From the IMG/VR virus record IMGVR_UViG_3300047320_000112, positions 1 to 30,355 of that record: 30,355 nt of DNA, one strand, 5' to 3'. This DNA is from a virus. Below, piece by piece: positions 1 through 30,355 of this stretch (within the stretch, counting starts at the first letter, position 1; every line of letters begins with the position of its first letter). A model generated the notes under the pieces. That model worked only from the letters and a program-made list of their open reading frames with translations. It was not told the DNA's origin and made no database searches. Both the position numbers and the translations under genes were made by a program.

Positions 1-49
1 CCTGCGAATCGAAGGCGTCCGCTGCAAAGGCGCGGTAAGGCGTTGGCAT
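1..49 (-). CDS. Start of an unidentified gene, cut by the window edge
   Basis: Only the first 16 codons are visible; the peptide begins MPTPYRAFAADAFDS. The start is chosen because GGAGAG lies about 3 nt upstream of the ATG on the minus strand. The gene continues leftward in the same direction as the tail genes, so it could be the next late gene (tail or lysis), but the visible part is too short to assign a family. Confidence 0.5.
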   Translation of the reverse strand, partial: MPTPYRAFAADAFDSQ

Positions 50-157
50 CGGCTCTCCATGTGGAATTGGCCCACGAGGGGCGCGATTTAGCTAAACTTC
101 AAGTTGTTCGGGCGGGGTTGGGCGTGGTAATTCTCCAGGCTCAACCGAGGACGCCAG

Positions 158-343
158 ATGATCCGCGAACTTCTGAATCAAATTGGTCTCACTCAGGATG
201 AGCGCCAATGGCATCCCGACCCGAGCACCCAAGAAGCAAGGATGCGTCGGCGCCCATGGAAGAACGCCCCTTGGCAATATCGCCCGTTTACCGCTGACGA
301 AATGGAAGAAGATGCGCTCGCGGCCGAACGTCAGAGGTGGTGA
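158..343 (+). CDS. Small hypothetical protein, 61 aa, opposite to the late operon
   Basis: Unrecognised 61-residue protein, mixed charged, with no membrane segment. The ATG has GAGG 7 nt upstream, and the ORF ends 2 nt before the stop of the esterase gene that converges on it. It lies on the plus strand between two minus-strand late genes, a position typical of prophage 'moron' genes that are transcribed independently of the late operon. A 61-aa ORF on the opposite strand at 92-277 covers the same DNA but has no comparable start signal. No function can be inferred. Confidence 0.5.
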   Translation: MIRELLNQIGLTQDERQWHPDPSTQEARMRRRPWKNAPWQYRPFTADEMEEDALAAERQRW

Positions 344-345
344 AT

Positions 346-1161
346 TTAGATCGCGGCTTTAATCGTTGAGGCCCAAAGCGGCCCAACCTTCCCCGCGCCT
401 TGATCCGTGAAGTGTGTGTTATCTGACTGCCTATCGCCTGCGGCCACGACGCTGTCGCTGTCAGCCCCTGCAAAGATGTCAGTGCCGTTTGCCATCGCAA
501 CCTGCGCAGCCTGCACGGCGCTAGAAGCCGCCCCCGTTTGATACGAACACTTCGCGATGAACCATGGCGCGGGGTGACCATCTGCGCGGACAAGATTGAT
601 CAGAGAAGTCATGCTCGCTTGATATGCCGCCTGCGTCGTATTTAGTGACCTGTCGGTCTCTCCTTGCAGCCAAGTAAAGCCCGTGATCGTGAGACCAAGC
701 GCTTTAGCTCGCCGAGCCGCGACAATGATCCGCTGGTCGAGCGTCGAGTTGACAGCCCAATCATTGACTGAGGTCAGGCCGATAGCGGTCGGCACAAGAA
801 CGACGTGATCATATTTGCCGTCAGTGACCAGCTTGTCTGCCATCCGCGACCAGACGCTGCCAACACCCGGCACCGTCGCATTGATCATTTGACATCCGAG
901 TAACGGATCAGCGCCCGCGTACAACCCTCCGTCGTAGAAGTTCAGATTGTGAATCTTTGTGGGGTTCGTAAGCGACGCGGCGCTGTTGGTAGTATTGCCC
1001 GCGTTAGACTGCCCCGAGCAAATGAATGTTCCTATGTTGCCAGTCAACACGCTTGGATGCCGTAACGTCTTGCCGACGAGATTACGATTGCCGCCCATGG
1101 GCTGCCCGGGGAACTCTTGAGTATATAGCAGCCGATCAGGAGATGAAATGGAGCCAACCAT
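346..1161 (-). CDS. SGNH/SASA-type carbohydrate esterase, tail-associated
   Basis: Predicted 271-aa hydrolase of the SGNH superfamily, close to the sialate O-acetylesterase (SASA) type. The nucleophile block is GQSN at residues 50-53, a second conserved block WLQGETD is at 164-170, and the DNTH motif at 247-250 supplies the catalytic Asp/His. No signal peptide is seen. Such enzymes on phage tails remove acetyl groups from surface polysaccharide, so host-receptor deacetylation is the likely role (inference). The start is the ATG at 1161, which shares its A with the TGA of the fibre gene (TGATG). The ORF stays open 22 codons further upstream, but that part is only the fibre gene read in another frame. 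The close coupling suggests that fibre and esterase are made together. Confidence 0.82.
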   Translation of the reverse strand: MVGSISSPDRLLYTQEFPGQPMGGNRNLVGKTLRHPSVLTGNIGTFICSGQSNAGNTTNSAASLTNPTKIHNLNFYDGGLYAGADPLLGCQMINATVPGVGSVWSRMADKLVTDGKYDHVVLVPTAIGLTSVNDWAVNSTLDQRIIVAARRAKALGLTITGFTWLQGETDRSLNTTQAAYQASMTSLINLVRADGHPAPWFIAKCSYQTGAASSAVQAAQVAMANGTDIFAGADSDSVVAAGDRQSDNTHFTDQGAGKVGPLWASTIKAAI

Positions 1162-2834
1162 CAGAGGACCGTCGATCCGGCCATGCCGAATTTGAAGTTG
1201 CCGTTCGTTATATCGGTCCCAAACCAAGTTTGAGTGTCTGCACCACCATTCCCGAACTCTAACCAGACAATGGTATGAATGCCCAAGCCGACAGGGCCAG
1301 AGAAAAACGAATACATCGTCAACCCGGTGTTGATTACGTTCCCGGTAGTGGCCATGCCATCTGTTGAAAGAGCCGAGGTGCTATCCAAGCCGATGCCAGA
1401 CCGAACCTGAGTTGACGTTGACGTGCTATTTGCGACAAACGCGCCTTGTTTAACATCAGCCGTGACTGTCCCGAGGCCATCCACGATTTCGATTCGGTTT
1501 AGCAAGTTGGCGTTTGTCTGTCGCCATGTTGCAGTCGAATAGGTCCATGATTGAGAGGACTCAGCAACACGGAGTTGACGCAGAGCTTGATTATAGGCGT
1601 TGTACAGAAGCCGCTGGCGCTTGGTATCGGATGTCTGCCCATCGGAACCCGACGGGACGTAGAACGACCCGAGGTAGGTCCCTTGGTTCGCGGCGACCGT
1701 GATCGTATTGCCGGACGCTGAACCAAAGCGGAGCGTCATAGAGTTCTTGTTGGTTGGGATGCCTGACTTTGAAAAATCCAGTTCTGTTGTGCCCGCGCCC
1801 GTTCCTCGCGCTGTGCTCGACGACCACGCCGGGCCGGTACCCAAACGAATTGTGCCACTATCGTTCACGCCGAATAGATCGAAAACTTTACCGGCTTGAT
1901 GGTAGCCGGTGTGACCTGATGTGGCATCAAGTGCCAGCGTCAGCTCGGTAAAAGCGGTCGGAGTGAAAGACGAGCCATTCCAGATAGGAAGAGCCGCTCC
2001 TCCTGTGGGTGTGAAATAAATCGACGTCGCACCGGCCACGTCCGCAGTTGTGACAGCAACGCCGCTCGTCAACGTCAACCGGCCTTGAGGCGCTGCAATC
2101 GCGCTTCCCCCACCCGTCCCATTCGCCGCAGCAGTCACCCGACCTTGAGCGTCAACAGTGAGACTGGTGTTGGTGTAGGAGCCGGCGCTCACAGTCGTAT
2201 TCGTAAGCGCCACAGTCGGATTGCCTGAAACGCCGTCGCCGCTCGATACCGTGATTTGGTTCGCCGTGCCGGCTATCGTGCGCGCCGCAGCCGTGCCAGC
2301 ACCAGTGCGGGCGACAAGGCCGGTCGAAGACAGGCTAGCAATAGCCGTCAAATCGCTGTCTAGCGGCTGCTTTCCGTCCAACGCGGCTTGCGTGGCCGTT
2401 GAAATTGGTTTGCCGGCATCGCTCGTATTATCGACGCTCCCGAGTCCGACTTGAGATTTTGTTACGGCGTGCGGGTTAGATGTGTTAGCTTCGTGCGTGT
2501 CGATGTTGGACTGCACAACAGCAATCGCTGTCGCTTGAGCGATCGAGACTGGCTTGTCAACGTCGGACGAATTGTCCACCTGATCAAGGCCAACGTCAGC
2601 CTTAACAATACCCGTGGGGGTCGTAATAACAGGCGAGTCACTCAGGACAATTGAACCCGAGCCTGTAAGCGTCTTTCCGGAAAGCTGATCGAGCGTCGCA
2701 TCGTGCGGCTGCACATCAACGCCAGGGGTCAACCCCTCAACAACATGGTCCTCATCCCAATGATTGCCATAGACGCGGTTCGGATCTTGGCCCTGTGGCT
2801 TGCCAGAGACTTTGGCGTGCGTGACACGAACCAT
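1161..2834 (-). CDS. Tail fibre protein
   Basis: 557 aa. The N-terminal 40 residues are a short head typical of small phage fibre proteins and presumably attach to the virion. Two copies of a fibre repeat follow, VGLDQVDNSSDVDKPVS and VGLGSVDNTSDAGKPIS, about 50 residues apart, then Thr/Ser/Gly-rich beta-type sequence (about 150-260). The C-terminal half (about 260-557) includes YHQAGKVFDLFGVND and a GTGPAWSSSTARGTGAGTTEL segment (written in part), which I recall from fibre-like proteins of alphaproteobacterial prophages. The gene overlaps the upstream adaptor by one base (TAATG) and the downstream esterase by one base (TGATG). Receptor recognition is inferred. Confidence 0.8.
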   Translation of the reverse strand: MVRVTHAKVSGKPQGQDPNRVYGNHWDEDHVVEGLTPGVDVQPHDATLDQLSGKTLTGSGSIVLSDSPVITTPTGIVKADVGLDQVDNSSDVDKPVSIAQATAIAVVQSNIDTHEANTSNPHAVTKSQVGLGSVDNTSDAGKPISTATQAALDGKQPLDSDLTAIASLSSTGLVARTGAGTAAARTIAGTANQITVSSGDGVSGNPTVALTNTTVSAGSYTNTSLTVDAQGRVTAAANGTGGGSAIAAPQGRLTLTSGVAVTTADVAGATSIYFTPTGGAALPIWNGSSFTPTAFTELTLALDATSGHTGYHQAGKVFDLFGVNDSGTIRLGTGPAWSSSTARGTGAGTTELDFSKSGIPTNKNSMTLRFGSASGNTITVAANQGTYLGSFYVPSGSDGQTSDTKRQRLLYNAYNQALRQLRVAESSQSWTYSTATWRQTNANLLNRIEIVDGLGTVTADVKQGAFVANSTSTSTQVRSGIGLDSTSALSTDGMATTGNVINTGLTMYSFFSGPVGLGIHTIVWLEFGNGGADTQTWFGTDITNGNFKFGMAGSTVL

Positions 2835-3487
2835 TATGGCGTCGCTCCCGTCACTCGGGCCGTCATTGGGCCAGCATTATAAGCCTGATCACGTGCAAGC
2901 TGGTTGATGCTGTCGAGCACGGTTTGGAAGCCAGATCCCCATACGTTAATGCGCTCGTCCTCCTTGATGTAAGGCGCTGTCTCAATAAGAGCGCCGTACA
3001 GGTAGATGTCTGGGAAAGCTGTTAGGAGCCAGTTAGTAGGGTTATCCGTGCTCAGCGCCGGGATATTGGCGCGGTAGACCATCTCTATGGTGTAGGCCAT
3101 GTCTGGCGAGCGGATGAGCTCCATCTCGTCACCAAAGATGGTGAAATATTCAGGCCGGCCCGTCACGTTCCCACAACGGGAGCGCCATTCATCAGCTTGA
3201 CCGCCGCTCATGAAGTTGAGGCGCGGCTTGCCATCGACGCTGGACAACCGAACGCGTCGCATGGTTTGGAAATCAGCAGGCAATGAGATGAACTCAGGCT
3301 CATCAGCATCCATGTTTACGGTTGCCGTTGAACGCCGCTCCATTTTGTTCGATCGCATGTCGCGATTGAGCTTCGCTTCGCATAGCCGAATGAAGTCGGG
3401 AATGCGCGCGAGAATGCCTGCGTCCGTCTCACGGCCCAGCCATTCAGCAATAGCCGTTTGGAGATCGGTATATGTTGACAAAGTCAT
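2834..3487 (-). CDS. Head-tail adaptor protein (SU10 adaptor-like)
   Basis: 217 aa. The N-terminal half contains IPDFIRLCEAKLNRDMR (about residues 29-45), followed by a segment ending in LPADFQTMRRVRL. This pattern resembles the adaptor family of SU10-like podoviruses, which sits under the portal and joins the head to the tail. Predicted to be mostly helical with a beta-rich insertion. The ATG overlaps the stop of the HNH gene (ATGA), and the gene is followed directly by the fibre. In a podovirus one expects nozzle and internal protein genes after the adaptor; they are absent here and may lie left of the window. Family assignment is by recognition, not by search. Confidence 0.72.
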   Translation of the reverse strand: MTLSTYTDLQTAIAEWLGRETDAGILARIPDFIRLCEAKLNRDMRSNKMERRSTATVNMDADEPEFISLPADFQTMRRVRLSSVDGKPRLNFMSGGQADEWRSRCGNVTGRPEYFTIFGDEMELIRSPDMAYTIEMVYRANIPALSTDNPTNWLLTAFPDIYLYGALIETAPYIKEDERINVWGSGFQTVLDSINQLARDQAYNAGPMTARVTGATP

Positions 3488-3948
3488 ACGCGCGCCCGGT
3501 TATTTTTAATCGCTGAAATATAATGCGTACTTGCCCCATATCGCTTGGCGAGCGCTACGGTTCGATCTGATGACAGGCGAATAGCATTGACCTCGTCATC
3601 GGTGAGCTTGGCGTATGGCTTTCTAGGACCAGTCGCCGGCAATTTGCGGCCACGAGCGTATGCATCTCGCATGTTCTGTGAGTGATCGCCGGCATAGAGA
3701 TGATCAGGATTCACGCACATCTTGTTGTCGCAAGTGTGCAGAGCATCCATTCCTTTCGGAATCGGCCCCACAAACCACTCGCAAGCCAGTCGAGAGGCCA
3801 CAGCTATGCGGCGACTTCCGTCAGACCGGCTTCCAACACCAAAGCGACCATAGCCACCCGAGATGGCACCCAACCAAAGCCAGCAACCCGAATTGGGTTC
3901 AGGAATAACCTTGCTAAGGAACCTATCTTGATCGGATAGGCCCCTCAT
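3484..3948 (-). CDS. Free-standing HNH homing-type endonuclease
   Basis: 154 aa. The core reads SGCWLWLGAISGGYGRFG, then GMDALHTCDNKMCVNPDHLYAG. The Cys pair around DNKMC and the NPDHL motif form the HNH nuclease fold with its zinc site. A C-terminal helix-turn-helix-like tail (about 115-154, KLTDDEVNAIRL...) probably adds DNA recognition. A TTG 8 codons upstream extends the ORF, but the ATG at 3948 overlaps the preceding stop as ATGA and is preferred. It is wedged between a head-completion gene and the adaptor with ATGA overlaps on both sides, so it inserted without breaking the coupling. It is likely a selfish intronless homing endonuclease. Confidence 0.85.
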   Translation of the reverse strand: MRGLSDQDRFLSKVIPEPNSGCWLWLGAISGGYGRFGVGSRSDGSRRIAVASRLACEWFVGPIPKGMDALHTCDNKMCVNPDHLYAGDHSQNMRDAYARGRKLPATGPRKPYAKLTDDEVNAIRLSSDRTVALAKRYGASTHYISAIKNNRARV

Positions 3949-4238
3949 TTGTCTACCCGCAGAAACCGCCAATCCGGGTCTTGGAGTTTTCTGGCGATAA
4001 GCTTGTCAAACTCTTCGGAAAATAAGCGAAGGTTAACATTTCCGCGCTGCGCTTCCTCGTTCAACCACTGCTCCAGGAAGATGTTCGGGATCTTCGCAAC
4101 ATGGCGGCCCCAATCGCTCTGCTGAGAGATCGACTGGAGCGCCTTGTTGTGGTCAATGATGTCCTCCACATCCTGGACGCGCTCGAACGTGAACGTCTTT
4201 GCGCCTTCGTCGATGTGGAGAGAGGTCTGCACCGTCAT
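3945..4238 (-). CDS. Hypothetical head-module protein, 97 aa
   Basis: 97 aa, acidic and helical, not clearly recognised. The sequence has VEDIIDHNKALQSISQ followed by DWGRHVAKIPNIFLEQWL and a C-terminal DPDWRFLRV. It lies between two small beta-type proteins downstream of the capsid gene and the adaptor region. Small proteins with this kind of IP-x-x-x-x-x-WL segment occur in the head modules of SU10-like podoviruses, where they may serve head completion; that is inference. The start overlaps the preceding stop by one base (TAATG). Confidence 0.7.
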   Translation of the reverse strand: MTVQTSLHIDEGAKTFTFERVQDVEDIIDHNKALQSISQQSDWGRHVAKIPNIFLEQWLNEEAQRGNVNLRLFSEEFDKLIARKLQDPDWRFLRVDK

Positions 4239-4534
4239 TAGACTAGTTCCGATACCCAGAGCGTGCCGGCAGTGGCCGTAGCCAAGCCAGCAGTTGCCGC
4301 CTTGATCGCTGAAATGCGCTGACCGGGAGTGACCGTAACGAAGGTTTCCCAGTTAGCCGGCAGGAATGGATCAGCGACGGTTGCAGTTTGAGCACCATCG
4401 CCAATCTTGAAGTGGCACGCAGAGTTAGCTACCAGCCGAAGCCGGTAAGTCTGCGAGCTGAACGCATTCGTGATTGCCGCCGAAGCGTCGTAGGCAATCG
4501 CTTGCGTTACGCCAATGCGCTCAGGACGATGCAT
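4238..4534 (-). CDS. Small beta-rich virion protein, 98 aa
   Basis: 98 aa, rich in Ala, Thr and Val, with the pattern YRLRLVANSACHFKIGDG...FLPANWETFVTVTPGQRISAI. This looks like a compact beta-sandwich, as in small phage capsid-decoration or fibre-base proteins. It follows the 122-aa protein by 2 nt and overlaps the next gene by one base. I do not recognise a named family. Expression as part of the head operon suggests a structural role. Confidence 0.7.
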   Translation of the reverse strand: MHRPERIGVTQAIAYDASAAITNAFSSQTYRLRLVANSACHFKIGDGAQTATVADPFLPANWETFVTVTPGQRISAIKAATAGLATATAGTLWVSELV

Positions 4535-4536
4535 GA

Positions 4537-4905
4537 TCAGGCCTCGCGAATGCCAACCGAGAAGTCCATCCCGATGGTTGTGCCGGAAGCACCTGACGGC
4601 GTGAACGAGATCACGTCATCCTCGTTGACGTAGGACAGCGCATCGGTCGTAGGCGCGCTCTTGAACAACTGGCCGGCAGCAGAACCCGACTGCGTCACGG
4701 TGAACGTGCCAATCGTGGTGCCGTTGACTGCAACAGTGATCGTGCCATCAGCGGTCGTAATTGCGCCGCGAAGGATGCCGGTGAAGGAATGGACCTTCGC
4801 CCGGAACGGAACGCGGATATAAGCCACGGCAGGCGTTGTGCCGACGCTCGGCGTATACGTCGTCAGATCCGCCGAATTGAACGTGTGGTTATTGGGTAGA
4901 GCCAT
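4537..4905 (-). CDS. Probable capsid decoration or head fibre-like protein, 122 aa
   Basis: 122 aa, Thr/Gly/Val-rich beta protein, starting MALPNNHTFNSADLTTYTPS. The sequence alternates ITVAVNGTTIGTFTV-type strands with loops and looks like a jelly-roll or Ig-like fold. GGAGG lies 5 nt upstream of the ATG, a stronger ribosome site than most neighbours have. It is the first gene after the major capsid protein and after an intrinsic terminator, as decoration proteins often are. The role is inferred from position and composition. Confidence 0.7.
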   Translation of the reverse strand: MALPNNHTFNSADLTTYTPSVGTTPAVAYIRVPFRAKVHSFTGILRGAITTADGTITVAVNGTTIGTFTVTQSGSAAGQLFKSAPTTDALSYVNEDDVISFTPSGASGTTIGMDFSVGIREA

Positions 4906-4920
4906 CTAAGCCTCCAAAGG

Positions 4921-4944
4921 AAAAGGCCGCCCCGAAGGACGGCC
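4921..4944 (-). terminator. Intrinsic terminator/attenuator after the capsid gene
   Basis: On the minus strand an 8-bp stem (GGCCGTCC/GGGCGGCC, one T-G pair) closes a TTCG tetraloop and is followed by TTTT. It lies 17 nt after the capsid stop and just before the ribosome site of the next gene. It probably gives partial termination, so that the capsid protein is made in excess over the downstream head-completion proteins. Confidence 0.82.
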
Positions 4945-4960
4945 ATGTTGATGTGAAGGC

Positions 4961-5926
4961 TTAAGCCGTGGTGTTGTCGAACACGCCGCCGGAAGCCTTT
5001 TCATTGCGGGCTTCAAGGGTATATTCGCTCAACATCTGAGCGCGCTCGCTGTCGCCAGTCTTGGCGAGAGGAACCGCGACCATCTTACGGCCATTCAAGT
5101 GAGCAACCGCCCACATGTCATCCTGGAGCACCAGAACGTCACGAGCGCGAACCTGACGGCTCGGCGCCACCTTGAGCACACCGAAGTCCGACTCGTACAC
5201 GTCAACCGACGCAACGATCTTCTTGGACTTGGCATCCTCGGTCGTGGTCGCACGGCCCGTGAAGGTCGAGAACTGCTGCTTGTTGAAGCCGCCGCACATG
5301 ATGATGTTAGGCTTGCCGCCGTTGGTCCACGCCGACTGGAGCACGGTCTTCAGGCGCGCTTCAGTGAACGCGATCTGCGTGCCATCAGTACGGGTGCCAG
5401 TGCCGTTCGCAGCAGCCGGATCGACGCCAGCGGTGCCGGCAGTCGCCTTGCTCGTGTTGGTCTTGATCCACGAGAGAACCGACGCGGTTTTACGAGCGGT
5501 CGCATCGTCGCCGGTCACTTTGGCTTGGTTGGTGCCGCAGAGAATGGCATCAATGTCGAGCTTGAGGGCCAGACCCTTGAGCATCTTCTGGTAGCCGAGT
5601 TCGTCGCCACGGCCAGCGTGTTCAACGGCCTGCTGTGTGCCAGTAACGCGAGCAACCTTGTCCGAGATCTGGCAGATGTTGCCGAGACGGACAGTAGGAG
5701 TTGCCGCGTCGGTCGTAGCGTCGTCACCTTCGAGCACTGCATTGCCGGTGTCGCGGGTATCGAGCGCCTGCGTCTGCCATTCGTGGTTGACGGCGGAGGA
5801 TTTCACCTTCTCGCACATGGTGAAGAACGGCGTATCGGTCGGATCGATGCGGAAGATTTCGTCCGACAGGTCTTCGCGGTTGCCGACCGCTTCGTAAGTG
5901 GCGAACGTGTTTGATGGGAGAGCCAT
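4961..5926 (-). CDS. Major capsid protein (SU10-like, HK97 fold expected)
   Basis: 321 aa. Starts MALPSNTFATYEAVGNREDL, then IFRIDPTDTPFFTMCEK, a typical opening of the SU10-type major capsid family (DUF5309-like), which adopts the HK97 fold. Other family-like stretches are NICQISDKVARVTGTQQAV (about 105-123) and, near the C-terminus, VLVLQDDMWAVAHLNGR. AAGGAT precedes the ATG at normal spacing. It follows the scaffold by 12 nt and is followed by an intrinsic terminator, the usual arrangement for a highly expressed coat gene. There is no N-terminal delta domain, in agreement with a separate scaffold gene. Confidence 0.85.
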   Translation of the reverse strand: MALPSNTFATYEAVGNREDLSDEIFRIDPTDTPFFTMCEKVKSSAVNHEWQTQALDTRDTGNAVLEGDDATTDAATPTVRLGNICQISDKVARVTGTQQAVEHAGRGDELGYQKMLKGLALKLDIDAILCGTNQAKVTGDDATARKTASVLSWIKTNTSKATAGTAGVDPAAANGTGTRTDGTQIAFTEARLKTVLQSAWTNGGKPNIIMCGGFNKQQFSTFTGRATTTEDAKSKKIVASVDVYESDFGVLKVAPSRQVRARDVLVLQDDMWAVAHLNGRKMVAVPLAKTGDSERAQMLSEYTLEARNEKASGGVFDNTTA

Positions 5927-5938
5927 AAGAATAGATCC

Positions 5939-7012
5939 TTAGCGTTGAGCCGCCTGCTTGGCCGCATAAAGGGCCGCAGCGTTGCGGACATTGGGGTTTT
6001 GGGTGAAACGTCGTGAGGCTTCTTGGACTGAGGCATCGATAGTCCCGCCTTTGGGCGGAGCGACGCCTGGCCGCTGAACTTGTGGGACTGGCTTGGGCAC
6101 GGCTTTCGGAGGAGCCTTCTGAAGCTGGTCGTACTTCACAGCCTTCATGATGATGTCCTGAAGACCAGCGTGGAACGGCGAGAACTTCTCACCATTCGCA
6201 ATGGCATTCAGATCACTGTCTGCGAAACCAGCAGACCGGAAGAGTTCGACCGCCGCAGTCTGAAACTGCTTCGATTTCTCCGGGTCTTTCAGTTCTGGAT
6301 GGAGTTCAAGTACCTTGGCATTTTCCTCGCTTTGGAACTTTGCCCATTGCGATTTTGATTCCTCGGTCTTGCGCTGCTCTGCCTGCTGCAGCTCATAGGC
6401 TGTCGCCTGCATCTTCTGCTGATAGGTGTCCCACTGAATCTTGCGGAACGGATCTTCAGCAGCCATCCTCTCCACGTCCGCCATTGTGCGGATGTCCGCA
6501 AATGGACTGGAGTTGTGAAGGGCCTCCATCAAGGCCGGTAGTTTGGCCTCGTACTCCTGTTGTGCCTTTGCTGCCCGTTCTAGCTCGGCCTGTGCGGCCT
6601 TGCGTTGTTCAGCAACCTCATTTTGGCTCTTACGAACCGCTTCACTGGCTTTCCTGTCCTGCTCCAGGAGAAACTCCTGGGTCACAGGGTCGAGTTTGGC
6701 CCAATGATCGGCTTGTTCAGATGCCCAAGACCTCGGGAGCTTGAGTGGCGGCTTTTCAGCCGGGTCAGCTTCCTGCGTCTCACCGGTAGCCTCAGTTTGA
6801 GGGGCGGCGCCAGCCTCTACGGCTGATTTCGTTTCCGTGGCTGCCGGGTTAGCAGCGCCAGCGGATGAATTGGTTTCCTCGCGCTTCATACGCTCAGCGT
6901 AGGCTGTTACAGCTCCACGAACTGAAAGCGGAGTATCGTTTGCAATGGCGACTTCAGCGGGAGCCGCAGGCGCGACTTCACCGCCAGCAACTACGCCAGC
7001 TTCTTCAGACAT
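5939..7012 (-). CDS. Scaffold protein for head assembly
   Basis: 357 aa. The N-terminal 100 residues are Ala/Glu/Pro-rich and disordered. The middle (about 100-240) is a long charged coiled coil (EVAEQRKAAQAELERAAKAQ and following). The C-terminus is basic and Pro-rich (PKAVPKPVPQVQRPGVAPPK), ending in a short helical segment. Composition, length and position directly before the capsid gene fit an internal scaffold that directs coat assembly and is then lost or cleaved. There is no visible protease domain. Confidence 0.82.
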   Translation of the reverse strand: MSEEAGVVAGGEVAPAAPAEVAIANDTPLSVRGAVTAYAERMKREETNSSAGAANPAATETKSAVEAGAAPQTEATGETQEADPAEKPPLKLPRSWASEQADHWAKLDPVTQEFLLEQDRKASEAVRKSQNEVAEQRKAAQAELERAAKAQQEYEAKLPALMEALHNSSPFADIRTMADVERMAAEDPFRKIQWDTYQQKMQATAYELQQAEQRKTEESKSQWAKFQSEENAKVLELHPELKDPEKSKQFQTAAVELFRSAGFADSDLNAIANGEKFSPFHAGLQDIIMKAVKYDQLQKAPPKAVPKPVPQVQRPGVAPPKGGTIDASVQEASRRFTQNPNVRNAAALYAAKQAAQR

Positions 7013-7027
7013 GAATTGTTCCTTGGT

Positions 7028-7327
7028 TTAGACGATACCGAGCAATTTCTTGCGCGCGGCCTCTCTGGCCAGATCGTCGAGTTGTTTCGCAGCGACACTC
7101 CCGTTCGCCACGATGGTGGATAGATGCGCCTTGACCTTGCCGACGACGTTCACAGCGATGAACAGTTTCTCCCTGCCCCGCTCGTCATCGATGTGAGTTT
7201 GCCGCCAGCGTTCGACATAGGCGGCTTCCAACGCATTGAACGCTTCGTTCAGTAGTTCATTGTCGAGCAGCGACTTGGCACGAGCGCCGCGCGACATGTC
7301 TTGGTTGGCTTTGATCTCGTCGATCAT
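7028..7327 (-). CDS. Small helical head-module protein, 99 aa
   Basis: 99 aa, all-helical pattern, starting MIDEIKANQDMSRGARAKSL and continuing with ELLNEAFNALEAAYVERWRQT. Small proteins of this kind commonly lie between portal and scaffold genes in podovirus-type modules; their role is not established. The ATG overlaps the preceding stop as ATGA. It could assist portal or scaffold assembly, which is speculation from position. Confidence 0.7.
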   Translation of the reverse strand: MIDEIKANQDMSRGARAKSLLDNELLNEAFNALEAAYVERWRQTHIDDERGREKLFIAVNVVGKVKAHLSTIVANGSVAAKQLDDLAREAARKKLLGIV

Positions 7328-7506
7328 GCGCGCTTTCCGCTTCCGCTACACGACGGGCATCGATTTGCGATTTCCACAATATAGCCGCCTCGGAGCTTCA
7401 GGATCTCAATTGCCATCTTGTCGAGGTTTTGAAGATGTTCCTCAGCCGTTGCGTCGATACGCTTTAGCCCGTTGCCGTCGCAGAAAGTGACGTAAGCGTG
7501 CATCAT
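7324..7506 (-). CDS. Small CxxC protein, 60 aa
   Basis: 60 aa; ends with CPSCSGSGKRA, a DnaJ-like CxxCxGxG half zinc knuckle, after a helical segment EEHLQNLDKMAIEILKL. Only one CxxC pair is present, so zinc binding would need dimerisation or the single upstream Cys. Start and stop overlap its neighbours as ATGA on both sides, so it is co-translated with the portal and the 99-aa protein. No function is assigned. Confidence 0.65.
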   Translation of the reverse strand: MMHAYVTFCDGNGLKRIDATAEEHLQNLDKMAIEILKLRGGYIVEIANRCPSCSGSGKRA

Positions 7507-9722
7507 GCGCCGTCACCCTTCGGCTTGCTGTTCGCCTGCTCCATCTTTTGAGCATGTGTCTGCGCGCCGGCAGCTAGATTAAACTGGCCCTGCGCCATAG
7601 CGTGTTCATGGGCCTGCCGTGACTGCTCAAGGTTCTGCTGGTGCTCGCGGTCCTTGCGAGCCTCCTCGCGATCAAACCTCTCACGCTCAAGCTGAGCGTC
7701 TAGGAGAGCCAATTCCCGCTTAAGCTGGAAGTCTCGATCCATCTGATACAGCTCAGCCTGTGTCTTATCGCGCTGTGTCTCGATATCGGCCTGAGCCTGC
7801 ACGGTCTCAATCTGAGCCTTGCGCTGGTCGGCCTTCTCGTCCAAGGCCGCCTTCATCTGCAGCTCTTGCATCTTCGGATCAGGCTTCTGCGCGGCAGCCT
7901 GGGCCATCTGTTGGCCTTCCTGCGATGCCGGGTCCGTCATGTAAGGATCAACGTCCTTCAGGTCGATGACCTTGCAGAACTCCTTAGCGGCGTTATAAAC
8001 GTTCTTGGGCGTCACGATGGGCAAACCACCCAACAGCGCCTCTTTCTGCATATTCATCAACAGAGATAGATTCGCCGCCCGCTCCTGCTTCGTGCCTGAG
8101 CCAAGACCGACCTTAACGGTCATGTCCGTTCGGGTTTTCCAGCAGCGAGGATCGACCGGAACCCACTGCTTACGCAACTCGACCGTATCAACCTGCGTCG
8201 CGTGCTTCCGAATGATGCCATGCAGCAACAGGAATAGGTCGCGAACGCCAGTCTCAGCGAAGATGCGCGCGATCAGCTTCATACGTGCCTGCGCCGCGCT
8301 ATAGCCCTGCGCCGATGCCGTGGCCGACACATTCTGCAGCGAATTGGCGTCGATGCCCTGCCCTTGCCGGGTGACGCCTGTACGCCATTCACGGGTGGCG
8401 TCCATGTATTCGATCACTGGAAGAACATCGCCGCCGATCGATGGATGCTTGAACGGTTCTACTGCGCCCGGCTGCTTGGCGCGGATGATGCCGCCAGGTC
8501 GAGCGACCAACAGGTCATCAATCGTGTTCTCACTCGCCATCGATTCATAGACGATGGTTCGCGGATTGTTGGCGAGATACTGAGCATCAAGCATGGCCCG
8601 AACGAGAGCCGTCTTGATCTTCTGGATATCCATCACAAGATCAGCGATAGACCGCCCGAAGAAACGATGCGTGATGATCACTGGCGTCATGGCCGCGAAC
8701 GGCATCATGTCTACCTGCTCAATGTCTTCCTTGCCGTCCTTGAGCAAGATCTCTTCCTGCCCGCCGCCGGTTGTGACCTTGTACAGGCAGACCTTGCCAT
8801 CGCCCTTGTAGTCCATCCGAACATAGTGCTCGACAACCTCGATGACGCGAGAGCCCGAATTGGTCGAGTTATCGGCCCAGTATTCCTCATCGACGCTGTC
8901 GCGGCTCAATTCCTCAGTGTTCGAGGTGTTGCCGTAGGTCTGCAGCGCCTTGATCTGGCTGGCGTCATAGCCCTGCTCAATCAGCTTGGCTTCCGTCAGC
9001 GTCACAATCTTGTGGAAGCAGTAATTCGACGACGCAATCGACCGCGCATTGCGCTCAATGCCGAACTCCTCAGGAGGAACTCCCTCAACCTTGGCCGTCT
9101 CGTATTTCTTGGTCGTGACAATGGTCACATCGTGTGTGGTCGTGACGCTGGGTTGGCCCGTCTTCGGATCGACCGGGCCCAAGGTCTCCTTCGTAGTGTG
9201 GGCCTCAATGGCTAATGCGCCATCAGACTGCATTACAGCCTGCGCCAGCATGGCAAACTGATCGCCGGTCTGGTCTAGATACGTCTCGCGCTGTTCGTCC
9301 TCGCGGGTTTCCCACCATGCCTTAACGACGCCAACCTTTTGCAGGAGCGCGTCCTTGATGAAGCTGTAGAGCACGAGGAAGCCGGGATTCTTCTGCATGA
9401 ACACATGGTTCACGTAGTCCGTTTCCTGCTCAGCAGCGCCCACATCCTCGGCATTCACCGGGTTGAACGCCACAACCTCTTCAGAGCCGCAGAAGATCTC
9501 CATCAGCGAAGGCATCAGCCCTTCGATGGTATCAGCAACGTCCGTTGATACCGCGCTAGACCGACCATCAAGCGATGGCATGTCCTTACGCATATCGCCA
9601 AGGTAGTAATCCATCGCGTCCGAACGCTCGATGGACAGCTTTGCGGAAGCTGTCGCAGCCAATGCATCGGCCTTTTCAGCCGAGAGCATAGCCTTAAGCG
9701 TGGACGAGGACATCTGAGCCAT
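7503..9722 (-). CDS. Portal protein
   Basis: 739 aa, the size of podovirus portals. The conserved N-terminal part includes DVADTIEGLMPSLMEIFCG followed by VNHVFMQKNPGFLVLYSF and VKAWWETREDE, typical of the SU10/P22-like portal group. A middle stretch, RQGQGIDANSLQNVSATA, is a further family mark. The last ~130 residues are a Gln/Glu/Arg-rich coiled coil, as expected for a barrel helix. The ORF is open 30 codons further upstream, but the ATG at 9722 overlaps the terminase stop as TAATG and is preferred. The dodecameric portal would dock the terminase and the adaptor encoded nearby. Confidence 0.9.
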   Translation of the reverse strand: MAQMSSSTLKAMLSAEKADALAATASAKLSIERSDAMDYYLGDMRKDMPSLDGRSSAVSTDVADTIEGLMPSLMEIFCGSEEVVAFNPVNAEDVGAAEQETDYVNHVFMQKNPGFLVLYSFIKDALLQKVGVVKAWWETREDEQRETYLDQTGDQFAMLAQAVMQSDGALAIEAHTTKETLGPVDPKTGQPSVTTTHDVTIVTTKKYETAKVEGVPPEEFGIERNARSIASSNYCFHKIVTLTEAKLIEQGYDASQIKALQTYGNTSNTEELSRDSVDEEYWADNSTNSGSRVIEVVEHYVRMDYKGDGKVCLYKVTTGGGQEEILLKDGKEDIEQVDMMPFAAMTPVIITHRFFGRSIADLVMDIQKIKTALVRAMLDAQYLANNPRTIVYESMASENTIDDLLVARPGGIIRAKQPGAVEPFKHPSIGGDVLPVIEYMDATREWRTGVTRQGQGIDANSLQNVSATASAQGYSAAQARMKLIARIFAETGVRDLFLLLHGIIRKHATQVDTVELRKQWVPVDPRCWKTRTDMTVKVGLGSGTKQERAANLSLLMNMQKEALLGGLPIVTPKNVYNAAKEFCKVIDLKDVDPYMTDPASQEGQQMAQAAAQKPDPKMQELQMKAALDEKADQRKAQIETVQAQADIETQRDKTQAELYQMDRDFQLKRELALLDAQLERERFDREEARKDREHQQNLEQSRQAHEHAMAQGQFNLAAGAQTHAQKMEQANSKPKGDGA

Positions 9723-11257
9723 TAGGCGATGCCCTGACGTGGGTAGTTGATCACCTTGTTGAAGCTGGATGGCGCAACAGGCTTGGCAAACGTCAACGCC
9801 ACAGCATCCCACTCGTCGGGGCTCAGTGCGTCACGTCGGCGCATGTCTTCCTTCTTTTCCAAAACCAGCCTCGTGTTTGAATCGTATTTGTATGATGGCC
9901 CGCAAGCATCTGCCTGCAGACTGTCCGAATCCGGTATCTGCGCGCCGGCGGGATCTTCCAGCCATTCCTTTGACTTCATCCACATCTCAGCGCGTCGATT
10001 AAGTGGACCGCCTGATGGCTTGCCCTGATCATCCAGCGGTGGCGGCTCGAATGGCGACGAACCGAAGTTCACGGCCTCAACAATCGAGGCGTACGGCTCG
10101 CCCATGTGCTTGATCTGGTCATAAACACCAGCGCCAACGCCGCCCACGTCGATGAACATCTTCTTGGGCTTGTCGGTGTCAATCACATGCTTGGCCCAGC
10201 CCGCACCCTGGACCGTGTCTAGCTTTTGCTTTGACACAACCTTGGTAACCTGCCGACCGCGTCGCCATGCCATCGAGTGACGGTCTGAGCCCATCCAAGC
10301 CGGGTCGTAACCAATCACCAACGGTCCAGATGCTTCGCAGTTTGCCTTGCGTGCCTTGGCAACGATCGATGCCGAAATGTAGCTATCGTGCCCTGACATC
10401 TGGAATGCTTCAGCCGCCGTCGCAGGGTATTCCTGCTTGAATAGGACCGGGTCTTTCAGTTCCACGATCTTCTGCCGACGCCAGTACATCTGCTCATCGT
10501 CGAGCCCGTAAAGCCCCGCATATTCCTGCTCCTCCTCGTCCTTCACGAAGTCAGGAGTGGGCGCCTTGCGATATTCTTTCTGCCAGAACCACGGCACAAA
10601 GATCGCGATGTAATCGCCCTTGCCGGTCTCAGCATCGCGCCACTTCTGATGAAAGAAGTTGCCGACGCCGTTCGCCGTGCTTTCTAATATTCCCTCGGTG
10701 CCAGGCTCATCAGATAGCGCCTGAAGCACGCCGGCAGCATGTGTATCGGCGTGAGGCCAGAAACCGACCTCAGAGCCGTGAAACAGTTGCAGCGTGGACG
10801 AGCGCCCTACGCCCTTCGTGCCCGCCGTACCGACCTTGTAGGCGCTGTCGAGCGCATCAAAGTTCAACTCCTTCGCATTGGCGGCGCCGGTCGAAGGCTT
10901 GACGAACGGATGGCAGTGCTCGTGGTACCTGTTCACCATCTCGAACAGGTTTTGTGTGGCCGCATCCTCATGCGTCAGGATGAACGCCCTAAGCCCATGA
11001 CTATGCGAAGTCCGATGATAGAACCTTGCCTCAACATAGGTAGAACAGCCTTGCTGCCGACCCTTGAGGATCAGGGCGCGGACCTTACCAGTTCTGGCCT
11101 TCTGCTCCTCTAGACGCTCATGGATGTAAAGCTGAGCGCGATTAAGAACGAGCGGCTCAATCTTGCCTGACTTCGATCTAATCCGAAGACACTTTGACGC
11201 GTAATGCGGGAAGTCATCCCTCAGACGCTTCCGTATCCGCTTCTCCGTCGGGGTCAT
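9722..11257 (-). CDS. terL: Terminase large subunit
   Basis: 511 aa ATPase-nuclease that pumps DNA into the head. Walker A is ILKGRQQGCST (about 63-73); the Walker B region LQLFHGSEVGFW is near 155-167. The RNase H-like nuclease domain shows its acidic residues in VIGYDPAWMG (about D318), MFIDVGGVGAG (about D370) and EWDAVAL (about D484). The ATG at 11257 has AAGGA 5 nt upstream; a TTG one codon earlier also extends the ORF. The gene overlaps the TerS gene by 44 nt and the portal by one base. All motifs needed for activity appear intact. Confidence 0.93.
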   Translation of the reverse strand: MTPTEKRIRKRLRDDFPHYASKCLRIRSKSGKIEPLVLNRAQLYIHERLEEQKARTGKVRALILKGRQQGCSTYVEARFYHRTSHSHGLRAFILTHEDAATQNLFEMVNRYHEHCHPFVKPSTGAANAKELNFDALDSAYKVGTAGTKGVGRSSTLQLFHGSEVGFWPHADTHAAGVLQALSDEPGTEGILESTANGVGNFFHQKWRDAETGKGDYIAIFVPWFWQKEYRKAPTPDFVKDEEEQEYAGLYGLDDEQMYWRRQKIVELKDPVLFKQEYPATAAEAFQMSGHDSYISASIVAKARKANCEASGPLVIGYDPAWMGSDRHSMAWRRGRQVTKVVSKQKLDTVQGAGWAKHVIDTDKPKKMFIDVGGVGAGVYDQIKHMGEPYASIVEAVNFGSSPFEPPPLDDQGKPSGGPLNRRAEMWMKSKEWLEDPAGAQIPDSDSLQADACGPSYKYDSNTRLVLEKKEDMRRRDALSPDEWDAVALTFAKPVAPSSFNKVINYPRQGIA

Positions 11258-11516
11258 CAAGTTCCTTCAGAGCGTCCTCATGGCGAAGCGTCATGTCGCC
11301 GCTATGCTCCAGCGCCTGCGCCGGCTTGCCATCCAGCCGGTCTGCAACCTCTTTGATCGCAGCCAAGCTCTGATCGCCGGTCGATGCCAACTCAAGCAGG
11401 CGCTTAGCCAATCCTCGGAGCGCCTTGGGATCTTCATCCCCGAGAGCGGCAATCTCCATCCTCAGAGCGTCTCGGAACGGCTTGTCCTTGTTTGGTGATC
11501 CTGCTGGGCGGGCCAT
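11214..11516 (-). CDS. terS: Probable terminase small subunit
   Basis: 100 aa. Begins MARPAGSPNKDKPFRDAL, a basic opening found in small DNA-binding packaging proteins, followed by helical segments (GLAKRLLELASTGDQ, AAIKEVADRLDGKPAQAL) and an acidic tail. The size and position directly before terL fit TerS, which recognises pac/cos DNA. No good ribosome site lies close to the ATG; the nearest AGGA is about 20 nt upstream. Confidence 0.75.
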   Translation of the reverse strand: MARPAGSPNKDKPFRDALRMEIAALGDEDPKALRGLAKRLLELASTGDQSLAAIKEVADRLDGKPAQALEHSGDMTLRHEDALKELDDPDGEADTEASEG

Positions 11517-11563
11517 GGTATTTTATTACTCAAGTTCCTGACGGCTTTAGGTTTTGCCAAATA

Positions 11564-11595
11564 CAAAACGCCCCGTAGATTTCTCCACGAGGCGC
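11564..11595 (-). terminator. Intrinsic terminator between the early regulator and terS
   Basis: Minus strand: a 9-bp stem GCGCCTCGT/ACGGGGCGT (two G-T pairs) with a 10-nt loop, followed by TTTTGT. It separates the DUF6456-like gene from the packaging genes, so late transcription must read through it (antitermination) or start after it. Confidence 0.68.
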
Positions 11596-11624
11596 ATCAG
11601 TTGATAATTGCAGATAGCAGGTGA

Positions 11625-11641
11625 TTTGCTGGACCAGCAAA
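11625..11641. repeat. Perfect 17-bp palindrome between early and late genes
   Basis: TTTGCTGG-A-CCAGCAAA is a perfect inverted repeat around one base. It lies 8 nt after the end of the DUF6456-like gene. On the plus strand it is followed by CAGTTTTT. It may be a protein-binding site, or a hairpin protecting against antisense transcription. No plus-strand gene precedes it. Confidence 0.7.
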
Positions 11642-11648
11642 CAGTTTT

Positions 11649-12302
11649 TCACTTCGAAGCCAAATTATATTCAACTGCGAGATCATCGAGGGCATCACGG
11701 AACAGACGGCCGTAGTATTTCGAGGCCACCTCACCATGGCGCCCGAACATCTTGAGCGCCATGACCTCCATGCTCATGCCGTGGATTAGAACGGCCTGGA
11801 TGACTCGAGTCATGGTCCGCCCCAATGCCACCTCCACCGACGCAACGCGGTCTATTGCCTTCGCCTGCGAATCTGAGAGGGGTTCTGGAAAGCGTCCACC
11901 GTCTACCGCCTCCTTGGTCGGATCGATAGCTCGCGCACCCCGCTCCGCATTCTCCCAATCCCGTTGGTAGGCACGCCCGGCATAGAACTGGGCATCATCG
12001 ATCTGCCGATGGCTATGCAAGCGAGCCAAGGGATCATTTCGGATATTCCGAGTGACCGTGAGCTTGGCACCCTGTTCGAATGGATCGTCCACCACGATGG
12101 ATGCGTGCTGCTGGACAACCGCCATCGGCACACGCTTTTTCGGTGCGATGCTGATCCTGGAGGCGAGAAGCTGCTCAAGCGAGCCACGCTCGTAATCGTC
12201 CAAGGTTTCGATCTTCCGCTCAAAGCCTTTCGGCAACCCATCAGCCAATTGAGGCTGGGCTCGCTTCTTTCCCGTTCGCATCAGTGCTGCTGCCCCTGTC
12301 AT
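11649..12302 (-). CDS. DUF6456-like protein, candidate late-gene regulator
   Basis: 217 aa. The N-terminal half is basic and helical. The C-terminal ~70 residues (VEVALGRTMTRVIQAVLIHG, GRHGEVASKYYGRLFRDALD) resemble the DUF6456 domain seen in Hyphomicrobiales regulators: a helix pair followed by a Gly-Arg-rich turn and a LALD-type helix. It is the last gene before the terminator that precedes the terminase genes, the position where phages keep late activators or antiterminators (as Q does). The regulatory role is inference from position and family resemblance. Confidence 0.6.
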   Translation of the reverse strand: MTGAAALMRTGKKRAQPQLADGLPKGFERKIETLDDYERGSLEQLLASRISIAPKKRVPMAVVQQHASIVVDDPFEQGAKLTVTRNIRNDPLARLHSHRQIDDAQFYAGRAYQRDWENAERGARAIDPTKEAVDGGRFPEPLSDSQAKAIDRVASVEVALGRTMTRVIQAVLIHGMSMEVMALKMFGRHGEVASKYYGRLFRDALDDLAVEYNLASK

Positions 12303-12314
12303 GGTTGGATCCCC

Positions 12315-12815
12315 TTACGCCGCGTCGTTCTGCGCCGGCTGATCCGGGTAACGGTCGATGACCTCCGCTCCCGGGAACAGCCGCTTCACCGCCCCAACGA
12401 ATTTAAATTGCTCGACCGACGCCATGAGCTTCGCGACCTCGTCGGGTGAAACCCACACGACACGTTCGCCATGCACCTCGCGCACGCGGTCGAGCGCCGC
12501 CTTCTGCTGCCCGATCGCGACCTTGAGGCCCGTCGCGCTGTCCTGGCCGATCAGGTAGGCATCGTCGGCCTCGCCAGATGCCTCGAGTGCCCTCACCGCG
12601 GCCGCATACCCACGACACAGCGCCGCGCCCTGCTCCTCGACCTCATCGACGGTTCCGGTGACGCACGCCTGATCGAACAGCCCTCGCTGCTCGTGGAGTC
12701 GTTTCGCGATGTCAGGATTGACGCGCCGCAGCGCGAGCCAGGTCCATCGCCGCTCGAACGGGAGCGCCGCGTCCGAAACTTGCCCCAGCCATTTCGAGAT
12801 ATGCGCTGCGCTCAT
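12315..12815 (-). CDS. Hypothetical protein, 166 aa
   Basis: 166 aa, mixed helical, starting MSAAHISKWLGQVSDAALPF. I do not recognise a domain. It contains a helical region rich in Ala, Glu and Arg (RGYAAAVRALEASGEADDAY, about 68-87). The local GC content is higher than in the AT-rich stretch just upstream (13030-13120). It overlaps the preceding gene as ATGA and is followed 12 nt later by the DUF6456-like gene, so the two are probably made together. Confidence 0.7.
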   Translation of the reverse strand: MSAAHISKWLGQVSDAALPFERRWTWLALRRVNPDIAKRLHEQRGLFDQACVTGTVDEVEEQGAALCRGYAAAVRALEASGEADDAYLIGQDSATGLKVAIGQQKAALDRVREVHGERVVWVSPDEVAKLMASVEQFKFVGAVKRLFPGAEVIDRYPDQPAQNDAA

Positions 12816-13090
12816 ACGATCGCATCCTTCCTCTGGACACGAAACAAACGATGCGCGGGGATAACATCGACGATCTCGCCGTGGTTGTCGATGTAGACCA
12901 GCGATCCGTCTGCAAGCAATGCCGGGCCAACATCTGGTTCATCGGCATTCCAAGTTTCGGAGTAGACAGCGCCAACGCCATCCAGAAACGTGACCACCCA
13001 ATCGCCGTTTCCGAGCGTCATGGTGACCGATGCGAGCTTTTTCCTATTACCCCCTTTATATACCCTATTTACTACATCTTTTTTATTCAT
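12812..13090 (-). CDS. Hypothetical small beta protein, 92 aa
   Basis: 92 aa. The ATG at 13090 has GGAG 8 nt upstream; an upstream extension to 13135 lacks such a site. The sequence has three beta-like strands (SVTMTLGNGDWVVTFLDGVG, LLADGSLVYID, EIVDVIPAHRLFRV). No family is recognised. Its first ~15 codons are unusually AT-rich (many AAA/TAT/ATA codons) compared with the rest of the window, which may reflect overlap with a replication or promoter element. Confidence 0.65.
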   Translation of the reverse strand: MNKKDVVNRVYKGGNRKKLASVTMTLGNGDWVVTFLDGVGAVYSETWNADEPDVGPALLADGSLVYIDNHGEIVDVIPAHRLFRVQRKDAIV

Positions 13091-13134
13091 TTCTGTTTCT
13101 CCAGCTATAGAAGAAAAAACTGTCATCACTATCA

Positions 13135-15828
13135 TCAGAAGCGGGGTTTCTTAGCGTCTTCAATTACTTGAGTCGGTGACTGGTCATCGGGTGACTGGTC
13201 ATCGGGTGACAGGTTTCTGTCTGTCACAGCGGGTGACAGTTTTTGAGCGATGACAGTTAGAGCCCGCGCGGTGCTGCGCATTGCGATGACAGATTTTTTG
13301 GCCGCCCACGTGTCCGGGATCGCGTCGTTTACGATGCCGTCGCGCGCTGTCGTGTTTGTGGTTTTGCCTTCGAAGACCGATGCCTCAACCGCCCGCTTCC
13401 AATATTCGAGCCCCTGCTCGTTCAGAACGATCCCGGCATAATACCGTCGGCGCTTGTCGCGGAGCTCTTCCGGATTGATTGCGATGCGCGGATCCGACAT
13501 GGCTGAAAGTGATTTTCCAATCGCTTCGTTGCTCGGGAGCCGTCTGTCTTCGCCTTTGTGTTCGAGCCACCAGACGGCGAATGCGGCGCAGAAGTCAGGG
13601 TTTGACACACGCCGATCAGGGTCGTACTCGACGCATTCCTCCAGGAACCCTGCCACAAGGTTGCTGTCGCGCCTGATGGCGTTCGCCGTGCCTTTGATCT
13701 CGTCGGTCAGCTCAATGAAGCCGCGCTTCAGTGCCCGCTGCAGACCCGCCAGCGCCCAATTGAGAAGGCCGGGCAACTCCGTGGCGAGCACCAGCGTGGA
13801 CGGCTTGTCGAAGCCTCTGAATGCCGCTTCTGCCGCAGCGCCGATGGGCTGGCCTTCGATAAACTCGCGTCGGCACTCGATGACTATCATGCGGTTTATG
13901 ATAGCCTTGGTGGCTTCTTTGAATTGCGGCGGCGAATTAGTGCCCCAGAAAATCGGCGCCTTTACTCTGGTGCTTAGCATCGGGCCGTTCTTGATATTGA
14001 TGCTGACCGGCTCACCCGTAATGATCGCCTTCACGGCCGACGAGAAATGCCATTTGCTTTGGTCGAATGCTTCGTGGAGAAGCCACGGCAGGCGCCGTGT
14101 GAAGGCCATAAGCCCGTGGGTGCCCTCAAGGGCGGCAAGCGGCGTAGCAATCTGCTCGGTGCCAAATAGGCCGCCAAGCACTTCGAGAATACCGGATTTG
14201 CCGAAGTTGCTGCCGCCTTGGAGGATAAGGGCCTTGGACAGCGCTCGCGGTTTGATGTCGATCATGGCCGCGCCTAGGCATTCTTGGATGACCTCAGTGA
14301 GACGAGCGCGCTGCGTCTCGTCACGGTCGCCGAAGAAATCGGAGATCATCACTTCCCACCATGGGCATTTAGCCGATGGAACGTAGTCGCATTCCACCCG
14401 CCAAGTGCAGTAGTTCCCAGGCTCGGGCGGCGTTAGATCAAGCGTGATAGGGTCGATTAACCCCGAGCGGGTCGGTATCTTGCCGTGGGAATCCCACGCA
14501 ACATTTTCACGCCACAAAACCGGGTTGCGGGCGATCCACTGGCGAGCCTCGGAAATTACCCTGTTGGCGCTGTCGATGTTGAGCGCGCGGCAGGCAGTTT
14601 CAATTTCTACGTTGAGCCACGCTTGGAGCCCGTCGACCTCCATGGTCCACAGCCCATCGCTGTATCTCCAAGCGGCTTTCCGAGTGAAGATCAAATCATC
14701 GCCGCGAGACTTGATTGCCTCGATGACGGCCTCTCCCAGCACAATATGATTTGGCAGACCACCTTTGGCCGGCTTAGGCTTCTTGGCCGGTTCCTGTTTA
14801 TGTTCATCAAGTTTGATGACGTTGCTGCCGGCGATGATAGTATGGGTGACTGCGGCCGACGACAGACTCCGGGGCTGCTGTTGCGGATGCTTTTTCAGCC
14901 ACGTGTCGCACATCTGGACAATGGCGCGCTCTTCGCGTCGCCAGTTCCAACGCTCACCATAGGCGCCGGCCGCGGCTCGGGTGGCATCCAGCACGGTCTG
15001 GACAACCTCTTCCCGCTCCACGCCGTTGGTGAGCAACGAGGCTGTGACGGCGAGTTGCGTCGAATGCACGGAAGCATCGCCACCTCCCATGTAAGACATG
15101 GACTGTAGGCGCTTCTCAACGTCGATCGATGGTTTGAAGCCAAGGCGAGCCGCTGCGATCAAGAATGGATTGTCGGCCGGGACTGCGGCTGGGCGTTCCT
15201 TCCGCAGAATGACCGGGGACGATTCCGCCAGCCACTCCTCGAGGTCATCGAGCTCATATCGCCGATCCGTAAGCGTCAGTTCTTCAACGGGCGTGAACTG
15301 CCCATGTTTGGTGTTGTGGGTGCCTGGCAGGCGCATGAGGCGAGCGACCTCGCAAACCGACAGATCGCCGCCAACCAGATCGGCAAGTTGGCGCATGGCC
15401 TGCTCAATGCGCTCCTGTCCGCCGATAATAGATTCATTGAACAGCCAATAGGCGTGAATGCCGTTGCCAGAGAAGACAGTGACCGACGGCGGGAGGCGCA
15501 GCTGTGCCAGCTTCCGCTCTACCTCGGCACGGCTGTCCGAAATATCTTTGAAATCGATATCGACATGCAAGCCGATTGTCTCGACGACGTTGTCCTTGGA
15601 GCGCTTCTTCCCGCTCTGAACGGTGGACACGCAGAAGAACAAGCCGCGCTTGGGTCGGTCCCATTTAGCAATGAACTTGGCAATGTCCGATAGATCGCGC
15701 GTCGAGACGTGGCGCTCTGACGGTTCTGTTGCGTCGTTCCGGTCATTGGCAAGCGAACACACGTAGACCGGCGACTCTGTCACCGGTCCAAACAGGCTTT
15801 TTATGAAGTTCGTAGCTTGCTCGCTCAT
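13135..15828 (-). CDS. Primase-helicase (D5-like, superfamily 3 helicase)
   Basis: 897 aa replication protein. The N-terminal region looks like an archaeo-eukaryotic-type primase: HVDIDFKD with paired acidic residues (about 88-95), FSGNGIHAYW (about 119-128), then RLPGTHNTKHG. The C-terminal half is a virus-type SF3 helicase: Walker A GGSNFGKSG (about 538-546), Walker B-like LPWLLHEAFD, and FWGTNSPP as the sensor segment. It should open and prime the phage origin. The start is the ATG at 15828 preceded by GGGGCAGG; a TTG 15 codons upstream is rejected. The last ~40 residues are low-complexity, with a tandem SPDDQ repeat. Confidence 0.85.
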   Translation of the reverse strand: MSEQATNFIKSLFGPVTESPVYVCSLANDRNDATEPSERHVSTRDLSDIAKFIAKWDRPKRGLFFCVSTVQSGKKRSKDNVVETIGLHVDIDFKDISDSRAEVERKLAQLRLPPSVTVFSGNGIHAYWLFNESIIGGQERIEQAMRQLADLVGGDLSVCEVARLMRLPGTHNTKHGQFTPVEELTLTDRRYELDDLEEWLAESSPVILRKERPAAVPADNPFLIAAARLGFKPSIDVEKRLQSMSYMGGGDASVHSTQLAVTASLLTNGVEREEVVQTVLDATRAAAGAYGERWNWRREERAIVQMCDTWLKKHPQQQPRSLSSAAVTHTIIAGSNVIKLDEHKQEPAKKPKPAKGGLPNHIVLGEAVIEAIKSRGDDLIFTRKAAWRYSDGLWTMEVDGLQAWLNVEIETACRALNIDSANRVISEARQWIARNPVLWRENVAWDSHGKIPTRSGLIDPITLDLTPPEPGNYCTWRVECDYVPSAKCPWWEVMISDFFGDRDETQRARLTEVIQECLGAAMIDIKPRALSKALILQGGSNFGKSGILEVLGGLFGTEQIATPLAALEGTHGLMAFTRRLPWLLHEAFDQSKWHFSSAVKAIITGEPVSINIKNGPMLSTRVKAPIFWGTNSPPQFKEATKAIINRMIVIECRREFIEGQPIGAAAEAAFRGFDKPSTLVLATELPGLLNWALAGLQRALKRGFIELTDEIKGTANAIRRDSNLVAGFLEECVEYDPDRRVSNPDFCAAFAVWWLEHKGEDRRLPSNEAIGKSLSAMSDPRIAINPEELRDKRRRYYAGIVLNEQGLEYWKRAVEASVFEGKTTNTTARDGIVNDAIPDTWAAKKSVIAMRSTARALTVIAQKLSPAVTDRNLSPDDQSPDDQSPTQVIEDAKKPRF
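13176..13205. repeat. Two tandem 15-bp repeats in the primase 3' end
   Basis: GTGACTGGTCATCGG occurs twice in direct tandem (13176-13190 and 13191-13205) and encodes the SPDDQ repeat. Each unit contains TGAC-TG-GTCA, a near-palindrome. Further TGACAG motifs follow at 13207, 13222 (reversed), 13234, 13251 and 13287. Confidence 0.85.
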
Positions 15829-15917
15829 GCCTGCCCCAATATGCCCAGCCCCCGTCCCTACGCCCTTACGCAACTAGCCAGCATTGACTCCTAACCGGCT
15901 TGCATTGATGTTAAATT

Positions 15918-15945
15918 CCTGACCGGCGTTACCGCGCCGACCAGG
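15918..15945 (-). terminator. Strong hairpin between recombination and primase genes
   Basis: Minus-strand RNA can form an 11-bp stem (CCTGGTCGGCG/CGCCGGTCAGG, two wobble pairs) with a 6-nt loop. It starts 13 nt after the stop of the 240-aa gene and about 90 nt before the primase start. The T-run is poor (AATTT), so it may be a weak terminator, an attenuator or a processing site that lowers primase expression. Confidence 0.5.
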
Positions 15946-15958
15946 AGTAGCTTCTCGT

Positions 15959-16681
15959 TTAGAATCGGGTAGCTCCAGCGCCCTTGCCGGCCTTCTTGGC
16001 CGCGGGGGCGCTCTCCCCCGTATCCTCTTCAGTTGTCTCAGCTGCCCCAGCCTCATTGGCCAGCGCTTCGGCAAACTCGGCCTTGGAATTCCAATCGACC
16101 GTTTTCAGGATCGGGAATTTGATACGGCCGAAAGCCTTGTTACTGTGCTGGTACGAACCGACATCGAGTTCGATGACGGGGAAGTCTTCAGGCCGCTGGC
16201 GCATTGCCTTGCCATAAGCCTTGCAGAGTTCGCCGATGGCATTCAGCCCCCCGCGAGACGAGGTCGTGAAGGTGAACAGCTCATCGCTGTCGGTCGCCTT
16301 CAGGATCAGGTAGTTCGAGAATGCCCATGGGTCTTGTGCTGCCCCCTGCGCATCCACGCCCCACTTATCCTTGTCGTCATCGCCCAGCGTGTTGCGCTTG
16401 GGCGGCTGGTAGCCTTCACTGACGCGGCCCATGATCTGGTCTGTCGGCTTGCCGTCTTCCCAGCGGATCCAGCCGACCATGAGTTCGTCCATGTTGGCGA
16501 CGTACCGAGTACCTTTCGGCACTTCCTCATTGTCTTCGCCGACGAGGTAATCGCCCTTGGAGAACTTCAAGAGCTTGCCGACGATGGACTTCTGGCTGAC
16601 CTGATCGCCGTAGGACTGGAAGTAGTTCCCGCCCGGATTGACGATGGAAGTGCCAGCCTGCTGCGTTGCTAAATCTTGCAT
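15959..16681 (-). CDS. Phage protein, likely ssDNA-binding or annealing partner of the nuclease
   Basis: 240 aa. The core has KFSKGDYLVGEDNEEVPKGT, ANMDELMVGWIRWEDGKP and, further on, DPWAFSNYLILKATDSDELF and a SSRGGLNAIGELCKAYGKAM stretch, then a Glu/Ala/Lys-rich tail ending GAGATRF. I recall similar proteins beside Cas4/RecB-like nuclease genes in alphaproteobacterial phages. Position between such a nuclease and the primase suggests a single-strand DNA-binding or annealing role (inference, like exo-bet pairs). The flexible tail with a terminal aromatic residue is compatible with an SSB-like C-terminus. Confidence 0.65.
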   Translation of the reverse strand: MQDLATQQAGTSIVNPGGNYFQSYGDQVSQKSIVGKLLKFSKGDYLVGEDNEEVPKGTRYVANMDELMVGWIRWEDGKPTDQIMGRVSEGYQPPKRNTLGDDDKDKWGVDAQGAAQDPWAFSNYLILKATDSDELFTFTTSSRGGLNAIGELCKAYGKAMRQRPEDFPVIELDVGSYQHSNKAFGRIKFPILKTVDWNSKAEFAEALANEAGAAETTEEDTGESAPAAKKAGKGAGATRF

Positions 16682-16712
16682 TGTGTATCTGCTTTCTGTT
16701 TCGAGTTGCTAT

Positions 16713-17807
16713 TCAGGCCGCGGCGGAATGCCGAGCCTGGGATTTTTCCGCCCCGTCAGGTTTGGAAACTGTGATGACCAGCCGATCAGATGGCTCGCCA
16801 GTGTTCTTCATGCCTTCCACGTCGATGCCGACCTCTGCAGCAGCTTCGCGGATTGCTTTATTGTCGTAGGTCTCTCGGCCCTTCATCGATGACCAGGACA
16901 CAGAGACGCCGTCGCCGACGAGACGCCGCAGTCCCTTAGCGCGCATGCGTGTTTTAATTTCCTCTTGCGCTTCACGGACCTGCTTCTCGCTCAGTTCAGC
17001 CGACCGTTCGGCAAACTTGAGCTGTCTTGCGAGATCAGCGATTTCCGCAACGAACTGAGGGTCCGCAACGCCACCGTCGGCTGGTACAGTCTTGCGCTGT
17101 CGGCCGCATGCTTGCGTGAATGGGCAATAGTCGCATTCCTTACCGCCAGCGATCCAACCTTCCGGCTTCAGATCAGCGGCGTTAGTCGCCGTCATGATTT
17201 CCGCGGCGCGCTTCTGAGCGGTCTCGTAAACCTTAGGCGTAAACGGGATGATGAACTCTTTGCCTTCCGACCAGAACGAGGCGTCGGTGTAGGACAGGAC
17301 GCTATGCATCGGCCGGAAATCCGTCTGATCCCAGATGATGCCCATCTGTACTTGGGTCTGGAAAACGTTCTCGGGCTTGGCCTCATTGAGGTTCGTCCGA
17401 GGGTCCGCGGTCTTACACTCGACCATCACCTCCGAGCCACTGTTTGGCGCGATCTCGTTAGGCTTGAGCCCGGTCAATAGCCCGTCTGGCGTGGCGGATA
17501 GGAAGCCACTGACAAACGTTTGTTGATCACTGCCGGCGAATAGCAGCCGATCGCCATACTGAGAGCGAAGCGCGGGCTCCCAAAAATGGTTCTCAAACAC
17601 TGTGCCGCGCTCGCGGGCGCCCCAGGTATCGACATAGTCGGGGTCGCGCGGGGCTGCATAGTGTGGATCATTCTCATTCTTCAGCCAGAAGACTTTGCGC
17701 GAGCATTGACCGATTTCCGACGCGCCGACGGTCTGCGACCGGTCAGTCGTCCAGTTCTTCTGGCGGGATAGCGCGTAGTCGTTCAGCGCAGACCGAATGA
17801 TACTCAT
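16713..17807 (-). CDS. Cas4/RecB-like PD-(D/E)XK exonuclease with a cysteine cluster
   Basis: 364 aa. The nuclease core is SATPDGLL (Asp108) and VMVECKTAD (Glu130, Lys132), preceded by a His near residue 74 and followed by a Gln-rich helix NVFQTQVQMG. Cys35 and the later Cys225, Cys228 and Cys234 (CDYCPFTQAC) match the four-cysteine iron-sulfur pattern of Cas4/AddB-type nucleases. The C-terminal third is a coiled coil plus a small beta domain. It probably resects phage DNA ends for recombination with the 240-aa protein. Its start overlaps the preceding stop as ATGA. Confidence 0.83.
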   Translation of the reverse strand: MSIIRSALNDYALSRQKNWTTDRSQTVGASEIGQCSRKVFWLKNENDPHYAAPRDPDYVDTWGARERGTVFENHFWEPALRSQYGDRLLFAGSDQQTFVSGFLSATPDGLLTGLKPNEIAPNSGSEVMVECKTADPRTNLNEAKPENVFQTQVQMGIIWDQTDFRPMHSVLSYTDASFWSEGKEFIIPFTPKVYETAQKRAAEIMTATNAADLKPEGWIAGGKECDYCPFTQACGRQRKTVPADGGVADPQFVAEIADLARQLKFAERSAELSEKQVREAQEEIKTRMRAKGLRRLVGDGVSVSWSSMKGRETYDNKAIREAAAEVGIDVEGMKNTGEPSDRLVITVSKPDGAEKSQARHSAAA

Positions 17808-18103
17808 TGCACTTCTTCCCTTTTTCTTGGGATGCTGACGGGATCAATACCCGCCGCTGCGAACATCATGTCGAGAGCATCAGCCCCCTTCACGAGCGTC
17901 TTGTTTTGGGCCCGCGTCCGACGAGCCTTCTCTTGCTGTTGCGTCATACAGTGCGAATTCGCCCAAGCCAGCGCACCATCTAGATCGCGCTCGATCACTT
18001 CAGCCGGCCATCCACTAGCCAACAGGTGCGCTGAAGCGAACGCGCGGCTCTTTCGGATGCTTTGCGGCAGCATCTGACATTTATGCGCGAGGTCCTTGTT
18101 CAC
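17804..18103 (-). CDS. Hypothetical protein, 99 aa, GTG start
   Basis: 99 aa. Starts with GTG, which overlaps the preceding TGA (GTGA). Basic, helical, with SIRKSRAFASAHLLASGWPAEVIERDL in the first half (quoted in part: SAHLLASGWPAEVIERDL) and DALDMMFAAAGIDPVSIP near the end. No family is recognised. It is co-translated with the Cas4-like nuclease downstream and may help it, but nothing in the sequence shows this. Confidence 0.65.
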   Translation of the reverse strand: MNKDLAHKCQMLPQSIRKSRAFASAHLLASGWPAEVIERDLDGALAWANSHCMTQQQEKARRTRAQNKTLVKGADALDMMFAAAGIDPVSIPRKREEVQ

Positions 18104-18585
18104 TGGAACACCTGCATGTTGGAACGGATAATCTCAAAGGCTGTTGGCGGCTCGTCGAAAATGCTGTCGTCGAACGGAGCCAAGCCTTGCTGAACGCGAT
18201 GGCGGGCAATGCCGGTGCTGATGAGCGACAGAATGTCTTGGCGCGTCGTTCGGTCCGCGTGGAGAAACCACTGGCATTTTGCGAGGAAGCTGATCAGGCC
18301 GGATGCGCTAACAACCGCCAGCGTGTCGAGGATCTTCAGAAGCTCGGAAACTTCCGACCGATATTTGCCCTGCAAGAGGTTTGCCCGACGCTCAGCAATG
18401 AATGCGCGGTAATGCTTGAGCTGCGCCTGTCGCTCGAAAGCTGCTTTATCGCTGGGCGATGCAACCATAGGCGCGTCAGCGTCCGACTTGACGACAAGCT
18501 TTGCCAGCGAGCGTTCAATGAACTTGTCGCGCCGTTTGCTGGCCGCAACCTGCTGGCGATCCGCCGTTTCGAGGAAAGCGTTCAT
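18100..18585 (-). CDS. Hypothetical helical protein, 161 aa
   Basis: 161 aa, basic and helical. The start is the ATG at 18585, which overlaps the VRR-NUC stop as ATGA; an ATG 5 codons earlier is less likely. The C-terminal half contains LISFLAKCQWFLHADRTTRQ and ends in PTAFEIIRSNMQVFQ. I do not recognise a domain. It lies in the run of overlapping replication and recombination genes. Confidence 0.65.
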   Translation of the reverse strand: MNAFLETADRQQVAASKRRDKFIERSLAKLVVKSDADAPMVASPSDKAAFERQAQLKHYRAFIAERRANLLQGKYRSEVSELLKILDTLAVVSASGLISFLAKCQWFLHADRTTRQDILSLISTGIARHRVQQGLAPFDDSIFDEPPTAFEIIRSNMQVFQ

Positions 18586-18926
18586 TTCAGCACGCCCCAT
18601 CCCTTCAACACTTCGATGGCTTCATCAACCGATCGAGCCATGCCCCACAGGTGCCCAAGCCGAACGCATCGTGCTTTGAATCCGAGCTGGTAATCTGAGA
18701 GGGACCCGACCTCTGTTTTCATTTCGAGCCAAGCAGCACGCCCTCCCGACAGCATAAAGCAAAGATCTGCAACGCCAGGGAAAAGACCTTCCGCGCTCAT
18801 CTTCTGAGCAACGCGGGCGTTCCTGAGACCGCCGTTCGGGATAGAGAAATAAAACACATCTGGCTCTGCGTTCTCGCGCAAATGTTTGATTAGACGAACT
18901 TGCAGACTATGCTCGGATGTTGTCAC
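18582..18926 (-). CDS. VRR-NUC domain nuclease
   Basis: 114 aa, a single VRR-NUC (PD-(D/E)XK-type) domain. Marks: FYFSIPNGGLRNARVA, then GVADLCFML with the catalytic Asp and AAWLEMKTEVGSLSDYQ with the E-x-K pair and the conserved Gln. VRR-NUC proteins of phages are structure-specific or Holliday-junction nucleases in replication and recombination. The start is GTG overlapping the preceding TGA. Length and motifs match complete stand-alone members. Confidence 0.88.
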   Translation of the reverse strand: MTTSEHSLQVRLIKHLRENAEPDVFYFSIPNGGLRNARVAQKMSAEGLFPGVADLCFMLSGGRAAWLEMKTEVGSLSDYQLGFKARCVRLGHLWGMARSVDEAIEVLKGWGVLK

Positions 18927-19231
18927 ACCCTCTCCTCCACATAACCGCGCATGTCATTCTTCTTGCAGGCAGGCGCGTCTATAGTGTTGGTGTCCCATGT
19001 GAGGTCACAGCGCGGGCAAATCATTTGATCGGAATACTGAATTGCGGCGCATCTTGTTGGCGGCGTTACTTTGGCCCGAAGGATGCGAACACTGTCGACG
19101 GCAAGCCCCGATATCTGCCCGAGCGATAATTTGATGCGCCGAAATCCATTGTCTTGAATCTCAAGGTTGAGAAAGACCTCTTCGTCGTTATCGGTGAGAT
19201 AGGCGAGCTTTGCTGGCACGGCTTCGATCAT
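18923..19231 (-). CDS. Small zinc-ribbon-like protein, 102 aa
   Basis: 102 aa. The N-terminal half is beta-rich (AYLTDNDEEVFLNLEIQDNG). The C-terminal half has Cys residues at CAAIQYSDQMICPRC and later APACKKND, a likely single zinc site. Function unknown. The ATG overlaps the stop of the Myb-like gene as ATGA. A role in DNA or RNA binding is possible from the zinc-ribbon look only. Confidence 0.65.
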   Translation of the reverse strand: MIEAVPAKLAYLTDNDEEVFLNLEIQDNGFRRIKLSLGQISGLAVDSVRILRAKVTPPTRCAAIQYSDQMICPRCDLTWDTNTIDAPACKKNDMRGYVEERV

Positions 19232-19638
19232 GCCCCGCTCCTCTTATCAAGAGCAGAGAACCCCGGCTTCGGATCTCCACAGAATGCCGCAGTGAGATCA
19301 CGAGCAGGCAACGCTAGCCGTCGATCTCGTTCAATGAAGATCTCCGCGCACGGCAATTCACGAGCATTTTGGAGGCCCGCCGCCTGTCGTCCGCTCTTTT
19401 CGTACTTCTTCTTCTCGTCCCGCTTGCGACGCTGATATTCGCGCTTTGCCTCACGCTGTTCAGGCGTGAAGTTCATCAACTGAAACTTTGCCTTGACCGC
19501 CTTGTGTGATCGGCCGAGCAATTCGGCAATGCGCGACCAGTCGGCGCCATCGTTCCTCAGTTTATCGGCACGATCCCACTCTTCAGCAGTCCAAGGGTTG
19601 GCCGGCTCACGATGTGCTGGGGTATGCCAATGTGTCAT
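19228..19638 (-). CDS. Myb/SANT-like (GcrA-like) HTH protein
   Basis: 136 aa. Residues 15-52 (PWTAEEWDRADKLRNDG, DWSRIAELLGRSHKAVKAKF) form a Myb/SANT-like tri-helix with Trp16, Trp21 and Trp34, close in style to GcrA-type cell-cycle regulators of alphaproteobacteria. A very basic stretch, REAKREYQRRKRDEKKKYEK, follows and probably contacts DNA. It may act as an early transcription regulator of the phage or imitate the host factor. It stands in the early left operon between small unknown genes. Confidence 0.75.
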   Translation of the reverse strand: MTHWHTPAHREPANPWTAEEWDRADKLRNDGADWSRIAELLGRSHKAVKAKFQLMNFTPEQREAKREYQRRKRDEKKKYEKSGRQAAGLQNARELPCAEIFIERDRRLALPARDLTAAFCGDPKPGFSALDKRSGA

Positions 19639-19647
19639 GATCAGCCC

Positions 19648-20016
19648 TTAAGCTCCGGTGCGATCCAAATTGCGAATGACGACAGCCGCGCGGACCAGCA
19701 GATCAATTTCAGCGCTATGTAGATTCTCGTTTTTTGCACGTAGTCCCTCCGCGATCGCTTCGTATTGAGATGCGAGCATTTGCGCTTCGCGTTTCGCCTT
19801 CTTGATCATCGCTTCTCGCTTGATGGCGACTATTGCGAGGTGATCTTCTTTTGTTATTTCGCCCAACCAAAGAGACCGAGCGGTTCGGAAGCTGACCCCC
19901 TGAACGCTCTTGGCAACCTTCTCAAGCCAGCGGTGCTGTTCGCCGTGTCTCGGCGCGTAGCCCACCAAATCGATCATTGCTTCGCGGACACTCATTTTGG
20001 ACGACTTCTCCAACAT
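19648..20016 (-). CDS. Hypothetical early protein, 122 aa
   Basis: 122 aa, helical and basic, not assigned to a family. It has VREAMIDLVGYAPRHGEQHR near the start, which looks like an HTH-type N-terminus, then RTARSLWLGEITKEDHLAIV, and a coiled C-terminal half. The ribosome site GGAGAGG lies 8 nt upstream of the ATG. Its position in the early left operon and its N-terminal helical pair leave a DNA-binding role open. Confidence 0.65.
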   Translation of the reverse strand: MLEKSSKMSVREAMIDLVGYAPRHGEQHRWLEKVAKSVQGVSFRTARSLWLGEITKEDHLAIVAIKREAMIKKAKREAQMLASQYEAIAEGLRAKNENLHSAEIDLLVRAAVVIRNLDRTGA

Positions 20017-20087
20017 TTGGATTCCTCTCCGTGCTTATTGAGATGCATGAAGAAGAACGACGCAGACCCTGTAGACACGTTTCTTTT

Positions 20088-20109
20088 GCTCTCGATTGCA
20101 GTCGAGAGC
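20088..20109. repeat. Perfect 8-bp inverted repeat, intergenic
   Basis: GCTCTCGA-TTGCAG-TCGAGAGC. It lies in the 102-nt gap between two early minus-strand genes. There is no T-run in the direction of transcription (the minus strand continues AAAAG), so it is not a standard terminator. It could be an operator or an RNA hairpin. Confidence 0.8.
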
Positions 20110-20118
20110 GTTGTGAAT

Positions 20119-20319
20119 TCAATTAGACAGTTTGATCAGAGCGATGCCGATTACCGGCAAAAGGAAGATGAGAGCGATGACCAGCGACCAGAACACGAGA
20201 GACAAAGCATCGCGTTGGCCGTCGGATAAAGATTGATCAGGATCGCGCTTGTTGCCCCCAGGCGCGCTGTGAGACGCAGGCGGCCGGACGTTCCCCGCGT
20301 AGGTCGCCTGCGGGCTCAT
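20119..20319 (-). CDS. Small membrane protein, 66 aa
   Basis: 66 aa. The first 40 residues are hydrophilic, Pro/Gly-rich and cytoplasmic-looking. A single membrane helix follows near the C-terminus (LVFWSLVIALIFLLPVIGIA). The ATG at 20319 has GGAGG 6 nt upstream. A tail-anchored orientation is likely. Function unknown; superinfection exclusion or another host-membrane role is possible but not shown. Confidence 0.65.
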   Translation of the reverse strand: MSPQATYAGNVRPPASHSAPGGNKRDPDQSLSDGQRDALSLVFWSLVIALIFLLPVIGIALIKLSN

Positions 20320-20447
20320 GTTTGCCTCCATGCACGGAGGAAAGCGGCAAATGACCTCTGGAAACGCTGCTTTAGGCTGATGGACGACTCATAAGGGACC
20401 ATGCATGCTTGAGCGTTGTCCCATTTAAACAATTTGTAGGAGCCATC

Positions 20448-20765
20448 ATGAGCGAGAGCGCCACAACCAAATCCCCCACTGAAGTAATCCCCTCCATAGA
20501 GGGAGAGGCGTCCGCTATTGCCAGCGCTCACGCACCCTTCATATACATTGATGGCGTTATTACTCAGGGATTTGCCAATGGCATTGGCAACATGACCTTG
20601 GAAGCCATTCGCCACGGCGTAGTTGGCGGCAAGGTCGTTACCGACCGAGTTGTTGTAGCCCATCTGCGGATGGGAGTGATTGGATTGCAGAGCATTAAGG
20701 CCGCCTGTGAAGCGATGCTGCTTCAAATGCTTCCTGTTGAAAATCCTGAAGGCAAGGCGAACTGA
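20448..20765 (+). CDS. Conserved phage protein of unknown function, 105 aa
   Basis: 105 aa on the plus strand inside the leftward early operon. The ATG has TAGGAG 6 nt upstream. The core FIYIDGVITQGFANGIGN, then VVVAHLRMGVIGLQSI and a C-terminal helix AACEAMLLQML, matches a small family I recall from alphaproteobacterial phages (pattern YxDG...VAHLR). The role of the family is unknown. A 152-codon minus-strand ORF fully covers it and joins its neighbours by ATGA overlaps, but ribosome site and family resemblance favour the plus strand. Confidence 0.72.
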   Translation: MSESATTKSPTEVIPSIEGEASAIASAHAPFIYIDGVITQGFANGIGNMTLEAIRHGVVGGKVVTDRVVVAHLRMGVIGLQSIKAACEAMLLQMLPVENPEGKAN

Positions 20766-20770
20766 TTTCA

Positions 20771-21019
20771 TCATTGCGCGCCTCGCTTAATCGCGGGGCT
20801 CGCACCACGGCGGAGAATGCGGTCGATGAATGATTCCTTCGGCGCAGGCTTTGGCTGTTTCTCAAGCTCTTCGCAGACAATGCGCCGAATGCGATTTTCT
20901 TCGGCAATCTCCACCGACAGGACGGCGCACTCATTGCAGATGTTGCCGCACCGGCCTGCAATGAGATCTCTCACGTCGTACTGGCTCTTCTCGCAGAAGG
21001 AGCAATGCAACGTGTTCAT
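20771..21019 (-). CDS. ClpX-type zinc finger protein
   Basis: 82 aa. The N-terminus CSFCEKSQYDVRDLIAG with NICNEC (Cys6, Cys9, Cys28, Cys31) is the four-cysteine zinc domain found at the N-terminus of ClpX, here without the ATPase. The C-terminal half is a charged helix and a basic tail. In ClpX this domain binds adaptors and substrates, so a phage copy could act as a decoy or adaptor for host ClpXP (inference). It overlaps the stop of the Cro-like gene (ATGA) and is the second gene of the early left operon. Confidence 0.82.
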   Translation of the reverse strand: MNTLHCSFCEKSQYDVRDLIAGRCGNICNECAVLSVEIAEENRIRRIVCEELEKQPKPAPKESFIDRILRRGASPAIKRGAQ

Positions 21020-21246
21020 GCCGCTGGCTCCTGCGTTGCAGGCTCACGCATGCCCCACAGCGATGCAGGCGCCGTCTTGCCGGCCACTTGGAGCGCCTCA
21101 GTCATCGCGACGTATGTGTTTGCCGGGAACGTCTTTGACACCCGCCAATTCCATACGGCTTTAGGATTGCTTGACGTGATTGCAACAACGGAGGCATTGC
21201 CCCCGAGGGCGTCCATAACTTCTGCTGTGGTGGAAAGCTCTTGCAT
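21016..21246 (-). CDS. Cro-like HTH repressor, first gene of the early left operon
   Basis: 76 aa. The HTH core is VMDALGGNASVVAITSSNPK followed by AVWNWRVSKTFPANTYVAM, the Cro/YdaS-like pattern (G-G-x-x-x-V, then N-W-R in the recognition helix) and TAPASLWGM. It should bind the operators of the switch and antagonise the CI-like gene. The start MQELSTT is chosen because a minus-strand promoter lies directly upstream and would start transcription at about this ATG, making the mRNA leaderless. An in-frame ATG 3 codons earlier (21255) falls inside the -10 box and is therefore rejected. Confidence 0.8.
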   Translation of the reverse strand: MQELSTTAEVMDALGGNASVVAITSSNPKAVWNWRVSKTFPANTYVAMTEALQVAGKTAPASLWGMREPATQEPAA

Positions 21247-21252
21247 GCCCCA

Positions 21253-21281
21253 CATTATTTCCAAGTTATTTGGAAATGCAA
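21253..21281 (-). promoter_or_regulatory. Early left promoter with operator in the spacer
   Basis: Minus strand: -35 TTGCAT (21281-21276), a 17-bp spacer and -10 ATAATG (21258-21253). The spacer is the core of a perfect operator, TTTCCAA-GTTAT-TTGGAAA (21258-21276). A repressor bound there would block RNA polymerase directly. Confidence 0.75.
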
Positions 21282-21300
21282 GCCCCCAAGAGACTTTCTT

Positions 21301-21317
21301 GGCAAAATATTTTGGAA
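21301..21317. promoter_or_regulatory. Second operator, upstream of the CI-like gene
   Basis: GGCAAA-ATATT-TTGGAA has one consensus arm and one weak arm, with the same 5-bp gap as the perfect operator 24 bp away. It lies 20 bp upstream of the repressor start and is a candidate autoregulation site. Confidence 0.55.
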
Positions 21318-21336
21318 GTGGCGACAATGGCCACGC

Positions 21337-21663
21337 ATGCCAGATTCAGCTGAAAACATGTCCAACGCAGCCGTAGCCAAGCGACTGAGGGATTTGCGAC
21401 GTTCTGTCGCAGGCGACAATCAGACTTCTTTCGCCAAGCTCATGGGCATTGAGGTTAAACGCTGGAATAACTTTGAGCGGGGAAGCCCTCTTTCAAAAGA
21501 GATAGCCTTCGTCCTCGTAACCAAGATTCCTGGCCTGACCCTCGACTGGCTCTGGCGGGGGGTCGAAGATGGCCTGTCCGTAAAGCTTCAGCGAGAGCTT
21601 ACAGAGGCCGGGAAAGCCACAACCTCCGCGACACCAGCGGCGGCCAGAGGCGTGCGAGGTTGA
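21337..21663 (+). CDS. CI-like HTH repressor (lysogeny regulator candidate)
   Basis: 108 aa. An XRE-type HTH is at about 11-65: VAKRLRDLRRSVAGDNQTSF, AKLMGIEVKRWNNFERGSPL, then TLDWLWRGVEDG as in short phage repressors. There is no LexA/peptidase-type C-terminal domain, so induction by RecA self-cleavage is not expected. The start is the ATG at 21337; another ATG 7 codons later is possible, and neither has a good ribosome site. It faces the Cro-like gene across two operators. The 3' end overlaps a minus-strand gene by 76 bp. Confidence 0.75.
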   Translation: MPDSAENMSNAAVAKRLRDLRRSVAGDNQTSFAKLMGIEVKRWNNFERGSPLSKEIAFVLVTKIPGLTLDWLWRGVEDGLSVKLQRELTEAGKATTSATPAAARGVRG

Positions 21664-21794
21664 TCAGCGCACAGAAACCCAACGACCAATTCTTTAGTTA
21701 ATTCAAGAACCGCCAAAGCGTCATCAGTCTTCTCTGGGAGCTGGGCTGCTATCTGGATGGCTTGGCGACGGCGCCAATTCTGGTCGTCTGGCAT
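21588..21794 (-). CDS. Small protein convergent with the repressor, 68 aa
   Basis: 68 aa. Begins MPDDQNWRRRQAIQIAAQLP and continues EKTDDALAVLELTKELVVGF, a helical pair that looks like a genuine small protein of alphaproteobacterial phages. GGAGGGGG lies close upstream of the ATG. Its last 25 codons are antisense to the repressor 3' end, so transcription of the two genes could interfere. Function unknown. Confidence 0.6.
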   Translation of the reverse strand: MPDDQNWRRRQAIQIAAQLPEKTDDALAVLELTKELVVGFLCADQPRTPLAAAGVAEVVAFPASVSSR

Positions 21795-21900
21795 TCCCAA
21801 CCCCCTCCAATTCCTCGCCCCGGTTCCCGAGGCTGGGCCGTGCTGCACTGCGGAACCTATCGTGAACATTAGGATGACTCCGGCGTCACACATACGTCAA

Positions 21901-21942
21901 GTCGAAGTTATTTTAAATTGCACCCATCCAAATTATTTTGAA
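21901..21942. promoter_or_regulatory. Two imperfect operators upstream of the early right promoter
   Basis: ATCCAA-ATTAT-TTTGAA (21926-21942) and, more weakly, GTCGAA-GTTAT-TTTAAA (from 21901). Both keep the 5-bp AT-rich gap of the perfect operator. They lie 31 and 56 bp upstream of the operator within the promoter and could allow cooperative binding. Confidence 0.5.
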
Positions 21943-21950
21943 ATTAGGCC

Positions 21951-21979
21951 TTGCGTATCCAAATTTCTTGGATCATAGT
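21951..21979 (+). promoter_or_regulatory. Early right promoter with operator in the spacer
   Basis: -35 TTGCGT (21951-21956), 17-bp spacer, -10 CATAGT (21974-21979). The whole spacer is the inverted repeat ATCCAA-ATTTC-TTGGAT (21957-21973). The design is the same as that of the leftward promoter. It would drive the plus-strand operon starting at 22016. Confidence 0.7.
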
Positions 21980-22015
21980 CCTCCCCATCGAAAGACACTC
22001 GGGGAGTTAGGCAAA

Positions 22016-22402
22016 ATGGCGAAGGCGAACACATTCACTTACCGGTTCGACGAACTTCCCCTCATCATCGACGGCGGGTTCGAAGATCAGGGCGTTCGCG
22101 GTGAAGCTGAGATTTCGTATTTCCCTGACGGTGAATGGTCGATCCAGTCCATCGGTATCGAAGTCTCTCGCTTCAAGAACGCCGAGGAAATGCGCGCTAC
22201 CGGCATCACGTCGAAGTGGGTTCGCAAAATTCACCAGCTCGACGCGGGCACCCCCCTCTTCCTTCTGATCTATCACCGGCTTGAGCACGAGTGCCGCGAG
22301 GCCTTGACTGACGCTGTTCATGACGAGATCGCGAACAATTCACCAGCAGCATGGATTGCTGATCACCAACGCGACTTGCTCAAGCATGAGGAGCGGGTGT
22401 GA
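22016..22402 (+). CDS. Hypothetical protein, 128 aa, first gene of the right operon
   Basis: 128 aa. Starts MAKANTFTYRFDELPLIIDG with a beta-rich N-terminal half (GEAEISYFPDGEWSIQSIGI) and a helical C-terminal half ending in LLKHEERV. I know no function. GGGGAG lies about 10 nt upstream of the ATG, 30 nt or so after the predicted transcription start. Expressed first from the repressed early promoter, it is a good candidate for an early host-takeover or regulatory protein; this is position-based. Confidence 0.7.
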   Translation: MAKANTFTYRFDELPLIIDGGFEDQGVRGEAEISYFPDGEWSIQSIGIEVSRFKNAEEMRATGITSKWVRKIHQLDAGTPLFLLIYHRLEHECREALTDAVHDEIANNSPAAWIADHQRDLLKHEERV

Positions 22403-22569
22403 TGAATGCGTATCTCTTGAGAGCGCTCGGATTTGCTCGAGTTGGGGAAATACAACGAGCGAAAGACATGCTCTACGATTTCGAGCCTCGGTCTCAAATC
22501 GAAGAGCAGGAACTGGATTCCTGCTGGAGGCGCCTAGATCAGTTTGCATCCCAACAGGTGCTCGCATGA
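22402..22569 (+). CDS. Small hypothetical protein, 55 aa
   Basis: 55 aa. Begins MNAYLLRALGFARVGEIQRA and ends DQFASQQVLA. It has an amphipathic helical pattern with many Arg and Glu residues. The ATG shares one base with the preceding TGA (TGATG), and its stop overlaps the next ATG (ATGA), which strongly supports coding. No family is recognised. Confidence 0.65.
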   Translation: MNAYLLRALGFARVGEIQRAKDMLYDFEPRSQIEEQELDSCWRRLDQFASQQVLA

Positions 22570-22958
22570 CGCCACAGTCTCACGCTGATCATCTGTTGCA
22601 GATCTGGCAGCAACGCCGCGATCAGGGCTTCCCTCCTCACCTTAGATTGACAGAGGGCTTCATACCTGAAGCTCGCACGCCCGCCAGCGGAAGAGTCCGT
22701 CCAAGGTGGAGGTCTGACATGGATGATTTCGAAGATCATTATGATGATGGCGAATGTCCTGTCTGCGGTGGCGAAGGCGTCGTGTTCGACTGCTTCGATG
22801 GGTGTTGCGCAGATGCCGATTTCGGCTGTGATGATTGCACCCGAGAATGTGAGTGCATGCGATCAACACCTTCGTCCAAGAGAATGGCCTCGCCGGGACT
22901 GCAGCAAGTTCTTGACGAAGCACTCGCCAACATCCCAGCAGAAGGCCAGCAGACATGA
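22566..22958 (+). CDS. Zinc-knuckle protein, 130 aa
   Basis: 130 aa. The N-terminal 50 residues are basic (HADHLLQIWQQRRDQGFPPH). Residues ~57-95 hold an acidic Cys-rich segment starting DDGECPVCGGEGVVFDCFDG, continuing CCADADFGCDDCTRECECM. The pattern resembles DnaJ-type zinc knuckles seen in many small phage proteins. The two parts might once have been separate genes, since an ATG at the junction (MDDFEDHYDD) could start the zinc part alone. Overlaps with both neighbours are 4 nt. Function unknown. Confidence 0.68.
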   Translation: MTPQSHADHLLQIWQQRRDQGFPPHLRLTEGFIPEARTPASGRVRPRWRSDMDDFEDHYDDGECPVCGGEGVVFDCFDGCCADADFGCDDCTRECECMRSTPSSKRMASPGLQQVLDEALANIPAEGQQT

Positions 22959-23182
22959 GCGGGCATAAGGATGGGGGCGCAAGTGCGCTCACAAAGCAAT
23001 CATCTGACGTAACCGAGGGTGCGCGGACTGAGTGCCCTTCTCGCGAGGCGCTGTGGGATTTGCATGAATTTATCGAGAATGTAGGCGGCGGGCACTTCTA
23101 CGAAGATTACGACGCATCCATGGAATTGCTGGGTAAGGCGCGGAAGGCACACAAAGCCCTGCAAGGTGGAGACCTCGCATGA
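22955..23182 (+). CDS. Hypothetical protein, 75 aa
   Basis: 75 aa. A disordered N-terminus is followed by LWDLHEFIENVGGGHFYEDY and a helical end with ELLGKARKAHKALQ. Unrecognised. Its ATG overlaps the preceding stop (ATGA), and its stop overlaps the ATG of the methyltransferase relic. Confidence 0.62.
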   Translation: MSGHKDGGASALTKQSSDVTEGARTECPSREALWDLHEFIENVGGGHFYEDYDASMELLGKARKAHKALQGGDLA

Positions 23183-23250
23183 GCCGCCCCCTCGCACTCG
23201 ATCTGTTCTGTTGCGCTGTTGCATCCGCAGCCAAGGGAGATGTGGCGTGA
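23179..23250 (+). pseudogene. Relic of a cytosine-C5 methyltransferase gene, 23 codons
   Basis: The 23-codon reading frame begins MSRPLALDLFCCAVASAAKG. The first part copies the start and motif I of the methyltransferase encoded 1 kb downstream (KPLALDLFCCAGGAAVGLHQ). After motif I the frame ends at once, and a GTG of the next gene overlaps its stop. It looks like the remainder of a second methyltransferase gene after an internal deletion. It may still be translated as a leader peptide, because both junctions are 4-nt overlaps. Confidence 0.7.
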
Positions 23251-23837
23251 CAAAATATAGAGCATGTGAAGAAGCCCGCGAGATCGCAGAGACGAAGATG
23301 GGCATGTTGCGTCGAGTGGTCGCTAACCGGAAGGTCGATCTCTCGGAAGAACTTCACCCCCAGACCGCAACATTGGTCAACGGTTTCGCTAACGCGCTCA
23401 AGGCGAAACTTCTCAAAGCTCAGCAGAAGTATGGCTACAGCGACAACTGGGCCAAGGATGATTGGGAAGCGGTGTGCCGAGATGAATTGCTGCGGCACAT
23501 CACCAAGGGCGATCCGCTCGACGTCGCCGCCTACTGCGCGTTCATGTGGAAGCGCGGCTGGTCCGCTAACGACGCCCCACCTGGTGACACTCCATCAGCG
23601 GACGGGACAAAGGCTTTGTCCACATCTTCCCTTCCCCAATCCTCTTCCACCTCCCGCATTGAAGCACTTGAGACTGCGTTAAAGTTCTATGCCGACCCCC
23701 GCCGATATGACGGGCCAAATCAGCGTCCGATCGAAGACGATCCGTATGCCTCGCGAGACTCTGTCTACATACACGATGTGACCCGCGATAAAGGCAAGAT
23801 CGCCCGCGCCGCTCTCGATCAAGGGAGCGCGACATGA
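23247..23837 (+). CDS. Two-part phage accessory protein, 196 aa
   Basis: 196 aa, GTG start overlapping the preceding TGA. The N-terminal domain (about 28-105) has HPQTATLVNGFANALKAKLL, KYGYSDNWAKDDWEAVCRDE and GDPLDVAAYCAFMWKRGWS, a set I recall from widespread phage proteins of unknown function. A Ser/Pro-rich linker follows, then a C-terminal segment RIEALETALKFYADPRRYDG...KIARAAL, which recurs in the gene at 24875 and in other phage accessory proteins. The linker DNA carries one copy of a dispersed repeat and a perfect palindrome, so the protein may be a fusion of two modules. Confidence 0.72.
   Translation: MTKYRACEEAREIAETKMGMLRRVVANRKVDLSEELHPQTATLVNGFANALKAKLLKAQQKYGYSDNWAKDDWEAVCRDELLRHITKGDPLDVAAYCAFMWKRGWSANDAPPGDTPSADGTKALSTSSLPQSSSTSRIEALETALKFYADPRRYDGPNQRPIEDDPYASRDSVYIHDVTRDKGKIARAALDQGSAT
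23605..23621. repeat. 17-bp perfect palindrome in the linker of the 196-aa gene
   Basis: GGACAAAG-G-CTTTGTCC lies within codons of the disordered linker, just after a copy of the dispersed repeat (23579-23606). Confidence 0.75.
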
Positions 23838-24226
23838 GGGGGGAAGTTACACCTATTCGCATTCAGCGAAAGCGCACCAAGGGCTGGAAGATGCCGGAGA
23901 ATACAGTGTACGTCGGTCGCGGCACACTGTGGGGAAATCCATTCAGGGCCGGTGTTCACTACGACCATCAGCACGCAGTTGACCTGCACAGGGAATATTT
24001 CTTCTCCTGCGTGGAATGTCGCGCAACATCAAAGCAGCAAGAACGAATCTACAAAGAAGGTGGCAATTTCGGGCAGTTCTTCGCAGGCGCGGCGCTCGTA
24101 AAACACTTGGCCGGCAAGAACCTCGCCTGTTGGTGTGCGCTCGATCAACCGTGCCACGCCGAGGTGCTGCTCGAACTGGCAAATGCGCCCGCCCTCTCCC
24201 TCAAGGAGAATGTCAATGCAGGGTGA
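23834..24226 (+). CDS. DUF4326 domain protein
   Basis: 130 aa. Signature segments NTVYVGRGTLWGNPFRAGVH and LAGKNLACWCALDQPCHAEV, LLELAN match DUF4326, a small phage-associated domain with a conserved GNPF and CWC...PCHA. Its biochemical role is not established. The start overlaps the preceding stop (ATGA), and the 3' end overlaps the methyltransferase start by 11 nt, which places the two in one translational unit. Confidence 0.85.
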   Translation: MRGEVTPIRIQRKRTKGWKMPENTVYVGRGTLWGNPFRAGVHYDHQHAVDLHREYFFSCVECRATSKQQERIYKEGGNFGQFFAGAALVKHLAGKNLACWCALDQPCHAEVLLELANAPALSLKENVNAG

Positions 24227-24878
24227 GAAGCCTCTTGCCCTGGATTTGTTCTGTTGCGCCGGCGGCGCTGCTGTTGGCCTGCATCAGGCGGGCTTTCGAG
24301 TTGTTGGCGTCGATATAGACCCACAGCCCCGGTATCCGTTCGCCTTCATCCAAGCGGATGTGATGCAGATCGACTTTCGCCGGTTCGATTTCGTTTGGGC
24401 GTCGCCGCCGTGCCAGAAGTTCTGCCGGCTCAACACCCGCGAGGATCTTTCCCATTACCCGGATCTGATCGAACCAGTTCGCCAGAAGCTGATTGCCAGC
24501 GGGGCGCCATACGTCATTGAGAACGTCCCCGAGGCTCCGGTTCGTCGCGATTTGATGCTGTGCGGCGGCATGTTCGGTCTACGTAGCTACCGGCATCGGC
24601 ATTTCGAATGCAGCTTCCCGATCGAACAGCCAGCGCACCCCAAACATGTCGTTCGCGTCAACCGCCGCGGAGAGAACCGCCGGGAGCATTGGGCCAACGG
24701 TGGCTTCATAACAATCACGGGCGACGTTGGCGTTTATTGCGGGCCCGAGGCCATGGGTATCGACTGGATGTCCGGCAACGAGATGTCCGAAGCCATCCCG
24801 CCGGCTTACGCCAAATACATCGGGCGCGCCGCCCTAGCCCACATTTCAGCGCAACAATTCAGCGAGGCAGCAGAATGA
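24216..24878 (+). CDS. Cytosine-C5 DNA methyltransferase, small phage type
   Basis: 220 aa. Motif I is LDLFCCAGGAAVGLHQAG (about 9-26), motif IV is ASPPCQKF with the catalytic Cys, motif VI is YVIENVPEA, and motif VIII-like RHRHFECSF follows. The C-terminal AIPPAYAKYIG is motif X. The target-recognition region is very short, as in orphan phage enzymes. It probably methylates phage DNA to evade host restriction. The ATG at 24216 has AAGGAG 7 nt upstream; an ATG two codons earlier lies too close to that site. No partner restriction enzyme gene is nearby. Confidence 0.85.
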   Translation: MQGEKPLALDLFCCAGGAAVGLHQAGFRVVGVDIDPQPRYPFAFIQADVMQIDFRRFDFVWASPPCQKFCRLNTREDLSHYPDLIEPVRQKLIASGAPYVIENVPEAPVRRDLMLCGGMFGLRSYRHRHFECSFPIEQPAHPKHVVRVNRRGENRREHWANGGFITITGDVGVYCGPEAMGIDWMSGNEMSEAIPPAYAKYIGRAALAHISAQQFSEAAE

Positions 24879-25900
24879 CTGACTCCACTCTCCCCCCGAG
24901 CGAGGCGGAAATTGCCCGGTTGATCGCGACGAATATCGAGGTTAGCGACGCTACACTTGAGGCCGCCAACGGCGTTGCATCAATAGTCGGCATCGACAAG
25001 GCCGCAAAGGCAATCACCGACGCCATCCTGTCACTCAACCCTGTAGGGGCGGATGCAACAAACGAGGTAGAAAATGAAAAACCCTCTATGGTTTATGAAT
25101 CCGATGATTGCCGGTCCACTGTTGCTTCTGTCCGTGTTCGGCGGAGTGGCGCTTCTAGCTCATTTGTCGAAGTAGCAGAAGTTCCCGTCTCAGATGCTGG
25201 GGCGGTGGCGATGCGGGAGGCGTTGGAGTTCTACGCCAATCCTGACAACTGGATCGATACGCCCTCGTGGGATGGCGATCCATCTTGCATCACCCCAAAG
25301 GCAATTCCGGTCACATCAGAAGATGGTCGGCCATGTGATTGCGGGGATCGAGCACGATCAGCCCTCTCCTCGCTGCCGGTGCCTGCGAAACGGGTGGAAG
25401 ACGGCCCAACGCATACCTGCAAGCGAGCAGGCGGATTCGTTGACAGCAATTGCTTAGCAATGTGCGATTGCCACGTAACGATGAAGATCAACCCAGTCTC
25501 CTCCCTAATAGATATAAGGGGAGATGATGTTCAGAGAAGGTGTGTACAACCCGAAAGCACCACACACCGAGAGAGCGATACCAAGTCTGGCGTTAGAAGC
25601 CGCGCGTCTGGAATATTTGTTGATCCTCGCGACGGATTGATGATCCGGTTCGAAGATAACCGGCACCGCAAAGCCACCACTAGCGAGCGCGCTTTGATGT
25701 TGTCTGCATTGCAGGGTGTCTCGTGCGAATTGAGCGACGAAATCCGCATACCGCTGCACGAGCTTTCAGCCGACGTGGACTACTTGATTGGCAGGGTTAT
25801 TGCTGACTCGTCATGTGCGGCGATGATCGCGTCTTCGATCAAAGGAAAACTCGCCGCAGTCGAGAACGCTGTTAAGCAATCCTTGCAGGTGGCAAAATGA
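24875..25900 (+). CDS. Composite accessory ORF, 341 aa
   Basis: 341 codons open, starting with an ATGA overlap. The N-terminal ~70 residues are helical (SEAEIARLIATNIEVSDATL). Residues ~105-170 carry MREALEFYANPDNWIDTPSW...DRARSAL, the same accessory segment as at the end of the 196-aa protein. A Cys-rich stretch follows (CKRAGGFVDSNCLAMCDC). Residues ~205-255 look out of frame (basic, Ser/Arg-rich) where a 38-codon ORF lies in another frame. From Met256 (25640) the sequence looks natural again (MIRFEDNRHRKATTSERALM, 86 aa). The frame may therefore be a run-on of two genes, 24875 to about 25510 and 25640-25900. Confidence 0.6.
   Translation: MTDSTLPPSEAEIARLIATNIEVSDATLEAANGVASIVGIDKAAKAITDAILSLNPVGADATNEVENEKPSMVYESDDCRSTVASVRVRRSGASSSFVEVAEVPVSDAGAVAMREALEFYANPDNWIDTPSWDGDPSCITPKAIPVTSEDGRPCDCGDRARSALSSLPVPAKRVEDGPTHTCKRAGGFVDSNCLAMCDCHVTMKINPVSSLIDIRGDDVQRRCVQPESTTHRESDTKSGVRSRASGIFVDPRDGLMIRFEDNRHRKATTSERALMLSALQGVSCELSDEIRIPLHELSADVDYLIGRVIADSSCAAMIASSIKGKLAAVENAVKQSLQVAK
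25074..25175 (+). CDS. Nested membrane micropeptide, 33 aa
   Basis: 33 aa in a different frame inside the 341-codon ORF. It begins MKNPLWFMNPMIAGPLLLLS and continues VFGGVALLAHLSK, i.e. one membrane helix with a short basic end. GAGG lies 6 nt upstream of the ATG. The hydrophobic run with a positive N-terminus is unlikely as a random shadow. Role unknown. Confidence 0.55.
   Translation: MKNPLWFMNPMIAGPLLLLSVFGGVALLAHLSK
25524..25640 (+). CDS. Nested small protein, 38 aa
   Basis: 38 aa, beginning MMFREGVYNPKAPHTERAIP with a Leu/Ala-rich helix at the end (ALEAARLEYLLILATD). AAGGGG lies just before the tandem ATGs. Three stop codons in another frame precede it within 12 nt. Its TGA shares a base with ATG 25640 (TGATG) of the in-frame segment MIRFEDN..., so the pair looks like two coupled genes. 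Confidence 0.5.
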   Translation: MMFREGVYNPKAPHTERAIPSLALEAARLEYLLILATD

Positions 25901-26196
25901 ACAACATTAGCCCCCGCGATATTCTCTCTGATCTTACCGGCGACACTTCTCTAGCGGGCGACATCTTGCGCACGTTAGAGCTTCATGGGTTTAAAATCGT
26001 TGATAGTAAAGTGGCCTCTCCCCCGACAGGTGAGACGGCCCACAATGAGCCAGTCGGACATGCACTAAGTGCAGAGACTAAGTCGGGATATTGCTGCTCG
26101 GCAGCATCTCCATGCTCGCACCAAAAGCGAAACCCATCATCGATCTGCGACGTGAGCGCACGCGCGACCACTGCTCAACCATCAACAGGAGATTAA
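25897..26196 (+). CDS. Hypothetical protein, 99 aa
   Basis: 99 aa. Begins MNNISPRDILSDLTGDTSLA with a helical first third (GDILRTLELHGFKIVDSK); the rest is Ser/Ala/Cys-rich and probably disordered. The ATG overlaps the preceding stop (ATGA). Only the first ~35 residues look like a folded piece. No family is recognised. Confidence 0.55.
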   Translation: MNNISPRDILSDLTGDTSLAGDILRTLELHGFKIVDSKVASPPTGETAHNEPVGHALSAETKSGYCCSAASPCSHQKRNPSSICDVSARATTAQPSTGD

Positions 26197-26199
26197 ACC

Positions 26200-26388
26200 A
26201 TGCCGAAGAAAGCAGACGCTAAAGTTGACGCCATCCTTCGTCGCGCTCAGCGCGAGGAAGACCGTACCAAGGCGAACCGAATTGACCGCATCAAACGCGC
26301 CATTGCTGGGTCGACCCTCTACGACCACGAACTGGCGGCAATCGAAAATGTGATCTTCGCAGCTTATGGCCGGACGAAACTTGGATGA
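26200..26388 (+). CDS. Small basic helical protein, 62 aa
   Basis: 62 aa. Starts MPKKADAKVDAILRRAQREE and is rich in Arg/Lys, with two helices predicted by pattern. AGGAG lies 7 nt upstream of the ATG. Unrecognised; nucleic-acid binding is possible by charge only. Confidence 0.65.
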   Translation: MPKKADAKVDAILRRAQREEDRTKANRIDRIKRAIAGSTLYDHELAAIENVIFAAYGRTKLG

Positions 26389-26501
26389 GCACCAAAGCCC
26401 AACCTGGTGAGGATGTCTCAGCGGACGGGGCTTCCTCGTTGTACGATTCTTGTCTGAATCCCCCTTCCCTTAACAAAACCATTTATAAGAGGGAGGGCTG
26501 A
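26385..26501 (+). CDS. Short ORF over the dispersed repeat, 38 aa
   Basis: 38 aa, MSTKAQPGEDVSADGASSLY and on to NKTIYKREG. The ATG overlaps the preceding stop (ATGA). The PGxxxSADG string also occurs in the linker of the 196-aa protein (PGDTPSADG), because both are encoded by the same repeat. It may be only translation of a regulatory element. Confidence 0.4.
   Translation: MSTKAQPGEDVSADGASSLYDSCLNPPSLNKTIYKREG
26401..26465 (+). repeat. Dispersed repeat, copy 1
   Basis: Gapless match to 27841-27905: a 17-nt identical block TGGTGAGGATGTCTCAG at the left and CTGAATCCC at the right, 49 nt apart in both copies, with diverged sequence between. A partial third copy lies at 23579-23606 (ACCTGGTGA, then TCAGCGGACGGG at the same spacing). 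Confidence 0.75.
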
Positions 26502-26504
26502 GAG

Positions 26505-26807
26505 ATGGCTGGCAAAAAGACCGTTCTTTGCCGCGTCGTCGCGGATGTGAAGGTCGACGGGCTTGGCATCCAGCGCTCTCGTGAGTGGTCCGCCCATGAC
26601 TGTATGAAACTGTCGACAACAAGAGCTTGGCTGCGCCGTCAGTTCAATGAGGTACTTGCCGATATTCATGCAAGTGGCCGAGAGAACCGTGTTTTCGCGT
26701 CGTGGCGCGCTTACTACCCCGAGGAAGAAGGAAACCAATATCTAACGGGCGAACTGTGGGGATCTCGTGGCGAACTAAGAAGAGAATTGGGGGTCTTTGA
26801 TGTCTAA
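26505..26807 (+). CDS. Hypothetical protein, 100 aa
   Basis: 100 aa, starting MAGKKTVLCRVVADVKVDGL, with a beta-rich first half and a helical second half that includes TRAWLRRQFNEVLADIHAS. Unrecognised. GGAGGG lies 8 nt upstream; this site can pair with CCCTTCCCTT 30 nt earlier (26462-26471), so its translation may be controlled by a hairpin. Confidence 0.65.
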   Translation: MAGKKTVLCRVVADVKVDGLGIQRSREWSAHDCMKLSTTRAWLRRQFNEVLADIHASGRENRVFASWRAYYPEEEGNQYLTGELWGSRGELRRELGVFDV

Positions 26808-27171
26808 ACCCCTTACGTCGCCCATGAGCAGCGCGGATCTGGTGGGGCGGCTGTTAGACCGGGCCGATCATTATCTTCCCGATTGGGCCGACGCAGCGAT
26901 GCGTGAAGCCGCAGCAGAAATCGAGCGCCAAGCCCGCATCATCGCAGCCCACCAACAGCAGGTGAAGGATGGGGCGGCCCTGATTGAGGAATGGAAATCC
27001 CGCGCCCTCAAAATCGAGGCGGAGACGCGAGAGGCTTGCGCGAAGATTGCCGAAACCGCAGTCGGTCCAGAAGCGTTCTACATAAGCCACCAGACATATC
27101 GATTGCCAGCCGATGGCCGGCAGATCGCCACCGCCATCCGCGCGTCTGCATCCACACCGAAGGAGATGTAG
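26800..27171 (+). CDS. Phage accessory protein with coiled coil, 123 aa
   Basis: 123 aa. Starts MSKPLTSPMSSADLVGRLLD. A helical segment (AAMREAAAEIERQARIIAAH) leads into a coiled coil and then EACAKIAE...IATAIRAS at the end, a layout common in small phage accessory proteins of unknown function. The ATG at 26800 overlaps the preceding gene by 8 nt; a TTG one codon earlier is ignored. Confidence 0.65.
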   Translation: MSKPLTSPMSSADLVGRLLDRADHYLPDWADAAMREAAAEIERQARIIAAHQQQVKDGAALIEEWKSRALKIEAETREACAKIAETAVGPEAFYISHQTYRLPADGRQIATAIRASASTPKEM

Positions 27172-27172
27172 A

Positions 27173-27547
27173 ATGGTTCAGAAAGACACTCACTCCAGAA
27201 AGCCTACACCGAGCGCCGCCGAAGCGACACGTACCAAGTCCGCCCTCGACGCAAAGTTCAAGGAATGGTTCGAGAGCAATTTCTTCGATCCGGATGGTGG
27301 CCGCTCGCACCTTCCTGATTGGCTTGAAGACGACTTAAAGCTGGCATGGGATGAGGCCCTCACCGCCGCCCTCGGGGATCACAGCGTCATTGTGCCGAGA
27401 GAGCCTGACAAACGCATGCGCGACGCAGCGCGCGTAGTTGATGGCGACCACGGCCCCCTTGAGGATTGGCTTGAGGACGAGTGGCACATGATCCGTGGCA
27501 TGTACAAAGCCATGATCTCTGCCGCTCATGATAAGGGGGCTGGGTAA
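27173..27547 (+). CDS. Hypothetical protein, 124 aa
   Basis: 124 aa. Acidic, Trp-rich: FKEWFESNFFDPDGGRSHLP, DWLEDDLKLAWDEALTAALG, and EDWLEDEWHMIRGMYKAMIS near the end. The two DWLED/EDWLED blocks suggest an internal duplication. AAGGAG lies 8 nt upstream of the ATG. Unrecognised; the negative charge could point to DNA mimicry, but this is only a guess from composition. Confidence 0.65.
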   Translation: MVQKDTHSRKPTPSAAEATRTKSALDAKFKEWFESNFFDPDGGRSHLPDWLEDDLKLAWDEALTAALGDHSVIVPREPDKRMRDAARVVDGDHGPLEDWLEDEWHMIRGMYKAMISAAHDKGAG

Positions 27548-27627
27548 CTACAAAGCACTTTTCATTTCAAACAAGCCGAAATCTTACTGAGTATTCCGCC
27601 CGTTCGTTTCAACCAAGGAGAGTAACG

Positions 27628-27837
27628 ATGACGTTTTATGTAATCGACGCCGACAATCTGGTTTCATATTCCGCCGAAAAAGATGCGCCTGAATCATTCA
27701 AGACACATCGAGCGGCTGAAAAGCGCGCCACAGAATTGGCCGAGTCTCAACCAGGAGAGACAATCAGAATTGTTTCGACCGTTGCGGAAGTAGTTTGCCC
27801 GGTTGGCAAGCCTCAGATGAAATCTATCAAATCATAG
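27628..27837 (+). CDS. Small hypothetical protein, 69 aa
   Basis: 69 aa. MTFYVIDADNLVSYSAEKDA starts a beta-alpha pattern, followed by ERAATELAES-like helical sequence (RAAEKRATELAESQPGETIR) and a beta end. AAGGAGAG lies 6 nt upstream of the ATG. It is preceded by an 80-nt gap (27548-27627) without clear signals and followed by copy 2 of the dispersed repeat. Confidence 0.65.
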   Translation: MTFYVIDADNLVSYSAEKDAPESFKTHRAAEKRATELAESQPGETIRIVSTVAEVVCPVGKPQMKSIKS

Positions 27838-27840
27838 CCA

Positions 27841-27905
27841 GACTTGGTGAGGATGTCTCAGTGAATGGCGGGGGCTCTTTGTTCACGCCTTCACTGAATC
27901 CCGCT
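27841..27905 (+). repeat. Dispersed repeat, copy 2, in the excisionase leader
   Basis: Non-coding copy of the repeat at 26401-26465, starting 4 nt after the 69-aa gene. Stop codons in the repeat exclude the peptide seen for copy 1. Confidence 0.75.
27851..27901 (+). promoter_or_regulatory. Structured RNA leader upstream of the xis/int genes
   Basis: The RNA can fold as GGAT (27851-27854) with ATCC (27898-27901), CAGTGAA (27859-27865) with TTCACTG (27890-27896) and GGCG (27867-27870) with CGCC (27886-27889), leaving a 15-nt loop. A second hairpin GTCCC-TCGTC-GGGAC follows at 27912-27926, 22 nt before the GTG start. The two hairpins probably control excisionase/integrase expression. Confidence 0.6.
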
Positions 27906-27948
27906 GTCACAGTCCCTCGTCGGGACGGATTGGAGTAGGCAGAACGCC

Positions 27949-28338
27949 GTGAGTAAAGAAAGCATTCCAACCGAAATCATTGAAGCTTTCGCCGGCAAGC
28001 CGACAATGCCAGTCGGGAAGCTGGCCACAGTCCTCGGTATGGACGTCAAAACCATCCGGAAGCATATCGCCAACGATATTCTCCCGGTGCATATTAAGGG
28101 GACCGGCCTTGTCCGGCGTCACTACGTCTGTACCCTTGCTGATGTTGCCGAATTTTTCCGCCGCACGGGTGAACCATGTCAGTCTTCAAGGTCCGAAAAT
28201 CCCCGTTCTATCAATTTGACTTCCAGATCCAAGGTCTACGCTTTTCCGGCTCAACGAAGTGCCGGAATGAACGTGACGCTAAGGACTACGAGAAAGCCCG
28301 CTTCGCGGAAGCCGAGCGGATCGTTGCCGACAACGTAG
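27949..28338 (+). CDS. Excisionase-like HTH protein
   Basis: 129 codons, GTG start. Residues 20-73 (TMPVGKLATVLGMDVKTIRK, HIANDILPVHIKGTGLVRRH, then YVCTLADVAEFFRRTG) form a winged HTH like those of MerR/excisionase proteins. The last ~54 codons overlap the integrase in another frame and look unnatural (Ser/Arg-rich), so the useful protein is the first ~75 residues. Position directly before int fits a recombination directionality factor; a plain transcription factor is the alternative. Confidence 0.65.
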   Translation: MSKESIPTEIIEAFAGKPTMPVGKLATVLGMDVKTIRKHIANDILPVHIKGTGLVRRHYVCTLADVAEFFRRTGEPCQSSRSENPRSINLTSRSKVYAFPAQRSAGMNVTLRTTRKPASRKPSGSLPTT

Positions 28339-29348
28339 CAACAGGCCGCAAGCCTCTCACGGTTGAGAAGGCTTGCACCCGCTGGTGGAACGAAGTCGGG
28401 TCACGCGGCAACGACCCTGATATTCAACGGGCGCTGAATTGGCTCAAAGGCCAGATCGGACCACAGGTGTATTTGCACGATATCACGGACGACATGGTTT
28501 CAAGAGCCGTGGAAGCCCGTAGACAATGCGTCATGAAGGCAGGCAAAGACGGGAATGGGAAGCAGCTTTATCGCCCCCTGAGCCCTCGCACGGTCAATAA
28601 AACCGTCGTCTCGCTGCTGAGCCGGGTCATGAACAAGGCGCGGGAGAACTGGACCGCATCAATCCCGAATCCGCCAGTCTGGAAAAAACACAAACTGCCG
28701 GAACGAAAGCGCCCAGTTCGGGAAATCACCGAAGCCGAGGACGCGGCAATCGATCAGGTGGAAAGCCGGGAGTATGCCGAGCTGCGAGAGTTCGCCCAGA
28801 TCATGGGATTGCGACGGCGGGAATTGTTGCTGACTTGGCCACAGGTCAACTTTGACAAGGCGACAATCAGCATCATCGGCAAGGGCGACAAGCCCGCTGT
28901 ACTCCCCTTGCCTCGACGCGCCTATGAGATCCTGTGGGGCCTGCGTGGCAATGACGACTGGTGGGTGTTCACCTTCATTGCTGAGCGCACGCGAACCTGC
29001 CCAAAGACCAAACGCGAGTTCGTGAAGGGCAAGCGATACCCGATGACCTACTACGGCATCGGAACGAACAGGCGCCGCAAGTGGCGTAAGGCTGGCGTGG
29101 ATGCGCGCTTGCACGATACGCGACATACGACGGGCATGCGGACACTGCGCGCCACGGGCAATCTAAAGCTCGTCCAGAAGCTGTTGAGGCACACTGACAT
29201 CAGCACCACCTCAAAGTTCTATACGGACTCGGACATGGAGGATATTCGCGCCGGTTTGGAGGCGACGCATCGTGCCACCGCTCGCTCCCCGAAAATATCC
29301 GAGGTGGAACCGGCGGCCAAGAAAGGCAAAGGCAATGACGGTCTATAA
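28176..29348 (+). CDS. int: Tyrosine integrase
   Basis: 390 aa tyrosine recombinase. An arm-binding N-terminus (MSVFKVRKSPFYQFDFQIQG...GSTK) is followed by a core-binding domain (about 60-180). The catalytic residues are Arg213 in GLRRRELLLTW, Lys in IIGKGDK (about 236-239), His313 and Arg316 in HDTRHTTGM, His339 in LLRHTDI and Tyr349 in TSKFYTD. All are intact. It would insert the phage at the tRNA-Arg gene found 0.7 kb downstream. The ATG lies within the reading frame of the HTH gene, so the two are translationally linked. Confidence 0.95.
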   Translation: MSVFKVRKSPFYQFDFQIQGLRFSGSTKCRNERDAKDYEKARFAEAERIVADNVATGRKPLTVEKACTRWWNEVGSRGNDPDIQRALNWLKGQIGPQVYLHDITDDMVSRAVEARRQCVMKAGKDGNGKQLYRPLSPRTVNKTVVSLLSRVMNKARENWTASIPNPPVWKKHKLPERKRPVREITEAEDAAIDQVESREYAELREFAQIMGLRRRELLLTWPQVNFDKATISIIGKGDKPAVLPLPRRAYEILWGLRGNDDWWVFTFIAERTRTCPKTKREFVKGKRYPMTYYGIGTNRRRKWRKAGVDARLHDTRHTTGMRTLRATGNLKLVQKLLRHTDISTTSKFYTDSDMEDIRAGLEATHRATARSPKISEVEPAAKKGKGNDGL

Positions 29349-30054
29349 ACCGAAGAAATCGAACTACTATTACTTCGACTTCTGGAGGGGCGGTAAGCGC
29401 TACTTCGGATCGACCAAGCGCGATGAACTGATCGAAGCCGAAAAGGTCGAGCAGGCGCACATTGCGAGAGCTGAACAGGAGGCAGAAGCCGCTTCAATTG
29501 CCGACACAGCGCCAGAGGCTATCAGCATCCTTCCGCGGCATGTGTTGCTCGTTCCCTTTAGAAAAGGCGCCAGATACTTTTTCTCGGTACCTGCCAGAAT
29601 GGCCAAAGCTGGTTGCCCTATCAAAAGCCAGTCGCTAGGGCTTGATTACGAGGCTGCGGTCGCCCGCGCCGAGAGCGTGCTTCTACCAGCGCTTGACCGG
29701 TGGACCGCTAGCCAGGTCGTCGGCCCTGAAGAGGCCTCGCTCAAGCTATCAACTGAGCCGGCAATTGGCGTCTATCTACTGATGCTTAAAGGCAAGGTCG
29801 TCTACGTTGGCACAAGCCGCACGATGCAGAGGCGAGTCGCCAACCATCGTACAAATGGTCGCCCGTTCGACGATGTATTTTATATTGCGGCTGATGAGAG
29901 TAAGCGCGCGAAGCTGGAGGCTGCACTCATTAAGTCAATCAGCCCGCCACAAAACAGAACACTCATCGGAGAGCGAGAGCCGTTACGGCCATCCCTAGAA
30001 AAAACCCCAGACCGCGACGGCGTAATTCAAGAAACCTCTGCGAGACAAGGGTAA
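29335..30054 (+). CDS. Integrase-N-terminus / GIY-YIG nuclease fusion
   Basis: 239 aa. Residues 1-28 (MTVYKPKKSNYYYFDFWRGG, ending GSTK) copy the arm-binding start of the neighbouring integrase. Residues ~68-123 (LLVPFRKGARYFFSVPARMA, SLGLDYEAAVARAESVLLPA) resemble the N-terminal segment of a different integrase type. Residues ~143-208 are a GIY-YIG nuclease: GVYLLMLKGKVVYVGTSR with Tyr147 and Tyr157-Val-Gly, Arg167, Glu195 in KLEAALIK and Asn207. It overlaps the integrase by 14 nt and ends 20 nt before the attachment site. It probably binds att DNA and nicks or cuts nearby. Confidence 0.8.
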   Translation: MTVYKPKKSNYYYFDFWRGGKRYFGSTKRDELIEAEKVEQAHIARAEQEAEAASIADTAPEAISILPRHVLLVPFRKGARYFFSVPARMAKAGCPIKSQSLGLDYEAAVARAESVLLPALDRWTASQVVGPEEASLKLSTEPAIGVYLLMLKGKVVYVGTSRTMQRRVANHRTNGRPFDDVFYIAADESKRAKLEAALIKSISPPQNRTLIGEREPLRPSLEKTPDRDGVIQETSARQG

Positions 30055-30074
30055 GTAGCGCTATGGCTCACGTC

Positions 30075-30113
30075 ATCGAAATCCGATGCTCTATCCAGCT
30101 GAGCTAGGAGCGC
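30075..30113 (-). tRNA. 5' half of tRNA-Arg(TCG), cut at the anticodon loop
   Basis: On the minus strand the acceptor strand GCGCTCC, the D arm GCTC-AGCTGGATA-GAGC and the anticodon 5' strand TCGGA with loop TTTCGAT are complete, giving anticodon TCG. The sequence then departs: GACGT instead of TCCGA, and no T arm follows. The break at the end of the anticodon loop marks the right attachment site of the prophage. The missing 3' half should lie beyond the left end of the window. Confidence 0.8.
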
Positions 30114-30202
30114 GTGAGGCCGCACAATAGCCAAGCAGCCTCCGAAAGCCAGCCCCAAAACAGGTGTGGAATTGTATTTTTTTAGGCTTGCGGAACAACG
30201 GC

Positions 30203-30355
30203 TTACAGCCGTAGCGCCGCAATCACCGTATCAAGCCCATCCGTCAAGGCCGCAGGGCCCGGCTGAAGAATGAGCGGCGATCTGATCTCGATGATGCGGC
30301 CCGTTGCGGACAGCGGGAATCTCGCCCCCTACCCGCTGACAGATTTCCTCGGGCA
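30203..30355 (-). pseudogene. Possible C-terminus of a host gene, frame broken
   Basis: The minus-strand frame ending at TAA 30203 reads RFPLSATGRIIEIRSPLILQ and on to GLDTVIAALRL, which looks like the C-terminus of an enzyme (perhaps a class III aminotransferase). A TAG lies upstream in this frame at 30329-30331, while the plausible continuation PEEICQRVGG is in another frame. Either a frameshift has broken the gene, or only one of these frames is real. It would be host DNA flanking the tRNA. The 30055-30355 interval otherwise shows only the half tRNA and a small inverted repeat at 30198-30212. Confidence 0.3.

Follow-up and report, generated by a model that had tools for sequence, protein, structure and literature searches.

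A GIY-YIG nuclease with two integrase-type N-terminal domains beside a prophage attachment site: a candidate homing endonuclease of integration modules

Several described nucleases owe their target choice to DNA-binding modules that are joined to the catalytic domain. ICP1 Odn (Gp88) is a nuclease that carries the RepA_N domain of a rival satellite and cuts the rival's origin at iterons (PMC8263062), and Odn-related proteins with a second RepA_N domain have also been reported (PMC10448857). The 239-aa protein considered here is encoded in a stretch of viral DNA of 30,355 nucleotides (IMG/VR record IMGVR_UViG_3300047320_000112, positions 1 to 30,355; hereafter the window). Like Odn, it combines a nuclease of the GIY-YIG superfamily with a DNA-binding domain borrowed from the recognition protein of a mobile element, with repeats as putative targets, and its second integrase domain parallels the second RepA_N domain of the Odn-related proteins. 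Unlike Odn, which relies on RepA_N and satellite replication origins, it bears integrase arm domains, and its gene lies inside an integration module. A further likeness is to the Seg family of GIY-YIG homing endonucleases in T4 and to T5orf172 homing genes (PMC1564403, PMC10448857), which also stand alone beside a presumed target, are sporadic and mobile, and have the GIY-YIG domain at one end and the DNA-binding modules at the other. The known free-standing enzymes carry NUMOD, HTH, CapR/DUF723 or RepA_N modules (PMC1564403, PMC10448857); neither integrase arm domains nor an int-att location was found among the homing nucleases in these two sources.

HNH-AP2 homing endonucleases, in the portion of PMC10448857 that treats them (citing Magnani 2004), contain the AP2 three-stranded DNA-binding fold, which is similar to that of integrase arm domains. 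As treated there, they differ from the present protein in having an HNH catalytic domain at the other end and no link to a phage integration module. The arm-binding domains of the lambda, HPI and P4-like integrases (1kjk, 2wcc, 3jtz, 3rmp) share the fold of its second domain (s2) but belong to full recombinases, whereas the 239-aa protein has neither a core-binding nor a catalytic recombinase domain. In addition, UYE95814 of Sinorhizobium phage NV1.1.1 has a GIY-YIG domain that is 38% identical, and its gene overlaps the end of an unrelated integrase gene; it differs in having an HTH in place of the integrase arm domains. The first-pass annotation of the window, made from the letters alone, knew of no described family with such an architecture, and no description of integrase arm domains fused to GIY-YIG or T5orf172 was found in the literature searched, an absence that proves nothing by itself. 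Both the parts and the principle were known before; the combination appears new.

Genomic setting and domain composition

The nuclease gene lies behind the integrase gene (int), and its stop codon is followed after 21 bp by a half tRNA gene that marks the attachment core (Table 1), so that the proximity to the attachment site noted in the first-pass annotation holds. No complete tRNA was detected at the attachment core of the window, and the same tRNA arm appears to be used at the window and at loci L009 and L013. This tRNA-Arg anticodon arm, TCGGA TTTCGAT TCCGA, is an inverted repeat (window 30067-30113, L009 7162-7215). The int-side flank is the 5' tRNA half in the window and the 3' half in L009 and L013, and the window and L009/L013 phages appear as if integrated in opposite orientations.

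Table 1. Positions of the features in and around the nuclease gene (window coordinates)
Feature	Position	Strand	Evidence or remark
Small HTH protein, tentatively excisionase-like, upstream of int	27949..28338	+	HTH_17 2.9e-5, below Pfam cut-off; PHROG excisionase 0.017
Tyrosine integrase (family A), 390 aa	28176..29348	+	PF00589 2.9e-16; PHROG_1 3.8e-32
Degenerate copy of arm-like motif, CTCCCCGAAAATATCCGAGG, int 3' end, weak	29285..29304	+	65/1000 shuffles reach the score
Chimeric nuclease gene, 239 aa, ATG start	29335..30054	+	14 bp overlap with int stop
Domain s1, residues 1-58, family-A integrase arm-binding-type N-terminus; three strands and a helix	29335..29508	+	Sequence similarity, predicted topology
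Domain s2, residues 65-123, family-B integrase arm-binding-type N-terminus	29527..29703	+	Sequence; lambda Int N-domain 1kjk Z 5.8
GIY-YIG catalytic domain, residues 141-207	29755..29955	+	GVY 145-147, YVG 157-159, R167, H171, E195, N207
C-terminal tail, residues 209-239, unconserved	29959..30051	+	DNA resembles integrase 3' end / attP arm of relatives
Tandem arm-like repeat, ATCCCTAGAAAAAACCCCAGA, putative arm-type sites	29991..30011	+	20/1000 shuffles; 86 bp to core
CTCACGTC adjoining core, common to window and L009	30067..30074	+	Alignment with L009
tRNA-Arg-like gene, 5' half, attachment-site junction; anticodon loop TTTCGAT	30075..30113	-	Read from sequence

The composite nature of the protein, read in the first-pass annotation as two integrase-type N-termini followed by a GIY-YIG nuclease, was borne out by sequence matches, a structural model and the catalytic residues. 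The model, built with AlphaFold2 on aligned window and locus sequences (pLDDT 80), consists of two three-stranded-sheet-plus-helix domains and then a GIY-YIG fold. Residues 1-48 match the N-terminus of the adjacent integrase with 44% identity (E 7e-8, one pairwise comparison), and also match the N-termini of phiLM21 and further integrases. The resemblance of the first domain (s1) to the adjacent integrase therefore stands, and reaches to about residue 48 rather than 28, but since phiLM21 and other integrases match too, it is a match to an integrase family and not closest to that integrase in particular. In a tree of s1, which with about 58 residues serves as a guide only, the two nuclease copies (from the window and locus L001) group together with a support of 0.97, apart from the window integrase. 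Recapture of s1 from the neighbouring integrase in each phage was rejected on account of this grouping. No structural relative was listed for s1 specifically by the fold search.

The second integrase-like segment of the first-pass annotation was likewise recovered. For residues 59-123 the match is to the N-termini of another tyrosine-recombinase family, from Rhizobiales, and the predicted s2 model superposes on the lambda-Int arm domain 1kjk (Z 5.8, 2.5 A over 49/49 residues; VIA-align) as well as on the HPI and P4-like arm-binding domains (VIA-align); in the fold search, s2 also matched the AP2 tandem 6sy0 (Z 4.1). The GIY-YIG domain placed at the end of the protein is complete, with an unconserved tail behind it: the tails of the window and L001 proteins are 22% identical, against 75% for the GIY-YIG part. 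Pfam GIY-YIG matches residues 145-200 (E 5e-4, slightly under the curated cut-off), the fold of the predicted model resembles UvrC 1yd6 (Z 6.4) and I-TevI 1ln0 (Z 5.7) over ~64 residues, and the GIY, YIG, Arg, His, Glu and Asn positions are invariant across three relatives. The protein thus combines the motif, catalytic Arg and Glu, C-terminal Asn and fold of the GIY-YIG superfamily. The structural Z values, though moderate, are in line with the independent sequence evidence.

No match was obtained in the 239-aa protein to the tyrosine-recombinase catalytic domain PF00589, to any HTH family or, over the cut-off, to NCBIfam. The catalytic domain is GIY-YIG instead of HNH, and the DNA-binding domains are of the integrase type rather than of the RepA_N type seen in Odn. 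As in free-standing homing endonucleases, nuclease and DNA-binding modules are held within one stand-alone ORF. PADLOC matches to UzuA (2.3e-5) and PDC-S14 centre on the GIY-YIG part. In BFVD, the model matched the viral protein A0A8S5SST6 (363 aa, named integrase; Foldseek E 0.04), which could be another integrase-nuclease mixture.

Putative arm-type sites in empty and occupied alleles

Most family-A integrase genes without a neighbouring nuclease carry tandem GTCCCRGA repeats with a period of 11-13 within 80 bp of the int stop codon (40-80 bp ahead of it), and these were labelled putative arm-type sites from position and repetition only. When a PWM trained exclusively on nuclease-less loci was scored on the last 150 nt of the nuclease genes, a repeat pair was found in the nuclease 3' end of both the window (20/1000 shuffles) and L001 (17/1000). 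No repeat was found in the L001 int end (309/1000 shuffles); in the window, the CTCCCCGAAAATATCCGAGG stretch aligns with the corresponding stretch of L009 (19/1000). Elsewhere in the window and L001 phages, chance pairs score equally high, so that the position of the repeats matters. Each single-locus repeat test stands at about p 0.02, and the weight comes from the agreement across loci and from alignment tests. The signal appeared only once relatives were used: a general repeat search around att yielded only chance-like repeats, a one-motif search gave chance-level numbers, and a test for tandem repeats that used no motif model gave no information on the window.

The distance from motif to core is 85 bp in L009 and 85 bp in L013, where the motif lies in int, and 86 bp in the window, where it lies in the nuclease gene. 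Furthermore, the tail of the window nuclease gene can be aligned to the 3' end of L009 int with z 7.4 (0/1000), a value that drops to 2.5 (17/1000) without CTCACGTC and the repeats, CTCACGTC supplying part of the signal. The last 54 nt of the L001 nuclease gene align with the 3' end of int in both L037 and L010 (0/1000 each) and do so in the same frame (RSRTDSRAAQRKAS vs ESRKKSRNDKRKAS); no such alignment with this tail was obtained for L001's own int end. From these alignments, the nuclease gene appears to have inserted within the int 3' end, immediately before the arm sites, and, judged from sequence, to have taken over the final part of int. Since the putative arm sites lie in int at nuclease-less loci and in the nuclease 3' end at both loci with the gene, empty and occupied alleles can be compared. 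As expected of homing, both states of one locus were found, with the window occupied and L009 and L013 empty.

A family-B arm site that would suit s2 was not found in the window nuclease tail (350/500) and is weak in the L001 nuclease tail (61/500). A family-B-like arm half-site, TCGTCAGAAT, at L052 7037 (minus) is the best of that 7-kb stretch and may be chance; the A-type repeat of the L001 nuclease tail, at 7053, is ~15 bp away. Among the family-B integrases themselves, L022, L023, L026, L038 and L015 show tandem TTGTCGGAAT, ~22 bp apart, over the stop codon beside a tRNA, which forms a second clear family of putative arm-like motifs.

Rarity, mobility and recurrence of the design

The first-pass annotation had proposed looking for the same three-part architecture beside int in other prophages, and it was found at L001. 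This locus, from another prophage record, encodes a protein with 62% identity over residues 1-208 and the same three parts, directly behind an integrase. Two doubts raised earlier are thereby settled: the sole full-length homologue keeps both integrase-like segments, and a local misassembly or recent frameshift is ruled out because L001 encodes the same parts. Identity between the two integrases is 35%, and a comparison of the 30-kb window with the 47-kb L001 relative matched only one more protein (29%) besides nuclease and integrase. As the two phages have a nuclease better conserved than int and almost nothing else in common, the mobility of the nuclease gene appears to be independent of the genes around it; this conclusion rests on one pair, as only two full-length members of this type (type 1) are known. 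Codon differences between the two copies amount to 0.62 at third, 0.30 at first and 0.29 at second positions, and this third-position excess points to purifying selection on the nuclease. Integrases 66-70% identical to that of the window occur without the nuclease at L007, L009 and L013. At L009 and L013 the tRNA core follows directly after int, and the L007 record stops at the int stop codon and is hence less informative. The type-1 protein is rare. No full-length copy was found in 397 Hyphomicrobiales genomes, L001 was the sole full-length relative in viral scans limited to short exact patterns, and a single-protein scan of genome contigs returned no relatives.

The same design has also been built from other parts. 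At L032, L069 and L128, int is followed by a gene joining an integrase-type N-terminus to T5orf172, and then by a tRNA. In L032, a family-B integrase gene overlaps by 4 bp a 178-aa ORF, with a tRNA-Arg 24 bp further; the ORF combines the N-terminus of a third integrase family (C) with T5orf172/MUG113 (1.7e-7). A central-domain match for family C in L056 is below cut-off. The L032 nuclease 3' end holds two family-B arm motifs, TTGTCGGAAC, at 5728 and 5741 (0/500), which are missing from the int end, and the putative arm sites have, on this sequence reading, moved in L032 too. The integrase-type domain of the nuclease (family C) is mismatched to its own integrase (family B); the structure model of this nuclease (pLDDT 49.5) is too poor for use. 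In L069, a family-D integrase precedes a family-D-like N-terminus with T5orf172 (MUG113 5.9e-10) and a tRNA-Glu, the integrase and nuclease N-termini being 41% identical over 46 residues (E 5e-4). L128 has an intact family-D integrase, a family-D-like N-terminus with a T5orf172-type domain (MUG113 1.5e-8) and a tRNA-Gly. Altogether, at four of the five nuclease loci a nuclease domain is of the same family as the local integrase, and the unrelated versions in other viruses suggest a recurring class of mobile or competitive nucleases directed against integration modules.

The L069 integrase is split over two overlapping frames on the minus strand (N-terminal 6124-6657, catalytic 5534-6310, overlap 6124-6310), which may be a frameshift, an error or programmed. 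At L021, positions 78-725 at the contig start encode a protein related over its full length to the HTH-GIY-YIG protein of NV1.1.1. A DNA-polymerase-like ORF lies farther along and no integrase is seen; members of the HTH-GIY-YIG family may also occur outside integration modules. No integrase-annotated neighbour was present, within the stretch read, for the GIY-YIG/T5orf172 matches in the Rhizobium phages RHph_I1_23 and RHph_I3_18, a Sphingomonas plasmid, or phages Clover and Pq0.

Homing and competing explanations

The protein is best read as a free-standing homing-type endonuclease specialised for prophage integration modules, whose arm domains find arm sites and which cuts int/attP lacking the nuclease, a reading to which we give slightly better than even credence. 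One or both integrase-derived N-terminal domains would dock on the arm-type sites of attP/int, and the GIY-YIG domain would cut neighbouring DNA, the int 3' end, in relatives without the gene. With the occupied copy as template for repair, the gene would end up between int and the arm sites of int. In the host allele the nuclease gene has taken the place of the int-side DNA next to the arm sites, which would spare this allele, and the arm sites would stay at the correct distance from the core, so that integration would still work. Recognition of arm sites gains indirect support from the family-A arm-like repeats inside the nuclease gene's own 3' end, and insertion anatomy together with independent mobility favours homing. 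Two observations count against it: no family-B site for s2 was found in the window tail, and the L032 domain comes from a family other than that of its own integrase.

The L032 mismatch fits better with the weightiest rival reading, an interference nuclease resembling Odn, in which the borrowed arm domains would destroy attP/int of competing family-A or family-B phages or integrative elements, serving exclusion and not selfish spread; a domain foreign to the own integrase is what would be expected with rivals as the target. Direct precedent exists in ICP1 Odn, a T5orf172 nuclease with a satellite's RepA_N (PMC8263062, PMC10448857), and the present protein bears domains of two integrase families, s2 matching integrases of other Rhizobiales elements and s1 its own integrase family. 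We nevertheless hold such a role to be unlikely, if far from negligible, because with an own-family domain at four of five loci self-recognition must be avoided, and because insertion exactly between int and the arm sites is homing anatomy that a weapon does not need. Homing better accounts for the insertion anatomy and for the own-family match at the remaining four loci, and both readings share one proposed biochemical activity. A broader version, which we regard as rather doubtful, holds that att-directed nucleases are recurrent and repeatedly re-invented, some of them bispecific: prophages would join GIY-YIG-superfamily nucleases to arm domains from a single integrase family or several, and would use them to cut integration modules in both related and rival elements; the nuclease genes would ride inside the module and host its arm sites.

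An accessory factor of the phage's own recombination, regulating integration or excision at arm sites or nicking att DNA, would suit a gene that lies on the attP arm, encodes Int-type domains and overlaps int, the 14-bp and 4-bp overlaps making translational coupling probable. It is judged improbable, since the nuclease is missing in close relatives whose int-att modules look complete (L009, L013), is better conserved than int and decoupled from it, and is replaced by unrelated versions in other phages; nothing was found in favour of the excision role that the first-pass annotation had also considered. The rarity of type 1, with no full-length member in the Hyphomicrobiales genomes and an activity that is predicted only, would suit a non-functional or neutral chimera, a nuclease joined by chance to captured integrase fragments. 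This is very improbable given that all catalytic residues are kept, that two diverged copies show a third-position excess and that one design was invented several times independently at one place. Equally little credence is given to the arm-like repeats in the nuclease tail being due to chance and the gene being a passenger (moron) beside att with an unrelated target: single repeat scores are modest, but the 85/85/86 bp spacing, the alignments between the nuclease tails and the 3' ends of int (z 7.4 and z 4.3) and the L032 case speak against it.

If the proposed mechanism is true, the integration modules of temperate phages would themselves be targets of homing or warfare, and arm-site specificity would be borrowed to aim a nuclease as Odn does with replication-initiator specificity. 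Cutting of int-attP would be expected in the empty arrangement only. The arm domains and arm motifs provide natural domain-site pairs for studies of recognition, and the mechanism, if true, would help account for the exchange of int-att modules between unrelated phages.
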